This document shows, piece by piece, positions 1 through 64,000 of a stretch of DNA of 64,000 nucleotides. The stretch covers positions 1 to 64,000 of the forward strand of contig CALMNW010000064.1 in NCBI GenBank assembly GCA_937872095.1, given 5' to 3'. Below the pieces are notes generated by a model, which was not told where the DNA came from, did not search any database, and saw nothing but the letters and a program-made list of their open reading frames with translations. Each line of letters opens with the position of its first letter. Position 1 is the first letter of the stretch. This DNA comes from an uncultured Verrucomicrobiota bacterium (GTDB lineage: Bacteria; Verrucomicrobiota; Kiritimatiellia; CAIQIC01; Lenti-01). The position numbers and the translations under genes were made by a program.

Positions 1-67
1 ACATCTTCGTGCGCGTCTTCAGCTGCACGTGCACTTCCAAGCCGATGGAGGGAATGAAATCGCTCAT
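1..67 (-). CDS. gatB: Aspartyl/glutamyl-tRNA(Asn/Gln) amidotransferase subunit B, N-terminal fragment
   Basis: The reverse strand from the ATG at 67 reads MSDFIPSIGLEVHVQLKTRT and continues out of the window. IGLEVHVQL is the hallmark N-terminus of GatB, the kinase/transamidation subunit that binds the mischarged tRNA. Only 22 codons are present and the fragment is too short for the supplied ORF track. It follows gatC and gatA on the same strand, but a GxxExxY gene and repeat sequence lie between gatA and gatB. No clear Shine-Dalgarno is visible upstream. Confidence 0.85.
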   Translation of the reverse strand, partial: MSDFIPSIGLEVHVQLKTRTKM

Positions 68-85
68 GTCAAAAACCTAAATCCT

Positions 86-117
86 CTCTCTCGCCAAGAA
101 CGCTAAGTTCGCGAAGA
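86..117 (-). repeat. Inverted copy of the TTGGCG-type repeat
   Basis: On the minus strand this 32-bp stretch matches the repeat at 207-242 with four mismatches, and lies in the opposite orientation to it. It sits between the GxxExxY gene and gatB. The repeat is built of spaced TTnGCG words. Confidence 0.7.
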
Positions 118-194
118 ACTTCTTCTCTCGTCCCACATGCATTTCCGCCTCTTGCCCGATTGAATTCCGTTCAGTTTGTTCATACCAGCCACGA

Positions 195-623
195 TCAAAC
201 TGTTGTTTCTTGGCGATCTTCGCGTTTTTGGCGAGAGATATCTTCCGGCAGACCGTTGACGATCCGTACGACGCCATTTTTCATGACGGCTTCGCCAAAG
301 TTCAGAAGAAATCCCAGTTTCTTATCGCCCAGTTTAAGATAGGTCAGCAACTGCTTCTTGTGGACATCCCGAATGGTTTCGATCGATTTCAGTTCCAATA
401 CGACCATATCGTTCACGACGATATCTGCTCGGTATCCATCATCGATCTGCTTCCCCTTGTAAAATATGGGCACCATGACTTGCCGAGCCACCTCAAGGCC
501 ACGAGCAGACAATTCATCCGCCAATACAGCTTCATAAACGGATTCCAAGAGGCCCGGTCCCAATTCCCGATGAACGGCAATGGCGGCATCCACCACCATC
601 CCTCCTATTTCATTCTCGTTCAT
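195..623 (-). CDS. GxxExxY family protein (PDDEXK-like fold)
   Basis: The 142-residue product starting at MNENEIGG has the family signature GPGLLESVYE near residue 22. It also has the conserved DGYRADIVV and VLELKS strands that carry the Asp/Glu-x-Lys of a PD-(D/E)XK-type fold. Function in this family is not established; a nuclease-like role is only suggested by the fold. The track places the start at 728, but the extra 35 residues are low-complexity and translate a repeat (LAKDAKIAKK), so I use the ATG at 623. The last residues (DISRQKREDRQ) are themselves encoded by a repeat copy. The gene interrupts the otherwise compact gatC-gatA-gatB order and is probably an insertion. Confidence 0.85.
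   Translation of the reverse strand: MNENEIGGMVVDAAIAVHRELGPGLLESVYEAVLADELSARGLEVARQVMVPIFYKGKQIDDGYRADIVVNDMVVLELKSIETIRDVHKKQLLTYLKLGDKKLGFLLNFGEAVMKNGVVRIVNGLPEDISRQKREDRQETTV
207..242 (+). repeat. Direct repeat copy 1 at the 3' end of the GxxExxY gene
   Basis: This 36-bp sequence starts TTCTTGGCGATCTTCGCG and matches the copy at 655-690 at 31 of 36 positions. It lies inside the last codons of the GxxExxY gene. With 655-690 it brackets the gene as direct repeats. Confidence 0.8.
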
Positions 624-654
624 CTTGGTTTGTCCCGCGCTCTCCATCGAACAC

Positions 655-690
655 TTCTTGGCGATCTTGGCGTCCTTTGCGAGAGATGTC
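655..690 (+). repeat. Direct repeat copy 2, between gatA and the GxxExxY gene
   Basis: This copy starts TTCTTGGCGATCTTGGCG and abuts the gatA stop codon at 691. It differs from copy 1 at five positions. Similar TTGCG-word repeats recur at 44663-44690 and 46526-46555. Confidence 0.8.
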
Positions 691-2157
691 CTAGATCCCC
701 GGTTGTTTCCGGTGCCACTCCGTCGCATGCTGGTAGGCCGCGCCGATGGTCAGCGCCAGGTCTTCCCGGAACGCCGGCCCGACGACGTGCAGGCCCGCCG
801 GCAGGCCCGCCGCGGTGAAACCGCACGGCACGCTCAGGCCGCAGATGCCCGCCAGGTTCACGTTGACGGTGAAAACGTCGCCTAAATACATCTGCACCGG
901 ATCGGCCGTTTTCTCGCCCACGCGAAACGCCGGGGTCGGGGTCACCGGACCCAGGATCGCATCGCACCGCGCGAACGCCTGTTCGAAGTCGCCGCGGATC
1001 AGCGTGCGCACTTTCTGCGCGCGCAGATAGTAGGCGTCGTGGAATCCGCTGCTGAGCACGTACGTGCCCAGGATCACGCGGCGCTTCACTTCCGCGCCGA
1101 ACCCGCGCGAGCGGGTCTGCTCGTACATTTCCTGCAGGTCTTCCGCATCCGCGCGGAACCCGTAGCGCACGCCGTCGTAGCGCGCCAGGTTCGCCGAAGC
1201 CTCCGCCGGCGCCAGAATGTAGTAGCACGCGATGCCGTACCGCGAATGCGGCAACTCCACGTTCACGATTTCCGCCCCGAGCGCGCGGCACTGGTCCACC
1301 GCCGCCCGCGTCAGCTTTTCGATCTCCGGATCGAGGCCTTCCACGAAGTATTCCTTCGGCAGGCCCAGTTTCAGGCCCTTCAGGTCCTTCGCGGCGCGCA
1401 CCGCCGGCAAGACGTCGTCCACCGGCCGCGGCGAGGTCGTCGAATCGCGCGGATCGAGCCCCGCGATGACCTGATACACCGCCGCCGCGTCTTCGACGTT
1501 GCGGGCGATCGGTCCGACCTGGTCGAGCGAGGACGCGAACGCGGTGCAGCCGTAGCGCGGCACCCGCCCGTAGGTCGGCTTGAAGCCCGTCACGCCGCAA
1601 AATGCCGCCGGCTGGCGGATGCTGCCGCCGGTATCCGACGCCAGCGCCGCCGGCGCGAGGCGCGCGGCCACCGCCGCCGCGGAACCGCCGCTCGAGCCGC
1701 CCGGCACCCGCGCCACGTCCCACGGATTCCGCGTCGGGCCGTAGGCGCTCGTTTCCGTGCTGCCGCCCATCGCGAATTCGTCGGTGTTCGTGCGCGACAC
1801 GAAGACGCAGCCCGCCGCGCGCAACCGCGCGATCACCGTCGCGTCGTACGGCGCGACGTAGCCTTTCAGGACATTCGACCCGGCCGTGCAGGGCTGGCCC
1901 TTCACGTTCAGCAGGTCCTTGATCGCGATCGGCACACCCAGCAGCGGTCGGGCGTCGCCCGCCGCGCGCGTCGCGTCCGCCGCGCGCGCTTCCGCCAGCG
2001 CCGCCTCCCGGTCGAACCAGGTCAGTGAGTTCAACGCCGGATCCAGTTGCTCGGACCGGTCCAGCAGGGCCGCCGTAAGCTCCGCGGAAGAAACCGTCTT
2101 CCGCGCCAGCGCGTCCGCGGCATCCAAAAAACCCATTTCGTGCAAAGGCGCGCTCAT
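691..2157 (-). CDS. gatA: Aspartyl/glutamyl-tRNA amidotransferase subunit A (amidase)
   Basis: The 488-residue product is full length for GatA, which hydrolyses glutamine to supply ammonia for converting Asp-tRNA(Asn) or Glu-tRNA(Gln). The amidase Ser-cisSer-Lys triad is visible: Lys in VPIAIKDLL, the glycine/serine loop [11 protein letters not shown], and the nucleophile in [11 protein letters not shown]. The start overlaps the gatC stop by 4 bp (ATGA), so the two are co-translated. Directly after the stop comes a repeat and the GxxExxY gene rather than gatB. Confidence 0.95.
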
Positions 2158-2459
2158 TCGATCACCTTCGGCACCGCGAATTGCCCGTGCCGGGCCAGCG
2201 GCGCGTTCGCCAGCGCGGCGTCATGTTCCAGACCCCGCTCCGGCACGTCTTCGCGCCAGGCGTTCCGGGCTTCCGTCGCCACGTCCGTGGCCGCCACGCC
2301 GGACACGTCCAGCTGCTTCAATTCGCCGATGAACGCCAGGATGTCGTCCAGCTGCCCCTGCAGCTGCGCCGCCTCCTCGTCCGACAGCGCCATTCGCGCC
2401 AGTCCCGCCACGTACCGGACGTCCATCCGGTCGGCGTTTTCCGAAAATTTCATCGCCAT
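2154..2459 (-). CDS. gatC: Aspartyl/glutamyl-tRNA amidotransferase subunit C
   Basis: The 101-residue protein has the GatC pattern: [17 protein letters not shown] at the N-terminus, then [19 protein letters not shown]. GatC is the small stabilising subunit wrapped around GatA. Two in-frame ATGs (2459 and 2453) are possible; GGAAGG upstream favours 2459. A small hairpin with a UUCG-type loop (GCCCCG-TTCG-CGGGGC at 2476-2491) lies in the leader. It is the first gene of the gat operon. Confidence 0.93.
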
Positions 2460-2475
2460 GGGTCGTATACCTTCC

Positions 2476-2491
2476 GCCCCGTTCGCGGGGC
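2476..2491 (-). other. UUCG-loop hairpin in the ligA-gatC intergenic region
   Basis: A perfect 6-bp GC stem closes a TTCG tetraloop about 17 nt before the gatC ATG. No T-run follows it on the minus strand, so it is either a leader structure or a weak ligA terminator. Confidence 0.4.
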
Positions 2492-2563
2492 ATTCAACGG
2501 CCCTTCTTGTACCATCTCCCCGCGGCGCCCATCAATCCCGAACCGCCCCGCCCGGCAGGCAGC

Positions 2564-4699
2564 TTATTCCGCCAGTTTGGCGAGGAATTCTGCCTCTTCG
2601 AGCACCGGAATTCCCAGCGCGCGGGCCTTGTCCAGCTTGCTGCCGGCTTCCGCCCCCGCCACCACGACTTGCGTCGTTTTGCCGACGGTGCCGACCACCG
2701 CCGCGCCGCGTTGGCGCAATTCGTCCTGCGCCTGTTCGCGGGTGAAATTCGCCAGCGTCCCCGTCAGCACCACGCGCTTGCCGAAGAAATAGCCGTCCGG
2801 GCTGGCCCCGGCCGCGGCTGTTTCCACGCGGTCGAAGCGCACCCCCGCCTTCCGCAGTTTTTCGACGACGGCGCGGTTGCGCGCGTTGCCGAAGAATTCC
2901 CGCACGCTTTGCGCGACGATTGCGCCGACGTCGCGCACTTTCGCCAGCGTTTCCGCGTCCGCAGCCATCAAAGCGTCCAGCGACCCCAGTTCCTGCGCCA
3001 GCGTCCGCGCCAGGCCTTCGCCGACGTTCGGAATGCCCAACCCGTGGATCAGCCGCCACAGTTCGTTGTTCTTGCTGGCGGCGATGGCCGCGCACAACTT
3101 GGTGGCCAGCTTCATCTCCGCTTTTTTCGCGTCCGCCACGCGGTTCGGCCGCCGCAGCTCGACGTCGTCCGGCTTCAGCGCGTAGAGATCCGCCACGTCG
3201 CGCACGAGCGGCGGCAGAATCCGTTCTTCCGTCTGCGCGCCGAAGAGGCCGTCGTCCGTCGTCGTCGCGACCTTCGTTTCCGACGTCAGCGCCGCGACGA
3301 TGGCTTCGCCGAAGCCTTCGACGTCCATTGCCTTGCGCGAGACGAAATGCTCGATGCGGCCGCGGATCTGGGCGGGACAGCCGAGGTTTTCGCAGCGCCA
3401 GGCCGCCGCTTCCGGATCGCGCGCGATTTCCCCGCCGCAGGCCGGGCACCGGCCGCCCGCATGCGCGAACAAATCGAACGGCTGGGTTTTCGCAGGCCGT
3501 TTTTCGGGCACCACGGCCACCACGGCGGGGATCACCTCGCCGGCTTTTTCGATCACCACCGTATCGCCGACGCGGATGTCCTTGCGCTTGATCTCATCCT
3601 CGTTGTGGAGGGTCGCGCGGGCGATGGTCGAGCCGGCCAGCTCCACGGGTTCCAACTCCGCCACGGGCGTCAGCACGCCCGTGCGGCCGACCTGCAGCGT
3701 GATGGCCTTCAGCACGGTCTGCGCCTGCTTGTGAGCATACTTGTAGGCCATTGCGAAGCGCGGCGCCTTGGCCGTCGCGCCCAGTTGCCGCCAGTAGGCC
3801 AGGCGGTTCACTTTCACCACCACGCCGTCGATGTCGTATCCCAGCTCGTCCTTGCGTATATCCAGTTCATCTACATGTTCGATCACCTCGTCGATGCCGC
3901 GGCATTCCCACCACAGCTTCGCCGTCGGAAAGCCCAACTTCTTCAGCCCCCGCAAGACATCCGCCTGGGTTTCGAATTCCGCGCCGACGAGTTCGCCCGT
4001 CGCGTAGAGCACCGCGGCCAACGGCCGGGCCGCCACCACCTTCGGATCGAGCTGTTTCAGCGAGCCGGCCGTCGCGTTGCGAGGATTCGCAAACGATGGT
4101 TCGCCGTCTTGTGCTCTCATCGCATTCAACGCAATAAAATCCGCCGTGCCTAAATAGACCTCACCGCGCGCCTCGAAAACCGGCGCATCCGTCGGGATCC
4201 GCAACGGGATCGAGCGGATCGTCCTCGCGTTGGCGGTCACGTTGTCGCCGGTCTTGCCGTCGCCCCGCGTCGCGGCGACCGCCAGCCCGCCGTTTTCGTA
4301 GCGCAACGAAATGGACACGCCGTCCACTTTCGGCTCCAGCACGTAGTCCACCGACTCGACGCCCAGCGCCTTGCGGACGCGCGCGTCGAACTCGCGCATT
4401 TCCTCGATGCTGTAGGTGTTGTCGAGCGACATCATCGGCACCGCGTGCTTCACGGGCCGGAATCCCGCGAGCGGCGCGCCGCCCACGCGCTGCGTCGGCG
4501 AATCGGGCGTCGCCAGTTCCGGATGCGCCGTTTCCAGGTCCTGCAGCTCGCGCAGCAGCCGGTCGAATTCCCGATCGGAAATTTCCGGCCGCGCATCGAC
4601 GTAGTAGAGGCGGTTGTGGCGCTCCAGCTCCGCGCGCAGGAATTCCGCGCGGGTTTTCGCCGCGGCCGTACTCTTTGCAGGCGCTTCCATCGCCTCCAT
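2564..4699 (-). CDS. ligA: NAD-dependent DNA ligase LigA
   Basis: The 711-residue protein seals nicks in replication and repair using NAD. In order it shows: the Ia domain (HNRLYYVDARPEISDREFD), the adenylation lysine in EPKVDGVSISLRY, the nucleotidyltransferase motifs, the OB fold, a four-Cys zinc finger (CPACGG ... CENLGCPAQ), helix-hairpin-helix repeats (LGIPNVGEGLART), and a C-terminal BRCT domain (FFGKRVVLTGTLANF). It is somewhat longer than the E. coli enzyme (671), with an extra loop containing ATTTDDGLFGAQTEE between the zinc finger and the helix-hairpin-helix region. It is divergent from fumC. Confidence 0.96.
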   Translation of the reverse strand: MEAMEAPAKSTAAAKTRAEFLRAELERHNRLYYVDARPEISDREFDRLLRELQDLETAHPELATPDSPTQRVGGAPLAGFRPVKHAVPMMSLDNTYSIEEMREFDARVRKALGVESVDYVLEPKVDGVSISLRYENGGLAVAATRGDGKTGDNVTANARTIRSIPLRIPTDAPVFEARGEVYLGTADFIALNAMRAQDGEPSFANPRNATAGSLKQLDPKVVAARPLAAVLYATGELVGAEFETQADVLRGLKKLGFPTAKLWWECRGIDEVIEHVDELDIRKDELGYDIDGVVVKVNRLAYWRQLGATAKAPRFAMAYKYAHKQAQTVLKAITLQVGRTGVLTPVAELEPVELAGSTIARATLHNEDEIKRKDIRVGDTVVIEKAGEVIPAVVAVVPEKRPAKTQPFDLFAHAGGRCPACGGEIARDPEAAAWRCENLGCPAQIRGRIEHFVSRKAMDVEGFGEAIVAALTSETKVATTTDDGLFGAQTEERILPPLVRDVADLYALKPDDVELRRPNRVADAKKAEMKLATKLCAAIAASKNNELWRLIHGLGIPNVGEGLARTLAQELGSLDALMAADAETLAKVRDVGAIVAQSVREFFGNARNRAVVEKLRKAGVRFDRVETAAAGASPDGYFFGKRVVLTGTLANFTREQAQDELRQRGAAVVGTVGKTTQVVVAGAEAGSKLDKARALGIPVLEEAEFLAKLAE

Positions 4700-4746
4700 T
4701 TATATCCCGTTGTCCCCGCCGTCTCCAAGTCCAAACCCCTCCCCGC

Positions 4747-4774
4747 TTGATTTCCGCCCCCGCTCCCGTATCAT
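4747..4774 (+). promoter_or_regulatory. Sigma-70-type promoter of fumC
   Basis: TTGATT, a 16-bp spacer and TATCAT. The -10 ends 7 nt before the ATG at 4782, so transcription would start at or next to the start codon (leaderless). Confidence 0.6.
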
Positions 4775-4781
4775 GGCGGGC

Positions 4782-6170
4782 ATGAGCAATTCCACTCGCA
4801 TTGAAAACGACTCCCTCGGCCCCCGCAACGTCCCCGCCGACGCGCTGTACGGCGCGCAAACGTCGCGTTCCATCGAGAATTTCCGCCTTTCCGGCGCCCC
4901 CCTGCCCATCGAAATCGTCCACGGGATGGCCCTGCTCAAGCTGGCCTGCGCCCGCGCCAACGCCAAGTTGGGGCTGCTGGCCGCGAACAAGGAAAAGGCC
5001 GTCGCCGACGCCTGCCGCGCCATCCTCTCCGGCGCCCACGACCGCGAATTCCCCATCGATCTCTACCAGGCCGGATCCGGCACCTCTTCGCACATGAATC
5101 TCAACGAGGTGCTCGCCAACCTCGCCAACGAGGCGCTCGGCGGAAAACGCGGCGCGAAGGCGCCCGTGCACCCGAACGACGACGTGAACATGGGCCAGTC
5201 CACCAACAACTGCTTTCCCTCCGGCGCGAAGATCGCCGTCCTCGGCCAGACGCTCCTGCTGCTCGACGCCCTGGCCGCGCTGGAAAAGACCCTGCGCGCC
5301 AAGGCCGCCGAATTCGCGCACGTCCTCAAGACCGGCCGCACGCACCTGCAGGACGCCGTGCCCGTGACCCTCGGGCAGGAATTCGGCGCCTACGCCCGCG
5401 CCGTCCAGCTTGCCGCCGAACGCATCCGCGCGGCCGCCGCGCGCCTCCGGGAACTCGGCATCGGCGGCAACGCGGTCGGCACCGGCATCAACACCAAACC
5501 CGCCTTCCGCGCCGAGATCCTGGCCGCGCTCAACGAGGAAACCGGCGGCGAGTTCCGGCCCGCCGAGGACGGCATCTACCTCACGCAATTCATGACCGAT
5601 TTCGCCCACGTTTCCGCGGCCTTCCGTTCCTGCGCGCTCGATCTCCAGCAGATCGCCAACAACCTGCGCCTGCTGGCGTCCGGCCCGTTGACGGGCCTCG
5701 GCGAAATCCGCCTGCCGCCCGTCGAACCCGGCTCCAGCATCATGCCCGGCAAGATCAACCCCTCCATCTGCGAAGCCGTCAACATGGTGTGCTTCCAGGT
5801 GCAGGGCCTCGACCACGCCGTGGCCCTGGCCTGCGGCGCGGGCCAGCTCGAACTCAACACGCACATGCCCCTGATCGGCGCAAACGCCCTGCAAGCCGCC
5901 AAGCTGCTCTCCGCCGCCGTCCGCGCCCTCGCCGAAAAGTGCGTGGCGGGCATCGCCGCCGACGAGGCGGCCTGCCGCCGCCACCTCGAGCGGAGCGCGG
6001 GACTCCCCACCCTCCTGAATCCGCGGCTCGGTTACGACCGCGTCGCCCAGCTCGTGAAGGAAGGGCTCGCCACCGGCCAGACCCTCAAGGAACTCGTGCT
6101 GGAACAGAAATTGCTGACCGCCGCCGAATACGAGGCGCTGCTCGCCTCTTCCACCGGTCCGAACCTGTGA
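4782..6170 (+). CDS. fumC: Class II fumarate hydratase (fumarase/aspartase superfamily)
   Basis: The 462-residue product fits the superfamily length. It carries the signature loop GSSIMPGKINPSICE, which has the G-K of fumarases rather than the A-K of aspartases. It also has TRIENDSLGP, SGTSSHMNLNEV, VHPNDDVNMGQS and the catalytic-histidine region TGRTHLQDAVP. It should interconvert fumarate and malate, although other lyases share the fold. The track starts far upstream at 4614; the family N-terminus begins at MSNSTRIE, so I use 4782 (4773 is an alternative). The -10 box placement suggests a leaderless mRNA. Confidence 0.85.
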   Translation: MSNSTRIENDSLGPRNVPADALYGAQTSRSIENFRLSGAPLPIEIVHGMALLKLACARANAKLGLLAANKEKAVADACRAILSGAHDREFPIDLYQAGSGTSSHMNLNEVLANLANEALGGKRGAKAPVHPNDDVNMGQSTNNCFPSGAKIAVLGQTLLLLDALAALEKTLRAKAAEFAHVLKTGRTHLQDAVPVTLGQEFGAYARAVQLAAERIRAAAARLRELGIGGNAVGTGINTKPAFRAEILAALNEETGGEFRPAEDGIYLTQFMTDFAHVSAAFRSCALDLQQIANNLRLLASGPLTGLGEIRLPPVEPGSSIMPGKINPSICEAVNMVCFQVQGLDHAVALACGAGQLELNTHMPLIGANALQAAKLLSAAVRALAEKCVAGIAADEAACRRHLERSAGLPTLLNPRLGYDRVAQLVKEGLATGQTLKELVLEQKLLTAAEYEALLASSTGPNL

Positions 6171-7255
6171 CCTCCGCGCGCGCTCCAGCTCCGGGCGCGA
6201 ACGGACTTCGCCACGGCGCCTTGCAAACCAGCGGACTGCCGGCGCGCATTCTCGCCGTGCTCCGCGCAGGCGGTTTCGCGACGCTCGGCGACCTCTGCCA
6301 CCCGCTCCCCGCCGGCGAACAGCTCGACGCCGACGACCGCGCCCTGCTGGCGCGCGTGGCCGCCTACGCCTGCGCCACCGCCGAAGGCCGGACGCCGACG
6401 CTGAATCTCGTCGAATGGCTCGCGCTGTTCCTGCCCCCGCGCCTGGCCGACGTCGTCCATCTCCACTACGCCCTGGAAGAACCGGCCGCCGCCCTGGCCC
6501 GCCACGAAGCCAAGCTGCGCGACACCGGCTTCAAGCTCGGCGTCACCCGCGAACGCGCCAGGCAACTGCTGGGACTGGCCGTCGGTTCCTTGCGCCAGGC
6601 CCTGCCGCTGGCCGCCGCCGAGCCGCTCTATCGCGCCGCGCTCGCCGCGTTGCACGAAGCCGGCGGCGTCCTCGATGTCGCCGCCCTCGCCCGCCGCGCC
6701 GATCCCGCCTGGGGCGGCGCCTCGCCCGTCGGTGCTTTTCTGCTGCTGACGCATCTCGTGCCCGGCCGCCTGACGCTCTATCGCGGCTTCTTCAGCGAAT
6801 TCTCCGCCCCCCTCGTCGAACGCGCGGAAAAGACCCTGCGCGATCGACTGGCCGCCGCCGCCGAATTGCAGCCCATCGCCGAAATCGCCGCCGGCCTGCC
6901 TAAATCCGCGCGGCCGCCCGGCGTCCCGTCCGCGGAACCGCTGTTGTCCGCCCTTCTGCGCCACCTGCCCGACACCCTGGCCACGCGCGACGGACGCGGC
7001 GGACTCGCAACGCGCCATGGCGCCCAGCTCCTGCGCGAAGCCCTCGCCGGGGCCGGCGAGCTGCCGCTGCGCACGTTGGTGGCGGCCTTCAACGAACGCG
7101 TCCGGCCCGAATGCCGGCGCGGCGCCGGCTACGTGCGCGACGTCCTCCGGGGCGATCCGCGCATCCGCAAGCCCGCCCCCGGCCGTTTTGCCTTCCCCGG
7201 CGGCCGCCAAACCGACTTGCCGATTCAGGTCTGGGAACCCACCCGGAAAACGTGA
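6167..7255 (+). CDS. Unknown protein with sigma region 4-like helix-turn-helix
   Basis: The GTG at 6167 overlaps the fumC stop (GTGA), giving 362 residues. The N-terminal part (TSGLPARILAVLRAGGFATLGDLC) resembles the helix-hairpin-helix of the RNA polymerase alpha C-terminal domain. Near residue 125, LGVTRERARQLLG resembles the recognition helix of sigma region 4. The remaining two thirds are Ala/Leu-rich helices without a recognised domain. I infer a DNA- or polymerase-binding protein; no function is assigned. The upstream ORF extension to 5789 is an antisense-type shadow inside fumC. Confidence 0.7.
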   Translation: MTSARAPAPGANGLRHGALQTSGLPARILAVLRAGGFATLGDLCHPLPAGEQLDADDRALLARVAAYACATAEGRTPTLNLVEWLALFLPPRLADVVHLHYALEEPAAALARHEAKLRDTGFKLGVTRERARQLLGLAVGSLRQALPLAAAEPLYRAALAALHEAGGVLDVAALARRADPAWGGASPVGAFLLLTHLVPGRLTLYRGFFSEFSAPLVERAEKTLRDRLAAAAELQPIAEIAAGLPKSARPPGVPSAEPLLSALLRHLPDTLATRDGRGGLATRHGAQLLREALAGAGELPLRTLVAAFNERVRPECRRGAGYVRDVLRGDPRIRKPAPGRFAFPGGRQTDLPIQVWEPTRKT

Positions 7256-7274
7256 CGGCGAAGCGCGGCGGACG

Positions 7275-7303
7275 TTGACGAGCGCGGCGAACGCCGCTAT
7301 CGT
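7275..7303 (+). promoter_or_regulatory. Promoter of the two-component operon
   Basis: TTGACG, a 17-bp spacer and TATCGT, 28 nt before the response regulator ATG. A strong AAAGGAG lies in the leader. Confidence 0.65.
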
Positions 7304-7331
7304 ACATTGTGAATCGGTAAAGGAGCACGTT

Positions 7332-8027
7332 ATGACGCGAGAAACGATCCTGCTGGTCGAAGACGAACACGATATCCGGGAACTCCTGAAGTTCCATCTC
7401 GAACGCGAAAATCTCTCCGTCAACGCCGTCGAAAACGGCGAAGACGCGCTGGCCGCCGTCAAAACCAGCAGTCCTTCCCTGATCCTGCTCGACCTGATGT
7501 TGCCGGGCATCGACGGACTCGAAGTCTGCCGCCGCCTCAAGGCCCAGCCGGAAACGCGCGACATCCCCATCATCATGCTCACGGCCAAGGACAGCGAAGC
7601 CGACATCGTTTCCGGCCTCGAGATGGGCGCCGCCGACTACGTCTGCAAGCCGTTCAGCCCGCGCGTGCTCATGGCGCGCATCCACGCGGTGCTCCGCCGG
7701 CCCACGACCGACGTCGCGGCGGAAAACGACGGCCCCGCCATCACCATCGGCCCGCTCACCGTGGATCCCGGCCGCCACAAGGTCGAGATCAAGGGCAAGG
7801 AAATCCCGCTGACCTACACCGAATTCCGCATCCTGCGGATGCTGGTCGAAAGCCCCGGCCGCGCGTTTTCCCGCCAGCAGATCGTGGACCAGGTGCGCGG
7901 CGAATCCTATTCCGTCACCGAGCGCATCGTCGACGTGCAGATGGTCAGCCTGCGGAAGAAACTAGGCTCTCTCGGCGACTGGATCGAAACCGTGCGCGGC
8001 GTCGGCTACCGGTTCCGGGAAGCCTGA
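7332..8027 (+). CDS. OmpR/PhoB-type response regulator
   Basis: The 231-residue protein has an N-terminal receiver domain: acidic pair in LLVEDEHD, phospho-acceptor Asp in LILLDLMLPG, Thr in IIMLTAKD, Lys in VCKPFSP. A C-terminal winged helix of the OmpR class follows (LTYTEFRILRMLVESPG ... VGYRFREA). AAAGGAG sits at the right distance from ATG 7332; the longer track ORF is spurious. The histidine kinase gene begins 4 nt downstream. Sequence style is PhoB-like, but no pst/pho genes are nearby, so the input signal is unknown. Confidence 0.93.
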   Translation: MTRETILLVEDEHDIRELLKFHLERENLSVNAVENGEDALAAVKTSSPSLILLDLMLPGIDGLEVCRRLKAQPETRDIPIIMLTAKDSEADIVSGLEMGAADYVCKPFSPRVLMARIHAVLRRPTTDVAAENDGPAITIGPLTVDPGRHKVEIKGKEIPLTYTEFRILRMLVESPGRAFSRQQIVDQVRGESYSVTERIVDVQMVSLRKKLGSLGDWIETVRGVGYRFREA

Positions 8028-8031
8028 GTCC

Positions 8032-9762
8032 GTGCCCCGCGCGTTTTCCACGCGACGCTTCACCTTCGCCTATGCCGGGGTGGTGGCGTTGCTGGTCGCG
8101 CTGGGGGCGAATCTGGCCAATTTCTATCGGCTCCAGCGGCAGGAGGGCCTGCTCCAGCTGCGGTTCGAATCCCTCCAGCACCTCACGCTCACCGCCTACC
8201 GGAGTCTCCCCGCCGACCGCTTCATTCCCTGGCTGGAGCGCATCGATTTCCGGGCCTGGGAAGCGCCCGGCTGGAACCTGATCTGGCTCGCACCCGACCT
8301 GACCGTCCGCTGGTCCGTCCATCCGGCGCGGTCGGACGAATGGCCGCCCGAAATCCCCGCCGCGATCCGCGCGCTGGACGAGCAGCAGGTTCTTTCCAAA
8401 CACCATCTCCACCTGCGGAAAAACGGATACAACTGCCTCGTCGACATCCACCGCCTCTCCCCGGACGATCCCGCGGCCGGCGTGCTCCTGCTGCGCATTC
8501 CCCTGCCCCGCTTCTGGGCCGACTCCGCCGGCATCTGGTCCGCCGCGGCGATCCTGTTCGTCTTGCTGCTGGCCACGTTCGTCTTTTATCAGCAATCGCT
8601 GCTGCTCCACATCCGGCGCATCGTCAAAAACTCCGGCCTGTCCGGCACCCCGCCGCCCAATCCCGACCAGCCCATCGAAACCTGGGCCGAACAGCACGCC
8701 ACCCTCGCCTCCCGCCGGATCACCGAAGAACGCGACCATTTCGACGCCCTCTTCGACCTCCTTCAGGACGGCACCCTGGTGCTCGACGCCGACAACCGCA
8801 TCGTGCGCGCCAACGAAACCGCCAACCGGCTGCTGGGAGATCCGCTCGTGAGCTTGGTCGGCCGCGCGCTCGCCGAACTCGACGACGGCAAAGCCCTGGA
8901 AGCCTTGGTCGCCGACATCCGTTCCGCCGGCGCCTATTGCGCCGCCGAAATCCAATTGCAAGGCAACGGCACCTTGTGCAGCGCCGCCGGCGTGCCGATC
9001 CACGAGGAAGGCGAAGCGATTCCCCGGCACGTCATGCTCGTTCTGCGCGACATTTCCCGCGTCCGCCAGCTCGAGCGCGCCGGCGAGGAGTACGCCACCA
9101 ACGTCTCGCACGAGCTCAAAACGCCGCTGACCCTCATCCTCGGCTACACCGAAACCCTTCTTTCCCACGCCGACATGGAGCCCGAATTCCGCGACCGCTC
9201 CCTTCGCACCATCGAACACCACGCCAAGCGCATTTTGCGCATCATCGACGATCTGCTCCGGCTCGCGTGGCTCAAGAACGAACACGATGCGATCGGCAAC
9301 ATCCCCCGTTCGACCGTCTCGGTCGCGGCCGTCGTCGACGAAACCCTTTCCTTCACGCGCGAATGGGCGCGCAACGCCGGCATCACCATCGAAACCCACA
9401 TCCCGGAAGACCTCGTCTGGAACCTGAACGCCGGCTTGATGGAAGAAGCCCTCGCCAACCTCGTCAAGAACGCCATTCTCTACGCCCTCGTCGGCCCCGT
9501 CGAAATCCGCGCCCGCGTGCTCCCCAACGGGAACCTCGAGCTCGCCGTCGTCGACCGCGGCCCCGGCCTCAGGCCCGAAGACGCCAACCGCATCTTCGAC
9601 CGCTTCTACCGCGCCGACAAAGGCCGGTCGCGCGCCTCCGGCGGCAGCGGCCTCGGCCTGCCCATCGTCCAGCAGATCGTCGAAGCCCACCGCGGCAGCG
9701 CGCGCGTCGAATCCGTGCCCGGCGAAGGCTGCACCTTCATTCTCGAAATCCCGCCCGCCTGA
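8032..9762 (+). CDS. PAS-domain sensor histidine kinase
   Basis: It starts with GTG 4 nt after the regulator stop. The 576 residues show a first membrane helix (about 12-32), a periplasmic region of about 130 residues, a second helix (about 167-187), a PAS domain (HFDALFDLLQDGTLVLDADN), a HisKA domain with the phospho-histidine in NVSHELKTPLT, and a HATPase domain with G1 (DRGPGL) and G2 (GGSGLGLPI) boxes. It should phosphorylate the preceding regulator. The layout resembles PhoR, but the ligand is unknown. Confidence 0.93.
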   Translation: MPRAFSTRRFTFAYAGVVALLVALGANLANFYRLQRQEGLLQLRFESLQHLTLTAYRSLPADRFIPWLERIDFRAWEAPGWNLIWLAPDLTVRWSVHPARSDEWPPEIPAAIRALDEQQVLSKHHLHLRKNGYNCLVDIHRLSPDDPAAGVLLLRIPLPRFWADSAGIWSAAAILFVLLLATFVFYQQSLLLHIRRIVKNSGLSGTPPPNPDQPIETWAEQHATLASRRITEERDHFDALFDLLQDGTLVLDADNRIVRANETANRLLGDPLVSLVGRALAELDDGKALEALVADIRSAGAYCAAEIQLQGNGTLCSAAGVPIHEEGEAIPRHVMLVLRDISRVRQLERAGEEYATNVSHELKTPLTLILGYTETLLSHADMEPEFRDRSLRTIEHHAKRILRIIDDLLRLAWLKNEHDAIGNIPRSTVSVAAVVDETLSFTREWARNAGITIETHIPEDLVWNLNAGLMEEALANLVKNAILYALVGPVEIRARVLPNGNLELAVVDRGPGLRPEDANRIFDRFYRADKGRSRASGGSGLGLPIVQQIVEAHRGSARVESVPGEGCTFILEIPPA

Positions 9763-9785
9763 CCCCCGTCCGGGACGCAATTTTC

Positions 9786-9813
9786 TTTTCTTCCCGCCGG
9801 CCGGGCGTAGACT
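9786..9813 (+). promoter_or_regulatory. Possible promoter of the EamA transporter
   Basis: TTTTCT, 16 bp, TAGACT. The -35 is poor; the -10 is 10 nt from the ATG. No Shine-Dalgarno is seen. Confidence 0.35.
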
Positions 9814-9823
9814 GCGGCGTCCG

Positions 9824-10747
9824 ATGGCCCCTGTCGTTCCATCCAAATCGTTTTCCCTCGCGATCGGCGCGATGCTGCTGGCCTTGTTCTTCTGGTCGGT
9901 GGTGCCGCTGATGCTGGAGCATTTCACGCGTTGGGTGGACCCGTGGACGGCGAACGGCGCCCGGTATTTCTTCGCCGCCTCGTTCTGGTTTCCGTTCGTG
10001 GTGCGCACGCTGCGGCGGATGGCCCCGGCCGCGCGGCGCGCGGCGTGGAAAGCCGCGGTGGTGCCGGCGGCGGCGCACAGCGCCGCCCAGGTGTTCTTCG
10101 GCATCGCCCCCTACTACAACAACGCGACGATGCTGAACTTCGGTTGCCGCCTGTCCATTCCCTTCGCGACGCTGTTCGGGTTCTGGCTCCTGGCGAGCGA
10201 ACGGCCGCTGATGAAAGCCCCCCTGTTTTGGATCGGGCTGGCCTGCGCCCTGGGCGGATTCGGGCTGATGTTCGAAAAGGGCTTCGGCACGGACAGCACT
10301 TCGACGGCGGGCATGGCGTTGCTGCTGGGCTTCGCGGCGACATGGGGCCTCTACGCGGTGTTCGTGCGGCGCAACCTTTCGGACTATCCGGCGCATCTGG
10401 CCTACGGGATCGTCAGCCTGCTGACGTGCGTTCCCATGGTGGCCCTGATGTTCCGTTTCGGCGATTGGAGCGCGCTGCTGGGCCTGGCGCCGCACCAATG
10501 GTTCTGGCTGGTGCTGTCCGCGCTGCTGGGCCTGACGCTGGGCCACCTGTTCTACTACCGCGCCATCCGCATTCTCGGCCCCATCGCCTCCGAAGGCAGC
10601 ATGCTGCTGATTCCCTTCCAGACGGCGATCCTGGCGCATTTTTGGATGGGCGATCGCCTTTCCGCGCCGCAATGGGCGGCGGGCGGCATCTTGATCTTGG
10701 GCTGCACGCTGCTGCTGCGCGCGCGGTTCTCCGTCCGGCAGCGCTGA
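9824..10747 (+). CDS. DMT-superfamily (EamA-type) transporter
   Basis: The 307-residue protein has about ten hydrophobic helices in two repeated halves, as in EamA exporters of the drug/metabolite superfamily. Conserved features include the loop WTANGARYFFAASFW after helix 1 and the second-half pattern LGLTLGHLFYYRAIRILGP. Substrate cannot be predicted. The start lies just after a TAGACT -10 element. The next gene is on the other strand. Confidence 0.85.
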   Translation: MAPVVPSKSFSLAIGAMLLALFFWSVVPLMLEHFTRWVDPWTANGARYFFAASFWFPFVVRTLRRMAPAARRAAWKAAVVPAAAHSAAQVFFGIAPYYNNATMLNFGCRLSIPFATLFGFWLLASERPLMKAPLFWIGLACALGGFGLMFEKGFGTDSTSTAGMALLLGFAATWGLYAVFVRRNLSDYPAHLAYGIVSLLTCVPMVALMFRFGDWSALLGLAPHQWFWLVLSALLGLTLGHLFYYRAIRILGPIASEGSMLLIPFQTAILAHFWMGDRLSAPQWAAGGILILGCTLLLRARFSVRQR

Positions 10748-10777
10748 CGACGGAGGCGGGAATCCCCGGCGAAGCGC

Positions 10778-11053
10778 CTAGGGATTGGATTCTTCCGCCG
10801 GCGCGGTGCTGCCGATGTGCGGCATCCGGATTTTCGCGCCGGAAGGCGGACGGGAACAAATGGAATAGATGACCAAACCCACGACGATCAACACGATGAT
10901 CACCATGCCCGTCGTGGAGAACCAGTCCAGCGGGCGCCGGAGCATGGCGCCGCACCACGGACACTGCCCGGAATCGGGATGGTTCCGATTCCCGCAATTC
11001 TTGCAGACCTTGTATTTGATCGAAGGCTTAACTGTTTTTTCGCCGGAAGCCAT
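10778..11053 (-). CDS. Small zinc-ribbon membrane protein
   Basis: The 91-residue protein has a two-CxxC zinc ribbon (CKNCGNRNHPDSGQCPWCG, residues 17-35) followed by a single membrane helix (about 47-67, TTGMVIIVLIVVGLVIYSI) and a short polar tail. The topology suggests a cytoplasmic zinc ribbon tethered to the membrane. No function is recognised. It is convergent with the EamA gene. The 128-bp upstream region holds GCAAAT-N5-ATTTGC (11111-11127) but no other gene. Confidence 0.75.
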   Translation of the reverse strand: MASGEKTVKPSIKYKVCKNCGNRNHPDSGQCPWCGAMLRRPLDWFSTTGMVIIVLIVVGLVIYSICSRPPSGAKIRMPHIGSTAPAEESNP

Positions 11054-11181
11054 GAAGTCAATCCCTTGCGCAGAAGCCCGTTCGGACTGCTACCGCTTCG
11101 CTTGAATAGAGCAAATTAGCGATTTGCCGATTCGAATTCAACCGGGAACCTGCTCTTAATCGGAAATTTAAGTTTAACGTT

Positions 11182-11544
11182 TTAACGTTTTCCGTGGGAA
11201 TACCGCAAAATCTGCACGTTCTCCAGCGTGACCAAGCCCCCGCCGGCCGATTCCTCGAACAGCCGATCCACCACCGGAAGAAAGGCGGCGATTTTCGTTA
11301 CCTCGTCGGTGATTTCGATCACGACGGGCATGTCCACGGACAGATCCAGCAGTTTGGCCGTGCGGACTCGGCTGGACGGACCGAACCCCATAAGACCCCG
11401 CCAAGCGGTGGCGCCGGCCAGGCCGGCCGCCTTCGCTTCGCGCATCACCGCCTCGTAGAGCGGCACGTGGCGGATCTTGTCCGATTCGCCGACGAAGATC
11501 CTCAGCAATTGGGCTTCGCTTTTCGCTTGCATGCTCTCCTTCAT
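11182..11544 (-). CDS. DUF190 family protein, partner of CrcB
   Basis: The 120-residue protein (LLRIFVGESDKIRHVPLYEAVMREAK ... GFGPSS) matches the DUF190 family, small PII-like proteins often encoded beside crcB. The ATG at 11544 overlaps the crcB stop by 4 bp. The 209-residue track ORF is an out-of-frame read-through into crcB. A regulatory role in fluoride export is inferred from neighbourhood only. Confidence 0.85.
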   Translation of the reverse strand: MKESMQAKSEAQLLRIFVGESDKIRHVPLYEAVMREAKAAGLAGATAWRGLMGFGPSSRVRTAKLLDLSVDMPVVIEITDEVTKIAAFLPVVDRLFEESAGGGLVTLENVQILRYSHGKR

Positions 11545-11930
11545 CCTTTCAGCAGCAGGCGGATGGCCAGCGTTCCGGCCCAGAAGGCCAAGGCGCAGCC
11601 GGCGAGCGTCGCCGCAAAATAACCGGATGCCACCCAGTACTCCGCATCCTGTCCAAACCGGGACATTTCGTACATGAAGGTGGACATGGTGGTGAAGCCG
11701 CCGCACAGTCCCGTGGCCCAGAACAGGCGGACGGAAGGCGACAGGATTTCCGTCTCGGCCGCCACCGCCGTCACCGCACCCAACAGCAGGCAGCCGAGCA
11801 GGTTGGCCCAAAGCGTGCCGTGCGGAAAAGCGACCGAAATGCGTTGCCCCGCCAAGCTGAGCCCGTAGCGCAGGACGGAGCCGACGAACCCGCCCGTCCC
11901 GACCGCCAACATGGAGGCCATCATTTTCAT
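11541..11930 (-). CDS. crcB: Fluoride ion channel CrcB/Fluc
   Basis: The 129-residue protein has four hydrophobic helices and the family motifs GGFVGSVLRYGLS, GTLWANLLGCLLLG and GLCGGFTTMSTFMYE. The last contains the Phe/Thr/Ser pore residues. CrcB dimers export fluoride passively across the inner membrane. No fluoride riboswitch is recognisable in the short upstream region; instead a promoter lies directly in front of the ATG. It forms an operon with the DUF190 gene. Confidence 0.93.
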   Translation of the reverse strand: MKMMASMLAVGTGGFVGSVLRYGLSLAGQRISVAFPHGTLWANLLGCLLLGAVTAVAAETEILSPSVRLFWATGLCGGFTTMSTFMYEMSRFGQDAEYWVASGYFAATLAGCALAFWAGTLAIRLLLKG

Positions 11931-11939
11931 TCGCCGCGC

Positions 11940-11968
11940 ATCTTATTCCTTGCGTCCGGACGGGTCAA
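11940..11968 (-). promoter_or_regulatory. Promoter of crcB-DUF190
   Basis: On the minus strand: TTGACC, 17 bp, TAAGAT. The -10 ends 9 nt before the crcB ATG, leaving room for almost no leader. Confidence 0.65.
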
Positions 11969-11985
11969 GGAACTCGCCCCGGCGC

Positions 11986-12015
11986 TTGACTTGACGGCGG
12001 CGGCTTTGGCATAGT
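11986..12015 (+). promoter_or_regulatory. Probable tRNA-Thr promoter
   Basis: TTGACT overlaps a second TTGACG; an 18-bp spacer leads to CATAGT. It lies about 15 bp before the tRNA. Confidence 0.5.
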
Positions 12016-12030
12016 CCGCGTTTCGTTGGC

Positions 12031-12106
12031 GCCAAAGTAGCTCAGCTGGCAGAGCACCGCATTCGTAATGCGACGGTCATCGGTTCGAATCCGATCTTTG
12101 GCTCCA
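12031..12106 (+). tRNA. tRNA-Thr (anticodon CGT)
   Basis: The 76-nt cloverleaf folds by eye. The acceptor GCCAAAG pairs with CTTTGGC, the D-stem is GCTC/GAGC, the anticodon loop is TTCGTAA (CGT, reading ACG), and the T-arm ATCGG-TTCGAAT-CCGAT is perfect. The discriminator is T and CCA is encoded. The first anticodon-stem pair is a C-A mismatch; the E. coli counterpart also has a mismatch there. A T-run follows immediately. Confidence 0.96.
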
Positions 12107-12133
12107 CTTTTTTTGCCCGCCCCCCCCCTCTTG

Positions 12134-12538
12134 TCACGGCATGCGCCATGTCCGCGTGGCGGTCCGGGCGGCATCGTTCCGCTCGGCGACGGTCACGTCG
12201 ATGCCGGTCGCGGCGGACGCGGCAAACGAATAATCGTAGTCTTCGCTCTGGGGGGCCTCGGCGGCGGCCTCCGCGGCGATTTCCGCCGCAGTGGGGGCCA
12301 CCCCCTCGTTCTGCAGGACCAGACGGCCAAAGGTCATCGAGACGTGCGACAACCCGGTGGCCAGCGCGTTGTCCAGCGCTTTGGTGCGCGCGGCGTCCGT
12401 CAGGCTCAGGTAGCGAGGCATGGCCACGGCCACCAATACCGCCAAGATCACCAGCACCACGATGATTTCCAACAACGTGAAGCCGGCCCCGACCGGCGGC
12501 GTATCGCCCCGTGAAACGAAGCATCCTCTTTTTCGCAT
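12134..12538 (-). CDS. Type IV pilin-like protein, last gene of the pilus locus
   Basis: The 134-residue product has a prepilin leader ending in Gly, then FTLLEIIVVLVILAVLVAVA, the class III signal cut by PilD-type peptidase. The downstream part resembles the main pilin at 17112-17492: both have PRYLSL/PRYISL, GLSHVSM and FGRL/YGRL followed by LQN, so the two are paralogues. The start is uncertain (12538, 12556 or 12601); I use the ATG closest to a normal leader length. It follows pilT by about 90 bp. Confidence 0.8.
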   Translation of the reverse strand: MRKRGCFVSRGDTPPVGAGFTLLEIIVVLVILAVLVAVAMPRYLSLTDAARTKALDNALATGLSHVSMTFGRLVLQNEGVAPTAAEIAAEAAAEAPQSEDYDYSFAASAATGIDVTVAERNDAARTATRTWRMP

Positions 12539-12628
12539 GGCAGTCGCGTTCGGCATGGTCTGTCGTCGGTCGAACCGGTGCCCTTTTCCCGCGCCAGGCA
12601 AAGCGGCCGGCGCCGGAAGTTCGTCGGG

Positions 12629-13768
12629 TCAATAGCCTCGGGGCCGGCCGTCCGAGGTTTTCGCGATCATCTCTTTCAGGCGGGACGGATTGCCGCTATT
12701 CGCCAAGGCTTCTTCCGGGGCGACGATCCCGCGTTTCACCAGATCCGCCAGCGCTTGGTTCATGGATTGCTTGCCTTCCGCGGCGCCTTGCTCGAGGTTG
12801 ATGGGGATTTCGAGGAGCTTGCCTTCGCGGATGATCCGCCGGATGCCCTCGGTGGCCGGCATGATTTCGAACGCGGCGACCCGGCCGCCGCCGATGCGGG
12901 GCAACAGCACCTGGGAAAGCACCGCCTCGAGCACCTGGGCGAACTGCAGCCGGATCTGCTGCTGCTGGGCGGGCGGAAAAATGTCCAAAATACGGTCGAC
13001 CGATTGCGCGGCATCGATGGTATGCATGGTGCCGATCACGAGGTGGCCGGTTTCGGCGGCGGTGATCGCGGTGCTGATCGTGGGCAAGTCGCGCATTTCC
13101 CCGATGACGATCACGTCCGGATCGTGGCGGAGGGCATGGACCAAGGCCGTATAGAACGTCTTGGTGTCGTAGCCCAGTTCCCGCTGGCGGATGAAGCACT
13201 TGTCGTTGTGAAACAGGAATTCGATCGGATCTTCGATCGTGATCACGTTGCGCGCCTGGGTTTCGTTCAGATGGCGGAGCATGGCGGCCAGCGTCGTGGA
13301 CTTGCCGCTGCCGCAGGCGCCCGTGACCAGGAGCAGCCCCCGGGGCTTGACGACGAACTGCTTGCAGATGGGGGGAATGCCCATCTCCTCGATCGAGGGA
13401 ATGACGAAAGGCACCCGCCGGAAGGCGAGGCTTTTCGAGCCGCGCTGCTGCAGGGCGCTGACGCGGAACCGGGCGATGCCGGGCAGGCTGTAGGCGAAAT
13501 CCAGTTCCAATTCCCGGTCGAACGCCGCCCGCTGTTCGTCCGAGGCTACATGCTTGAACATGGCCTGGGCCACGTTGGGCGCGATGGGCGGCAAGCCGGC
13601 CTGCGCCTCGAGACGGCCTTCCGTCCGGAAGATCGGCGGACTGGGAACGGTGATGTGCAGATCCGACGCGTCGGTGTGCGCCACGAGCGCCAGCAGTTCG
13701 TCGAGATACGCGCCGGGATCCCGATCGGGATGGAGATCGCCGACCGAAACGACGTTCGCCTGGGACAT
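12629..13768 (-). CDS. pilT: PilT-type twitching motility ATPase (copy 1)
   Basis: The 379-residue hexameric ATPase drives pilus retraction in the family. Visible motifs: Walker A GACGSGKST, Asp box ITIEDPIEFL, Walker B VIVIGEMRDL, His box GTMHTIDAAQ, and a variant of the C-terminal AIRNLIRE motif (GIRRIIREGK). AAAGGAG precedes the ATG. A second PilT-like gene lies at 28583. It ends 90 bp before the terminal pilin. Confidence 0.93.
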   Translation of the reverse strand: MSQANVVSVGDLHPDRDPGAYLDELLALVAHTDASDLHITVPSPPIFRTEGRLEAQAGLPPIAPNVAQAMFKHVASDEQRAAFDRELELDFAYSLPGIARFRVSALQQRGSKSLAFRRVPFVIPSIEEMGIPPICKQFVVKPRGLLLVTGACGSGKSTTLAAMLRHLNETQARNVITIEDPIEFLFHNDKCFIRQRELGYDTKTFYTALVHALRHDPDVIVIGEMRDLPTISTAITAAETGHLVIGTMHTIDAAQSVDRILDIFPPAQQQQIRLQFAQVLEAVLSQVLLPRIGGGRVAAFEIMPATEGIRRIIREGKLLEIPINLEQGAAEGKQSMNQALADLVKRGIVAPEEALANSGNPSRLKEMIAKTSDGRPRGY

Positions 13769-13784
13769 GTTGCGCTCCTTTCCC

Positions 13785-13807
13785 GGCCGGACGACGGCCG
13801 TCCGGCC
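13785..13807 (-). other. GC hairpin between the lipoprotein gene and pilT
   Basis: Perfect 9-bp stem GGCCGGACG/CGTCCGGCC with a 5-nt loop, just upstream of the pilT ribosome binding site. No T-run; it may stabilise or attenuate the operon mRNA. Confidence 0.45.
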
Positions 13808-13817
13808 ACCTTACTTC

Positions 13818-14303
13818 TCATGGGGCGCTGGTGCCCGTTTCTTCCGGATCGCCTTCCTGCCAGCGCTGCTCGATGGCGGCGATGCCTTCGCGCCCGGCCT
13901 GGTCGCGGACGACGACGTAGTTTTGCCCGCGCGGACCATAGCTTTCGTAGACGGCGGAATAGCCGCCGCTGGCCATGATGCGGCCCATGGCGGGATCGAG
14001 CACGCTCCATTCGAGCGGCAGCAGGATCTGGGCGGACAGGCTGTTCGTCCCGCTGACGTCGTAATCCATGGCGTCCTTGGCCCGTTGCGGAGTCGGTTCC
14101 CTTTCCTCCACGTTGTAGATGCCCGCATCGGGATCGTAGGCGGTCAGGAACACGGTGGCCCCGTCGGCGTAGACGGTCGACGTGGCCGGATACACGGCCA
14201 AGGCCGTGTCGGTTTCGGCGTCGTCGCCGCAGCCGGACGCGAACCCCGCCAACGCGGCCAGGACCAGTCCCGCTCCGATCATTTTCATCCATTTCGTTTT
14301 CAT
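13818..14303 (-). CDS. Lipoprotein within the pilus locus
   Basis: The 161-residue protein has a type II signal peptide with lipobox FASGC at residues 21-25. The mature part is rich in beta-type sequence with YPATSTVYADGATVFLTAYDP, somewhat like an Ig-like fold. No family is recognised. AGGAGG precedes the ATG. Its position between the PilX-like gene and pilT suggests a pilus-associated role, by context only. Confidence 0.8.
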   Translation of the reverse strand: MKTKWMKMIGAGLVLAALAGFASGCGDDAETDTALAVYPATSTVYADGATVFLTAYDPDAGIYNVEEREPTPQRAKDAMDYDVSGTNSLSAQILLPLEWSVLDPAMGRIMASGGYSAVYESYGPRGQNYVVVRDQAGREGIAAIEQRWQEGDPEETGTSAP

Positions 14304-14325
14304 GTGGTCCTCCTGTTTTTTGAAA

Positions 14326-15732
14326 CTACCATTGGATCTGGGTGCCGCCGTGCGGCGAACTGAATCCTTCCAACCGGATCGCGAAATCCTTGAAAAACGT
14401 CTCGTTGGCGCCGCCCCGGTCGTAGAAAATGTGCAGGCCGATCTCGGGCGGCTGGAGCACGTCGAAATTCCGCGACGTGATGCGGGCGTCCACGACGTTG
14501 GTCAGGGTGCCGGTGGCGGGGCTGATGGGGAGTTGATCCCACGTGATCGGCGCGGGATAATTGGTGGGGTTTTCCTGCCACACGGCGTTGGTGGCGCTGA
14601 AGTTCGGCCACTTGGGGTTGACGGAGGGGGGCTCCACGTAGGCCACGATGTGGTTCGCCCGGTTGGTATGCGAACCGTCCGTATAGACCTCGTCGAGCTG
14701 CAGCAGCAGCGTGCAGTAGTTGGTGATCTCATAGACCCCGTCGTAGAGATCCGTCTCGTAGAGGTGGTCGGACACCCGGATTTGGCGGGAGGTGATGAGC
14801 CGGATGGGCGCATTGGTGTTGGCGCGGTACCACAGCACGACGTAGCTGTTGGTGCCCCGCAGGGCCTGGAAATCGGCGTCGATCCGGTTGGCCCAGGGAG
14901 GGCGGTCGGCATCCGCGATGGCTTTCGCGCCGTCGTTCGTCATGGATCGGAAGAAGGACAGCCCGTAGCTTTCTCCGCCGTCGCGAAGGCGGAACGATAG
15001 GCCCATCATGTAATGCAGGCTCGGAACGTTCTCGAACGTCTGCACCTTCAGCTGCAAATCGTAGCTCAACCGTCCCGCCCCCGTCCCGCCGTGGGTCGCC
15101 CAGGCCCGGCCCAGATCCACGATGTCGGTGTTGTTCACCCAATCGAGCGTGATTTGCCCCGCAAACTCCGGCCTGTCCACCACGAGGTTCACGGCGGGCC
15201 CTTCCGACGGGCCGGTATCCTTGATGTGGACGTCGGTCGCATCGATGTTGTCGAGATTCCACAAATCGAAGTTGAACGAGTTTTCGTCGGAAAACAGCTC
15301 GCTGGCGGACGGCACATATCCGGTTTCATGCATGTCGAAATGGATCTGCTGCACGGACTCGAAGGTCGTGTTTGGATGGGCGACGCCGATCGAATCCCCC
15401 ACGACGTGCCAGGCTTCGTAGGTCGTGCCGTCGGCGTTCGTGACGACAAACGAAACCGGATAGGCCGAGACGACGAACCGGTCCCCGTTCGCCATGAGGT
15501 TCGTTTCGATCGACGGAAAATAGAAGGGGTCGATCTCGCGCCGGGCGCGGACGTAGGCCGCGCCGGATTCGGCGAGATAATAGGCCCGGTTGGTGATGCC
15601 GAACTGGACCCGTTCATAGCGCGAACTGGTGGCCATCGCCAGGATGGCGGTGCCGACCAAGCCGGCGGCGACCATCGACAGCACCACCACGACCAGCGCC
15701 GCGCCCGTTTTCCGTTGTGGATGCGCTTTCAT
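14326..15732 (-). CDS. PilX-like minor pilus component
   Basis: The 468-residue protein starts with a short basic leader, one membrane helix (GAALVVVVLSMVAAGLVGTAIL) and the motif ITNRAYYLAESGAAYVRA, which is typical of PilX/GspK-type minor components. The large C-terminal part is beta-rich and unrecognised. The track starts at GTG 15738, which overlaps the upstream stop. The ATG at 15732 has AAGGG at a better distance, so I prefer it. The size is unusual, since PilX proteins are normally about 150-200 residues. Confidence 0.75.
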   Translation of the reverse strand: MKAHPQRKTGAALVVVVLSMVAAGLVGTAILAMATSSRYERVQFGITNRAYYLAESGAAYVRARREIDPFYFPSIETNLMANGDRFVVSAYPVSFVVTNADGTTYEAWHVVGDSIGVAHPNTTFESVQQIHFDMHETGYVPSASELFSDENSFNFDLWNLDNIDATDVHIKDTGPSEGPAVNLVVDRPEFAGQITLDWVNNTDIVDLGRAWATHGGTGAGRLSYDLQLKVQTFENVPSLHYMMGLSFRLRDGGESYGLSFFRSMTNDGAKAIADADRPPWANRIDADFQALRGTNSYVVLWYRANTNAPIRLITSRQIRVSDHLYETDLYDGVYEITNYCTLLLQLDEVYTDGSHTNRANHIVAYVEPPSVNPKWPNFSATNAVWQENPTNYPAPITWDQLPISPATGTLTNVVDARITSRNFDVLQPPEIGLHIFYDRGGANETFFKDFAIRLEGFSSPHGGTQIQW

Positions 15733-15734
15733 GC

Positions 15735-16193
15735 TCACGGCCCTTGAATGTTCCGGGGAACGATGTGGTTGGAATACGCGTTGCCGCCCAATTCGCCGGC
15801 CATGGTCAGGACCACGTCGATGACCGCGGGGAACCCGGACGCATAGGCCAAATGGAAGCCGGCGACGTTGTCGCAGAGGGGAATGCCCTCGAGCTGCAGT
15901 TCATCGCCGTTCAAGGCCACCGTGTGGCGGAGGGTGGCGTACCAGGCGCCGGCGGGAACGAGGAAGTCGTAGGTGATGGCGCTGGAACTGCTCGACACCA
16001 CGTTGGTGATGGTGGTGAATTCCCGCGAAACGCGGGCCATGGCGAGGCGAGCCTTTTGCGCGGCGGCCGCGTTGTCGCGAACCTGCATCAACCCTTGGGC
16101 CATCGGCAGCAGCGATATCACCACCGAGACCGCCAAGATGGCGACCAGCAAAAGCGTCGCGATCATTTCGATCATCGTGAATCCCTTTTTCAT
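15735..16193 (-). CDS. PilW-like minor pilin
   Basis: The 152-residue protein begins MKKGFTMIEMIATLLLVAIL, a prepilin N-terminus cut after Gly4, with the conserved Glu at +5. The remainder (RDNAAAAQKARLAMARVSREFT) resembles the alpha-1C spine of PilW/GspJ pseudopilins. The ATG overlaps the previous stop. The 313-residue track ORF joins unrelated frames. Confidence 0.82.
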   Translation of the reverse strand: MKKGFTMIEMIATLLLVAILAVSVVISLLPMAQGLMQVRDNAAAAQKARLAMARVSREFTTITNVVSSSSSAITYDFLVPAGAWYATLRHTVALNGDELQLEGIPLCDNVAGFHLAYASGFPAVIDVVLTMAGELGGNAYSNHIVPRNIQGP

Positions 16194-16579
16194 AGCGGCG
16201 GCACCGTAAACAGGCGGGTGGCGGTTTCGCCCTGCGCGTTCCGCAGGACGATCTTGAGCAGATTGTTGGTGGCCGCGGCCGTTTCCACGCCGTTCGCGAA
16301 CGCCAGATAGTATTTGTCGACCACGGCCTGCCCTTGGAATTCGGCCCCGACGTGGCCGTACAGCCAGGCCAAGTTGTTGGTGTGGGCTTCGTGCAAGAAC
16401 ACCAGTTCGTCCATGGCGGCCTGCAGGGAGAGTCCGTCCTGGAGCGTCGTCCGCGGTTCGTGGCTCAATTGGAACACCCGGTCCAGCATCGGCAAAATGG
16501 CCGCCAAGGCGATCGCGGAAAGAACGATGGCCACGACGACCTCGATGAGGGTGAATCCGGCTGGACAATCTTTTTTCAT
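16190..16579 (-). CDS. PilV/GspI-like minor pilin
   Basis: The 129-residue protein has MKKDCPAGFTLIEVVVAIVLSA: cleavage after Gly, Glu at +5, hydrophobic spine. The C-terminal half is unrecognised. Both ends overlap neighbours by 4 bp, so it is translationally coupled in the minor-pilin block. Confidence 0.82.
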   Translation of the reverse strand: MKKDCPAGFTLIEVVVAIVLSAIALAAILPMLDRVFQLSHEPRTTLQDGLSLQAAMDELVFLHEAHTNNLAWLYGHVGAEFQGQAVVDKYYLAFANGVETAAATNNLLKIVLRNAQGETATRLFTVPPL

Positions 16580-17025
16580 GGAACCAATCCCGTGAATCCC
16601 GTGATGGAAACCTGCCGCTGCCGCGTCCCGTCGGACAGCACGACGACGTGGTCGGCGGCCGGCGCCCCCCATTCATCGAAGTCGATCGAACCGAAACCCG
16701 AGGCGATGGTCACGCCCGCCGGCAGCACGTAGGTGGCGGAAGATCCATTGGGCCAGGAAACGGGAGACGGACTGCCGTCGCGCATGAGGACGTAGGAACT
16801 GCCGCCGAACGCGACGCTCCAGTCGGCGATGTTGTTGGCCATGGCCAGCGATTGGGCATAGCCCAGATGGGCGCGAAGGATGTCGGCCTCGACGGCCACG
16901 GAAGCGTGGACGTCCATGCCGGAGACGAAAAAGACGGTCAGGATGCCCATCACCACCAGCACGACCACCACCTCGATCAGGGAAAACCCGTGCCGATTCA
17001 TGTCTGAATGGGACCGATTGGCCAT
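16576..17025 (-). CDS. GspH/FimT-like minor pilin
   Basis: The 149-residue protein carries NRHGFSLIEVVVVLVVMGIL, then AHLGYAQSLAMANN, the region typical of GspH/FimT pseudopilins. GGAGGGA precedes the ATG at 17025 (17001 is a second in-frame ATG). It is the first of four coupled minor-pilin genes after the major pilin gene. Confidence 0.82.
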   Translation of the reverse strand: MANRSHSDMNRHGFSLIEVVVVLVVMGILTVFFVSGMDVHASVAVEADILRAHLGYAQSLAMANNIADWSVAFGGSSYVLMRDGSPSPVSWPNGSSATYVLPAGVTIASGFGSIDFDEWGAPAADHVVVLSDGTRQRQVSITGFTGLVP

Positions 17026-17062
17026 GATTCCCTCCGTCCGTACCGTGTACGCGCTCCAGCCG

Positions 17063-17093
17063 GCGGGAGGAGAAGGAAGCCTCCCCCTCCCGC
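17063..17093 (-). terminator. Possible attenuator after the main pilin gene
   Basis: An 8-bp stem GCGGGAGG/CCTCCCGC with a 15-nt loop lies in the 86-bp gap between pilin and minor pilins. No T-run. It could lower expression of the minor pilins relative to the pilin. Confidence 0.35.
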
Positions 17094-17111
17094 GCTCCGC
17101 GGATTCCGTCT

Positions 17112-17492
17112 TTAGCCCGGACTGGCCCACGTCGCCGTGGTCGTGGCCGTGGCGTCGTCGTTGTCGGTGACGGTGATCACCACGTCGTTGCCGCTGGCCG
17201 CGAAGCCATAGGTGTAGTCCGTTTCGTCCATGGGGTTGGTCGTTCCGCATTCGGTGGCGAGTTCCGCCCCCGTCGGCTCCGCGTCGTTCTGCAGGCAGAG
17301 GCGTCCATAGGCCATGGACACGTGCGACAGCCCGGCGGCGACCGCCCCTTGCAGCGCCTGGTCCCGCGCATCATCGATCAGGCTGATGTAGCGCGGGATG
17401 GCCACGGCGGCCAAGACCGCCAAAATGACCAGCACGGCGATGATTTCAATCAGGGTAAACCCCGATTTTTGCTCTTTCCTGTCCTTCTTCAT
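17112..17492 (-). CDS. pilA: Main type IV pilin-like protein
   Basis: The 126-residue protein begins MKKDRKEQKSGFTLIEIIAV: the leader is cut after Gly and Glu5 is present. A hydrophobic alpha-1 helix and a small globular domain follow. The size is close to GspG or small type IVa pilins. AAAGGAG is 6 nt before ATG 17492, which I choose over 17498. It has its own sigma-54-type promoter and a coupled 17-codon leader frame. It is a paralogue of 12134-12538. Confidence 0.85.
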   Translation of the reverse strand: MKKDRKEQKSGFTLIEIIAVLVILAVLAAVAIPRYISLIDDARDQALQGAVAAGLSHVSMAYGRLCLQNDAEPTGAELATECGTTNPMDETDYTYGFAASGNDVVITVTDNDDATATTTATWASPG

Positions 17493-17542
17493 TGGCATCT
17501 CCTTTTGTTTCGTTCCCGTTTATCAAATCCAGCTTTTTCCAT
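17489..17542 (-). CDS. Possible 17-codon leader peptide coupled to the pilin
   Basis: AAAGGAGG stands 8 nt before an ATG; the frame reads MEKAGFDKRERNKRRCQ and its TGA overlaps the pilin ATG (ATGA). This is a typical coupling layout. However, the predicted sigma-54 start site falls inside this ribosome-binding site, so it would only be translated from a longer transcript. Confidence 0.35.
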   Translation of the reverse strand: MEKAGFDKRERNKRRCQ

Positions 17543-17562
17543 GTCCGCCGCCTCCTTTCCGG

Positions 17563-17578
17563 TGCACGATCCATGCCA
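17563..17578 (-). promoter_or_regulatory. Sigma-54 (-24/-12) promoter of the pilin gene
   Basis: On the minus strand TGGCATGGATCGTGCA has GG and GC at exactly the 12-nt offset of the RpoN consensus TGGCAC-N5-TTGCA, with two deviations from it. It lies about 70 bp before the pilin ATG. The sigma-54 activator gene directly upstream supports the call. Confidence 0.7.
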
Positions 17579-17712
17579 AACCGGGAAAATGGATGGATAA
17601 CCTGCGCAAAAAGGCGAATGGAACGGCCGTAGGCCGCGTTCGGCCGGCCGCCAGACCGGACGGACCCGGCCGCACGCCCCGGGCCGCTGCTTTTTCCTCC
17701 GCATTTTGATGT

Positions 17713-19080
17713 TCATGGCTCCGCTTTCTGCAGGACGGGTTTCGGCCCCGACCGGTCCGGACGGATGGCCGCCACGTCGATCTGGTGCTTGGCGATGCGA
17801 TGCCACAGGCTGCGCTCCTTGATTCCCAGCAAGGCGGCGGCGCGCACCTGGACGCCGTCCGCCCGCATCAGGGCCTCCATGATCATGGCCTTTTCCATCG
17901 CGGCGATGCGCTCGTCGAGATTCCAGCTGCATCCCGCCGGCAGCGCGGAATCGGGCAGGAGGCATTCGGTAGGCAAGCGGATGCCGGCATGCAGGTGTTC
18001 CGGCCCGATGACGTCGGGAGCCAAGGCGGCCGCGGCTTCGATGGTGTTGATCAGTTCGCGGACGTTGCCCGGCCAGCGGTGGGCGGTCAAAGCCGCCAGG
18101 GCCTGCGGCGAAAACGAACCCTCCGGCTTGATCTGCCGCAGCAGATGGGTCGCCATCAGGGGAATGTCCTGGCTCCGTTCGCGCAGCGCGGGCAGGCGGA
18201 AGGAAAACACGTTGATGCGGAAAAACAGGTCTTCGCGGAACGCGCCTTCCTGGACCATCTTGGCCAAGTCCTTGTTCGTCGCCGCCAGGACGCGGATATC
18301 GACGGGGATGGGCTTGCCTCCCCCTACCCGCTCGATTTCCCGTTCCTGCAGGGCGCGCAGGATCTTGGCCTGGATCACCAGCGGCATGTCGGCGATTTCG
18401 TCGAGAAAGACGGTGCCGCCATCGGCGGCTTCGAGCTTGCCGATCTTGCGGGCGTACGCTCCGGTGAACGCGCCTTTCTCATGGCCGAACAGCTCGCTTT
18501 CGAGCAGGCCCTCGGGAATCCCGGCGCAATTGATGGCGACAAACGGCTTGTTCGCGCGACGGCTGTGGGAATGGATGTTGCGGGCAATGAGTTCCTTGCC
18601 GGTACCGCTTTCGCCGAGGATCAGCACCGTCGAATCGGTCGGGGCGATCTTCAGGACGAGGCCCAGCACCGAACGCATGGCGGGCGACGGCGCGACGACG
18701 TCGGGGAAAAGCGTCTGGGCCTCCAGCTGGCCGATCGCGTCCGTCATCCAGTTCAGGGTGTGGACGAGCGGTTCGATGGCTTCGTAGCCCGGCGCGCGGC
18801 GGCCGCGGAACGGCGCCGGCGCGGGCGCAGGCACGAGCGGCCGGGTTTCCTTCAGGAAGATTTCCACGGGGCGAAAAACGAGCCACAGGATGAGCAATCC
18901 GCACAGGAAGACGGTGGCGACCAGCAATCCCCCCGTCGCCAGCAGGGGCCACGTCCGCCCGGCGGCGACCGCGCCGGATTTCATCAGGTGGTAGGTCAGC
19001 TGCGCGGCCAGGGCGGTGAAACCGGCGAAGATCAGCGGCACCAACAGGTAGAACTGGATTTGGATGGATTGGACTTTCAT
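17713..19080 (-). CDS. Membrane-anchored sigma-54-dependent activator
   Basis: The 455-residue protein has two N-terminal membrane helices (about 8-28 and 45-68), a Pro-rich linker, and the AAA+ domain of enhancer-binding proteins: Walker A GESGTGKE near 157, the sigma-54 contact loop GAFTGA at 203-208, Walker [11 protein letters not shown], and a C-terminal Fis-type helix-turn-helix ([18 protein letters not shown]). It lacks the receiver domain of PilR. The start overlaps the pilC stop; the 730-residue track ORF is a false extension. It sits immediately before the pilin gene, whose sigma-54 promoter it probably activates. Confidence 0.9.
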
Positions 19081-20306
19081 TGCGTTCGCGTGGCGAGTTT
19101 CGCCAAGTCCCACATCGGCATGTATACGGCGAGAGCGAAGAATCCGACCAAGACGGCCATCGCGACGATCAGGACAGGGCCCATCGCCGTGGTCAAACGC
19201 CGGGTGGCGTATTCCACTTCGGAGTCGTAGTGGAGGGACACCTCGCGCAGCATTTCGTCGAGGTTGCCCGCCTCCTCCCCCACGGCCACCATGTTGATGA
19301 GCATGGGCGTGAAATACTGGGCGGCCATGAGCGGCCGAGCCACCCCGTGGCCCTGCTCCAAGTGGACCTGCACCCCTTCCAGCTCCCGGCTGATGGCCGC
19401 GTTCCCGATGGTGCCGGAAAGGATCTTCAGCGCATCGAGGATGCCCACGCCGGAGGCCTGCAGAATGGAAAAGATGCTGGCGAAGCGGGAAAGCGCCGAC
19501 TTGAGCAGCAAGGGGCCGACCAGGGGAATCCGCAATTTCAGGCGATCCCACCAGTAGCGGCCGGCGGCGGTGCGCAGCGCGAAGAACACGGCAAGAGCGA
19601 GCGCCGCCAGAACCAAGAACAGGATCGGCCACTTTTCGTTGAACAGCTTGCTCAGGAACAGGCAGACCCGGGTCGGAAACGGCAACTGGACTTTCACCTT
19701 GGCATAGACTTTGGCGAACTGCGGAACCACGAACGTGATCAGTCCCACGAAGGCCGCGATCAGGGAAACCAGCACGATAAGCGGATACAGCAGCACGGAC
19801 CGGACCTCCGTCCGGACCTGGTACTCGTGGGTGATGATGTAGATGAGACGCTGCAGGATCTGCGGCAGCGCGCCGCTGCTCTCCCCGGCCTGGACCATGC
19901 TGCAATAGAGCGAGGAAAAGACGTCCGGATGCCGGCGCAGGGAACGCGACAAGGTGGTGCCGCTGCGGATATCCAGGCCGATCTGCCGGCTGATGGACTT
20001 GAGGCGCGGGTTTTCCGACTGGTTTTCCAGGATGTCCACCACCCGCAGGATCGGAATGCCCGCTTTCAGCATGGTGGCCAGCTGTTTGGTGTACAGGATC
20101 AGTTCTTCGGGGTGGACCACGTTGAACAGCAGCGCCAGAGCTTCCCAGCGCGGATGGCCGACGGCCGACGTTTCATCGCGGAGCGAGATCGGAATCAGGC
20201 CGCGGGCGCCCAGCAATTCGTTGGCATGGTCCGACGATTCGGCTTCGATCAAGCCCGAGACGGTCTTGCCCCCCTCGTTCACGGCCTCGTATCGATAACT
20301 GCTCAT
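19077..20306 (-). CDS. pilC: PilC/GspF inner-membrane platform protein
   Basis: The 409-residue protein has the two tandem GspF domains: [28 protein letters not shown] in the first and [21 protein letters not shown] in the second. Three to four membrane helices are present, including the C-terminal [24 protein letters not shown]. It anchors the assembly ATPase at the inner membrane. It follows the pilB gene by 17 bp and overlaps the activator gene. Confidence 0.93.
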
Positions 20307-20323
20307 GCTGCCACCGGCCCTTC

Positions 20324-22024
20324 CTAGACGTTCACGACGCTCATCGCCTCTTCGATGCTGGTGACGCCTTGGCGGAGCTTGTCCAAGGCGTCTTCCTTCA
20401 GGGTGCGCAAACGGCCCGCGGCCCGCGCCGCCTGGTTGATTTCCGCCGTGGTCGCCTTGCGGGCGATCAACTCGCGGATCATGTCGTCGATCATCAAGAC
20501 CTCGAAAATGCCGATGCGCCCCTGGTAGCCGGTGTGCTGGCACCGGGCGCAGCCCTTGGCCTGCATGACGGTGAATTCCTCCTTTTCCGGCACGCCCCAG
20601 AACACGCGGGACTGGCGACCGGGTTCCGTGCGGACCGCGCAATGCGGACAGACCTTGCGGACCAGGCGCTGGGCGAAGGAAACCAGCAGGACCGAGGCGA
20701 CCAGGAACGGCTCGATCCCCATGTCGATCAGGCGGGTAATGGCGCCGGCCGCGTCGTTGGTGTGGACGGTGCTCAGCACCCGGTGCCCGGTCAAGGCGGC
20801 CTGGGTGGCGATGCGGGCCGTCTCGCCGTCGCGGATTTCGCCGACCATGATGACGTCCGGATCCTGGCGAAGAATCGAGCGAAGACCGGAAGCGAACGTC
20901 ATCCCGGCCTTGGTGTTGAGCTGCACCTGGCGAATCTTGGCCACCCGATATTCCACCGGGTCTTCGACGGTGATGATATGGATATCGGGTTGGTTGAGCT
21001 CCTTCAGCATGGCGTAGAGGGTGGTCGTCTTCCCGCTGCCGGTCGGTCCGGTGCTGAGGATCATGCCGTAGGGCGCCTCGATCACCCGCGCGAGCTGCTC
21101 GCGGTCGCGTTCCGACATGCCGAGATCGTCGAGCGAATAGTTGAACGCGCCCATGTCGAGGAGGCGCAATACCACGTTTTCCCCGTTGGTGGTCGGAATG
21201 GTCGAAACGCGGATGTTGATTTCCCGGTTGTCGAGCTTGACGGTGAACCGCCCGTCCTGGGGAACGCGCGAAACGGCGATGTCCATCTGCGCGAGGATCT
21301 TGATGCGGGATACGATGGACAGGTGGAGGCTCTTGGGCGGCGCGGGCACCTCGCGCAGCTTGCCGTCGATCCGAAACCGCAGCTGCACGAAGTTGGTTTC
21401 GGGACTGATGTGGATGTCGCTGGCGCCTTCCCGGACCGCCTGGGAAATGATCCAGTTCACCATGCGGACGACGGGCGCGCCTTCGGCCATGTTCTTCAGC
21501 GAACCCACCTCCACGTCTTCGGCCATGTTGGGCAGGACCGGCGCGGCGCCGGCCAGTTCGCCGATTTTCTCCGCCACGTCGCCGATGCCCGCGAAGCTGC
21601 CGTACAGGCCGTTGGTGAGCTGGTTGATTTCCCGATCCGTGCAAATGACGGGCACGACTTCGCAGCGCGTCAGCTGCTCGACGGCGTCGATGGCGTCGAG
21701 ATCGGTGGGATCGCTCATGCCGAGCATGAGCCGGCCGTCCCGGCGGTTCAGCGGGACCACCTTGAGGCGTTGGGCCAGATCGACGGGCAGGAGGTTGGAA
21801 AGCGCCATGTCGATGGGATAGCGTTCGGGATCGTAGCGCGAAACCCGGAGCTGATGCCCCAGCAATTCGACCACCTGGTCCTCGTGGATGATGCCCTTGC
21901 CGCAGAGATATTCCCCCAGCCGTTCGGTCGTCGACGCGCAGGCTTCCACCGCCTGGGCCAGCTGCTCGGCATCCAGTAGACCGGCATCCACCAGCATCTT
22001 TCCCAGTTTTGGCCTCGACCTCAT
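20324..22024 (-). CDS. pilB: PilB/GspE pilus assembly ATPase
   Basis: The 566-residue protein has an MshEN-type N-terminal domain (LGKMLVDAGLLDAEQLAQAVE), the DIHISP motif, Walker A GPTGSGKTTTLY, Asp box ITVEDPVEY, Walker B VIMVGEIRDGET, His box LSTVHTNDA, and a zinc-binding CPHC ... CARC pair. It powers subunit polymerisation in the cytoplasm. A T2SS GspE role cannot be excluded, as the families are close. Confidence 0.93.
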   Translation of the reverse strand: MRSRPKLGKMLVDAGLLDAEQLAQAVEACASTTERLGEYLCGKGIIHEDQVVELLGHQLRVSRYDPERYPIDMALSNLLPVDLAQRLKVVPLNRRDGRLMLGMSDPTDLDAIDAVEQLTRCEVVPVICTDREINQLTNGLYGSFAGIGDVAEKIGELAGAAPVLPNMAEDVEVGSLKNMAEGAPVVRMVNWIISQAVREGASDIHISPETNFVQLRFRIDGKLREVPAPPKSLHLSIVSRIKILAQMDIAVSRVPQDGRFTVKLDNREINIRVSTIPTTNGENVVLRLLDMGAFNYSLDDLGMSERDREQLARVIEAPYGMILSTGPTGSGKTTTLYAMLKELNQPDIHIITVEDPVEYRVAKIRQVQLNTKAGMTFASGLRSILRQDPDVIMVGEIRDGETARIATQAALTGHRVLSTVHTNDAAGAITRLIDMGIEPFLVASVLLVSFAQRLVRKVCPHCAVRTEPGRQSRVFWGVPEKEEFTVMQAKGCARCQHTGYQGRIGIFEVLMIDDMIRELIARKATTAEINQAARAAGRLRTLKEDALDKLRQGVTSIEEAMSVVNV

Positions 22025-22060
22025 CCGCTCTCGTCTCCTTGCGCGGCTCCGGAACCCCTC

Positions 22061-23623
22061 CTAGCGGCGGTCGGCGATGATCTTGGGGGTGATGAAGATC
22101 AGCGTCTCGTCGAACTTCTTCGCCTGGCTCTTGTTCTTGAACAGGGCGCCGATGCCGGGAATGTCCATCAGCCATGGAATGCCGGTATGGCTATCGCTGT
22201 CGCTTTCCAGGGACAGGCCGCCGATGACGACGGTTTCGCCGTTGCGCAGCAGCACCGTGGTGCTGGCGTTCTTCTTGTTGACCGGATATTCGCCTCCGGA
22301 TTCCGGCTTGGTTTCGTCGAACGATTCCTTGCGGGCGACGATCTGGACCCGCAGGAATTCCCCGTCCACCACGTGGGGGGTCACCTTCAGCTCCAAAACG
22401 GCTTCTTTCCATTCGACCGTCAGATCGCCTTCGTTGCCGGTGCCGGTGGTTTTGCGGTAGGCGCGCTCCTCGCCGCTGGCGATGACGGCTTCCTCGTTGT
22501 CGAGAGTGGCGATCGAAGGACTGGACAAGATCCGGATGTTGCCTTTCCGCTGCAGCGCGGTGAGCTGCATGGCGAGCAGTTCGCTGCCGCCGATCTTCTC
22601 CGAGACCAGGCCGAGCGTCATGCCCACGGGCGTGAGCGCGGCGCCGGCTTGGGCGTATTGGGCCGGGAAATCGGAATTGTAGCCTCCGGCGGTGGCGCCG
22701 CGGCCGCCGATCGTCGTCAGCCGCCCGTCGTCCAACCGGGCCGAGTGAACGCCCCACTGCACCCCGAGCTGGCGCGCGGTATCCCGCGTCGCTTCCACGA
22801 TCCGCGCTTCGATGTGCACCTGCGCCTTCGCCCGGTCGAGCTGGTCGACCAGCGCGACCACTTTGGCCACGTCGTCGCGGATCGCATGCACGATGATCGC
22901 GTTGTTGTCTTCGTCGATGGACACGCTGGCCCGCGGGCCGGCCGCGGCGCCGTCGGCCCCGCTCCCCGGAACCGTCGCCGCCAGCAACGCCTTCACCGTG
23001 GCCCCGATGCTTTTCGCCTTCGAATACTTGATCGGGATCACTTGGATCAACATGGGCTCGACCTTGCGCTTTTCGGCCTTCACGTCTTCGCGCTGCTTGA
23101 GGACCGTTTCCATCTCGAGGCTGCGGCGCATGTCGTCGAGGGTCATCACCCGCAACACGTCGCCTTCCCAGGCGTAGGCCAACCCGGCGGAAATGATCAC
23201 GCTGCGGAAAGCCTGGTCCCAGGGCACGTCTTTGAAGGCGAAACTGACCTTGCCTTTCACCTGCGGGCTGACGAGCATGTTGACGCTGGCCGCCTTGGCC
23301 AGCGTGCGCAACACCATGGCCACGTCGGCTTCGTCGGTCAGCGCCAGATCGCTGATGAGGTTGGTCGGCAGCGCCGGTTCCGCCAGGACCCGGGCCAGCG
23401 CCTTCTGTTCCATGGGCGCGGTGGTCAACGCCGGCGGCAAGCCGGCTTTGGCCGGGCGCACCGGCGCCGGCGGCGTTTCTCCCGGCGGACGCCATTCGCT
23501 CAATCCGGGTGGCTTGTGGACGACGGTGGTGGATGGAGCCGCGCAGCCGGCCAGAATCGCGGCCAGCAGCAGGACGGAACCGATCGTGGGTCCGGAATAT
23601 CGCCGGCAGGATGACGTTTTCAT
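22061..23623 (-). CDS. pilQ: PilQ/GspD-like secretin lipoprotein
   Basis: The 520-residue outer-membrane channel subunit has a lipobox (LAAILAGC at residues 20-27), an N0/STN-like domain (VNMLVSPQVKGKVSFAFKDV), an N1-type domain (IIVHAIRDDVAKVVALVDQLD) and the C-terminal secretin domain (VTPHVVDGEF, VLLRNGETVVIGGL, VPGIG-like DIPGIGALFKNK). The lipid anchor could remove the need for a separate pilotin. The ATG at 23623 is used; the 657-residue track ORF extends into the preceding gene. Confidence 0.92.
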   Translation of the reverse strand: MKTSSCRRYSGPTIGSVLLLAAILAGCAAPSTTVVHKPPGLSEWRPPGETPPAPVRPAKAGLPPALTTAPMEQKALARVLAEPALPTNLISDLALTDEADVAMVLRTLAKAASVNMLVSPQVKGKVSFAFKDVPWDQAFRSVIISAGLAYAWEGDVLRVMTLDDMRRSLEMETVLKQREDVKAEKRKVEPMLIQVIPIKYSKAKSIGATVKALLAATVPGSGADGAAAGPRASVSIDEDNNAIIVHAIRDDVAKVVALVDQLDRAKAQVHIEARIVEATRDTARQLGVQWGVHSARLDDGRLTTIGGRGATAGGYNSDFPAQYAQAGAALTPVGMTLGLVSEKIGGSELLAMQLTALQRKGNIRILSSPSIATLDNEEAVIASGEERAYRKTTGTGNEGDLTVEWKEAVLELKVTPHVVDGEFLRVQIVARKESFDETKPESGGEYPVNKKNASTTVLLRNGETVVIGGLSLESDSDSHTGIPWLMDIPGIGALFKNKSQAKKFDETLIFITPKIIADRR

Positions 23624-24114
23624 TTCGACTCCCTTGTTTCTTTGGCCGTTTGCAAAGCCACGGTGATGCGGCGGCCGCCGCTGCCGGAAACGAGTTCCAC
23701 GTGGTCCGGATGGATCGACTCCACGCGGAAATCGGTCTGGGCGACCGGTTCCGAAACCCGGTATTCGCGGCCGTTGAGGATGGCGAACTGCTGCGATCCG
23801 ATCTGGACGAATCCCGTGTAGAAGAATTGCTGGACCGGTTCTTCGACCGCCGTGGCCAACGCTTCCCGGTCGATGAACGGGCTCTTCGCCCAGGCGGCAA
23901 TCGCTTCGTTCAAGACCATCCGTTCCCGTTCGCTCAACCGCAACGGAACCATCCGCGCCCGCTGCTGGTCCGCGAAGGTGCGGATTTCGGCCTGCAACAG
24001 GGTGCTCCTCTGCGCGGCGCGGTTTTTTTGGCAATAGCCCGCGCCCAAGGTCGCCGCGCCCCAGACGGCGGCGCCCGCCATCGCCGCGATCAACACGCGT
24101 TCTCGGGTTGTCAT
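23620..24114 (-). CDS. PilP-position pilus assembly protein
   Basis: The 164-residue protein has one N-terminal membrane helix and a C-terminal beta-rich segment (FAILNGREYRVSEPVAQTDFRVESIHPDHVELV), the kind of small barrel seen in PilP/GspC. Sequence similarity is too weak for a symbol. Order (PilM-N, PilO, this gene, secretin) and 4-bp overlaps on both sides support a PilP-like link between inner-membrane proteins and the secretin. Confidence 0.75.
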   Translation of the reverse strand: MTTRERVLIAAMAGAAVWGAATLGAGYCQKNRAAQRSTLLQAEIRTFADQQRARMVPLRLSERERMVLNEAIAAWAKSPFIDREALATAVEEPVQQFFYTGFVQIGSQQFAILNGREYRVSEPVAQTDFRVESIHPDHVELVSGSGGRRITVALQTAKETRESK

Positions 24115-24659
24115 GGCGCGCCTCCTTCCAAAGCCAGCCGCGTCCATACGCCGTATTCTTCCTGAAGCGCTTCCCGTTTGACTTCGAGCCGTTCGATCCG
24201 TTCCAGCACCGGCATCTGCGCCAGTCCCATCAGGAACGCCTTGAATTGCCGATAGGGTCCGGACGCATGCAGTTCGACCGCCAGATAGCGGCGATCCAAG
24301 GCGTCGGCCTCGACGCGCGGGCTGACCGCGCTGAGCTGCATCTGGCTGTGGGTGGCCACGGCCATGAAGCGTTCGGGAATGCCGGTGACGTCGGCCTCGG
24401 ACAGCTTGTCGGGAACGGGCAGCGCCAGTCCCGGCCACTGGGCGGGGTTGTCCAGATCGGTCAATTCCACGTACAGCGGATGCAGGACCCGGAGTTCGTC
24501 CAGGCGGGCGCGGGCGGCGGCGATTTCGCGGTTCAACCGGAACCAGTTCCGCACCGGCCCGTACAGATTGGTCCCGGCCAACAGCAACAAGGCGACGATG
24601 GCCAGATAGCCGATGCCGCTCAGAACCCCGTTGCCGCGGAGGCGAACGCGCGTTTTCAT
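24111..24659 (-). CDS. pilO: PilO-like inner-membrane assembly protein
   Basis: The 182-residue protein has one membrane helix (about 14-34), a short coiled coil (REIAAARARLDELR), and a ferredoxin-like C-terminal domain with VELHASGPYRQFKAFLMGLAQMPVL, the usual PilO/GspM pattern. It overlaps the PilM-PilN gene by ATGA. Confidence 0.82.
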   Translation of the reverse strand: MKTRVRLRGNGVLSGIGYLAIVALLLLAGTNLYGPVRNWFRLNREIAAARARLDELRVLHPLYVELTDLDNPAQWPGLALPVPDKLSEADVTGIPERFMAVATHSQMQLSAVSPRVEADALDRRYLAVELHASGPYRQFKAFLMGLAQMPVLERIERLEVKREALQEEYGVWTRLALEGGAP

Positions 24660-26413
24660 GAAGAGCCGCCTTTCTTTTCCCCGAGCGCGGGCAGCACCCG
24701 CGATTCCCCGCCGAGATCGTCCATCTTCATTTCCAGATCGAACAGCAGAACCTGTTCCCCGCCCTCGCGACCTTCTTCCGAACGGTTCAGCCAAACCCGT
24801 TCGAACATCTCGGCGCCTTCCAGCCGCAGGACGTAGGACGCCAACTTGGATTCCTGGGAGCCGGGCGATCCCAGCACCATGCCTTGCAGCTGAATGCGGA
24901 TCTTGGGGGCGGCGGCCTCGGTATCTTTGCTTCTCTTGCCGGTCTTGGGCCCCGCATCCCGTTCGAGCACGATGGAGGTGAGCCGGATGTCCCGCGGAGT
25001 TTCCAGGGCCAATTGGTTCAATGCCGCCGCCGGCAAGCTGCGGGCGGCCATGCTTTTCATCTGCAGGCTGTTGGCCGTCGCTTCGCGCAGCATGGCTTGG
25101 ATCATCGCCCGGTCCGGATAGGGAGCGTATTGGCGGATTTGCGATTGGACGCTTTCCAATTCTGATCGCAGGCAGTGGTTCCGGCGACCGATCCAGCCGC
25201 CCGTGGCGGCCAGCACGATCAGACCGGCGATTCCCACGACGCCGCCGGCCAGCCGCCAGCGGGCGCGGCGCGCTTCCTGCGCCCGCTCCACGTAGGTGTG
25301 CAGCAAATTGGGCGTGTGCGCCGGATCCGAAAACGCCGCGCCCAACGCCACCGCCATCATGCCGGCTTCCTCCGGCCCCTCCGGCGGCTTCACACCCGCC
25401 TCCAACAGGCCCGGTCGGAACAAATCCAGCGGCAAACTGGCCAGCCCGAGCTTGACGCCCAGTTCCTTGACCAGACCCGTCAGTCCCGCCATGGATCCCG
25501 CCACGTAGATGTTCTGGATCTCTTCATCGCTCTTGCCGGCCAAATAGGCGGTAATCGAACGCTCCACCTGCTGGATCAGGCGATCGAAAGCGACATGGAC
25601 GGTTTCGGCGATCCGGACGGTCTCGTCGGGAACCGGTTCGGCCAGCGGTTCCGGAGAAGGCGCGGCGGCGAGGGCCTCGCGGATCGCCTGATAGGTCCGG
25701 GCCGGCGACCAATCCGGATGGCGGTCCCGCAAGACGTCGAGCATGACGTTCATGCCCGTCTTGAACACGCGGTGCGCCACCACCTGCTTGCCCTTGAAAA
25801 ACAGCAGGGACGACGAATTGCCCCCCACGTACAAGCCCAGCGCGGGCCCCGCCGCAGCCAGCGGACGGATGCCGAACAGATTCCGCAGCGCGAACGACGA
25901 GATCGCGATGCCGTCCACCGGATATCCGGCGGCGGCGAACAGATCCACGATCGCCTGGGCGTCGCTTTTCGCCACCGTGTAGGCCGTCGCTTCCGTCGTT
26001 TTCTTCGACGCCCCCGGAGTGGAGGCTTCGCTCTCCACGTCGTAGTCGAAAATCGTCTGCTTGGGATCGAAGGGAATTTCCTTGCGGAACGTCCAATAGA
26101 CCAGATTCGACAACTGGCGCGGACGCACGCGGGGCAACGACAGGAATCTCACCTGCAGGCTCGGCAGCGGTCCCACCACCCAGATGGATGCGCGGCGGAA
26201 CGCGGAATGGTATTCGGCCAGGTTCTTCTTCAAGAAGGCCGGAAATTCCGGCGAATCCGGCGACAAGCCGGCGGGATAGGACACGCAAGACCATCGGGCC
26301 ACGCGGCCCCGGCTCACCTCCGCCACCCGCAGGGAATCGATGTCCAGATGGACGCCTACGACGCAACGCCCCCCTTGCTCCTGAAGATCCGCCGAAGAAT
26401 CGATTGTGCTCAT
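24656..26413 (-). CDS. Fused PilM-PilN pilus assembly protein
   Basis: The 585 residues combine an actin-like PilM domain (about 15-370; GVHLDIDSLRVAEV, YWTFRKEIPFD, LYVGGNSSSLLFF, IYVAGSMAGLTGL) with a membrane helix (about 392-412) and a PilN-like periplasmic domain. Here the usual PilM-PilN non-covalent contact, through the PilN cytoplasmic tail, is made permanent by fusion. AGGAGG precedes the ATG. It begins the coupled run PilM/N-PilO-PilP-secretin. Confidence 0.87.
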   Translation of the reverse strand: MSTIDSSADLQEQGGRCVVGVHLDIDSLRVAEVSRGRVARWSCVSYPAGLSPDSPEFPAFLKKNLAEYHSAFRRASIWVVGPLPSLQVRFLSLPRVRPRQLSNLVYWTFRKEIPFDPKQTIFDYDVESEASTPGASKKTTEATAYTVAKSDAQAIVDLFAAAGYPVDGIAISSFALRNLFGIRPLAAAGPALGLYVGGNSSSLLFFKGKQVVAHRVFKTGMNVMLDVLRDRHPDWSPARTYQAIREALAAAPSPEPLAEPVPDETVRIAETVHVAFDRLIQQVERSITAYLAGKSDEEIQNIYVAGSMAGLTGLVKELGVKLGLASLPLDLFRPGLLEAGVKPPEGPEEAGMMAVALGAAFSDPAHTPNLLHTYVERAQEARRARWRLAGGVVGIAGLIVLAATGGWIGRRNHCLRSELESVQSQIRQYAPYPDRAMIQAMLREATANSLQMKSMAARSLPAAALNQLALETPRDIRLTSIVLERDAGPKTGKRSKDTEAAAPKIRIQLQGMVLGSPGSQESKLASYVLRLEGAEMFERVWLNRSEEGREGGEQVLLFDLEMKMDDLGGESRVLPALGEKKGGSS

Positions 26414-26453
26414 CGCGGCCTCCTGCTCGTTCGCTCGCCTGTCGTGCGCAGCC

Positions 26454-28586
26454 TCATTTCGCCCATACGTCCATGGCCAGTTCGTTGGCCTTTTCTTCGT
26501 ATTCCGCGGCCCCTTCCACGTCGCCCGCGGCCTGGCAATAGCGCATCATGGTGCGCATCACGACCAGCGCGTCGCCTTTGGGCAGGCCGCTTTTTTCGGC
26601 CAAGACCACCGCCCGCTGCAACAGCGGTCCGGCCTCGTCCAGTCGCCCTTGCTCCATCAGGAGCAAGGCGAGGTTGTGCAGCGGCACCACCAAATCGCCC
26701 GGATGCCGATCCGGATGCCGTTCGTAAATGTGGATGGCCATCCGGTAGAGCTCTTCCGCCTTCGCCGGACGCTGCTGTTCGCGACAGACGCGGGCCCAGC
26801 CGTTCAGCGCCGCGGCATGGCGGGGATGGGTATCGCCCAGCGCCGCGGAAAAACGCTGCGCCGCTTCTTCGTAGTACGACGCGGCGGAATCCAGGTCGCC
26901 CCCGGCCCAAGTCACTTCCGCCAAATGCTGGTAAAGCGTGCCGGCCGTCGCGCCGGTCCGGCCGCTGGTCCGTTCCAAGACCACCAACGCACGGCGATAC
27001 ATTTCCTCCGCCTGGTCCAGCTTGCCTTCCGACTGCAGCACGAGCCCCACGTCGTTCAGGGAGCCGATCAGCGCCTCGTTGTCCTCGGGTCCCAATTGTT
27101 CCCGAAGCGCCCGCCCCTCCCGAACCAGATTCTCATCCTGCAGTTGTACGCGCAGGCGCCGCAGGTCGTCCGCCGCTTTCATTTTTTGCTCCTCGGCCTC
27201 TCGCAGGGCTTCCTTGAGTTGCGCCCGGACCTCGGCCAATTCCTCCGTCTGCTCTTCTTCTTCTTTCTGGAGCTTCTGGAACTTGGCGATCAACTGCGCA
27301 TATTGCCGTTCCTTCGCTTCCAACCGCTGGGCTTGGCCCTCCTGTTTCTTTTCCAGCGCCGCGGCGGCGGCCGCTTGGCGCTCCAGCTGGGAACGCAGGA
27401 CGTCCATTTCGTCCCGCTGCTTTTTCTGCGCCGCGGCGATTGCTGCTTCTTCGGCCCGGCCCCGAGCTTTCTGCTCGGCGGCTTCCGCTTCCCATCGCTT
27501 CGCTTGCTCTCCGGAACGAGCCAGCGCTTTCTCCAATTCCTGCGCGCGCGCCGCCGCTTTCGCGTTCTCCCGCTCCAACGCCTGGACACGGGCTTCCGCC
27601 GCCGCCTTCGCCCGGACTTCCTTTTGCACAGCCGCGAGTTCGGCTTTCGTTCGGTCCAGCTGCTGGCCGGCTTGCGCCAGCGCTTTCTCCTTCTCCGCCA
27701 AACTCTCGCTCAGCGCGGCCCGCTCTTTTTCGTTCCGGACATCCTGCTCCTGCGCCACCCGCGCCTGCTCCGCCTGTTGGCGCTCCAGCGCCGCGACCGC
27801 CCGGCTTTTCTCCGCCGCCAACGCTTTCTCCAGTTCCTGCTCGCGCGCCGCCGCCTTCGCCTGGCCCTGCTTTTCCGCGGCCGCGAGTTCGGCTTTCGTT
27901 CGGTCCAGTTGCCGACCGGCCTGCGCCAGCGCTTTTTCCAATTCCTGCGCGCGCGCCGCCGCTTTCGCGTTCTCCCGCTCCAGCGCCTGGACGCGGGCGG
28001 CCGACGCCTGCCGGGCCGCTTCCGTTTTTTCCAGCGCCTGGGCCTGTTTCTTCAGGGATTCCTCGCTGGCTTGCGCCGCCGACTGATTCAGGCTTTGCGC
28101 GTCGGCCAAAGCCCTTTGGAACCGATCCGCATCCGCCTGGGTCTTGCGGATTCGCTCCGTCAACGCCGCGACCGATTCCGACTTCTTCTCCAATTGTTTC
28201 GCCAGATCGGCAGCCCGGCCCGCCGTCTTTTCGGCCGCGTCGCATTTCTTCCGCAGCTGCTCGACGTCCTGGCGGCTGGCGTTCAACTGATTCTGGGCGG
28301 CTGACAGATCGGCCGTCGCCTTTTCCCGGAGTTTCGTTTCCCGAGCCAGCGATTTTTCCAGTTCCGCCGCCTTGGCGCGCGCGGCCCCCAGCTCCCTTTT
28401 CGGAGACGGCTCTTTCGTCGGGGCCGGGGCGGCCGTCTTTTCCGCCGGCGACGCCGCGGGAACGTCCCAGACCACCGGTTCGGAGGCCTCGCCGCCGCGA
28501 CCCCGACCGCCGTATCCCAACAGCAAAACGGCTCCTGTGAAAACGAAGATCAACGGAATCCGGCGGCCTCGTTTCATCGGTTTCAT
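26454..28586 (-). CDS. Exported coiled-coil and TPR protein of the pilus locus
   Basis: The 710-residue protein has a signal-like hydrophobic segment (about 10-25) and a Pro/Ala region. A long Ala/Glu/Lys/Gln-rich coiled coil spans about 65-470. TPR-like repeats occupy about 490-690 (LGDTHPRHAAALNGWARV, DEAGPLLQRAVVLAEKSG) in kinesin-light-chain style. The coil contains an internal duplication (QALERENAKAAARAQELEKA twice). AGGAGG supports ATG 28586, which overlaps the pilT2 stop. It might be a periplasmic tether or ruler; that is inference from position. Confidence 0.85.
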   Translation of the reverse strand: MKPMKRGRRIPLIFVFTGAVLLLGYGGRGRGGEASEPVVWDVPAASPAEKTAAPAPTKEPSPKRELGAARAKAAELEKSLARETKLREKATADLSAAQNQLNASRQDVEQLRKKCDAAEKTAGRAADLAKQLEKKSESVAALTERIRKTQADADRFQRALADAQSLNQSAAQASEESLKKQAQALEKTEAARQASAARVQALERENAKAAARAQELEKALAQAGRQLDRTKAELAAAEKQGQAKAAAREQELEKALAAEKSRAVAALERQQAEQARVAQEQDVRNEKERAALSESLAEKEKALAQAGQQLDRTKAELAAVQKEVRAKAAAEARVQALERENAKAAARAQELEKALARSGEQAKRWEAEAAEQKARGRAEEAAIAAAQKKQRDEMDVLRSQLERQAAAAAALEKKQEGQAQRLEAKERQYAQLIAKFQKLQKEEEEQTEELAEVRAQLKEALREAEEQKMKAADDLRRLRVQLQDENLVREGRALREQLGPEDNEALIGSLNDVGLVLQSEGKLDQAEEMYRRALVVLERTSGRTGATAGTLYQHLAEVTWAGGDLDSAASYYEEAAQRFSAALGDTHPRHAAALNGWARVCREQQRPAKAEELYRMAIHIYERHPDRHPGDLVVPLHNLALLLMEQGRLDEAGPLLQRAVVLAEKSGLPKGDALVVMRTMMRYCQAAGDVEGAAEYEEKANELAMDVWAK
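27521..27593 (+). repeat. Intragenic direct repeat, copy A
   Basis: A 73-bp segment within the coiled-coil gene, repeated at 27926-27998 with three mismatches. Such long near-identical repeats could change coil length by recombination. Confidence 0.75.
27926..27998 (+). repeat. Intragenic direct repeat, copy B
   Basis: Second copy of the 73-bp repeat at 27521-27593, encoding the same QALERENAKAAARAQELEKA stretch on the minus strand. Confidence 0.75.
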
Positions 28587-29719
28587 TCTGCGCCTCCTCG
28601 GGTCTTCCAGGTGTTCACGGGGGACGTCCCCTCGCCTTCGGCCGAACCGGCCTCCGGCATGTAGACGCCCAGCATGCGGGCGAGTTCCCGCGGACGGGGC
28701 GATCGTTCGATCGCCAAGTCCTGGTCGATCTTCCCTTCGCCCACGAGCCGCCGGAGCGACTCGTTCATCGTCATCATGCCTTCCGTCCGGCCGGTTTGGA
28801 TGACCGAATAGATCTGCTGGAGCTGCCGTTCGCGGATCAGGTTGGCGATGGCGTTGTTCATGCGCAGCACTTCGCAGGCCAGCACGCGGTGCGATTGGTC
28901 CGTCGTCAGCAGCAACGCCTGCGAAATGATGCCGGACAGCACCATGGAAAGCTGCGTGTAGACCTGCTGCTGGTGGGCCGGCGGGAAGATGTCCACGATG
29001 CGGTTGATGGCGTGCGTCGTGTCCTGCGTGTGCAAGGTGCCGAAGATCAGGTGGCCGGTTTCCGCCAGCGTCAGCGCCAACTGCATCGTCTCGAGATCGC
29101 GCATTTCCCCGACCATGATCACGTCCGGCGACTGGCGGAACACCGCCTGCAGCGCCACGGCGAACGACGGGGCGTCGTCGTGGATTTCCCGCTGTTCGAT
29201 GAGGCTCTTGCCGTGCGCGTGCAGATACTCGATGGGATCTTCGAGGCAGACGACGTGCTCCGACCGGTTCCGGTTGATGTATTCGATCATCGCGGCCAGC
29301 GTGGTGGATTTGCCGCTGCCGGCCGGGCCCGTGACCAGCACCAGCCCGTGCGGACAAAGCGCGAACTGCTGGACGACGGGCGGCAAGCCCAGCTCGCCGA
29401 ACGACGGTATCCGGTAGGGAATCAGTCGCGCAACCAGCGCGAGGGTTCCGCGCTGGTAGAACACGTTGAACCGAAACCGATTCAGTCCCGGAAATCCTTT
29501 CGAGAGATCCACGCTGCGCTTGTTTTCGAGAATGGCCCGTTGGGCCTCGTTGAGCACCGACAGCCCCAGCGTTCTCGTTTCCTCCTCTTCCAGCGGACGA
29601 TCCCCCACGGAGTGCATCACGCCCAGAATCTTGAGTTTGGGGGGCGCGCCGCAGGTGAGAATCAGATCGGAACCGCCGGAGGAAGACACCTTTCCGAGCA
29701 ACTCTTCTATTGTCCACAT
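28583..29719 (-). CDS. PilT-type twitching motility ATPase (copy 2)
   Basis: The 378-residue ATPase is a second PilT/PilU-like protein with Walker A GPAGSGKST, Asp box VCLEDPIEYL, Walker B IMVGEMRDL, His box GTLHTQDT, and a near-canonical AIANLIRE motif. GGAGG stands 7 nt before the ATG at 29719; the longer track start is unsupported. It leads a coupled operon with the coiled-coil gene. Because its AIRNLIRE motif is better preserved than in copy 1, it is the stronger candidate for the main retraction motor. Confidence 0.92.
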   Translation of the reverse strand: MWTIEELLGKVSSSGGSDLILTCGAPPKLKILGVMHSVGDRPLEEEETRTLGLSVLNEAQRAILENKRSVDLSKGFPGLNRFRFNVFYQRGTLALVARLIPYRIPSFGELGLPPVVQQFALCPHGLVLVTGPAGSGKSTTLAAMIEYINRNRSEHVVCLEDPIEYLHAHGKSLIEQREIHDDAPSFAVALQAVFRQSPDVIMVGEMRDLETMQLALTLAETGHLIFGTLHTQDTTHAINRIVDIFPPAHQQQVYTQLSMVLSGIISQALLLTTDQSHRVLACEVLRMNNAIANLIRERQLQQIYSVIQTGRTEGMMTMNESLRRLVGEGKIDQDLAIERSPRPRELARMLGVYMPEAGSAEGEGTSPVNTWKTRGGAE

Positions 29720-29762
29720 ATGACGGCCTCCAGCTTTTGGAGTACGACCCGCCGTCAAGTTC

Positions 29763-29787
29763 TGCAAACGGTTTGCAATTAAATTGC
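29763..29787 (+). promoter_or_regulatory. Two overlapping odd palindromes upstream of pilT copy 2
   Basis: TGCAAAC-G-GTTTGCA (29763-29777) and GCAATT-A-AATTGC (29775-29787) are both perfect and share GCA. They lie 44-68 bp before the pilT2 ATG, where an operator would be expected. Confidence 0.5.
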
Positions 29788-30144
29788 GGTTAGATTTTTC
29801 CGGCGTAAAACAATTTTTACCGTTTCCGCACCAAGCGCTTACACGGATCGCTTTTCGCGCCAATCCCGCCGAACCCGCCGCACGAAAAGCCCCATTTCAT
29901 GCGGGGAATTCCACTCCGGCGCGGAATGTTTTAAATCGGTGAGTCTCGCAAGCGGCGCGAGATATGTTCCCCGTGTTTTTCGAACCGCGATGCCCCGCAA
30001 TCCGTTAGGATGCGGCCGTTGTTTGAACTGGCGGCATCGAAATCTGGAGCTTGCCCGCGACGGCTCTTCGGTTGCCGCGCTCAGCCGGCGCGGCGTCCGC
30101 GAACAACGAGATCTGGCGCCCCCCCCTTGCGCACGGCCGGATGA
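29788..30144. other. Intergenic region without recognisable gene
   Basis: About 360 bp between two minus-strand genes. ORFs here (for example 29939-30196) look like chance frames. The right part should hold the end of the upstream coiled-coil transcript and the left part the promoter of pilT2; I see no convincing -35/-10 or terminator. Confidence 0.5.
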
Positions 30145-31677
30145 TTATCGCTTTTCCGCCGAATCGGCGGGCGCCGCCTTGGCCTCGGTCAGTTGACGCT
30201 CAAGCTCTTCGGCGCGCGCCGCGGCATTCGAGAGCTCCTTCTCCAACCGCTTTTCGAGCTCGCGGATTTTTTCCTCGCCCTGCGTCTTTTCCGCCGCCAG
30301 CTGTTTTTCGATCTTCGCAAGCTGCTTCGCCGACGTGCCGGACGTTTCCGAAAGCCGTTTCAGCTCGTCTTCCGTTTTCGCCAACGCCTGATCTTTCGCC
30401 GCCAGCTTTTTCTCCAGACCCTTCGCGCGCTTGGCGGCCCGTGCCTGCTCCTTCTCCAGCGCATTAGCCCGTTTTTCGGCGTCGGCGATTCGTTGTGCCG
30501 CTTTCTCGGTCTCCGCGTCATGCCGCTGCGCCTGCTGGCCGGCTTCGGTCAACGCCTTCTCTTTGGCCGCGAGATCCTCCCGAAGAGCGTCCATCTCTTT
30601 CGAAGCGCCCCCCGACGATGCGGCCAAAGCCCGGGCGTCGTCCGCCTGCGCCTTTGCCTCCTCCAAGCGCTTTTCGACATCCGCGAGCCGCTCCGTCGCC
30701 TTGGCGACTTCCGCTTCCAGCCGCTGCGCCCGCTGGTCGGCCTCGGCCAGCGCCTTTTCCTTCTCCGCCAGGCTGGACTGCAACTCCGCCACCGTCTTTT
30801 GGCTGTTCTCCGCCGCGGCCGAAGCGGCCTGGGCCTGATCCGCCTTTGCGCGGGCCAGAGCCTCCGCCCGCTGCGTTTCCGCCGCCAGCCGTTTTTCCAA
30901 ATCCTGCCGTTGCGCCGCCGCCTGCGCGTCGGTTTCCGCCCGGCGGCGTTCCGATTCTTTCGCCGCTTCCGCCGCTTGCGCCTGCTCCCGCGCCGACCGC
31001 TTTTCGATTTCCGCGATCTTCGCGGCCGCCTGCGCGACTTCTTTTTCCATCTCCCGCACCCGGTTTTCCGCCGCCAGGCGCGAAGCTTCCGTCTCCACGT
31101 TTTCGCGGATCCGGTTTTGGAGCATCAATTCCCGGGCCTGCACCAGCACCTCGTTTTGCTCCCGCACCTCGAGCAGCGAGCGGGCCAGGCGGGCGATCTC
31201 GTCCTGGGTCCGCTTGATTTGCTCTTTCAGGCCGGGAATCGTCGCCGCTTCTTCCCGCAGGGCGTCGCGTTCTTGCCGCAAGCGGAGTTGTTCGGACCGC
31301 GCCGACTCCAGCTGGCGATCCCGCTCGGCCACGGCCGCCGTTTGTTCCGCCAATCGCCGTTCGGTTTCCCGAACCTGGGCCACGGCCTGCTCGTTTTCCG
31401 CCAGTTGCCGGCGGAGGTCCTGCGCCTCGTCGCGCGCGGCGACCATCAGCTTCCACGCGCTCGACAAATCGTCCATCGCCCGTTTCCGCAGGGCCGTTTC
31501 TTTCGCCAGCGCTTGTTCGAAATCCGGTGCCGCGACGCGGGCGGCGGGCGGATCGAGGACGGCCGGAGCGGTAGGTTCGTCGGCTCCGCCCGCTCCCGCT
31601 CCCCCCAGCAGCAGCAGGGCCGCCGCCGCGGGAACGGAAATCCGGAAAAACCGTCGGAGGGGGTTGGATCTCTTCAT
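30145..31677 (-). CDS. Exported coiled-coil protein
   Basis: The 510-residue protein has a clear signal peptide (SVPAAAALLLLGGAGAGGA, cut near residue 32) and then almost continuous heptad-type coiled coil (KETALRKRAMDDLSS ... EELERQLTEAKA). It resembles the coil of 26454-28586 in composition (AEKEKALAEA, AKAAERLADVEKR) but lacks its TPR tail. GAGGAGAG precedes the ATG. Function unknown; the periplasm is the likely location. Confidence 0.82.
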   Translation of the reverse strand: MKRSNPLRRFFRISVPAAAALLLLGGAGAGGADEPTAPAVLDPPAARVAAPDFEQALAKETALRKRAMDDLSSAWKLMVAARDEAQDLRRQLAENEQAVAQVRETERRLAEQTAAVAERDRQLESARSEQLRLRQERDALREEAATIPGLKEQIKRTQDEIARLARSLLEVREQNEVLVQARELMLQNRIRENVETEASRLAAENRVREMEKEVAQAAAKIAEIEKRSAREQAQAAEAAKESERRRAETDAQAAAQRQDLEKRLAAETQRAEALARAKADQAQAASAAAENSQKTVAELQSSLAEKEKALAEADQRAQRLEAEVAKATERLADVEKRLEEAKAQADDARALAASSGGASKEMDALREDLAAKEKALTEAGQQAQRHDAETEKAAQRIADAEKRANALEKEQARAAKRAKGLEKKLAAKDQALAKTEDELKRLSETSGTSAKQLAKIEKQLAAEKTQGEEKIRELEKRLEKELSNAAARAEELERQLTEAKAAPADSAEKR

Positions 31678-31730
31678 GCTGTCTCTCCTCGGGGATCGAT
31701 TCAGGGGTCAATTTCTCTGCGCCGTCGCTT

Positions 31731-31760
31731 TTTATACGCCATTTGCGGCCGCGCGGTCAA
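31731..31760 (-). promoter_or_regulatory. Promoter of the exported coiled-coil gene
   Basis: Minus strand TTGACC, 18 bp, TATAAA, about 55 bp before the ATG. A strong match. Confidence 0.7.
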
Positions 31761-31821
31761 TCGGCGCGTGCGGCAGGCCCGGCGATTCGTCGGCCGCAAG
31801 CGCCGCCGGACGCGGCGGACT

Positions 31822-33525
31822 TCAGGGCGCGGACCAGCCGCCGACGTCTTCGATTTCCGCCTGGCAGCTTTTCAGGGCTTCGACCACGGCGGGGTCGAAT
31901 TGGGTGCCGGAAAACCGGACGATTTCCGCCAAGGCTTCCTGCGCGCTGCGCCCTTTGGAATACGGCCGCTCGGACCGAATGGCGTCGTAGGTGTCGATGA
32001 CCGCGAAAATCCGGGCGCCGAGGCAAATCTCTTCGCCCTTGAGGCCGCGGGGATAGCCCGTGCCGTCGAAGCGCTCCTGGTGCGCCAGCACGATTTCCGA
32101 GGCGGGCTCGAGCCCCGGCCCCGCCTTGATGATGTTGTAGCCCAGATGCGGATGCGTCTTCATGATCTCGCGTTCGTCGTCCGTCAGCGGGCCGGTCTTG
32201 AGCAAGATGGAATCGGGGATGCCGACCTTGCCGATGTCGTGGAGCAGCGCGCCGGTGGCGATGTGCTCGATTTCCTCCAAGGAGGCGCCCATCCGGCGGG
32301 CAAGAACCACGGCCATGCGGGAAACGCGTTTGCTGTGCGCGCCGGTCTTCTTTTCCCGCGTGTCGAGCATGTCGGCCATGGCCTCGAGGGTGAACTGGTA
32401 GGAATCGGTGACCTGGTCGAGCGCGCGGGACAGCGCCGTGTTTTTTTCGCGAACCATGTCTTCCAGATGGCTCTGGTAGCGCTTGTTCTCCAACACGAGG
32501 CGGCGGTACTTGGTGGCGCGCTCCAGCACGGCGGCAAGCTGCGCGGGCGCCACCGGTTTCTGCACGAAATCGTAAGCGCCTTGCTGGAGCGAGGCCACCG
32601 CGTTCTCCAAGGTGGCCTGGCCGGTGATGACGATCCCGATGGTGGATTCGTCGACGCCCCGCAGCTTCTTGAGCAGGTCCAGCCCGTCCTCGTTGCCGAG
32701 GTGCAGGTCGACGAGCGCCACGTCGATCATCCCCCGCTCCCGTTCGGCGATGGCCAGCGCGTCCGCCGTCGTCTGCGCGTCCAGCACGGCGAACCCCGCG
32801 CGGGTCAGCATCCGCCGGAACAGAACGCACAGGGACGGTTCGTCGTCCACGACCAGCACGACGCGCCGGGGATTCGCCATTCCGGCGGGCGCGGGCGAAG
32901 CACCTTGCCCGGCGGGCGGATCGTCCCGGTCCGGACCTTCGCCGGCAAAACACAGCTTGTTGCGCCCCGTCTGCTTGGCCCGGTACAGCGCCCGGTCGGC
33001 CTGGATCAGGAAGGTTTCCGCGCTGTGGCCCGGGCCGGCGATCATGGTGCTGGCACCGATGGAGATGGTGGCCCGCAGTTCGTAGGTGTCCCGGCACAGC
33101 ACCGCGTCGCGGAACATCGCCAGCATCCGCTCGGCGATGCGGCGCGTTTCGGTTTCGTCGGCCAAGGGCAGGATCACCACCAGTTCGTCGCCGCCGTAAT
33201 AGCGGCAAACGACGTCGGACTCCCGCACGCTGGCCTTCGCCAGCGCCGCGCATTCCTTCAGCACCCGGTCGCCCACCACGTGGCCGTAGGAATCGTTCAC
33301 CGCCTTGAAATGGTCGATGTCGATGACCAGCAAGCCGACGGGAAACGGCTGGTCTTTCCCCTGCTTCCAGATCCAGCGCAAATGTTCATCGAAGGCGCGG
33401 CGGTTCAGCAGCCCCGTCAGCGGATCCCGGATCGCCAGCTGGAGCAGATCTTCGTCCGCCAGCAGGTCGCGCCAGGGCGGTTTGACCAATTTGTTCTTCC
33501 GCCGTTTGAGTTTATCGTTCGCCAT
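31822..33525 (-). CDS. GGDEF-receiver-HD-GYP c-di-GMP protein
   Basis: The 567 residues carry three domains. A GGDEF diguanylate cyclase domain (about 25-185) has FKAVNDSYGH and RYYGGDELVV, plus an RxxD inhibitory site (RESD). A receiver domain (about 225-345) has DDEPSLC, phospho-Asp in ALVDLHLG and Lys in FVQKPVAP. An HD-GYP phosphodiesterase domain (about 395-550) has HDIGKVGIPD and HQERFDGTGYP. The GGDEF loop has an extra Tyr and Leu in place of Phe, and the HHE motif reads HQE. The ATG at 33525 is preferred over 33573. Its place beside the pilus locus fits c-di-GMP control of pili. Confidence 0.9.
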   Translation of the reverse strand: MANDKLKRRKNKLVKPPWRDLLADEDLLQLAIRDPLTGLLNRRAFDEHLRWIWKQGKDQPFPVGLLVIDIDHFKAVNDSYGHVVGDRVLKECAALAKASVRESDVVCRYYGGDELVVILPLADETETRRIAERMLAMFRDAVLCRDTYELRATISIGASTMIAGPGHSAETFLIQADRALYRAKQTGRNKLCFAGEGPDRDDPPAGQGASPAPAGMANPRRVVLVVDDEPSLCVLFRRMLTRAGFAVLDAQTTADALAIAERERGMIDVALVDLHLGNEDGLDLLKKLRGVDESTIGIVITGQATLENAVASLQQGAYDFVQKPVAPAQLAAVLERATKYRRLVLENKRYQSHLEDMVREKNTALSRALDQVTDSYQFTLEAMADMLDTREKKTGAHSKRVSRMAVVLARRMGASLEEIEHIATGALLHDIGKVGIPDSILLKTGPLTDDEREIMKTHPHLGYNIIKAGPGLEPASEIVLAHQERFDGTGYPRGLKGEEICLGARIFAVIDTYDAIRSERPYSKGRSAQEALAEIVRFSGTQFDPAVVEALKSCQAEIEDVGGWSAP

Positions 33526-33630
33526 GCGAAGCTCGCGCTTTCCTGGAACGAAAATTGCGCCAACTCGTCGCAAAGCGCAAGTCCGATCCGACGACCCCTT
33601 TCGATTTTCGGCGAAACCGGACGGCGCCGC

Positions 33631-33660
33631 TTTACACGCCCCCCCCTTCTCTCCTATAGT
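33631..33660 (+). promoter_or_regulatory. Promoter of the SGNH/TPR gene
   Basis: TTTACA, 18 bp, TATAGT, ending 8 nt before an in-frame TTG (33669) and 17 nt before the ATG at 33678. Confidence 0.65.
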
Positions 33661-33677
33661 CGGACCACTTGCAGGAC

Positions 33678-35981
33678 ATGAAATCTCTTTCCGACCAGCT
33701 GGACCTTCCGCCGTTCGCCGCGTTTTTCCTCCGCTGGAGCCGCCGGCTGGCGGCGGGCGTCGCCGTTCTGCTGGCCGCGCTGCTGGTGGTGGAACTGGCC
33801 GCCGCCCATTTCCTGCCGCGGCATCCCGCCCGTTTTCTGCGCGACGGCACGTCCAAAGGCCAGCCGGCCTGGATCGACAATCCGTTCTTCACCTATCGCT
33901 TCGCCATGGCGCGGGCGGCCCAACCGCCGCCGCCCGCCGTGGTGCCGAAAACGCCGGAGCCGGGCACGTTGCGCGTCTGCCTGCTGGGCGATTCTTCCGC
34001 GATGGGCTATCCCGATCCCTCCTTCGGAATCGGCCGCCAGCTGGAGCTCATGCTCCAGCACCGCTATCCCGACCATCCCGTCGAAGTGGTCCAGATGGCG
34101 CTCGCCGGCGGCAACAGCCACGTGCTGCGCGAGGTGGCCCGCGACCTGAAGCGGCTGCGACCGCAAGCCGTCGTCGTGATGACCGGCAACGAAGAAGTGG
34201 CCGGCCCCTACGGGCCCGCCTCCAGCCTCGGCCGCTTCCACCACAGCTCCCGCATCGCCCGCCTGCTCGTGCTGTTTTCGCGGACGCATTTGTCCCAGCT
34301 GTGCGCCGCCGCCCTCGAGCGCTTCTCCCCCGCGCGCGCCGATCTCCAGGCCTGGCGCAGCCTGGAGCCCATCACGCTCCAGGGCCGCATGTCTCCCGAC
34401 GATCCGCGCCTCCGCAGCGCCTACCGGTCGTTCCGCAAGAACCTCGCCGCGATCCTGCGGCAAGCCGCCGCGGCTTCGCCGGTGGTCGTCGTCTGCACCG
34501 TCCCCGTGAACCTGCGCGACTGCCCGCCGTTTTCCACCAGCTATCTGGAAGACGAAACCGGCGCCCAGGAAGTCCGCGAAAAAATGCGGGCGGCCGTCGC
34601 GGCCGAAACCGCCACCAACCGGACCGAGGCCTCGCGGCTCTACGCCGACGTCATCCGCCTCAATCCCAACCACGCCGAAGCGCTGTTCCGCGCCGCCCGG
34701 CTGGCCCTCGCGGCCAACCGCACCGCCGAAGCCGCCGCGCTCTTCTCCCGCGCGCGCGACGCCGACGCCCTCCGCCTGCGCGCCGATGCGCGCATCAATT
34801 CCCTGATCCGCGAATGCGCGGCGGAATCCGCGTCTTCGCTGCTCGACGCCGAAGCCCTTTTCGCCATCCGCTCGCCCCAGGGCATTCCCGGGCACGAACT
34901 GTTTCTCGACCACGTCCACTATACGTTCGCCGCCACCTACCTCCTGGCGTCGTCCATGCTCGACCGCCTGGAATTTCTCCGCGCCTTCGATCCGGAACCG
35001 ACCGGCGCCCTGCCCTCCGCCGAAACCCTCGCCGGCGAAACGCTGTTCGTCCCCTGGGGCCACGCCGCCCAGCTCGACGCCGTCATCGACCGCCAGTTCC
35101 GCCCCCCGTTCCGCCGCCAGATCGACAACGCCGAGACCCTGGCGCGCCTGACCGAGGAAAAACGCGCGGTGGACGCCCGCGTCGCCGCGATTTCGCAGGT
35201 CAACACCCGCGCCATCTTCGCGCGGCGGCAAGCCAGCCGGCCCGACGACGCCTGGCTGGCCGTCCAGACCGCCCACCAGCTGCTGGACGCCAACGCCCCG
35301 GCCCTCGCCGAAACCGCCGCGGCCGCCGCCCTCGACCGCTGGCCGCACCGCTTCGAAATCCGCGCCCTGCTGGCGCTCATCCGTTCGGTCGAAGGCCAGA
35401 ATCCCGAAGCCGGCATCGCCTTGCTGCGCGGCAAAGACGAGGACACCGGCTACTACGACGTCTCCCTGTCCATCCGCGTCGGCACCGAACTGCTGAAGAA
35501 AAAACAGGCGGCCGCGGCCCGGACGTGGCTCGAGTACGCCTTGCGCCGCGATCCCTGGAATTCCGAGGCGGCCATCGCGCTCGCGGACGCCTTCCACCAG
35601 CTCGAAGGCGGAACCGCGGCGGTCGGCATCCTCCAAAGCGCGATCGAGCGCAACCCCGACAATCCCCTCCTGTGGGAACACATCGCCTCCCACTATTGCC
35701 TGCTGGGCAACTGGGATTACGCCACCAAGTGCTTCCGCAAATCCGAAGAAATCGCCCCTTACCGCTACGAGCGCCTGCTGATCTGGGCCCAGGCCATGGT
35801 CCGCCTCCGGCAATACGCCCGCGCGCGGAATCCCATCCAAGGCTATCTCGCCGCCATGCCGGGCGATCCCGAAGGACTGGCGATTCTGGAAACCATCCAG
35901 CAGCATCTTCCCGCCCAGCCGGACGCGCCGGCCGAGCCCGACAAGAAGGAAGACGCTTCGCGCAGGTTCCCGTGGGAATAG
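33678..35981 (+). CDS. Membrane-anchored SGNH-hydrolase-like protein with TPR repeats
   Basis: The 767-residue protein has one N-terminal membrane helix (about 22-45). An SGNH/GDSL-like domain follows: block I CLLGDSSAMG, MALAGGNSH, TGNEEV in the block III position, and DHVHYT supplying the Asp-x-x-His of block V. TPR-like helices interrupt it (RLYADVIRLNPNHAEALFRAARLAL) and more TPRs fill the C-terminal third (NPDNPLLWEHIASHYCLLGNWDYA). The catalytic domain is probably extracytoplasmic. An esterase or acyltransferase role on surface glycans is plausible given the nearby glycosyltransferases. TTG 33669 is an alternative start. Confidence 0.75.
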   Translation: MKSLSDQLDLPPFAAFFLRWSRRLAAGVAVLLAALLVVELAAAHFLPRHPARFLRDGTSKGQPAWIDNPFFTYRFAMARAAQPPPPAVVPKTPEPGTLRVCLLGDSSAMGYPDPSFGIGRQLELMLQHRYPDHPVEVVQMALAGGNSHVLREVARDLKRLRPQAVVVMTGNEEVAGPYGPASSLGRFHHSSRIARLLVLFSRTHLSQLCAAALERFSPARADLQAWRSLEPITLQGRMSPDDPRLRSAYRSFRKNLAAILRQAAAASPVVVVCTVPVNLRDCPPFSTSYLEDETGAQEVREKMRAAVAAETATNRTEASRLYADVIRLNPNHAEALFRAARLALAANRTAEAAALFSRARDADALRLRADARINSLIRECAAESASSLLDAEALFAIRSPQGIPGHELFLDHVHYTFAATYLLASSMLDRLEFLRAFDPEPTGALPSAETLAGETLFVPWGHAAQLDAVIDRQFRPPFRRQIDNAETLARLTEEKRAVDARVAAISQVNTRAIFARRQASRPDDAWLAVQTAHQLLDANAPALAETAAAAALDRWPHRFEIRALLALIRSVEGQNPEAGIALLRGKDEDTGYYDVSLSIRVGTELLKKKQAAAARTWLEYALRRDPWNSEAAIALADAFHQLEGGTAAVGILQSAIERNPDNPLLWEHIASHYCLLGNWDYATKCFRKSEEIAPYRYERLLIWAQAMVRLRQYARARNPIQGYLAAMPGDPEGLAILETIQQHLPAQPDAPAEPDKKEDASRRFPWE

Positions 35982-36003
35982 CGCGCGGCCGCAGTGCCGG
36001 CGC

Positions 36004-36714
36004 TCAGGAATTCCCGCCGGCCGCGCGGCGGAAGCCCGTTTCCTTCGCCCGCCACATCACGTAGGCGGTCATCGCGTACGGCAGCAGGAACAGCATCCGC
36101 GCTTCCTCCGGCAATCCCGCGAGCTGCGCCAGCACCGTCGACCACCCCGCATCGAACAGTCCCGCGCGGTGGAACAGCCAGCCCAGGGCGCCCACCGTGC
36201 AGGCGCTCAGCCACAGCACCATCCCCAACCCCGCGGCGGCTTCTTTCCGCAGCGGCGCGTCGCCCAGCCCCCGCGCCGTTTCGCCCGCCAGCCGGGTCAA
36301 TCCCGCCAGCAGCGCGATCAGCGCGACGTAGTGCGCGGCCGCGTTGGCCGCGAAATAGATCCGCGCCGGCGCCAGCGGCCACCACGCCAGAAACGGACTC
36401 AGTCCGGCCGCCAGCAGCGCCAGCAGCGCAACGCGGCCGAGTTTCGTCCGCCAGGCCGGCGTCAGCGCCCCGCCCGCGCGCAGCAGCCAGAGCCCGCCCG
36501 CCAGCGGCACGAAACCGAGCGGCAGCAATCCCGGCGTCCAGCGCGTCAGCCACGTGTCGCCCAGCGCGGCCGCGTGCGCGGCCGCCAGCAGCGGCAGGCT
36601 CCAGAACAGGCACGAAAATCCCCGCGCGATCCGCAGCGCCTGCCCCGGCGAAAGTTTTGCCGCGGCTTCGGCGGCCGCCGGTTCCGGCGCGGCGCTGGAC
36701 GTTCCGGCCGTCAC
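36004..36714 (-). CDS. Unrecognised polytopic membrane protein
   Basis: GTG at 36714 overlaps the stop of the glycosyltransferase upstream (GTGA). The 236 residues form about six hydrophobic helices after an Ala-rich N-terminus. No family motif is visible. Co-transcription with two glycosyltransferases suggests a surface-polysaccharide role, by context only. The 583-residue track ORF is a shadow extension. Confidence 0.65.
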   Translation of the reverse strand: MTAGTSSAAPEPAAAEAAAKLSPGQALRIARGFSCLFWSLPLLAAAHAAALGDTWLTRWTPGLLPLGFVPLAGGLWLLRAGGALTPAWRTKLGRVALLALLAAGLSPFLAWWPLAPARIYFAANAAAHYVALIALLAGLTRLAGETARGLGDAPLRKEAAAGLGMVLWLSACTVGALGWLFHRAGLFDAGWSTVLAQLAGLPEEARMLFLLPYAMTAYVMWRAKETGFRRAAGGNS

Positions 36715-37820
36715 GTCCGGCGCCCTTCCAGCGCCGCCGCGATTTCCGCGCGCAGGCCTTCGAGAAAACGCGCTTCGCCGAACGTTTCCGCATGCGCGCG
36801 GATCGCCGCGGGATCCCAGTCCGTTTTCTCCGCGAGCGCGGTCGCCGCGAGCAGCGCGTCCGGCGTCTGCTCCTGGAAAAATACGCCCGTGCGTCCCGCC
36901 AGCACGGTTTCGAGCAGGCCGCCCTTGCCGAACGCCAGCACCGGCTTGCCGCACGCCTGCGCTTCCAGCGGCACGATTCCGAAATCCTCTTCCCCGGGAA
37001 ACACCAGGAACCGGCAGCGCCGGTACAGGTCGCGAACGCCTTCGTCCGGCACGCGCCCCAGGAATTCCACGTTGGGCGCCGCCAGCTTCTCCAGCGCCGC
37101 CCGCTCCGTGCCCACGCCCGCGATCTTCAGGGGATATCCCGACCGCGCGTACGCCCGCACCGCCAGATCCACCCGCTTGTAGGGCACCAGCGCCGACACC
37201 ACCAGATCGTAGCCGTCGTGCCCCCCGCGGCCATCGGGCGTGAAATACCGCGTCGCGACCGGCGGATACACCACGGACGCTTCGCGGCCGTAGTATTCCG
37301 CGATGCGCGCCTTCACGTGCCGGCTGATCGCCACGAACCGGTCCACCCGGTCGCTCGCCGCGCGGTCCCACTTCCGCAGGCGCGCCAGCGCCAGCTCCAG
37401 CGCCGCGCGCTTGAGCCGGTTCCGTCCGAAGTATTCCTCCTGCAGCGACCACGCGTAGCGCATCGGCGTGAAGCAATAGCACACGTGCTTCGCGCCCGGC
37501 GGCGGCACGATTCCCTTCGCCACGCAATGGCTCGTGCTCAGCACCAGATCCGTGCCGGCCGGCAGCCGGAACGCTTCCATCGCGCGCGGGAACAGCGGCA
37601 GGAACCACCGGTAGCGTTCGCGGAAGCCCGGCAGGCGCTGCAGGCCCGACACGTGCACCTTCCGGTTCCGGATCGCGTCCGACACCAGCTCCGGCCGGAA
37701 CAGCAGCGTGTAGAGTTCCGCCTGCGGATATTCCTTGCAGATCAGATCGAGGCACCGCTCGCCGCCGCGCATGCCGTTGAGCCAGTCGTGCGCCAGCGCC
37801 ACCTGGAGCGCGCGGCTCAT
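36711..37820 (-). CDS. GT4-family glycosyltransferase
   Basis: The 369-residue protein has a GT-B fold with the N-terminal ALAHDWLNGMRGGERCL and the C-terminal GT4 signature LVFPGEEDFGIVPLEAQACGKPVLAFGKGG, containing the E-x7-E nucleotide-sugar motif. It resembles mannosyltransferases of the WbaZ type; donor and acceptor are unknown. It overlaps the preceding glycosyltransferase gene by 4 bp. Confidence 0.87.
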   Translation of the reverse strand: MSRALQVALAHDWLNGMRGGERCLDLICKEYPQAELYTLLFRPELVSDAIRNRKVHVSGLQRLPGFRERYRWFLPLFPRAMEAFRLPAGTDLVLSTSHCVAKGIVPPPGAKHVCYCFTPMRYAWSLQEEYFGRNRLKRAALELALARLRKWDRAASDRVDRFVAISRHVKARIAEYYGREASVVYPPVATRYFTPDGRGGHDGYDLVVSALVPYKRVDLAVRAYARSGYPLKIAGVGTERAALEKLAAPNVEFLGRVPDEGVRDLYRRCRFLVFPGEEDFGIVPLEAQACGKPVLAFGKGGLLETVLAGRTGVFFQEQTPDALLAATALAEKTDWDPAAIRAHAETFGEARFLEGLRAEIAAALEGRRT

Positions 37821-38977
37821 GCCGATGCCTCCCCGTAGAGCCGCAGCATCGTCTCCGCCGCCGCGCGCCACGAAAACCGTTTGGCCTGTTCCAGGCCCGC
37901 TGCGCGCAGGCGCGCCGCTTCCGCCGGATCCGTCAACACGTCCTGCAGCGCCGCCGCCGCGCCGGCGACGTCGTCCGGCGCCACGATCCGCGCCGCCGCG
38001 CCCGCCACTTCCGGCAGGCTCGCCGCGTTCGAGCACACCACCGGCGTGCCGCACGCCATGGCTTCCAGCACCGGCAGGCCGAAGCCTTCGTAGCGCGACA
38101 GCAGCGCCAGCGCGTCCGCGTCCTGGTAGACCCGCACCAATTGCGCGTCGTCCAGATAGCCCGCCCATTCCACGCGGTCCGCCACGCCCAGCCGCCGCGC
38201 CGTTTCGCCCGCTTCCGGATACCGCGCGTCCGGCGAGCCCACGATCCGCAGCCGCGCCGCGACGCCCCCTTCGCGCACCAGCCGCGCGAAAACCTCCACC
38301 AGCCCCGGCAGATTCTTGTACGGATCGCTCCGCCCCACGTAGAGCACCGTCTTCGGCCCGCCCCGCGCCGACGGCTTTTCGCCGCCGGGCCCGTAGCGCC
38401 CGTCCACGCCGTCCGGCGCCACCGCGATGCGCGCCTCGGGCACCCCCAGCCAGCTCACGATGTCGCGCTTCGCCGATTCGCTCCCCGTCGCCACCGCGTC
38501 CGCCCGCCGCGCGATCTCGTGCATCAGCCCCCGGTAGACGGGAAAGAACCGCGTCTTCAGCGCTTTCGGCGTGAACTCCGGATGCACCAGCGGGATCAGG
38601 TCGTGGACGTTGCAGATGCACCGGATCGCGTGCGGCTTCCGCCGCGGAAACGCCGGCAACGGCACCATGAAATTCGTCGAGTGGTAGACGGCGACGTCCC
38701 GTTCCCGCAGCAGGCGCGCCGCGGCGAACTGCCCCCGCAGCGAAAACGGGCCGTACGGCAGTTCCGCGAACTCGAAATTCGCTTTTCCCGCCAGCCCCGC
38801 TTCCCGTTCCACGAACGCCCGCCGTTCCCCGTCCCGCACCAGCACCAGATAGCGGAACGCCCCGCCGATTTCCCCCAGTTGCTTCAGCAGTTCCAGCGTG
38901 TAGCGGCCGATTCCGCTCAGCTCGCGGAATACCCACCGGGCATCCACCGCAACCCGCTTTTCCTGAACCGGATTCAT
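37817..38977 (-). CDS. GT4-family glycosyltransferase
   Basis: The 386-residue protein has VDARWVFRELSGIGRYTLELL at the N-terminus, VLYVGRSDPYKNL at the start of the second Rossmann domain, and ALLSRYEGFGLPVLEAMACGTPVVCS, the GT4 E-x7-E motif. The ATG at 38977 gives the normal N-terminus; the 58 extra residues in the track ORF translate a palindrome region. It heads a three-gene operon, and two palindromes lie 20 bp upstream of its start. Confidence 0.87.
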   Translation of the reverse strand: MNPVQEKRVAVDARWVFRELSGIGRYTLELLKQLGEIGGAFRYLVLVRDGERRAFVEREAGLAGKANFEFAELPYGPFSLRGQFAAARLLRERDVAVYHSTNFMVPLPAFPRRKPHAIRCICNVHDLIPLVHPEFTPKALKTRFFPVYRGLMHEIARRADAVATGSESAKRDIVSWLGVPEARIAVAPDGVDGRYGPGGEKPSARGGPKTVLYVGRSDPYKNLPGLVEVFARLVREGGVAARLRIVGSPDARYPEAGETARRLGVADRVEWAGYLDDAQLVRVYQDADALALLSRYEGFGLPVLEAMACGTPVVCSNAASLPEVAGAAARIVAPDDVAGAAAALQDVLTDPAEAARLRAAGLEQAKRFSWRAAAETMLRLYGEASA

Positions 38978-38996
38978 TTCGCGCAGTGTATCCGGT

Positions 38997-39037
38997 TTTT
39001 CCACGCTGTGGAAAATATTTTTCCACGCCGTGGAAAA
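38997..39037. promoter_or_regulatory. Tandem pair of TTTTCCAC-N3-GTGGAAAA palindromes
   Basis: Two perfect 8-3-8 palindromes at 38997-39015 and 39019-39037, separated by TAT, with centres 22 bp apart (about two helical turns). The pair lies between the divergent glycosyltransferase operon and the ClC gene. The same arrangement recurs at 41471-41511. It is probably a cooperative operator; as RNA it would give two 8-bp hairpins. Confidence 0.75.
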
Positions 39038-39133
39038 CCGTCCCGGCCGTCGATCCGGCCGGCGGGGCGGCGCGAACCGCCACCGCCGTCCCGCTTCCGC
39101 GCCGGACGGATCCCGGGCCGCCGGATTTGGATA

Positions 39134-39161
39134 TTGTTTTTGCGCCCGCACCTCCTATCCT
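39134..39161 (+). promoter_or_regulatory. Promoter of the ClC gene
   Basis: TTGTTT, 16 bp, TATCCT. The -10 ends 8 nt before the ATG; no Shine-Dalgarno is present. Confidence 0.55.
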
Positions 39162-39169
39162 TGTTTTCC

Positions 39170-41269
39170 ATGTCCTCGTTCGCCGAAAGCTGGAAAGCCC
39201 GACATCTCCGCCTGGTCGCCCTCGCGCGCTTGGCGCGCGGCGTGTTCCGGTCGTGGGTGGAGCGGGCGCGCGGCGGCGAATACGTGTTCCTGCTGTTCAC
39301 GGCCGCCGTCATCGGATTGTTGGGCGGCCTCAGCGCCATCGCCTTCAACGCGGCCATCCATCTGTTCCAGAGCGGCTTCTGGAACCTCGTCGAACCCGGC
39401 CTGGCCGACCTCCGCGCCATCGCCGCCTGGAAGATCGCGCTGGTTCCCGCCGTCGGCGGGCTGATCGTCGGCCTCATCACCACCTTCCTGGTTTCCGAGG
39501 CCAAGGGCCACGGCGTGCCCCAGGTCATCAAGGCCGTCGCCTTGGCCGGCGGCAAGATCCGCGGGCGCGTCGCCCTCGCGAAGATGCTGGCGTCGGCCAT
39601 CACCATCGGCAGCGGCGGTTCCGCCGGCCGCGAAGGGCCCGTCATCCAGATCGGCGCCGCGATCGGCTCGCGCATCGGCCAGGCCATGGGCATGTCGAAG
39701 CGCCGCCTGCGCACGCTCGTCGCCTGCGGCGCGGCCGCCGGCATCGCCGGCACCTTCAACGCGCCGGTCGCGGGCGCGCTGTTTTCCGTCGAAGTCATCC
39801 TCGGCGAATTCGGCGCGGCCCAGTTCAGCCCCATCGTCGTTTCGTCGGTCGTCGCCACCGTGGTGGCGCGCGCCTGGCGGGGCGACGCTCCGGTGTTCTC
39901 CCCGCCGCCCTGCGCGTTCGCCAGCGCGTGGGAACTCATTCCCTACGTCCTGCTCGGGCTGCTCTGCGGCCTCGTTTCCGTCGCCTACATCCGCTCCATC
40001 AGCTTCGCGGAGGGCCTGTTCGACCGCCACGTCCGCCTGCCGCGCTGGCTCCGGCCCGCGTTCGGCGGCCTCTTGCTCGGGCTCCTGGCCCTCGCCCTGC
40101 CCCAGGTGATGGGCGACGGCCGGCCGCTGTCCAACTCCGCCTTCGCGGGCGCCCTGCCCGCCTTGCTGCTGATCGCGCTGGCCTTCGCCAAGATGCTGGC
40201 CACCGGGCTTACCCTCGGCAGCGGCGGGTCCGGCGGCGTCTTCTCGCCGGCCCTGACCATCGGCGCGCTGCTCGGCGCCGGCGTGGGCACGCTGGCCGCG
40301 CCCCTGCTCGGCTCGCATTTCGGGGGCATCGCCGCCTACTCCGTCGTGGGCATGGGCGGCCTCATCGCCGGCGCCATGCTCGCGCCCATCACCGCCATCC
40401 TGATGATCTTCGAGATCACCTCCAACTACGCCATCATCCTGCCCGTCATGATCGCCTGCATCCTCAGCACGGTGCTCACGGCGCGGCTCACCGGCAACCT
40501 CTCCATCTACACCTTCAAGCTCGCCCGCGACGGCATCCGCCTCTTCCGCGGCGGCTCGCCCGACCTGCTCCAGGCCCATCCCGCCCGCGACCACATGCGT
40601 CCGGCCGTCGAAACCATCCGCCCCGACGAATCCGCCGACGCCCTCATGAAGCGCTTCCTCGCGGCCGACGTCTCCCAGTTCTACGTCGTCGACGCCGCCA
40701 CCGACGCCTTTCTCGGCGCCATCGCCCTGGCCGACGCCCGCCGCGTCCTGCTCTCCCCGCCCGGCCTCGCGAGCATCCTGCTCGCCGAAGACGTCATGCG
40801 CAAAAACGTGCCCTGCGTCCTGCCGGACGAAACGCTCAGCGCCACCCTCGCCAAGTTCGCCGCCGCCGGCCTGCAGGAATTGCCCGTCGTCCGTTCCGTC
40901 GAAGACCGGCGCATCCTCGGCACCCTGGCCCATGCCGACGTCCTGTCCGTCTACCAGGACGAGCTGCTGAAGGCCGACGCCCCCCAGGCCCTTTCCGGCG
41001 GCCTCGCCAACCTTTCGCGCCACCCCATCGAAATCGCCCCCGGCTTCGACCTCGTCGAATGGGAACCCCCGGCCTCCTTCCACGGCCAGACCCTCGCCCA
41101 GGTCCGCCTGCCCGATACCTGCCGCGTCCGCGTTCTGCTCATCAAGCGCCGCACCGCCGAAGACAAGATCGTCACCCGCCTGCCCCAGGCCCAGACCGTC
41201 ATCGCCCCCCAAGACGTCCTCGTCCTTCTCGGCACCCACGACGACATCGCCCATACCGCCGCCCTTTGA
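39170..41269 (+). CDS. ClC-type chloride channel/transporter with CBS and TrkA-C domains
   Basis: The 699-residue protein has the ClC membrane domain (about 40-450) with GSGGSAGREGP, which includes the gating glutamate, and the second-half GSGGSGGVFSPAL. Two CBS domains follow (about 465-590; MRPAVETIRPDESADAL and MRKNVPCVLPDETLSAT). A C-terminal TrkA-C/RCK-C-like domain (about 610-699; FHGQTLAQVRLPDTCRVRVLLI) ends it. The nucleotide-binding tails suggest ligand control. The GREGP glutamate is compatible with either a proton antiporter or a channel. The 1042-residue track ORF is a false upstream extension. Confidence 0.9.
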   Translation: MSSFAESWKARHLRLVALARLARGVFRSWVERARGGEYVFLLFTAAVIGLLGGLSAIAFNAAIHLFQSGFWNLVEPGLADLRAIAAWKIALVPAVGGLIVGLITTFLVSEAKGHGVPQVIKAVALAGGKIRGRVALAKMLASAITIGSGGSAGREGPVIQIGAAIGSRIGQAMGMSKRRLRTLVACGAAAGIAGTFNAPVAGALFSVEVILGEFGAAQFSPIVVSSVVATVVARAWRGDAPVFSPPPCAFASAWELIPYVLLGLLCGLVSVAYIRSISFAEGLFDRHVRLPRWLRPAFGGLLLGLLALALPQVMGDGRPLSNSAFAGALPALLLIALAFAKMLATGLTLGSGGSGGVFSPALTIGALLGAGVGTLAAPLLGSHFGGIAAYSVVGMGGLIAGAMLAPITAILMIFEITSNYAIILPVMIACILSTVLTARLTGNLSIYTFKLARDGIRLFRGGSPDLLQAHPARDHMRPAVETIRPDESADALMKRFLAADVSQFYVVDAATDAFLGAIALADARRVLLSPPGLASILLAEDVMRKNVPCVLPDETLSATLAKFAAAGLQELPVVRSVEDRRILGTLAHADVLSVYQDELLKADAPQALSGGLANLSRHPIEIAPGFDLVEWEPPASFHGQTLAQVRLPDTCRVRVLLIKRRTAEDKIVTRLPQAQTVIAPQDVLVLLGTHDDIAHTAAL

Positions 41270-41343
41270 GCCTCCCGGCGATCGCCGCGCCGGCGGCGGC
41301 CGCAGATTCCCCGGCTCAAACGTCTCACCCCCCGATTGGGTAC

Positions 41344-41357
41344 TGTTTTATAAAACA
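41344..41357. other. AT-rich perfect palindrome TGTTTTATAAAACA
   Basis: A 14-bp perfect palindrome 75 bp after the ClC stop and about 185 bp before the aminohydrolase gene. It could be an operator or the core of a weak terminator. The rest of 41270-41439 shows no gene. Confidence 0.4.
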
Positions 41358-41439
41358 ATCTCCGGTTTATTCCACGGAACACGCCAGCTGGCTGCAGGTT
41401 CCGGGCGCTGCCGCCGGACGCCGCCCGCCCCACAAAACG

Positions 41440-41511
41440 TTTTCCACGATGTGGAAAAAGTGCTAAAAACTTTTCCACGGTGTGGAAAATATTTTTCCAC
41501 GGCGTGGAAAA
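41440..41511. promoter_or_regulatory. Three TTTTCCAC-N3-GTGGAAAA palindromes
   Basis: Perfect copies at 41440-41458 (spacer GAT), 41471-41489 (GGT) and 41493-41511 (GGC). The last two are joined by TAT with centres 22 bp apart, exactly as at 38997-39037. The array ends 18 bp before the aminohydrolase ATG, with the Shine-Dalgarno GGAGG between. Confidence 0.75.
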
Positions 41512-41529
41512 ACCGACCCGGAGGCCCCC

Positions 41530-42846
41530 ATGACCGCTCTGCTGATCAAAAACGCCCTGGTCGTCACCCTCGACGACGCCGGCACCATTCTTCCCAAAGG
41601 CGAAATCCTCGTCGAAGGCTCGAAAATCGCGGCCGTCGGCCCCTCCGTGAAAGTCCCGGCCGGCGCGCAGATCGTCGACGCCGAAGGGCGGGTCGTCGTG
41701 CCCGGCCTGATCAACGCCCACCACCACCTCTATTCCTCTTTCGCCCGCGGCTTCGCCCCGCCCGGCGAGCCCGCCCGCAATTTCGTCGAGATCCTCGAGC
41801 GCATGTGGTGGAAGCTCGACCTCGCCCTCGACCCCGAGGCCGTCCGCTACTCTTCCTACGTCGCCCTGCTCGAAGCCATCCATACCGGCTGCACCACCAT
41901 CATCGACCACCACGCCTCCCCGTCCTGCACCGACGGCTCGCTCGATATCATGGAGGAAACCTTCCGCCAGGCCGGCCTCTCCGGCTGCCTCTGCTACGAA
42001 ACCTCCGACCGCAACGTGCCCGCCGACGGCGTCGCCGAGAACACCCGCTTCATCAAGAAGACCCAGGCCGCCGGCGACGGCCAGGTCACCGCGCTCTTCG
42101 GCCTCCACGCGCAGATGACCCTCTCCGACGCCACCCTCGAAGCCACGGCCCGCGTCTGCACCGAAACCAAGGCCGGCGTCCACATCCACGTGGCCGAAGA
42201 TCTCTCCGACGAAACCGACTGCATCGCCAAGCACGGCTCGCGCATCATCCAGCGCCTGCACCAGTTCGGCCTGACCGGGAAGAAATCCCTCTTCATCCAC
42301 GGCATCCACCTCGATGAATCCGAAATGGATCTCGTCGCCGAAACCGGCACCATGATGGTCCACAATCCGGAATCCAACATGAACAACGCCGTCGGCACCC
42401 AGAAGATGCTGACGCTGCTGAAGAAGGGCGTCCTGCTCGGCCTCGGCACCGACGGCATGACGTCGCACATGATTTCCGCCGCCCGCGTCGCCCACCTGCT
42501 CCAGCGCGCGACCCTCGCCGATCCGCGCGTGGCCTTCGTGGAAGCCTGCGACATGCTGCTCAACAAGAACGCGCAGATCTGCGCCCGCTGCTTCCCCGAA
42601 AAGCGCGGCCAGCTCGTTCCCGGCCAGCTCGCCGACGTCGCCATCTTCGACTACGTCCCCACCACGCCCCTCGAGCCCGGCCGCTACCTCGGCCACCTGC
42701 TCTACGGCCTCAACTACGCCCGCGTCCACACCACCATCGCCCGCGGCCAGGTCCTCATGCGCGATTCCAAGATCCTGACCCTCGACGAACAGGCCATCTG
42801 CGCCAAGGCCCGCGAAGCCGCGCAAGGGGTCTGGAAAAGGTTCTAG
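41530..42846 (+). CDS. ssnA: SsnA-like metal-dependent aminohydrolase
   Basis: The 438-residue amidohydrolase-superfamily protein has PGLINAHHHLYSSFARG (metal-binding HxH), GVHIHVAEDLSDETDCI, and LGTDGMTSHMISA (the metal-binding Asp). The overall sequence resembles the SsnA group of putative chlorohydrolases/aminohydrolases associated with selenium-dependent purine catabolism, but no such partners are visible here. A generic guanine/atrazine-type deaminase is the alternative. GGAGG precedes ATG 41530. The palindrome array directly upstream may control it. Confidence 0.75.
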   Translation: MTALLIKNALVVTLDDAGTILPKGEILVEGSKIAAVGPSVKVPAGAQIVDAEGRVVVPGLINAHHHLYSSFARGFAPPGEPARNFVEILERMWWKLDLALDPEAVRYSSYVALLEAIHTGCTTIIDHHASPSCTDGSLDIMEETFRQAGLSGCLCYETSDRNVPADGVAENTRFIKKTQAAGDGQVTALFGLHAQMTLSDATLEATARVCTETKAGVHIHVAEDLSDETDCIAKHGSRIIQRLHQFGLTGKKSLFIHGIHLDESEMDLVAETGTMMVHNPESNMNNAVGTQKMLTLLKKGVLLGLGTDGMTSHMISAARVAHLLQRATLADPRVAFVEACDMLLNKNAQICARCFPEKRGQLVPGQLADVAIFDYVPTTPLEPGRYLGHLLYGLNYARVHTTIARGQVLMRDSKILTLDEQAICAKAREAAQGVWKRF

Positions 42847-42962
42847 CCAGAGGTCAGAAGTCAGCGGTCAGAGGCCAGAACAACCCATGTTGGATATTGA
42901 ATATTGGACATTGAATATTGAAAGCCTTCCCTGAACTCCGCCCTCTGAACTCTGCACTCTAA
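42847..42962 (+). repeat. Three short-word repeat arrays before mvaS
   Basis: GGTCAGA-type words (42847-42878), ATATTG words (42890-42922, e.g. GGATATTGAATATTGGAC) and GAACTC words (42931-42960) follow one another with near 9-10 bp periodicity. They fill the gap between ssnA and mvaS. Similar word-like repeats are known to be dispersed in intergenic regions of some environmental bacteria. Confidence 0.7.
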
Positions 42963-42966
42963 AGCT

Positions 42967-44136
42967 ATGAAAATCGGAATCGACCTCATCTCCTTCCACA
43001 CCCCCGCCTACGTCCTCGACCTGCGCGTGCTGGCCGAGAAGCGCGGCGCCGATCCCGAGAAGTTCATCGTCGGCATCGGCCAGGAGCGCATGGCCGTCGT
43101 GCCGCCCGACCAGGACATCGTGACCCTCGCCGCCAACGCCGCCCTGCCCATCGTCGAAAAAGCCGGCCGCGAAAACATCGAACTGCTGCTTTTCGCCACC
43201 GAATCGGGCATCGACCAATCCAAGGCCGCGGCGATGTTCTGCCACAAGCTGCTGGGCCTGCCCTCGACCTGCCGCTGCCTCGAGACCAAGGAAGCCTGCT
43301 ACGGCGCCACGGCGTCCCTGCGCATGGCCGCCGCCATGGTCGCCGCGCGGCCCCACACCAAGGCCCTCGTCCTCGCCGCCGACATCGCCCGCTACGACCT
43401 CGCCAGCCCCGGCGAACCCACCCAGGGCGCCGGCGCCGTCGCCATGCTCGTGTCCACCCACCCGCGCGTCCTCGCCCTCGATCCCGAAGCCGGCTTCCAC
43501 GCCGAGGACATCATGGACTTCTGGCGGCCCAACTACCGCGAAGAAGCCCTCGTCGACGGCAAGTACTCCACCAAGATGTACCTGACCACCCTCATCGACG
43601 CGTGGAACAACTACAAGGCGGCGTCCCATCGCGGCCTGGCCGACCACGCCCACTACGGCTTCCACATGCCGTTCACCAAGATCGCCTACAAGTCCTACGA
43701 GCGCCTCTGCAAAACCGAAGGCGTCCCGCCGCCGCCCAGGGAAGAACTCGAACGCCTGCTCGAACCGGCCCTCCAGTACAACCGCCAGACCGGCAACACC
43801 TATGCCGCCTGCGTCTACGAAGGCTTCGCGTCCCTCCTCGACAACGCCCCCGCCGCGCTCGACGACCAGCGCATCGGCTTCTTCTCCTACGGCTCCGGCT
43901 GCATGGCCGAATTCTTCTCCGGCGTCGTCCAGCGCGGCTACCGCGAGCACCTCTTCACTGACGCCCATCGCGCCCTGCTCGCCACCCGCACCCCCGTCAC
44001 CTACCGCCAGTACGAAGACATCTTCAACTACGGCGTCCCCAAAGACGGCGCCGACCACGTCTTCGCCCCCTACCGCGGCGGCCCCTTCCGCCTCGCCGGC
44101 ATCAAAGACCACAAACGCCGCTACGAAGCCAAGTAG
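42967..44136 (+). CDS. mvaS: Hydroxymethylglutaryl-CoA synthase
   Basis: The 389-residue protein matches bacterial HMG-CoA synthases, which condense acetyl-CoA with acetoacetyl-CoA. The nucleophile Cys lies in ETKEACYGATASL. The N-terminal VGIGQERMAVVPPDQDIVTLA, the acid/base Glu region near the N-terminal third, and the C-terminal YGSGCMAEFFSG are conserved. Expected role: first committed step of the mevalonate isoprenoid pathway. No other mevalonate genes are in the window. Its last 45 bp are imperfectly duplicated at 44595-44639. Confidence 0.9.
   Translation: MKIGIDLISFHTPAYVLDLRVLAEKRGADPEKFIVGIGQERMAVVPPDQDIVTLAANAALPIVEKAGRENIELLLFATESGIDQSKAAAMFCHKLLGLPSTCRCLETKEACYGATASLRMAAAMVAARPHTKALVLAADIARYDLASPGEPTQGAGAVAMLVSTHPRVLALDPEAGFHAEDIMDFWRPNYREEALVDGKYSTKMYLTTLIDAWNNYKAASHRGLADHAHYGFHMPFTKIAYKSYERLCKTEGVPPPPREELERLLEPALQYNRQTGNTYAACVYEGFASLLDNAPAALDDQRIGFFSYGSGCMAEFFSGVVQRGYREHLFTDAHRALLATRTPVTYRQYEDIFNYGVPKDGADHVFAPYRGGPFRLAGIKDHKRRYEAK
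44092..44136 (+). repeat. 3' end of mvaS, copy 1 of a 45-bp duplication
   Basis: Encodes LAGIKDHKRRYEAK-stop. It matches 44595-44639 at 39 of 45 positions. Confidence 0.75.
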
Positions 44137-44145
44137 CGTCCCAAC

Positions 44146-44583
44146 ATGTTCGCCCGACCCAATCCCCTTTCCTTGAAAATCGTGGCGGGCCTTTTCATGC
44201 TGACAGGCCTCCTGGCGGCCATCGACGTCGTCGTTAAACTGTTCCACCAGCATCTCGACCTGAATCTGATGCTGCTGGGGCTCTGGATCGGCCCCGGACT
44301 GCTGCGCCACAGTCCCACTTGGCGCAAATGGGCCCTCGCGTTCCTGTGGCTCGGATTCTTCTCTTCGACCGTTCTTTTTCTGATGGCGCTGTTTCGTTCG
44401 CCCTTGGATTTATGGATCCTGGGCCAAGCCGCCCGTCCCATCCCCATGTTCCCCGTCTTGCTCTGCTCCTGCGCCATGTTCCTGCTGGTTTTGTGGCAAT
44501 ACCGCGTCTTGATCCGGCCGGACGTCAAACAACTCTTTGTTCCCCCCGTCGTCCCGTACCGCATCGTCCGGCCGCGCACCTAG
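44146..44583 (+). CDS. Small polytopic membrane protein
   Basis: The 145-residue protein has about four membrane helices (IVAGLFMLTGLLAAIDVVV, LNLMLLGLWIGPGLL, ALAFLWLGFFSSTVLFLMALF, MFPVLLCSCAMFLLVLW). No family is recognised. It starts 9 nt after mvaS and is bracketed by the real mvaS tail and a decayed copy of it, so it appears to have been inserted or duplicated into this position. Confidence 0.65.
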   Translation: MFARPNPLSLKIVAGLFMLTGLLAAIDVVVKLFHQHLDLNLMLLGLWIGPGLLRHSPTWRKWALAFLWLGFFSSTVLFLMALFRSPLDLWILGQAARPIPMFPVLLCSCAMFLLVLWQYRVLIRPDVKQLFVPPVVPYRIVRPRT

Positions 44584-44594
44584 CGCCCCCCCGT

Positions 44595-44639
44595 CTCGCC
44601 GGCATCAAAGCCCACAAACGCGGCTGCGAGGCAAAGTAA
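44595..44639 (+). pseudogene. Decayed copy of the mvaS 3' end
   Basis: This stretch encodes LAGIKAHKRGCEAK-stop in frame, against LAGIKDHKRRYEAK-stop in mvaS. There is no remaining upstream part of the gene. It shows that the 3' end of mvaS was duplicated around the small membrane-protein gene. Confidence 0.7.
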
Positions 44640-44662
44640 ACCCCGGCCTCCTTAACACATAA

Positions 44663-44690
44663 TTCGCAAGCGACGCAAACGGTCGCAAGC
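44663..44690 (-). repeat. TTGCG-word repeat, left inverted copy of the island
   Basis: On the minus strand this contains TTTGCGTCGCTTGCGA, 16 bp identical to 46526-46555 on the plus strand. The two copies bound the island as inverted repeats. The remainder of 44640-44838 shows no gene. Confidence 0.6.
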
Positions 44691-44838
44691 GGATTCCAGC
44701 TTAGGTCAGGGGTGCCGACCCGGCTGGCCGCTTCATTAAAATGGAGGTGCCTCGATGACCGGAGTAAGGTGGACGAAGATCGTAATGCTACAATGCAAGG
44801 GCCGTTCCTTCCTCTTCATTTTTCCCTGATCTTTTCCT

Positions 44839-45421
44839 TCAAGCAGGCGGGATACCCTCACGGGTTGGAAAATACAATTTTTCAGGGATTAGCGTATAAA
44901 CCACTAAAAGGCATTTAAGCCCACACAAAACGGTGTTTGGAATATTTTCACATAACACATCTCCAAACCCGAATACCACATGATGACGTCCCCTAACCCG
45001 GTCCCGCAACATCCGCCGGTTGTGAGGGTAAAGTTTGGCTATTTGGCAGTCCGCACCGGTAAATACTCCAATAACATCATCGCCAACATCCATCGCAAAT
45101 ACAGACCACGAACTATCCAATCCATTTATTTCAATATATGGTTTTGATATGTCTGGCTGAACCTTGATCCCGCCAGACACCCCCCCCAGGACCACTCATA
45201 ATGCCCTCATAACTCGAAAAGGATGTGAGGAGTGAAAACATCCCCTTCCGTAGTCTACGGATATCGGCAGTGAAGTCATCCGATGAGAGTTGAAAGCGAT
45301 TGAAACTGGCTTTGAACGTTGATGTTACAAATGGAATATATTCAGGATATCCATATCCCAAAGAAATAGTCTTGATCGAAAACCCCAACTCCACAAGGGG
45401 TCCGTTCATTGTGTTTTTCAT
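44839..45421 (-). pseudogene. Frameshifted gene of unknown function
   Basis: The N-terminal part (45421 to about 45180: MKNTMNGPLVELGFSIKT ... SSYEGIMSGPGG) and C-terminal part (about 45187 to 44839: VSGGIKVQPDISKPYIEI ... YTLIPEKLYFP) lie in different frames. They meet at a run of eight G on the coding strand (45180-45187). Removing one G joins them into about 190 residues. The base composition is visibly less GC-rich than the surroundings, suggesting transfer. No family is recognised. Phase variation or a sequencing error are both possible. Confidence 0.5.
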
Positions 45422-45504
45422 CGCCAGGACATCCTAGAATAAATGCACAACATTGAACACCCCAAACAAATTGGGCCAGAAAATTGGGGCCCGCCCTATA
45501 AATA

Positions 45505-45600
45505 AAAGTGAAGGGGTCAGCCCCTGCATTGTCGTGAAGGGGTCCTTGCATCGTGAAGGAGTGAAGGTTATCAGTCCTTGCATCGTCGCATTATGGCAAA
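45505..45600 (+). repeat. GTGAAGG / CCTTGCATCGT word repeat
   Basis: GTGAAGGGGTC occurs twice, followed by GTGAAGGAGTGAAGG, and CCTTGCATCGT occurs twice, with a GGGGTCAGCCCC near-palindrome. It looks like a decayed mobile-element end; no transposase gene is present. Confidence 0.45.
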
Positions 45601-45640
45601 ATCGGCTTGGGGATGGATCTGTCGATCCTCGATTTCTCGC

Positions 45641-45680
45641 GCCCCGTGCCTCCGCGTCTCTGTGAGACCCGGCTGTTCCT
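45641..45680 (+). repeat. CTCCGCGTCTC repeat, left copy
   Basis: GCCTCCGCGTCTCTGTGAGA followed by CCCGGCTGTTCCT. It is nearly identical to 46619-46659; together they flank the methyltransferase-like gene as direct repeats. Confidence 0.65.
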
Positions 45681-45712
45681 TTTCCGCGGTTGGCTTTCCT
45701 TCAATCCGCCGA

Positions 45713-45742
45713 TTGACTTCCCCGTTGGCCCCGTCCTACCAT
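45713..45742 (+). promoter_or_regulatory. Promoter before the methyltransferase-like gene
   Basis: TTGACT, 18 bp, TACCAT. The gene start is about 80 bp downstream; two tiny frames (ATG 45752, 7 codons; then ATG-Lys-Thr-Ala-stop) lie in the leader. Confidence 0.5.
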
Positions 45743-45823
45743 GTCGCCCGCATGGTGGGGATTTCCACCGCATGAAGACGGCTTGAGGTCCGTTGTCGGA
45801 ACCGACGGCGCGGAGAATTCAGA

Positions 45824-46504
45824 ATGAGTGCATACGGCAAGGCGGCGAAACGATCCGCGGTGGCGCTGGTGCCGCTGTTCCTCGCCCTGTTCGCTTCGGC
45901 GGGAGACCTGGGGTGGCCGGCCGCGTGGTGCTATGTCGGAATCGTCCTCGGCAGCAGCGGACTGATGCTCTTCGGGCCGTTTCGCCTGGACGAGACGTTG
46001 GTCGAGGAGCGGTTGGGAAAGCCCAAAGCCGGCGCGGCGCGCTGGGACCGGATCTTCGTCGCCTTGGTCGGCGTGTTTTCCCTGGCGGAGCTGCTGGTTC
46101 CCGGATTCGACCGCCGCTTCGGCTGGACGACCGGAACGCAGCCGTGGGAGTTCTGGTGCGGACTCGCCGCCGTCGCAACGGGGACGGCCGGATTGATGTG
46201 GGCCATGCGGACCAACCGGTTTTTCTCGACGGTGATCCGCATCCAGAACGATCGCGGCCAGCACGTGGTCGAGGGCGGACCGTACCGCTACGTGCGGCAT
46301 CCGGGGTACGCCTTCTGGGCGATCAAGACGGTCGGCGTGCCGCTGCTGCTCGGTTCCCACTGGGCGTTTGGGGTCGCCGTACCTTTCATCGCCATGTTCG
46401 TCGTAAGGACGGCGCTGGAAGACCGGCTTCTGGCGAACGAGTTGCCCGGCTACTCCGAGTACGCGGCGCGAACCAAGTGGCGGCTGCTGCCCTGCGTCTG
46501 GTGA
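45824..46504 (+). CDS. Isoprenylcysteine carboxyl methyltransferase-family membrane protein
   Basis: The 226-residue protein has about five membrane helices. Its C-terminal ICMT/PEMT-type core is VVEGGPYRYVRHPGYAFWAIKT, followed by ALEDRLLANELPGYSEYAARTKWRLLP, the SAM-binding RHP and E-x-L-L pattern. Bacterial members methylate unknown small or lipid substrates; prenylated proteins are not expected. GGAG precedes the ATG. It lies in an island flanked by repeats. Confidence 0.8.
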   Translation: MSAYGKAAKRSAVALVPLFLALFASAGDLGWPAAWCYVGIVLGSSGLMLFGPFRLDETLVEERLGKPKAGAARWDRIFVALVGVFSLAELLVPGFDRRFGWTTGTQPWEFWCGLAAVATGTAGLMWAMRTNRFFSTVIRIQNDRGQHVVEGGPYRYVRHPGYAFWAIKTVGVPLLLGSHWAFGVAVPFIAMFVVRTALEDRLLANELPGYSEYAARTKWRLLPCVW

Positions 46505-46525
46505 TGCCGCGATTCCCTCGGCCCC

Positions 46526-46555
46526 TCTTGCGATTCTTTTGCGTCGCTTGCGATA
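46526..46555 (+). repeat. TTGCG-word repeat, right inverted copy of the island
   Basis: Contains TTTGCGTCGCTTGCGA, the inverted partner of 44663-44690, and belongs to the same word family as the repeats around the GxxExxY gene. Confidence 0.6.
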
Positions 46556-46618
46556 AATTTCTCCCGGCTGTTTCCCCATCTGTGAAGTGGTCGGTCCTAT
46601 AATTTGTAATTTCGTCTC

Positions 46619-46659
46619 CTCCGCGCCTCCGCGTCTCCGTGTGAGAACCGGCTGTTCCT
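46619..46659 (+). repeat. CTCCGCGTCTC repeat, right copy
   Basis: CCTCCGCGCCTCCGCGTCTC then GTGTGAGAACCGGCTGTTCCT; direct repeat of 45641-45680. Confidence 0.65.
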
Positions 46660-46668
46660 CCCTTCCCC

Positions 46669-46698
46669 ATCCGTGTCGATCCGTGTCCATCCGTGGTC
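46669..46698 (+). repeat. Three tandem ATCCGTG(T/G) words
   Basis: ATCCGTGTCG, ATCCGTGTCC and ATCCGTGGTC in exact 10-bp tandem, directly before the GFA gene promoter. Confidence 0.6.
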
Positions 46699-46711
46699 AG
46701 CCTTCTCCCCC

Positions 46712-46740
46712 TTGGCGTTTTCGGCCGTCTGCGGTACGCT
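46712..46740 (+). promoter_or_regulatory. Promoter of the GFA-family gene
   Basis: TTGGCG, 17 bp, TACGCT, with AAGGAGG between it and the ATG. Confidence 0.6.
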
Positions 46741-46764
46741 TCTCCTGAATCCAAGGAGGCCTCC

Positions 46765-47169
46765 ATGCTGACGGGCAGTTGCCATTGCGGAAAAGTGCGC
46801 TACGAGAGCGCGGGCAAGATCCTGATCTTCGTGAACTGCCATTGTCCGGACTGCCGGAAGTTTTCCGGCTCCGCGTTTTCGTCGGTCCTGGCGGTGGAGG
46901 AAAGCGGGTTCAAGGTCGTGGCCGGCGCGGACAACCTGGTGCCCTACAACTCCTCGCCGGGCAAATACCGTTCGTTCTGCAAAACCTGCGGCTGCCATCT
47001 GTTCGCGCGCGCCGAGCAGCGGCCGGGCATGGTGCTCCTCCGCGCGGGCTCGCTGGACGTCGATCCCCGCCTGCAGCCCCAAAGCCACATCTGGGTCTCC
47101 ATGAAAGCCCCCTGGCACGAGATTTGCGATTCCGCCAAGCAATTCCCCGAAGGGTTTCCCAAAAAGTAG
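46765..47169 (+). CDS. GFA-family (CENP-V fold) zinc protein
   Basis: The 134-residue protein has the zinc-binding pattern of the glutathione-dependent formaldehyde-activating family: CHCGKVRYES, then CHCPDCRKFSGS, and FCKTCGCHLF. Members bind two zinc ions; true formaldehyde activity is proven only for a few. AAGGAGG stands before ATG 46765. It is a single gene with its own promoter. Confidence 0.88.
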   Translation: MLTGSCHCGKVRYESAGKILIFVNCHCPDCRKFSGSAFSSVLAVEESGFKVVAGADNLVPYNSSPGKYRSFCKTCGCHLFARAEQRPGMVLLRAGSLDVDPRLQPQSHIWVSMKAPWHEICDSAKQFPEGFPKK

Positions 47170-47175
47170 GTTTAC

Positions 47176-47197
47176 CCCCCGACGGGGTCGTCGGGGG
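47176..47197 (+). terminator. Hairpin after the GFA gene
   Basis: Perfect 8-bp stem CCCCCGAC/GTCGGGGG with a 6-nt loop, 7 nt after the stop. No T-run. Confidence 0.5.
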
Positions 47198-47230
47198 CTC
47201 CAACATCACGAATCCCAAGGCTGTTTGGAG

Positions 47231-47250
47231 CCGGGACGACCTCGTCCCGG
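47231..47250 (+). other. Second hairpin before the flavin reductase gene
   Basis: CCGGGACGA/TCGTCCCGG, perfect 9-bp inverted repeat with a 2-nt centre. Could be a terminator or repeat-borne hairpin. Confidence 0.4.
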
Positions 47251-47332
47251 TCGGTTTCGTCATTGATCCTCCCGCCCCCAAGGCACATTCTCAAGTCGCG
47301 CCGGAGAAACGGACCCGAAAAAGGAGGCATCC

Positions 47333-47875
47333 ATGCAAATCCTGAAGCTGAGCCGGGCCTTCACCTGGATCGAGCCGGGGCCGGTCGTCCTGATTTCCAC
47401 CTGCGACGGCCGGAAGAACAACCTCATGACCATCTCCTGGACGATGGTGGTGGATTTCACGCCGCGGTTCGCCCTGACCACCGGCGCGTGGAACCACTCG
47501 TTCCGGGCCCTCGACAAAACGCGCGAATGCGTCGTCGCGATTCCCGGCGCGGACTTGCTGGACGTCGTGGTGGGCATCGGCACGTGCTCGGGCGCGGAGG
47601 TCGACAAATTCGCCAAATTCCACCTCACGCCCCTGCCGGCGAAAATCGTCCGGGCGCCCTTGATCCAGGAGTGCCTGGCGAATATCGAGTGCAAGGTCGT
47701 CGACATCGTCCGGCGGCACGACATCGTCGTGCTGGAAGCCGTGGCCGCGCATCGAACCGCGGGCCGAAAGGAAACGCGCATGCTCCATGCGGTCGGCGAC
47801 GGCACGTTCATCGCGGACGGCCGGCGGCTGGATCGCCGGAAGGCCATGGCCGCCAAACTGCCGCCCGGCGTCTAA
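47333..47875 (+). CDS. Flavin reductase-like FMN-binding protein
   Basis: The 180-residue protein resembles the flavin reductase-like domain. GPVVLISTCDGRKNNLMTISW binds the flavin phosphate in the family, and TTGAWNHSFRALDKTRECVVAIP follows. It may be a reductase or a non-catalytic flavin/b-type protein. AAAGGAGG lies 6 nt before the ATG. A phased T-tract region begins at its stop codon. Confidence 0.83.
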   Translation: MQILKLSRAFTWIEPGPVVLISTCDGRKNNLMTISWTMVVDFTPRFALTTGAWNHSFRALDKTRECVVAIPGADLLDVVVGIGTCSGAEVDKFAKFHLTPLPAKIVRAPLIQECLANIECKVVDIVRRHDIVVLEAVAAHRTAGRKETRMLHAVGDGTFIADGRRLDRRKAMAAKLPPGV

Positions 47876-48000
47876 AATTGCCCATTTTCGAGCATTTTCG
47901 GGCCAAAATGGCCGATTTTGGACCGTTTTAGACCGAATTTCGGCGATTTTTCGCGATTTTCGGCCATTTTCGGCGATTTTTCGCAGTTGGAGCCGGTTTT
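47874..48000. other. Helically phased T/A tracts (predicted curved DNA)
   Basis: Runs of 3-5 T (or A) start at 47874, 47885, 47895, 47905, 47916, 47926, about 47937, 47947, 47957, 47967, 47977 and 47997, a spacing of close to 10 bp with one gap. Words such as CGGCGATTTT and GGCCATTTTC recur. Such phasing bends DNA. The rest of the 258-bp gap to 48133 has no gene. Confidence 0.7.
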
Positions 48001-48145
48001 CGCCCGCAAGCCGCGATTCCCCTCGCCCACGATGCCATTTCCGGAACAGCCGCAAGGGCGGCACGACAGCTGCGATTTTCTTCCTCGGAATAAAGCGGAT
48101 TGACAGGACCTGCCCGAGCGATGACTCTCCGAGGGAGGCAAGGCG

Positions 48146-48910
48146 GTGGCAAAAAATATGAAGCAGCCGATTCAATCGCAACCGGAAACGGGCCGGGAAT
48201 CCGGCTTCCCCGTTACGCAGTGGTCCCTGGTTTCGCAAGCCCGCGAAACCGACACGCACGTCCGGATGGCGGCCTTGGACAACCTGTTGGGCACGTATCG
48301 CCCGGTTTTGCTTCGGTATCTCGTCGGGGTTTGGCGCTTGAAAACGGAGCAGGCCGAGGACTTGCTTCAGAGCTTCATGGCCGAACGGATTCTGGAAAAA
48401 CAGCTGTTGGTCCAGGCGGATCGGACACGCGGGCGTTTCCGCTCCTTCCTGCTGAAATGCCTCGTCAATTACGTGAAAAGCTCCTTTCGGCGGGACCAGG
48501 CCCTCAAGCGCGGGCCGGACGCGAACCACCGGGTGAACGTGGACGACTATGCGGAGTCCATCCCCGACAAGCAGGCGGGCCATCAGGAGTTCGACGCGTG
48601 CTGGGCGCGCCAGGTGCTGGATCTGGCCATCGAGCGCATGCGGAAAGACTGCGAAGCCGCGGGGCGCCGCGATCTCTGGATCATGTTCCAGCGCAGAATG
48701 CTGGAGCCCACCTATTCGAACGCGGAACCGACGCCGTATGCGTCGCTGGTCGCGGAACTGGGCCTCCGATCTCCTGCGCAGGCCATGAACCTGCTGATTA
48801 CGGTCAAACGGAAATTCCGGAACATGCTGATCGAGACCATCCGGGAAACCGTCGCGGACGATGCGGACGTCGATCGGGAAATCATGGAATTGCAGCGCGC
48901 CTTAAAATAA
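48146..48910 (+). CDS. ECF-like sigma-70 family factor
   Basis: The 254-residue protein starts at GTG with GGGAGG upstream (ATG 48158 is an alternative). It has FPVTQWSLV near residue 22, typical of a sigma group in Planctomycetes/Verrucomicrobia. A region 2-like helix follows (LGTYRPVLLRYLVGVWRLKTEQAEDLLQSFM). The C-terminal part (YASLVAELGLRSPAQAMNLLITVKRKFRNML) replaces a typical region 4. It is operonic with an unknown protein and a Ser/Thr kinase, so it probably responds to that kinase. Confidence 0.85.
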   Translation: MAKNMKQPIQSQPETGRESGFPVTQWSLVSQARETDTHVRMAALDNLLGTYRPVLLRYLVGVWRLKTEQAEDLLQSFMAERILEKQLLVQADRTRGRFRSFLLKCLVNYVKSSFRRDQALKRGPDANHRVNVDDYAESIPDKQAGHQEFDACWARQVLDLAIERMRKDCEAAGRRDLWIMFQRRMLEPTYSNAEPTPYASLVAELGLRSPAQAMNLLITVKRKFRNMLIETIRETVADDADVDREIMELQRALK

Positions 48911-48977
48911 TTTTCTTTCCCATGCAGGATTCCCGCCGCGACGGCTTAGTACAGGATGAGGAACAGAAAGGCAAAGC

Positions 48978-49505
48978 ATGAACCACTCATCCCCAGAAAC
49001 CGAAAAGACAGATCCCGCCAGTTTGGCCCGACTGTTCGACGGCACGAGCCGGGACGCGCCCTGGCAAGACGAGGAACTGAAACAGGTGTTTCGCCATCAG
49101 CTGACGGCGCCCGTTCAGTTCGACATGGCGGGCTTCAACCCGGATTGGGGAGAACGCCTGCGGTTGCTGGCGGCGGCGGAGGGCCTCCTGCTCCAAAGCT
49201 TCGGCGATTTGTTTGCGCATCCCCATCCGCCGGTCGAAATGCTGGAGATGGTGAAGGATTACGCGAAACGGTCGGCGGCTTCGCCCCGGCGGCACATTCC
49301 GAAAGACGTCGCCCGCGCGCTCTACTACCTGGCGATCGTCTCCGCGCGGCTGCGCTGCCGCCAACGGATCAGTTCGCTGGAGGATGAACAACTGATCCGC
49401 GGAGTGCAATGGCTGCTGGATCAACCGTGGCTGGACGACGCATCGAAGAGCCTTTTATCCGAGGGCTTGGCCATGCTGGGTGGCCGGCAGGAGGTGAATC
49501 CATGA
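48978..49505 (+). CDS. Unknown protein of the sigma/kinase operon
   Basis: The 175-residue, mostly helical cytoplasmic protein has no recognised domain. Its segment APWQDEELKQVFRHQLTAPVQFD resembles the short conserved stretches found next to kinases in this type of operon. The TGA overlaps the kinase ATG, so the two are translationally coupled. It may be a regulator linking kinase and sigma factor; that is inferred from position. Confidence 0.7.
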   Translation: MNHSSPETEKTDPASLARLFDGTSRDAPWQDEELKQVFRHQLTAPVQFDMAGFNPDWGERLRLLAAAEGLLLQSFGDLFAHPHPPVEMLEMVKDYAKRSAASPRRHIPKDVARALYYLAIVSARLRCRQRISSLEDEQLIRGVQWLLDQPWLDDASKSLLSEGLAMLGGRQEVNP

Positions 49506-51631
49506 AAACCCATCGCGACGATTCGGAACGCAACACCGTGCCCATGTCGAAAGGCCCGGGAGATATCGCGCACACCATGCTGCGGACGGGCATGCTGCAG
49601 GCCCCCGTCCAGCCCGGAGCGCAGGGTGCGGTCGACCGGTTCGAAATCATCCAGGCGCTCGAGGCCGGCGGCATGGGACAGGTTTTCCTGGCCCGCGAAC
49701 CCATTACGGGCGGCCGGGTCGCCCTGAAAATGATTCGTCCCGAACTGGCGGACAAAGACTGGGTCGTGCAGCGGTTCCTGACGGAAGCCCAGCACATGTA
49801 TCGCCTCTCGCACCCCAACATCCTGAAGGTTCTGGAGGTGTCGGATCGGAAAGCCGGCCCGTATTACGTGATGCCGTTTATTGAGGGAGGCAACCTGGCG
49901 CAGCGGATCCGTTCGGGCGTGCCGTTGCCGGAGGAGTTTATCCTCCCGGTTTCCCTTCAACTGGCCGAAGCCCTGAAGTTCGCCCACGGCCGCGGGATCA
50001 TCCATCGCGACCTGAAGCCGGCCAACGTGATGGTCGATCAAACGGGGTGCGTCTATCTGACGGACTTCGGACTGTTGCGCACCGTATTCAACGATGCCAG
50101 CATCGATGCCGGAAAGGACGTGGTCGAGGGCACCGCCGTATACCTGTCGCCGCTGGCCGCATCCGGAAAAGCGGAAGACACGCGGTGCGACATCTATGCC
50201 TTCGGCGCCATTCTGTATGAGATGCTGACCGGCTGGCGGCCGTACTCCGGAGAGACCAGCGAGGAAATCATCCGGGAAATCCTGGCCCACCCTCCCTGCC
50301 CCATCCTCGAGCTCAATCCGCAGGCTTCGAAAGGCCTGACCCTGATTGCCGAAGGCTGCATGGCACGGGAACTGCGCGACCGTTACGCGGAAATGGCCGA
50401 CGTCGTTCGCGACCTCCAACGAGTTGCCCGCAAGGAAACTCCGGCGGGGCCGCATGGCCGGCCGGCTTCCATGCGCACCGCTGGAAAATTCATAAAAGTG
50501 GCTTTGGTTGGCGTGGCTGGCGTGCTGGGCCTGGCCGTTGCCGCTTCGCTCTTCTGGTCGGCCCCGCTTGCCTTTCATGCGGGAACGCAACCGGAGTCAA
50601 AATTCTTCCGCAGCAAATTGGCTAAGATCGACAAAGGAGTTCCGCCACGGCCAAGCCTCGCCGAACTGCCCGATCCGGTGACCGAAAAGGCCAGGTATCT
50701 GGCGACGGAACCCAAAGAGGTTCTGCAGCAATACGTCTGGATTGAATCCGATCACTCGGTCTATTTTGCCCGGCGAATCATTTGCAAAAACTGGTCGCAG
50801 GACGCGATGACGGATATCACGATCCCCTGGACGAACGGGGTCGTCATGCAGGTGTTCGACTACAACGGAAATGCGCTACCATTGACGGAAGAGGCCGACC
50901 ATGCCCGCTGGCGGGTCACGCTGGAGGAACCGATTCCGCCGGACTGGACATTCAGACTGGTCGTGGTGGCCAGGCAAACCGACCTGCCGTTCTCATCGTC
51001 CAACGGCGTGACCACCTACTCATCCGACCTGATGGCATCCTCCGGCATTTTCTTCCCTCCGGGCGCTCGTCTGGTCGGGCAAATGCCCGCGACAAATATA
51101 AACGGACGCATGTTTTTCGTGAATAGACTCAACAGTCATGAGTGTTTCACCCATGCGGATGCGGCCAATCGCGCCTTCGATATTTACGAGCGGGAAGGCC
51201 GCAAGACGGACTCTCCCGCCGCCCATTGGAATCAGGCGCTGGCCGAGTTGGGCCTGGAAGAAAATCAATTGGTTCAACCCCCTCCCTTGCCGGAACAAAG
51301 CACCCATCGCCAGATCAGTTATACCTTACATTCTTCTGAACAAGCCGATGGAGAAGAGAAAACGCCGCCTCCCGCCATGTATTCCCTGCAATTCAAGCAA
51401 GCTCCCATTCGGCTCGTTACGGATTACTACGGGCAGCTTGCGGGACAAACCGTGCTGCTGAGCCAGCAGGTCGACCCTGCCGCGAACCTGACCCTGAAAT
51501 CCAATGACCGCATACCCAAATCGCAGGCCATGCGCATGATCGAAACCGCGCTGGCCGATCAGGGCATCCTGCTCATCGAAACGAACGGGTGCCGGATGGC
51601 TATACCGGCAGCAAAAACGCGCGCCCCCTAA
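49502..51631 (+). CDS. Transmembrane Ser/Thr protein kinase with secretin-N-like tail
   Basis: The 709-residue protein has an active-looking Hanks kinase domain: GGMGQVF loop near 56-62, VALK Lys76, HRDLKPANV with Asp170, and DFG at 188-190. The APE region is altered to YLSPLA. A membrane helix lies near 350-375, followed by an extracytoplasmic beta-rich region. The last about 75 residues (IRLVTDYYGQLAGQTVLLSQQ ... MRMIETALADQGILLIE) resemble the N0/STN domain of secretins and TonB receptors. The ATG overlaps the previous stop. Confidence 0.88.
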   Translation: MKTHRDDSERNTVPMSKGPGDIAHTMLRTGMLQAPVQPGAQGAVDRFEIIQALEAGGMGQVFLAREPITGGRVALKMIRPELADKDWVVQRFLTEAQHMYRLSHPNILKVLEVSDRKAGPYYVMPFIEGGNLAQRIRSGVPLPEEFILPVSLQLAEALKFAHGRGIIHRDLKPANVMVDQTGCVYLTDFGLLRTVFNDASIDAGKDVVEGTAVYLSPLAASGKAEDTRCDIYAFGAILYEMLTGWRPYSGETSEEIIREILAHPPCPILELNPQASKGLTLIAEGCMARELRDRYAEMADVVRDLQRVARKETPAGPHGRPASMRTAGKFIKVALVGVAGVLGLAVAASLFWSAPLAFHAGTQPESKFFRSKLAKIDKGVPPRPSLAELPDPVTEKARYLATEPKEVLQQYVWIESDHSVYFARRIICKNWSQDAMTDITIPWTNGVVMQVFDYNGNALPLTEEADHARWRVTLEEPIPPDWTFRLVVVARQTDLPFSSSNGVTTYSSDLMASSGIFFPPGARLVGQMPATNINGRMFFVNRLNSHECFTHADAANRAFDIYEREGRKTDSPAAHWNQALAELGLEENQLVQPPPLPEQSTHRQISYTLHSSEQADGEEKTPPPAMYSLQFKQAPIRLVTDYYGQLAGQTVLLSQQVDPAANLTLKSNDRIPKSQAMRMIETALADQGILLIETNGCRMAIPAAKTRAP

Positions 51632-51638
51632 GCGCTAC

Positions 51639-51682
51639 GCCCCCCATGTCGCTTGATCCAGCCGCGGATCCGCATGGGGGGC
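51639..51682 (+). terminator. Inverted repeat after the kinase operon
   Basis: Perfect 10-bp arms GCCCCCCATG/CATGGGGGGC enclose an inner GATCC/GGATC stem. No T-run follows. Confidence 0.5.
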
Positions 51683-51796
51683 CGATGCAGGCGGACCATG
51701 GGATTGCCCAAGCGTTTTTCATCCGGAGGCCGGCACGGATTCTGCGGCTGCGCCTTCCGGCCCGGCCATGGTAAGCTGCGGAAAAGGAATCCCGCC

Positions 51797-52138
51797 ATGA
51801 CCCAACCATTTGCAAAGCGCTCCGACCACGGATACGGCAACCCCTTGCCGGGCATCCGGCAGAAAACCCTCGTCTTCGGCGAACGGACGCTGATGACCGA
51901 ATTCCGGCTGAAGAAGGACAGCGTTCTGCCCGACCACGCCCACCCGTACGAGCAAACGGGCTATCTGGTCGCCGGGCATATCGTCCTGAAAATCGGCGGC
52001 CAGGAACACGACGTCCATCCCGGCGATTCGTGGTGCATCCCCGCCGACGAAACGCACGGGGCGCGGATCGCCGAAGATTCCGTCGCCGTCGAAGTGTTCT
52101 CGCCCGTCCGGCCGGACTATCTGCCGGGCGCGACGTGA
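51797..52138 (+). CDS. Cupin-domain protein
   Basis: The 113-residue single-domain cupin has the metal motif 1 pattern LPDHAHPYEQTGYLVAGHI and motif 2 VHPGDSWCIPADETHGARI. AAAAGG precedes ATG 51797. Substrate unknown; could be a sensor or isomerase. Confidence 0.85.
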   Translation: MTQPFAKRSDHGYGNPLPGIRQKTLVFGERTLMTEFRLKKDSVLPDHAHPYEQTGYLVAGHIVLKIGGQEHDVHPGDSWCIPADETHGARIAEDSVAVEVFSPVRPDYLPGAT

Positions 52139-52176
52139 CCGGTTGCCGCGCGGCGGAAATATTTTCGCCCGCCCGG

Positions 52177-52207
52177 TTGACCCGTCTATCGCTTCACGGT
52201 TTAGGCT
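52177..52207 (+). promoter_or_regulatory. Promoter of the 62-residue protein gene
   Basis: TTGACC, 19 bp, TAGGCT, about 58 bp before the ATG; the spacing is slightly long for sigma-70 and could suit MerR-type activation. Confidence 0.5.
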
Positions 52208-52264
52208 TTCTTCCGTCGCGGCGAATTGGGCCGCGGCGAAACCCCCAACAAGAAGGAGAAAACC

Positions 52265-52453
52265 ATGGGTGCGAAAATGACGGTGGAAGACTTCACGCAG
52301 CTGTTCCGCGAGATCGGCCTCGACGAGGCGGCCATGCTGAAATGGCACGCCCTGTTCGAGCGGCGCCATCCGGACGGCCACCAAAGCTTCCTCGAATGGC
52401 TCGGGCTGGACGCGGCGAAGATCGAACAGGTCCGAGCCCGCAGCCGGGGCTGA
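52265..52453 (+). CDS. Small protein homologous to the MerR C-terminal domain
   Basis: The 62-residue protein with AGAAGGAG upstream aligns with the last 50 residues of the neighbouring MerR regulator at 20 identical positions by eye (M-x2-WH-x2-FERR-x-P-x2-H and FL-x2-LGL-x4-I). It lacks a DNA-binding domain, so it might compete with or complete the regulator. Function unknown. Confidence 0.8.
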   Translation: MGAKMTVEDFTQLFREIGLDEAAMLKWHALFERRHPDGHQSFLEWLGLDAAKIEQVRARSRG

Positions 52454-52459
52454 GAACGC

Positions 52460-52489
52460 GCGGGGCGGCGGGGTTTCCCGCCGCCCCGC
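52460..52489 (+). terminator. Strong GC hairpin after the small gene
   Basis: A 13-bp perfect stem GCGGGGCGGCGGG/CCCGCCGCCCCGC with loop GTTT, 6 nt after the stop codon. No T-run; it nearly touches the next promoter. Confidence 0.6.
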
Positions 52490-52514
52490 TTCCATGCTAG
52501 ACTGCCCTGCGCGC

Positions 52515-53042
52515 ATGAAAACCTACCGCATCACCGAACTGGCCCGCGCCGTCGGCCTCTCCCGCAGCGCGCTGCTGCACTACGACCGCATCGGGCTGCT
52601 GTCCGCTTCCGACCGCTCCCGCGCCGACTACCGGATCTATACGGAGCGGGATCGCCGGCGCCTCGAGCGCATTTGCCAATACCGCGCCGCCGGCCTGCCC
52701 CTCGCGGACATCCGCGCCTTGCTGGACGTCCCCGGTCGGCCCGCCGCCCGCGTCCTGGAGAAGCGCCTGCGCCAAACCAACGACGAAATCGGCGCGCTGC
52801 GCGGCCAGCAACGGCTCCTGGCCTCCCTGCTGCGCGTGGCCGGCAAAAAAATCCCGCCCGCCGTCGACAAGGACATGTGGGTCTCCATGCTCAAAGCCGC
52901 GGGCGTCAGTCCACAATCCATGGAACGCTGGCACCAGGAATTCGAACGCCGCGCGCCGCGCGACCACCACGGTTTTCTGGCTTCCCTCGGCCTGCCGGAA
53001 GCCGAAATCGCCCGCATCCGCGCGTTTTCCGCCCGTCCCTAA
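52515..53042 (+). CDS. MerR-family transcriptional regulator
   Basis: The 175-residue protein has the MerR winged helix (YRITELARAVGLSRSALLHYDRIGLL, then SRADYRIYTERD), a dimerisation coil (VLEKRLRQTNDEIGALR), and a C-terminal domain that matches the 62-residue protein upstream. The effector is unknown. TAGACT (52498-52503) ends 11 nt before the ATG. It may activate the promoter at 52177, which has a 19-bp spacer like many MerR targets. Confidence 0.9.
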   Translation: MKTYRITELARAVGLSRSALLHYDRIGLLSASDRSRADYRIYTERDRRRLERICQYRAAGLPLADIRALLDVPGRPAARVLEKRLRQTNDEIGALRGQQRLLASLLRVAGKKIPPAVDKDMWVSMLKAAGVSPQSMERWHQEFERRAPRDHHGFLASLGLPEAEIARIRAFSARP

Positions 53043-53074
53043 GGGGCCGGCGCGGGGTGCCGTTTCTTTCGGGG

Positions 53075-53104
53075 TTGCCAACCCGTCCGTTCCGCGCGTA
53101 GCCT
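53075..53104 (+). promoter_or_regulatory. Promoter of 53111-54043
   Basis: TTGCCA, 18 bp, TAGCCT; the -10 ends 6 nt before the ATG, suggesting a leaderless mRNA. Confidence 0.55.
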
Positions 53105-53110
53105 TGGGGC

Positions 53111-54043
53111 ATGGGAAGGTTCGGATTCATCCTTTTTCTCCTTTTGGCCCTGGGCGCGGGGGCGCAGGAAGACCGTTTGCGCTTCGTGCAATTCATCCAT
53201 CCCGGCGCGGAACACGAACCGGACATGGAAGCGGGCCGTTCATGGAACGTCGAGGCGCACCGGCGGAAATTCCTCCAGCAGCCCGGGCGCTATCTCGCGG
53301 CCCTGGACGCCAAGCCGAGCGCGGCTTCGCTGATCTTCTGGGGCGAGTACGAGCCGCCCACGCGGCTGGTGAAAACCTACGCGAAGCCCGTCCCGGACGG
53401 ACCGCGATACCTGTTTGCCCCCGTGCCCGTGCCGTTCCACCCCAACGATCCGCCGCTCATGAACACGGATCCCTTCGTGTTCGGCGAGCATTTCTTCTAC
53501 GGCATCTGCAAGCAGAACAACAAGCGCGGCCCCACCGCCCTGCAGCGCCTCGCGCGCGGGTCGGTGATCCTGTTCGGGTCGGGCCTGCACCGGTCGCAGT
53601 TCGTCGTGGACACAGTCTTCGTCGTGGCGGATTACATCGATTGGAACCTGTCGAACTACCGCGAAAAACTGAAGGACGTGGTGCCGCCGGAATATTTCCA
53701 CGCGACGCTGGAGCCCATCGCCTACGAAATGAAGGTCCGCGATTTGTCTCCGTCGCAGACGTTCCGGCTGTATATCGGCGCCACGGTCGAGCAGCCGGTC
53801 GACGGCATGTTCAGCTTCTTCCCCTGCCGGACCGCCAAGGACGGCAAGGCCAAGGGCTTCGCGCGGCCGGTGCTCCGCCGGCCGGGCATCATCACCGACA
53901 GCCTGACCCAGGGCCAGCGCATGAATCCGACGAAGGAGGCGGCGACCGTTCGGGCTCTGTGGGCCGACGCCGCGAACCAAGTCCTGGCCCAGGGACTCTG
54001 CCTCGGCGTGCATGCCGATCTCCCGAAGCTGGACCAGCCATAG
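53111..54043 (+). CDS. Unknown protein, possibly nucleotide-modification associated
   Basis: The 310 residues start with a hydrophobic segment (FGFILFLLLALGAGA) that looks like a signal peptide. The rest reads like a conserved globular protein: FVQFIHPGAEHEPD, SWNVEAHRRKFLQQPGRY, LIFWGEYEPP, NTDPFVFGEHFFYGICKQ, LARGSVILFGSG. The style recalls conserved proteins linked to DNA-base modification gene sets, but I cannot name the family. It is convergent with the HMUDK-like gene, with 21 bp between stops. Confidence 0.7.
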   Translation: MGRFGFILFLLLALGAGAQEDRLRFVQFIHPGAEHEPDMEAGRSWNVEAHRRKFLQQPGRYLAALDAKPSAASLIFWGEYEPPTRLVKTYAKPVPDGPRYLFAPVPVPFHPNDPPLMNTDPFVFGEHFFYGICKQNNKRGPTALQRLARGSVILFGSGLHRSQFVVDTVFVVADYIDWNLSNYREKLKDVVPPEYFHATLEPIAYEMKVRDLSPSQTFRLYIGATVEQPVDGMFSFFPCRTAKDGKAKGFARPVLRRPGIITDSLTQGQRMNPTKEAATVRALWADAANQVLAQGLCLGVHADLPKLDQP

Positions 54044-54064
54044 GCCCAGCCTCCGACCGGCGCC

Positions 54065-54943
54065 TCACGACGGCGCCGGCGCAAATACGTTCCGCCCCTC
54101 GAACCGCTTGGTGCCGTTGACGTAGCTGTAGTATTTGCGGCACTCGCAGCAGAGATATTCGACGTCGATCGGCGTGAACGGCCGGCGCGCTGCCGGCCAG
54201 TGGACGGCCTGGAGTTCGATCATCCGCCGCATCGTGGTCGCATGATCGGGCAGCCCGAGATGCCGCTGGAGAAGATCCATGAACGGCGCCGAACCGATGC
54301 CCGTCGGCACCGGACTGTCCGGCCGGATCAACGCGGGCTCGAACCACGCGACATCGGCCACGGCCATGAAAATCGGGAAGTCGTTGCCCATGCCGAACCG
54401 CACGTTGATGGCCCGCGTGGCGACGACGACATCCCCCGCCGCCTGGCGGACGCAGGCCTCCAGAAAGTCCAGGCAGCGCGGAAACAGGTCGATGCCGGCT
54501 TCGAGGCGATCGTAGGTCCGGCCTTCCCAGCGGACGTCCACGACGGGATAGGCTTCGGAAAACCAAGGGGGCGGGGTTTCGAACAGCAGAAACCGCCGCA
54601 GCCGCTCCGGTTGGCGCAGCCACGCGGGATCCAGCCGGTCGAGCGTGGAATGGAGGTTGCACCAGCGGGCGAAAAACAAGGCGTGCAGAAGTTCGGGCAC
54701 GGTCTTTCCCGCCCGGCCGACAAACCGCAGGATGGCCTTGGATCCTTTGTCGTCCTCGCGGAAAACGTTCAGGAACCGGCCGCGCTGGAAGATGGGATCG
54801 GCGGACCACGGCGGGGGCAGCCCTTGCTCCCGCTTGGCCCGGATGCGTTCCCGCTCGCGGCACCAATCGAAGAACGCCCGGACGGGATCGTCCAGTTTCA
54901 GACCCACGAGCGCATCGCGGTATGGATTCGGCGCGTTCTCCAT
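54065..54943 (-). CDS. Putative DNA-base hypermodification protein (5-hmdU kinase helical-domain type)
   Basis: The 292-residue protein has FFDWCRERERIRAKREQGLP, then PWSADPIFQRGRFLNVFREDD. This is the pattern of the helical domain attached to phage 5-hydroxymethyl-dU DNA kinases (ERH-x2-R-x4-GLPxPWTxDPI...FTNVFRE). No P-loop kinase motif is visible, so this is a stand-alone helical-domain protein. A C-terminal CCECRKYY may bind metal. The ATG at 54943 is used; the track adds 47 low-quality residues. Confidence 0.7.
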   Translation of the reverse strand: MENAPNPYRDALVGLKLDDPVRAFFDWCRERERIRAKREQGLPPPWSADPIFQRGRFLNVFREDDKGSKAILRFVGRAGKTVPELLHALFFARWCNLHSTLDRLDPAWLRQPERLRRFLLFETPPPWFSEAYPVVDVRWEGRTYDRLEAGIDLFPRCLDFLEACVRQAAGDVVVATRAINVRFGMGNDFPIFMAVADVAWFEPALIRPDSPVPTGIGSAPFMDLLQRHLGLPDHATTMRRMIELQAVHWPAARRPFTPIDVEYLCCECRKYYSYVNGTKRFEGRNVFAPAPS

Positions 54944-55000
54944 GTGCGCGGAAATCTTGTCACGCCCCGGCCTCCGCCCGCAAGATCCAACTCTCCGGTA

Positions 55001-55030
55001 TTGCCAATCCGGGCCTTTCTCCCCTACTCT
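55001..55030 (+). promoter_or_regulatory. Promoter of the PLP-enzyme gene
   Basis: TTGCCA, 18 bp, TACTCT, 32 nt before the ATG with GAGG in the leader. Confidence 0.45.
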
Positions 55031-55062
55031 CCGGACCTTCGTATCGTATCGCGAGGTGTTCC

Positions 55063-55926
55063 ATGTCCCAGCCAGCCAGTCCAACCACGTTCAGCCCGTC
55101 GCTCTCGAAGGCGTACGGCGCCCGGATCTACCTGAAGCCGGAGATCCATTCGGCGACGGGTTCCTACAAGGACCGCATGGCCGCGGCGGCGGTCGAGGAA
55201 GCGCTGCGCGCCGGAGCGACGAAGGCAGTCGTGACGTCGAGCGGCAACCAGGGCATCGCGATCGCCCGCGCGGCGCAGGCGGCGGGGCTGCCGCTGCTCG
55301 TCGTCGCCACGCAGCACATCCTGCCGTTCTACCGCGACGAACTGCGGCGGTTCGGCGCCGAACTGGAAACCGTACCCGACATGAAGGCGCGCTCGGACCG
55401 TTTCCACGAGCGGGTCGCGGAAGGCTATTTCCCGCTGTCGGTGGTTCCCGAAGACCGCGGCCAGAAATCGCAGGCGGGCAAGAGCGGCTATGCCGCGATC
55501 GCCCGCGAGATCGTCGCGGCCCTGGGCGCGGCGCCGGACTTCCTGATCCTGCCGGTCTGTTTCGGCGACGGCTGCTCGGGCATCCTGAGCGGCTTCCGGG
55601 AGCTGGCCCGCGAGCGCGGCACCGGCATCCCGAAATTCTTCATGATCCGGGCCAAGAACACGGAAGACGTCGCGTTTTCCATCACGGCGGACATCACGAC
55701 GCCGGAAGTGGCCGCGACCTTGGAAGCCACGGGCGGCTGGAGCACGTATTTCACCAACGAGGAATTCCTGCTCGCGCAACGCCTGGGCCGCGAGGAAGGG
55801 CTGGATCTCGAACCCGCCGCCGCCGCGCCGTTCCTGGCGCTGCGCAAATGGGCCGCCGCATCCCCGGGCATTCCCGCGGGCGCGACCATCGTTTTGCTGT
55901 TCACGGCGATCAACCGCGAGCGTTGA
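55063..55926 (+). CDS. Threonine-synthase-like PLP-dependent enzyme
   Basis: The 287-residue fold-type II PLP enzyme has the cofactor lysine in HSATGSYKDRMAAAAVEEAL and the phosphate/substrate loop TSSGNQGIAIA. ILPVCFGDGCSGILSGF supplies the glycine-rich phosphate pocket. It is shorter than threonine synthases and lacks their N-terminal domain. Cysteate synthase, threonine synthase-like or a lyase are all possible. Confidence 0.82.
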   Translation: MSQPASPTTFSPSLSKAYGARIYLKPEIHSATGSYKDRMAAAAVEEALRAGATKAVVTSSGNQGIAIARAAQAAGLPLLVVATQHILPFYRDELRRFGAELETVPDMKARSDRFHERVAEGYFPLSVVPEDRGQKSQAGKSGYAAIAREIVAALGAAPDFLILPVCFGDGCSGILSGFRELARERGTGIPKFFMIRAKNTEDVAFSITADITTPEVAATLEATGGWSTYFTNEEFLLAQRLGREEGLDLEPAAAAPFLALRKWAAASPGIPAGATIVLLFTAINRER

Positions 55927-55940
55927 GTCCCGCCGTGTTC

Positions 55941-55961
55941 GGACCGCTCGGAGAGCGGTCC
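55941..55961 (+). terminator. Hairpin after the PLP-enzyme gene
   Basis: Perfect 9-bp stem GGACCGCTC/GAGCGGTCC with loop GGA, 14 nt after the stop. Confidence 0.55.
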
Positions 55962-56043
55962 CTACCGCAGCCAATCCTCCCGATCGATAGGTAGGGATGC
56001 CTCTCCGAGGCGTCCGCGCGGAATGGGGATATCAATTTCTTCT

Positions 56044-56067
56044 GTAGCCGGCCGCGCGCGGCCGCTA
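56044..56067 (-). terminator. Hairpin at the end of the deacetylase gene
   Basis: GTAGC-rich near-palindrome (GTAGCCGGCCGCG against CGCGGCCGCTAC, one bulge) overlapping the TAG stop. It may terminate both convergent transcripts. Confidence 0.4.
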
Positions 56068-58842
56068 CGGCAATTCGACGCGCAGCCGGTAATAGCGCCG
56101 CGAAACGCGATTGGTGTCGACCAGGACGTCGTCCGCGCCGGTGCCGCGCCGCGGGCCTTGGCCGGGCACGGGGAACCAAACGCCGTCCGTCAGGTTGCTC
56201 GCGGCATCGAGGGCGTAGAGGCGGTTCGTCGACGTCGCGCAGCGCACTTCGAAAGAGTCCGTCCCGGGAACCCCGGTGGTCTGGAAGCAGGAATCCGGAT
56301 TTTCCGGATCGGTGTCGGCGACGTATTCCTCCCGGTTGCCCACGCCGTCGTCGTCGCCGTCCCCATCCGCATCGCCGGCGGCTCCGGCGTCGAGATGGTG
56401 CTTTTTCTCCCAGACGTCGGGCATGCCGTCCAGATCGGAATCGGCGCCGACCCGGCCGATTCGTTGGCCGGCCAGCGTCACGAGGTTGAAACCGTAGTTT
56501 CCGTTGCCGTCGAAATCCCCGGCGGCGCCCGCGCCCAGGTAATTGGCGGACAAGTAGCGGTCGTTGCCGGAGACGCCGTCGCTCGCGATCAAACCCGACA
56601 GGCGGCAGGAGCCGACGGACGCCGCGCCCAGCGGCGCGTTCAGGCTGCTCCAGGGAATCGCGATTTCCCAGCGGTCGGTCTGGCGGTTGCCGTCGTCGTC
56701 GGTCGAAACGGTCGGGACGTTGGTCGCGCCGTCGAATTGCGCAAGCCGGACGCCCGGCACGGGGACGAACCGCCCGACGGAGGCATCGACGTAGAACGCG
56801 CCCTGGCCGACGTCGCTCCCGCTTTCCAGTTCGAAGTGCGGGAAGGTGCCGTCGCCGTATTCGTCGCCCAGCATCAGGACCAGGTTCACGCCGGGATCGA
56901 AGACGACGTTGTGGAGGAAATCGAGACCGTCGGGCGTGCCGGAGAAGTCCCACAAGGTGGTCGCGGGATTCGGCAGCGTGTCGATCTGCAGGAAGAGGAG
57001 GATGGCGTTGTTGTCTCCGCCCGGGTCGAGTTCCGTGCCGCCGAGATAGAGGTAGTCGGCGTCGACGTTGACCTGGATCCGGCCGAAGCTTCCGAAGCCG
57101 TCCTGGTTCGTGGTTTCGAGAACCCCGCCGTCCGGATCGAAATCCACGGTTTCGCCGATGGCGTTCTGGTCCCCATCCGCCTTGGTCGCCAGGACCGGCG
57201 CATGCTCCACGAAATCGATCGCGGCCGGCGTTTCCGCCACGCGGTGCCGGATGGCCAGCGACCAGTCGCTCCCGCCGTTGTCGTCCCAGACGTCGCCGCC
57301 GTCGAAGAACGCCCATTCGAGCGCCGAGACGCCGGCGGGCACGGAATAGACGCAGGCGAAGGTGCCGTCGCCCCGCGGAGAAAGCGCGAGATCCTGCACG
57401 TCCTGCCAGCCGTCGTGTCCGAGGTGGACGTAGAGGTTTTCCGCGCGGGAAAGCGCGTTGTCGCCGGGAGCGTAGATCAAGGTCACGGCGTCGCCGTCGA
57501 ACGGAATGGACGGCTCCGCCGAGACGCGGCCGGCCGGCCAGGTGACCGTCTTGCCGGGCGCGATGCGGATGAGCGCGTCGGCCGGCTTGGCCCAGACGGC
57601 GATGGAGGCCGACGGATTGTGGACGACGTTTTCCGCGGGCGCGGTCAGGGCCTGGATGGCGGCCAGATAGGCGCGGACTTCTTCCATGCCCGCGTACCAG
57701 ACGTCGCCGCGGCGGCCCAGCGTCCGGCAGAGCGCGGCCATGTAGTCCCAGCTGTTGTCCACGTATCCGTTGTCGAGCTCGTAGCTGTGCCCCCAGATGA
57801 ACAGGAGCGCCATTTCTTCCTGCGTGCGGGCGACGAAGGCATCGGCGAACGCCGACGCGTTGGCGTGGTGGCAGGTGGGATGCCACTTCAGCGGATCGGC
57901 GGGCAGGTAATCCAGCGAGAAGGTCGGCTCGACGGTGCGGGAGCAGGTGATGCCCTGCCCGGCAATCTGCCCCATCACGCGGACGTCGTAGCCGCCCATG
58001 GGATACGACATGCTGCACGTATCGTAGCCCGCGATTCCCGACAACACCCAGCGGCAATGCCCCACCTGCCAGCGGACGGTTTCGTCGTCCACGTAGGTCA
58101 GGTCGGGATGGTTGACCGAATGCACGGACACCTCGTGCGGGGCGTAGATCGTCCGCACGTCTTCCGTGCTGACGAACGTCGCCTGGTCGAACCATTCGGA
58201 GCACAGATGGAAGGTTCCTTTGATCCCGTTTTGGTCGAAGATGGGAATCAAGCCGCGATCCTGGTCGTGCCCGTCGTCGTAGCTCATGATCAGCGCCTTC
58301 CAACGGCCGCCGGGAAAAGCGAAGCGGGAGCGGTCGATGGCCACGACCTCGCGGGCGCGGACGCCGTTGACGCGGACGGCGGAGGCCTGGTCGATCAGCG
58401 TGCGGATCGGACCCGCATCGATCTCGACGACGTTGGCGGCGCCGGCCTGGATCGCCAGGCGAAAGTTGCCGTCGTTGGAACGGAAATCGGTCTTGATGAG
58501 CGTGCTGCCCGCGTCGCCGGCGGCGACGAAACGGAAACCGAGGTTGGCTCCGTCCGGCTTGTCGGCCCAGTCGCTTCCCAGGGCCGTCGGTTCGACGGCG
58601 GAAAAATCGAACCGCAAGGCGTGGCCGGAAACGACGGCGCTATTCCCGAGGGCCCAGCCGTTCAGCGTGCCGATCAACGCGACGGAGTCGCCGTCGGCGG
58701 TGCCCCAGGCCGACGGGATGTTGGTGACGAAAACGGTCAGGCTCGTGTCGGCGCGCGCACTCCGGGCCGCCAGCATCGCCAACACGCCCAGCGCGAGGAG
58801 GCCCTTGGAGAGAACCGGCAACGCCATGGCGAGGAATTTCAT
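56065..58842 (-). CDS. Secreted multidomain polysaccharide deacetylase
   Basis: The 925-residue protein has a signal peptide (cut near residue 31) and a CBM-like N-terminal domain (ALIGTLNGWALGNSAV). A NodB-type deacetylase domain (about 180-400) has the catalytic SYDDGHD at 187-193 and the metal motif HSVNH. Next come a CBM25-like region (IYAPGDNALSRAENLYVHLG ... WAFFDGG), a DOMON-like beta region, and calcium-type thrombospondin-3 repeats (DSDLDGMPDVWEK, DADGDGDDDGVGNREEY). The starch-type binding modules suggest action on an alpha-glucan-like or cell-surface polymer. The C-terminal end of the protein is beta-rich. Confidence 0.85.
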   Translation of the reverse strand: MKFLAMALPVLSKGLLALGVLAMLAARSARADTSLTVFVTNIPSAWGTADGDSVALIGTLNGWALGNSAVVSGHALRFDFSAVEPTALGSDWADKPDGANLGFRFVAAGDAGSTLIKTDFRSNDGNFRLAIQAGAANVVEIDAGPIRTLIDQASAVRVNGVRAREVVAIDRSRFAFPGGRWKALIMSYDDGHDQDRGLIPIFDQNGIKGTFHLCSEWFDQATFVSTEDVRTIYAPHEVSVHSVNHPDLTYVDDETVRWQVGHCRWVLSGIAGYDTCSMSYPMGGYDVRVMGQIAGQGITCSRTVEPTFSLDYLPADPLKWHPTCHHANASAFADAFVARTQEEMALLFIWGHSYELDNGYVDNSWDYMAALCRTLGRRGDVWYAGMEEVRAYLAAIQALTAPAENVVHNPSASIAVWAKPADALIRIAPGKTVTWPAGRVSAEPSIPFDGDAVTLIYAPGDNALSRAENLYVHLGHDGWQDVQDLALSPRGDGTFACVYSVPAGVSALEWAFFDGGDVWDDNGGSDWSLAIRHRVAETPAAIDFVEHAPVLATKADGDQNAIGETVDFDPDGGVLETTNQDGFGSFGRIQVNVDADYLYLGGTELDPGGDNNAILLFLQIDTLPNPATTLWDFSGTPDGLDFLHNVVFDPGVNLVLMLGDEYGDGTFPHFELESGSDVGQGAFYVDASVGRFVPVPGVRLAQFDGATNVPTVSTDDDGNRQTDRWEIAIPWSSLNAPLGAASVGSCRLSGLIASDGVSGNDRYLSANYLGAGAAGDFDGNGNYGFNLVTLAGQRIGRVGADSDLDGMPDVWEKKHHLDAGAAGDADGDGDDDGVGNREEYVADTDPENPDSCFQTTGVPGTDSFEVRCATSTNRLYALDAASNLTDGVWFPVPGQGPRRGTGADDVLVDTNRVSRRYYRLRVELP

Positions 58843-58887
58843 GGGAACAGGCTAGCGCAGTTTCCCGGAATCCGTCAGTGACGCGAA

Positions 58888-59601
58888 TCACCGCGGATAA
58901 TCCCGGTAGACGATGAAATCGGCCAAGTCCGTGTCGGTGACCGTCTTCTGGAGCCATTCCTTGTCGACGACGGGATGCCCCCGGTTGAAGTCGACCGCCC
59001 CTTGCTCCTGGAGACGGGCGAACAGCCGGGTGACGTGTTCCCGGCTCATGTTCAGCAGGGAAGCGATTTCCGGCTGGAACACCTTGCTCCGGACATGGAA
59101 CTTGCCGTCCCGTTCTTCGGCATCCTCCAGGCAAAGCCGCCGCAGATAGAACGCGAGCATGCGCGTGCCGCTGCCGGACACCACGCTGAACAGCAGGTAT
59201 TTCGCGATCCGCGACAATTCGGACACCACGCGGTCCCGGATGCATTCGACGGCCATGAAGTGCTTCCGGAAATCGGCGGCGGCGATCCGCAGCAGTTCGC
59301 AATCTTCCAGCGCGGTCGCGGTGGTATGGGCCGCCGGCAACATGAATTCGCCGATCCCGAAACTTTCTCCGGAGTGCACGATGGCCAGCCGCATGGGTTC
59401 GCGCCCGTCGCCCCGTTCCTTTTCCAGGCCGACTTCCCCTTTCAGGACGACGTGGACGTGCCGCACCGGATCCCCTTCGCGGTAGATTTCGCAGTGCCGC
59501 TTGCAGCGCGTTTTCTCCGCGTACCGGGACAGCGCCTGGATCTGTTCGGGCGGACAACCCGCGAACAGCGGCAGCGCGGACATGGCGATTTCGGCGGTCA
59601 T
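58888..59601 (-). CDS. Crp/Fnr-family regulator
   Basis: The 237-residue protein has a cyclic-nucleotide-binding-like beta roll (YREGDPVRHVHVVLKGEVGL ... SGESFGIGEFML), a dimer helix and a C-terminal helix-turn-helix (FQPEIASLLNMSREHVTRLFARLQEQG). The arginine typical of cAMP binding is not evident, and the cysteines do not match the Fnr cluster pattern, so the ligand is unknown. The ATG overlaps the TsaC-like stop. Confidence 0.87.
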   Translation of the reverse strand: MTAEIAMSALPLFAGCPPEQIQALSRYAEKTRCKRHCEIYREGDPVRHVHVVLKGEVGLEKERGDGREPMRLAIVHSGESFGIGEFMLPAAHTTATALEDCELLRIAAADFRKHFMAVECIRDRVVSELSRIAKYLLFSVVSGSGTRMLAFYLRRLCLEDAEERDGKFHVRSKVFQPEIASLLNMSREHVTRLFARLQEQGAVDFNRGHPVVDKEWLQKTVTDTDLADFIVYRDYPR

Positions 59602-60233
59602 TTTCCTCCGTCCCGCGCGGGACGTTGCGCGGCGCGTTCGAGCGCCTCGCGGCCGATGGGGCCCGGGCGCAGGATTTCGATCTTTCCTGCGGACACCCGG
59701 ACCACCGTGCTGGGAGCGCCTTGCGCGACGGGTCCCGCGTCCAGCGCCAAGGCGACGTGCGGCGCGAGCGCGTCCCACGCTTCCTGCGCCGTCCGGGCGG
59801 CGGGCTCGCCGCTGCGGTTGGCGCTGGTCACCGCCGGCACCGTTCCGCCCAGTTCCCGCAGCCACGCCAGCGCCGTCGCGTGGTCCGGCACGCGGAATCC
59901 AACCCATTCCCCCGCCGCGGCCGGCAGCACCAGCGTCAACGGCCCCGGCCAGAACGCCGCGGCCAGCCGTTCGGCGACGGCGTCCACCCGCGCGCCCGAA
60001 GCGCGCACGGATTCGATGCCGTCCGCGAAAAGCGCGATGCGCTTGGATTCGTCCCGGCCTTTGGCCGCGTAGAGTTTCGCCATGGCTTCCGGCGCATCCG
60101 CGCGCGCGGCGACGCCGTAAACGGTTTCCGTCGGCACGACGACCAATTCCCCATGGTTCAGCAGCTCCGCCGCGCGCCGGATGGTTTCCGGCGTGGCCGG
60201 AACGAGGCCGGGCCGCTCAACGCTGCGCGCCAT
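59598..60233 (-). CDS. tsaC: TsaC/Sua5/YrdC-family protein
   Basis: The 211-residue protein has PTETVYGVAARADA, KGRDESKRIALF, WPGPLTLVLPA and AVTSANRSGEPAA, the YrdC fold that forms threonylcarbamoyl-AMP for tRNA t6A modification. The K-x-R and S-x-N binding residues are present. It lacks the Sua5 C-terminal domain, so it is TsaC-like; a YciO-type paralogue is the alternative. It overlaps the S41-like gene by 17 bp. Confidence 0.88.
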   Translation of the reverse strand: MARSVERPGLVPATPETIRRAAELLNHGELVVVPTETVYGVAARADAPEAMAKLYAAKGRDESKRIALFADGIESVRASGARVDAVAERLAAAFWPGPLTLVLPAAAGEWVGFRVPDHATALAWLRELGGTVPAVTSANRSGEPAARTAQEAWDALAPHVALALDAGPVAQGAPSTVVRVSAGKIEILRPGPIGREALERAAQRPARDGGK

Positions 60234-61524
60234 AGCCGAGCGCCTTCAGGCCCAGCAGCACGTCCGTCGCCCGGCGCAGGTAGGTGTCGTTGCGCGTGCG
60301 GTCCCGCAGCGCCTTGTCGTCCTTCTCCTCGTCGGTCATCGTCTTGCCCTTGCGCAGCACGGGCGCGTCCGGTTCGTAGACCGTCTCGTCCAGCGCGGAA
60401 TCGGTGATGACCACGTCGGGCTGCACGCCGGCGGCGCCGGCATAGACCGCGCCGTCGGGCAGCTTGAGCTGGCGCGTGGCCAGCAGCGCGTAGCGGCCCG
60501 TGGACAGCTTTTTCGGTTCGCGGATCATGGGATCGCCGGCCGTTTCGCGGCCGATCAGCATCGCGCCCTTCACGCCGCCGCCGAGCACCGCCGCCAGCAG
60601 TTCCGCCGCGCCGCTCGTTTCCTCGTCCACCAGCACCATCAGCGGCAGCGACGCTTCCGGCGCGGGGCCGGCTTTCACGGCGGCGATTTCGCGGCCTTGC
60701 CGGTCGTCCATCGCGTACAGCGTCTCGCCGAAGGGCGCGAATCGAGCCGCCACGGCCGGAATTTCCCCTTCCGCCGTCCCGTCCGCGCCGCGCAGGTCGA
60801 GAATGGCCCCCAGCTTGCCCGCCGCCTGCCATTTCTCCAGCGTCGCGGCGATTTCTCCGCCCGCGCCGACGAAGATCCCCGCCGCCCGCATGTAGCCCAT
60901 GCCGGCCGGCAGCTCTTCCACGTCCGTCAGCGACGCGTCCGCGCGCCGCACGCGCTCCACGGCAACCGTCCGGCTCTGGGCGTCCTCGCCGCGCACGACG
61001 ATCTCCAGCGCGGCGGCCTCGCCGCCAGCCAGCAGCCCGCGCACCATTTTCAGGTTCGCGCCGGTGAGAATTTCGCGGTCGGCGACCTTCTCGATCATCT
61101 CGCCTGGCAGGATGCCGGCGGCGGCCGCGGGCGACTCCGCCCGCACCGCCGCCACCTTGGGCAAGCCGTCCGCCACCGACGTCAGCGTCAGGCCGACGTC
61201 CCATTCGCGTTCCGAGAGGCGCTCGGAGCGGGCGGCCAGTTCGGCCTCGCTCAAAAACGCCGCCGTGGGTTCGCTGACGCGGATCAACGCCTCCAACAGC
61301 GCTTCCTTCGCGGCCGCGCCGTCCGGGTTCAGCCGATTGTCCCGCAGCAGCTGCGCGCCTTCCGCGACGGCGGCGCACAGATCCCGCTCGATATCCGCCG
61401 GCGCGGCGGCCGCGGCCGGCGCCGCCGGTTCGGCGCGCGCCGGTTCCGTTTGGGCCATCGCCTGGATCGCCAGTCCCATTCCGACGGCGCACAGCGCCGT
61501 TCCCATTTTCATCGTCCGATCCAT
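60217..61524 (-). CDS. S41-like (CtpA-type) protein, probably catalytically inactive
   Basis: The 435-residue protein has a signal peptide (AIQAMAQT), a linker, a PDZ domain (about 105-185; AVRAESPAAAAGILPGEMIEKV) and an S41 peptidase domain. At the catalytic serine position the sequence is TSGAAE, with Gly305 where the family has Ser. The lysine-bearing TFGKG motif is replaced by TAGDP (328-332). Both dyad residues therefore appear to be lost. AAAGG precedes the ATG at 61524. It lies 21 nt after the omptin gene. Confidence 0.82.
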   Translation of the reverse strand: MDRTMKMGTALCAVGMGLAIQAMAQTEPARAEPAAPAAAAAPADIERDLCAAVAEGAQLLRDNRLNPDGAAAKEALLEALIRVSEPTAAFLSEAELAARSERLSEREWDVGLTLTSVADGLPKVAAVRAESPAAAAGILPGEMIEKVADREILTGANLKMVRGLLAGGEAAALEIVVRGEDAQSRTVAVERVRRADASLTDVEELPAGMGYMRAAGIFVGAGGEIAATLEKWQAAGKLGAILDLRGADGTAEGEIPAVAARFAPFGETLYAMDDRQGREIAAVKAGPAPEASLPLMVLVDEETSGAAELLAAVLGGGVKGAMLIGRETAGDPMIREPKKLSTGRYALLATRQLKLPDGAVYAGAAGVQPDVVITDSALDETVYEPDAPVLRKGKTMTDEEKDDKALRDRTRNDTYLRRATDVLLGLKALGYGAQR

Positions 61525-61545
61525 GCGAAGCCTTTTCTGCGGATG

Positions 61546-62559
61546 TTAGAACCGGTATCCGCCGCCCAGGGAAATAACCATGTATTCGTTCTCGATGCCC
61601 GCGACGTCGTCGTCGCCGAAACTTTCGCCCGTCGAAGCGTCGTACGCTTCCATGTCGCCGACGATCAGGTCGATCGTCTGGACGTCCACGGCCGCCGACA
61701 GGAACACGCCTTTCAGGCGGCCCTTGGTGAAGTCGTAACGGACGTCCAGCCCGAAGCCGAGCATTTCGCCGTCTTCGAACGTCTCCTTGAATTCGATGGA
61801 ACGCGCCACGTGCTCGTCCCAATCCGTCGCTTCCACGGAGGGGCTGTAGGTCAGGCGCCCGGAGATGGTGAAGTCGCCGAGCATGAAGTCCGCGCCCGCG
61901 CCGACGTACGGCATCCGGAATTCCTGCTCGTAGTTGATCATTTTCTCGCCGTACAGATCCTGCGGCACGTAACCGTATTCCGGATAGAGCAGATACTTGC
62001 CGTGGTCTTCCCACGTCCAGCCGTTCTGCTTGTAGCCCGCGAACACGCGGCCCGTCGCGAGATCTTTCCACTGGATGAAATCCCACGCGACGTTCACGTC
62101 GAGGACGTAGCCTTCCGTCACGTCCACGTCGGAGAGCGAATAGTGCGTCCAATCCGACGAGCCGTAGTCCAGCCAATCGTAGTCGTCCATTTCGCCGCTG
62201 CCTTCCGTCAGGGCGTTCCAATAGCCGAAGTTGAGCGTCACGCCGTTGGCGGTGTTGAAGGTCAGATTCTTGTTGAGATCGATGCCCTTGACCATGTTCA
62301 TCGGCCGCACCGAGAAGTTGATGCCGCCCATCACGATGTCCTTCAGGTCCCAGTCCAGGCGGCTCAGCTGCCGCCGGCTGCCCGTGTCGTAGTCGTAGAC
62401 GTGTTCCTTCGCTTGGCCGTTCAGCAACCCGAACGACAGCTGCCCCGCCACGGAAGGAATCTTGCCTTCCTTCGCCGGCGCGATCACGTCCGCCTGGAAC
62501 GCCCAAGCCGCCATCGGAAACACCGCTACCGCCAATCCTGCCAGGATCCGCTTCTTCAT
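61546..62559 (-). CDS. Omptin-family outer-membrane protease
   Basis: The 337-residue protein has a signal peptide (cut near residue 20) and the omptin barrel pattern: SRLDWDLKDIVMGGINFSV, EMDDYDWLDYGSSDWTHYSLSD, INYEQEFRMPYVGAGADF, SVEATDWDEHVAR. The catalytic Asp pair (126/128) and the Asp-His pair (248/250) of OmpT/Pla are conserved. It ends with aromatic GGGYRF for barrel insertion. GAGGAG precedes ATG 62559. The long track ORF is a shadow extension. Confidence 0.87.
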   Translation of the reverse strand: MKKRILAGLAVAVFPMAAWAFQADVIAPAKEGKIPSVAGQLSFGLLNGQAKEHVYDYDTGSRRQLSRLDWDLKDIVMGGINFSVRPMNMVKGIDLNKNLTFNTANGVTLNFGYWNALTEGSGEMDDYDWLDYGSSDWTHYSLSDVDVTEGYVLDVNVAWDFIQWKDLATGRVFAGYKQNGWTWEDHGKYLLYPEYGYVPQDLYGEKMINYEQEFRMPYVGAGADFMLGDFTISGRLTYSPSVEATDWDEHVARSIEFKETFEDGEMLGFGLDVRYDFTKGRLKGVFLSAAVDVQTIDLIVGDMEAYDASTGESFGDDDVAGIENEYMVISLGGGYRF

Positions 62560-62716
62560 CGCCGTCTCTCCTCGTTGATGCGAGCCCCGATCCACCCGGC
62601 GGCGGGGGCCCATGCGCCGCATTCGATTATCGGCCAGTGTGATACTCCTCTCCCGCACCGTAAAGCCAAAAAAGACCCGGGTTCCGCTTTGCCGCCCCGC
62701 CCGTTTCTTCTTTTGC

Positions 62717-62745
62717 TTGTCCAACTCCATCTCCCGAGGCACAAT
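62717..62745 (+). promoter_or_regulatory. Promoter of manA
   Basis: TTGTCC, 17 bp, CACAAT; the -10 ends 9 nt before the ATG and no Shine-Dalgarno is visible. The opposite-strand promoter of the omptin gene must also lie in 62560-62710 but is unclear. Confidence 0.5.
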
Positions 62746-62754
62746 CCGATTTCT

Positions 62755-63753
62755 ATGGACTCGACGTTCCATATGCCCATCCTGCTCCAGCCGGTGTACA
62801 AGGAATACATCTGGGGCGGCGACCGGCTCATCCACGAATTCCACCGGCGCCTCAACGCCGGCATCTATGCCGAAGCCTGGGAAATCGCCGACCACCCCGA
62901 CGGCCGCACCCGCATCATCAACGGCCCCGACGCCGGCGCCACCTTGACGGAAGCCATCGGCCGGCGCGGCGCCGAACTCCTGGGCACCGGCCGCACGGAC
63001 AAATCCTTCCCCTTGCTCGTCAAGCTCATCGACGCCCGCGAAACCCTGTCCGTCCAGGTGCATCCGGACGACGAGGCCGCCGCCCGCTACGGCGGCGAGG
63101 CCAAGAGCGAGATGTGGTACGTCCTGTCCGCCACGCCCGACGCCCACATTTATTCCGGCTTCAAGCCCGGCGTGGGCCCCGCCGACTTCGAGAAAGCCCG
63201 CGCGGCCGGCACCATTCCGGCGCTGCTGCAGCGCTTTCCGGCGCGCCCCGGCATGGTGTTCAACACGCCCGGCGGGCGCGTCCACGCCATCGGCGCCGGC
63301 TGTCTCCTGCTCGAAGTCCAGCAGGACGCCAACACGACCTACCGGCTCTACGACTGGGATCGCCTCGACAAAACCGGCCAGCCCCGCAACCTGCACGTCG
63401 AAAAAGCCCTGCAGGTCGTCAATTGGAACCTCACCGGCAGTCCCGTCGCGCCCATCCAGCCCGAAATCCAGCAGGCCGGCGGACATGCCGTGCGCCTCCT
63501 GCTCGACGATCCCCATTTCCACGTCGAAGAATGGACCATTCCGGCACCCTGCCAGATCGAGCACGATTCCCGCAGCTTCCTGATCCTGTTCCCCATCGAC
63601 GGCGACGTGCGCATCAAGACGCCGGGCCAGCCCGCCATGATCCTCCAGCACGGCACCACCTGCCTGCTGCCGGCCGTCCTCAACGCCTTCACCCTCCAGC
63701 CCGCCAAGGCGGGCAACGGCGCCGTCCGCGTCCTCGTCACCCGCCGGCCATGA
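62755..63753 (+). CDS. manA: Mannose-6-phosphate isomerase, class I
   Basis: The 332-residue zinc cupin has KEYIWGGDRL, AEAWEIADHPDG, TLSVQVHPDDEAA (zinc ligands), KSEMWYVL, and PGGRVHAIGAGCLLLEVQQ. It interconverts mannose-6-P and fructose-6-P, feeding mannose into glycan synthesis. It is the short form (about 315-330 residues). The 1190-residue track ORF is a false extension. The stop overlaps the next start (ATGA). Confidence 0.93.
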   Translation: MDSTFHMPILLQPVYKEYIWGGDRLIHEFHRRLNAGIYAEAWEIADHPDGRTRIINGPDAGATLTEAIGRRGAELLGTGRTDKSFPLLVKLIDARETLSVQVHPDDEAAARYGGEAKSEMWYVLSATPDAHIYSGFKPGVGPADFEKARAAGTIPALLQRFPARPGMVFNTPGGRVHAIGAGCLLLEVQQDANTTYRLYDWDRLDKTGQPRNLHVEKALQVVNWNLTGSPVAPIQPEIQQAGGHAVRLLLDDPHFHVEEWTIPAPCQIEHDSRSFLILFPIDGDVRIKTPGQPAMILQHGTTCLLPAVLNAFTLQPAKAGNGAVRVLVTRRP

Positions 63754-64000
63754 ATCCCGCCCCCGTCCACGACGTCGCCATCGTCGGCCTCGGTGCCATC
63801 GGCATCCTGTACGCCGCCCAGATCGCCGCGCGCGGTCCCGCGCGCCTCCGCATCGTCGCCGACGCCGACCGCATCGCCCGCTACCGGGCGGATCCCCCGT
63901 CCTTCAACGGCCGGCGCCTCGACCTGACCTACGCGACTCCCGACCGGCCCGGCCCGCCCGCCGACCTCGTCCTCGTCGCCGTCAAATCCACCGCCTTGCA
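63750..64000 (+). CDS. panE: Ketopantoate reductase-like protein, N-terminal part
   Basis: The frame from ATG 63750 reads MNPAPVHDVAIVGLGAIGIL and runs off the window. It has the Rossmann GxGxxG motif (GLGAIG) and DLVLVAVKSTALQ, typical of 2-dehydropantoate 2-reductases (PanE/ApbA). It is missing from the ORF track because it is cut. It is coupled to manA by ATGA. Another NADP-dependent reductase of the same fold cannot be excluded. Confidence 0.75.
   Translation, partial: MNPAPVHDVAIVGLGAIGILYAAQIAARGPARLRIVADADRIARYRADPPSFNGRRLDLTYATPDRPGPPADLVLVAVKSTAL

What the first reader, a model, noticed from the sequence alone, without database searches (positions are those of the whole stretch)
47874..48000. 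About twelve T/A tracts phased at near 10 bp before the sigma-factor operon
The tracts keep helical phase over roughly 125 bp in a GC-rich genome, built from degenerate CGGCGATTTT-type decamers. Such DNA should be strongly curved and could serve as a nucleoid-protein or promoter-architecture element for the sigma/kinase operon.
Basis: partly seen in the sequence, partly recalled or inferred. Interest (0 to 1): 0.65.

Follow-up and report, generated by a model that had tools for sequence, protein, structure and literature searches.

The report
Helically phased A-tract arrays bending DNA
A 128-bp stretch of DNA carries a run of A's or T's at almost every turn of the helix and should bend sharply; it is not a special switch for the neighbouring sigma-factor genes but one of a scattered set of such bends in this bacterium and some of its relatives, most likely a chromosome-shape element.

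Summary
In detail: eleven consecutive A/T tracts at 47873-47981 plus a twelfth at 47997-48000, period about 10.2 bp, the strongest predicted curvature in the window (roughly 140-165 degrees) and far beyond shuffled sequence. The link to the sigma operon fails: relatives of the sigma gene have no array upstream, and the array is missing behind the same flavin-reductase gene in two congeners. The same kind of array recurs at about a dozen other places in this genome and in some relatives of its family (pattern counts from 0 to 143 per genome), in divergent, convergent and codirectional gaps and even inside coding sequence. At one orthologous locus (DUF3108-pfkB) tract positions agree within about 1-2 bp in five species of two genera although bases are only 57-76% identical; A and T swap inside tracts, and synonymous codon positions follow the helical phase while encoding a signal peptide. 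This points to something read as DNA shape, independent of gene borders. Best reading: a patchily distributed, unusually regular form of the known bacterial A-tract cluster, acting as a static bend (loop or supercoil apex, or wrapping site). Function is inferred, not shown.

The parts
47873..47981 (.). core array: eleven A/T tracts of 4-7 bp at 9.5-11 bp spacing with G+C-rich linkers
47997..48000 (.). twelfth tract (TTTT), in phase after one missed position
47333..47875 (+). flavin-reductase-like gene (PF01613); its stop codon is the start of the array; orthologues in G006 and G004 have no array behind them
48146..48910 (+). probable ECF-type sigma factor, weak match only (TIGR02937 E=6e-4, Sigma70_r2 E=0.013, both under the curated cut-offs); neighbour, not shown to be a target
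48978..49505 (+). 175-aa ORF of the same gene cluster, no family match
49529..51631 (+). serine/threonine protein kinase (PF00069), neighbour in the same operon-like cluster

Best explanation
The stretch is a static DNA bend: A/T tracts repeated once per helical turn add up to roughly 140-165 degrees over 125 bp. It is one member of a dispersed set of such bends found in this genus and in some other genera of its family. The tracts matter through DNA shape (A/T minor grooves on one face, GGC/GCC on the other), not through protein, RNA or a base-specific motif, because A- and T-tracts are interchangeable and gene borders are ignored. Most likely the arrays fix the tips of supercoiled loops or offer wrapping sites to nucleoid proteins or gyrase, and so shape local chromosome topology. 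Shown here: presence, phasing, recurrence, and conservation of phase at one orthologous locus. Inferred: actual bending in solution, selection, any protein partner, the role in topology.
For: Phasing and predicted curvature. Discrete recurrence in the same genome. 10-bp versus 13-bp spacing control: 36 vs 2/1 hits in the own genome, 36 vs 0 in G006, 14 vs 0 in G004. In G013, 23 chains of five or more at 10.3 bp against 0-1 at four other periods. Tracts avoid TpA (20 of 122 against 57 expected) and linkers are 92% G+C. Conserved tract positions in five species of two genera with base identity 0.57-0.76 but A/T-versus-G/C class identity 0.74-0.89. Synonymous third positions A/T in 75/83 tract-phase and 11/74 linker-phase codons, 213/929 in the rest of the gene. 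Precedent: roughly 100-bp A-tract clusters proposed at loop apexes in E. coli (PMC4761138).
Against: No experiment. The window array itself is not conserved at the orthologous site in two congeners. Several family members have few or no arrays, so the feature is dispensable. Orthologues share descent, and several arrays were found through the pattern itself, so the conservation figures are partly circular. Some arrays look like copies of one another, which common origin could explain without function. No partner protein was identified.
Confidence: 0.5

Rival explanations
1. An old dispersed repeat family: the arrays are copies of one ancestral 100-bp sequence that spread and decayed, with bending a by-product and no function.
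For: Window and C20 arrays align over about 104 bp at 72% identity; 14 of 66 pairs score p<0.05 against shuffles that keep tract polarity. In G167 the arrays lie in recurrent nearly identical repeats, often near contig ends. Patchy distribution in the family.
Against: Most pairs are no more alike than unit shuffles; A- and T-tracts swap while phase is kept; no terminal repeats or mobility gene were recognised; tracts persist at one locus in a genome whose third codon positions are mostly G/C.
Confidence: 0.2
2. Promoter or UP-element-like architecture: the curved array upstream helps RNA polymerase at the next gene, here the sigma operon.
For: Upstream position relative to 48146; divergent gaps at C5 and C28; helically phased A-tracts aligned with transcription starts in Synechocystis (PMC9825172).
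Against: No array upstream of sigma homologues elsewhere; arrays also lie between convergent genes and inside coding sequence; no sigma-70-like promoter was found around it.
Confidence: 0.12
3. A binding array for a lineage-specific protein that oligomerises along one DNA face and contacts the A/T minor groove once per turn, with bending secondary.
For: Regular one-face spacing over 9-12 turns; interchangeability of A and T tracts fits minor-groove readout.
Against: No candidate protein; histone-fold PF00808 absent in ten genomes tested; other nucleoid-protein families were not searched.
Confidence: 0.12
4. Protein- or RNA-level cause: the pattern reflects encoded helices or signal peptides, or a terminator or structured RNA.
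For: One array-like stretch in G009 (C13) encodes a Lys-rich C-terminal tail and is best explained that way; the DUF3108 and C63 arrays encode signal-peptide-like N termini.
Against: The window array lies between genes; RNA folding is no better than unit shuffles (z=0.78); no terminator-like site inside it; synonymous positions follow the DNA phase.
Confidence: 0.05

Closest known systems
A-tract clusters of the E. coli nucleoid (Tolstorukov et al. 2005, cited in PMC4761138)
   Same: About 100 bp, helically phased A/T runs, predicted curvature, proposed role at loop apexes.
   Different: Those are a statistical excess in a 51% G+C genome; here they are near-perfect runs of 7-12 tracts in a 65% G+C genome, few per genome, and patchy among close relatives.
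Genome-wide 10-11 bp A-tract periodicity of prokaryotes (PMC3431218, PMC3940949, PMC7537859)
   Same: Same period range and A/T-run signal.
   Different: Those are weak genome averages; the own genome shows no clear average signal in a 395-kb sample but discrete arrays.
E. coli DNA gyrase motif (PMC6379681)
   Same: About 130 bp, helically periodic G+C content, A/T inward on the wrapped protein.
   Different: Gyrase motif has a non-periodic 36-bp centre and a 10.75-bp period; the array is periodic throughout at about 10.2 bp.
Helically phased A-tracts at Synechocystis promoters (PMC9825172)
   Same: Phased A-tracts near genes.
   Different: There they align with transcription starts; here they are indifferent to gene orientation and borders.
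Periodic An/Tn clusters (PATCs) of C. elegans (PMC7725773)
   Same: Both A and T runs in roughly 10-bp phase, dispersed.
   Different: Eukaryotic, non-coding, 6-10% of the genome, linked to germline expression; no relation by descent.

Membership tests
Phased A-tract / intrinsically curved DNA | Runs of 4 or more A/T without TpA, repeated near 10-10.5 bp | tested here: met
Phased A-tract / intrinsically curved DNA | Predicted curvature far above shuffled sequence | tested here: met
Phased A-tract / intrinsically curved DNA | Anomalous gel mobility | not testable with these tools
   needs bench work
Bacterial A-tract cluster (nucleoid packaging) | About 100-bp cluster recurring in the genome | tested here: met
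Bacterial A-tract cluster (nucleoid packaging) | Role in nucleoid folding | not testable with these tools
   no chromatin data for this organism
Sigma-operon promoter element | Present upstream of homologous sigma genes | tested here: not met
DNA gyrase motif | Two periodic 47-bp arms flanking a non-periodic 36-bp centre, period 10.75 bp | tested here: not met
   array is periodic throughout at about 10.2 bp against PMC6379681
Dispersed repeat element | Copies alignable beyond shared composition and order | tested here: inconclusive
   14 of 66 pairs; clear in G167 only
Intrinsic terminator or structured RNA | Stable stem followed by a T run, or folding better than shuffles | tested here: not met
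Histone-wrapped DNA | A histone-fold protein (PF00808) in the genome | tested here: not met
   archaeal controls positive

The most novel reading that the evidence does not exclude
A lineage of Verrucomicrobia-related bacteria uses discrete helical-phase arrays as chromosome landmarks, bound by an unidentified protein that contacts one DNA face every turn; the constraint is strong enough to steer codon choice and to shape signal peptides where an array runs into a gene.
Probability: 0.15. Interest if true: 0.75.

Novelty: new variant of a known kind. Interest (0 to 1): 0.5.

Why it matters
What A-tract periodicity is for in bacteria is an open question, usually studied as a weak genome-wide average. 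Here the signal is concentrated in discrete, near-perfect arrays, with array-rich and array-poor sister genomes, so its role, partner and selection can be tested one locus at a time. The arrays that run into coding sequence would be a clear case of DNA shape constraining codon choice.

Tried and rejected
Sigma-operon promoter element: rejected as the general explanation. Structured RNA or terminator: folding no better than unit shuffles, no terminator-like site inside. Genome-wide intergenic periodicity: a 395-kb sample of the same genome shows no clear overall 10-bp signal and only one other chain of five or more, so arrays are discrete. Histone partner: PF00808 not found. The G009 C13 array was dropped as evidence because it encodes a Lys-rich tail, but it is still in the pooled figures and in the G009 pattern count, so G009 is not used as support for abundance. 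My ORF caller is crude, so coding/non-coding labels near arrays are approximate. Curvature parameters and per-tract bend angles were recalled from memory.

Full report
What is there. Starting in the stop codon of a flavin-reductase-like gene (47333-47875, PF01613), the sequence has eleven A/T tracts in a row at 47873-47981 and a twelfth at 47997-48000, with spacings of 10, 10, 11, 10, 11, 10, 10.5, 9.5, 10, 10.5 and 20 bp. The best period is 10.25 bp with vector strength 0.97. Simulated 64-kb sequences never give a chain longer than 4, and shuffles of the 128 bp itself never longer than 6. A wedge-model calculation (parameters recalled from memory, checked on phased and unphased test repeats) makes it the most curved place in the window, end-to-end/contour about 0.55-0.60 and about 145 degrees, with 0 of 500 dinucleotide shuffles as low. 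A simple sum of A-tract bends gives 141-166 degrees of a possible 171, against at most 60 elsewhere in the window.

It is not tied to the sigma operon. The downstream ORF at 48146 is only weakly recognisable as an ECF sigma factor (TIGR02937 E=6e-4, Sigma70_r2 E=0.013, both under the cut-offs). Its homologues in other genomes have no phased tracts upstream. The flavin-reductase gene upstream has an 86% identical orthologue in G006 and a 67% identical one in G004; in both, the DNA after the stop codon is unrelated and has no array.

It recurs. The same genome carries equivalent arrays on C5, C20, C28, C79 and C43 and shorter or looser ones on C13, C25, C63, C70, C75 and C77. A 395-kb sample from elsewhere in the genome has no clear general 10-bp signal and only one other chain of five or more: these are discrete elements. 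A four-tract pattern at 10-bp versus 13-bp spacing gives 36 versus 2/1 hits (forward/reverse) in the own genome, 36 versus 0 in G006, 14 versus 0 in G004 and 35 versus 5/2 in G167. G009 gives 35 versus 1, but part of that is a gene for a Lys-rich tail (see below). Many other genomes of the phylum have few hits at either spacing, and some show a milder excess at 10 bp. Within the family, counts run from 0 (G010, G011) to 143 (G013); overlapping hits count several times, so these are not array numbers. In 278 kb of G013, partly chosen for known hits, there are 23 chains of five or more at 10.3 bp and 0-1 at 8.3, 12.3, 13.3 and 15.3 bp.

Anatomy. Tracts are A4-6, T4-6 or AnTm mixtures that avoid TpA: TpA occurs in 20 of 122 array tracts where 57 would be expected from background tracts of the same lengths. 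Linkers are 92% G+C and 70% contain GGC or GCC (these pooled figures include the G009 C13 array later set aside). A- and T-tracts occupy the same phase. A/T inward and G/C outward once per turn is the rotational pattern of wrapped DNA, a comparison the gyrase paper also makes. Contexts vary: divergent gaps (C5, C28), convergent gaps (C79, G004 C12), codirectional junctions and coding sequence.

The most informative locus is DUF3108-pfkB. There the array runs from the end of the upstream gene across the gap and the start codon through the signal peptide of the DUF3108 protein. In G000, G006, G004 (own genus), G009 and G013 (another genus) the tract centres lie near -11.5, -21.5, -32, -43, -53, -63, -73, -82.5, -93.5, -103, -113.5 and -124 from a fixed anchor, agreeing within about 1-2 bp in most positions, though G013 lacks some. 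Base identity over this stretch is 0.57-0.76, yet A/T-versus-G/C class identity is 0.74-0.89; it falls to about 0.3 when one sequence is shifted by half a turn and returns to 0.75 at 10 bp. Class-keeping substitutions are 46% of all, against 36% in the downstream coding region (40% at third positions). Synonymous third positions are A/T in 75 of 83 codons in tract phase, 11 of 74 in linker phase and 213 of 929 in the rest of the gene. G005, G015 and G010 have no array there and ordinary signal peptides. Orthologues share descent and several loci were found through the pattern itself, so these numbers support rather than prove selection on DNA shape; the G013 copy was reached by protein homology alone.

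Origin. Some arrays resemble each other beyond shuffled order: window and C20 over about 104 bp at 72% identity, and 14 of 66 pairs at p<0.05 when tract polarity is kept. In G167, of another family, arrays are embedded in recurrent, nearly identical repeats, often near contig ends. Copying probably plays a part; this and later shape-keeping selection are not exclusive.

Mechanism. The best-supported reading is a static bend that anchors a loop or supercoil apex or offers a wrapping surface, as proposed for the roughly 100-bp A-tract clusters of E. coli (PMC4761138). The partner is unknown. The E. coli gyrase motif is similar in length but has a non-periodic 36-bp centre and a 10.75-bp period (PMC6379681), so membership is not claimed. 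No PF00808 histone-fold protein was found in ten genomes, with archaeal controls positive. The promoter rival is weakened by the varied contexts; RNA-structure and terminator readings are not supported. One array-like stretch in G009 encodes a Lys-rich tail and has a protein-level explanation.

Verdict. Real, strongly non-random and predicted to be highly curved; the sigma-operon role is not supported; an unusually clear variant of a known kind of feature. The function is inferred.

Noticed in passing
L050:7539-7657, L060:9951-10068, L252:16800-16908, L190, L196: At the DUF3108-pfkB locus the array encodes the signal peptide of the DUF3108 protein, while array-free relatives (G005, G015, G010) have ordinary signal peptides.
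   Followed up: yes
25 arrays in own and related genomes, e.g. L052:9961-10054: Within arrays A-tracts tend to lie left and T-tracts right: 16 arrays against 5, Z about 3.6 but inflated by runs of like tracts. Unexplained.
   Followed up: partly
L285, L291, L294, L297, L298, L299 (G167): In a genome of another family the arrays sit inside a dispersed repeat with shared flanks, often near contig ends.
   Followed up: partly
L061:9981-10109 (G009 C13): An array-like stretch that encodes a Lys-rich C-terminal tail on the - strand: a false positive for phased-tract searches.
   Followed up: yes
window 49529-51631: The serine/threonine kinase ends in a stretch resembling the N0 domain of the GspD secretin (residues 620-687, E=4.9e-5, under the Pfam cut-off).
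   Followed up: no
window 42848-42960: Three neighbouring 7/14-bp tandem repeats of different sequence (CAGAGGT, TTGAATA, CTGAACT) just before the gene at 42967.
   Followed up: no
window 38996-39037: Two copies of a 22-bp palindromic unit TTTTTCCACGCCGTGGAAAATA.
   Followed up: no
G013 (L305-L324): A relative of another genus has the most arrays of the family by the pattern count (143 hits).
   Followed up: partly
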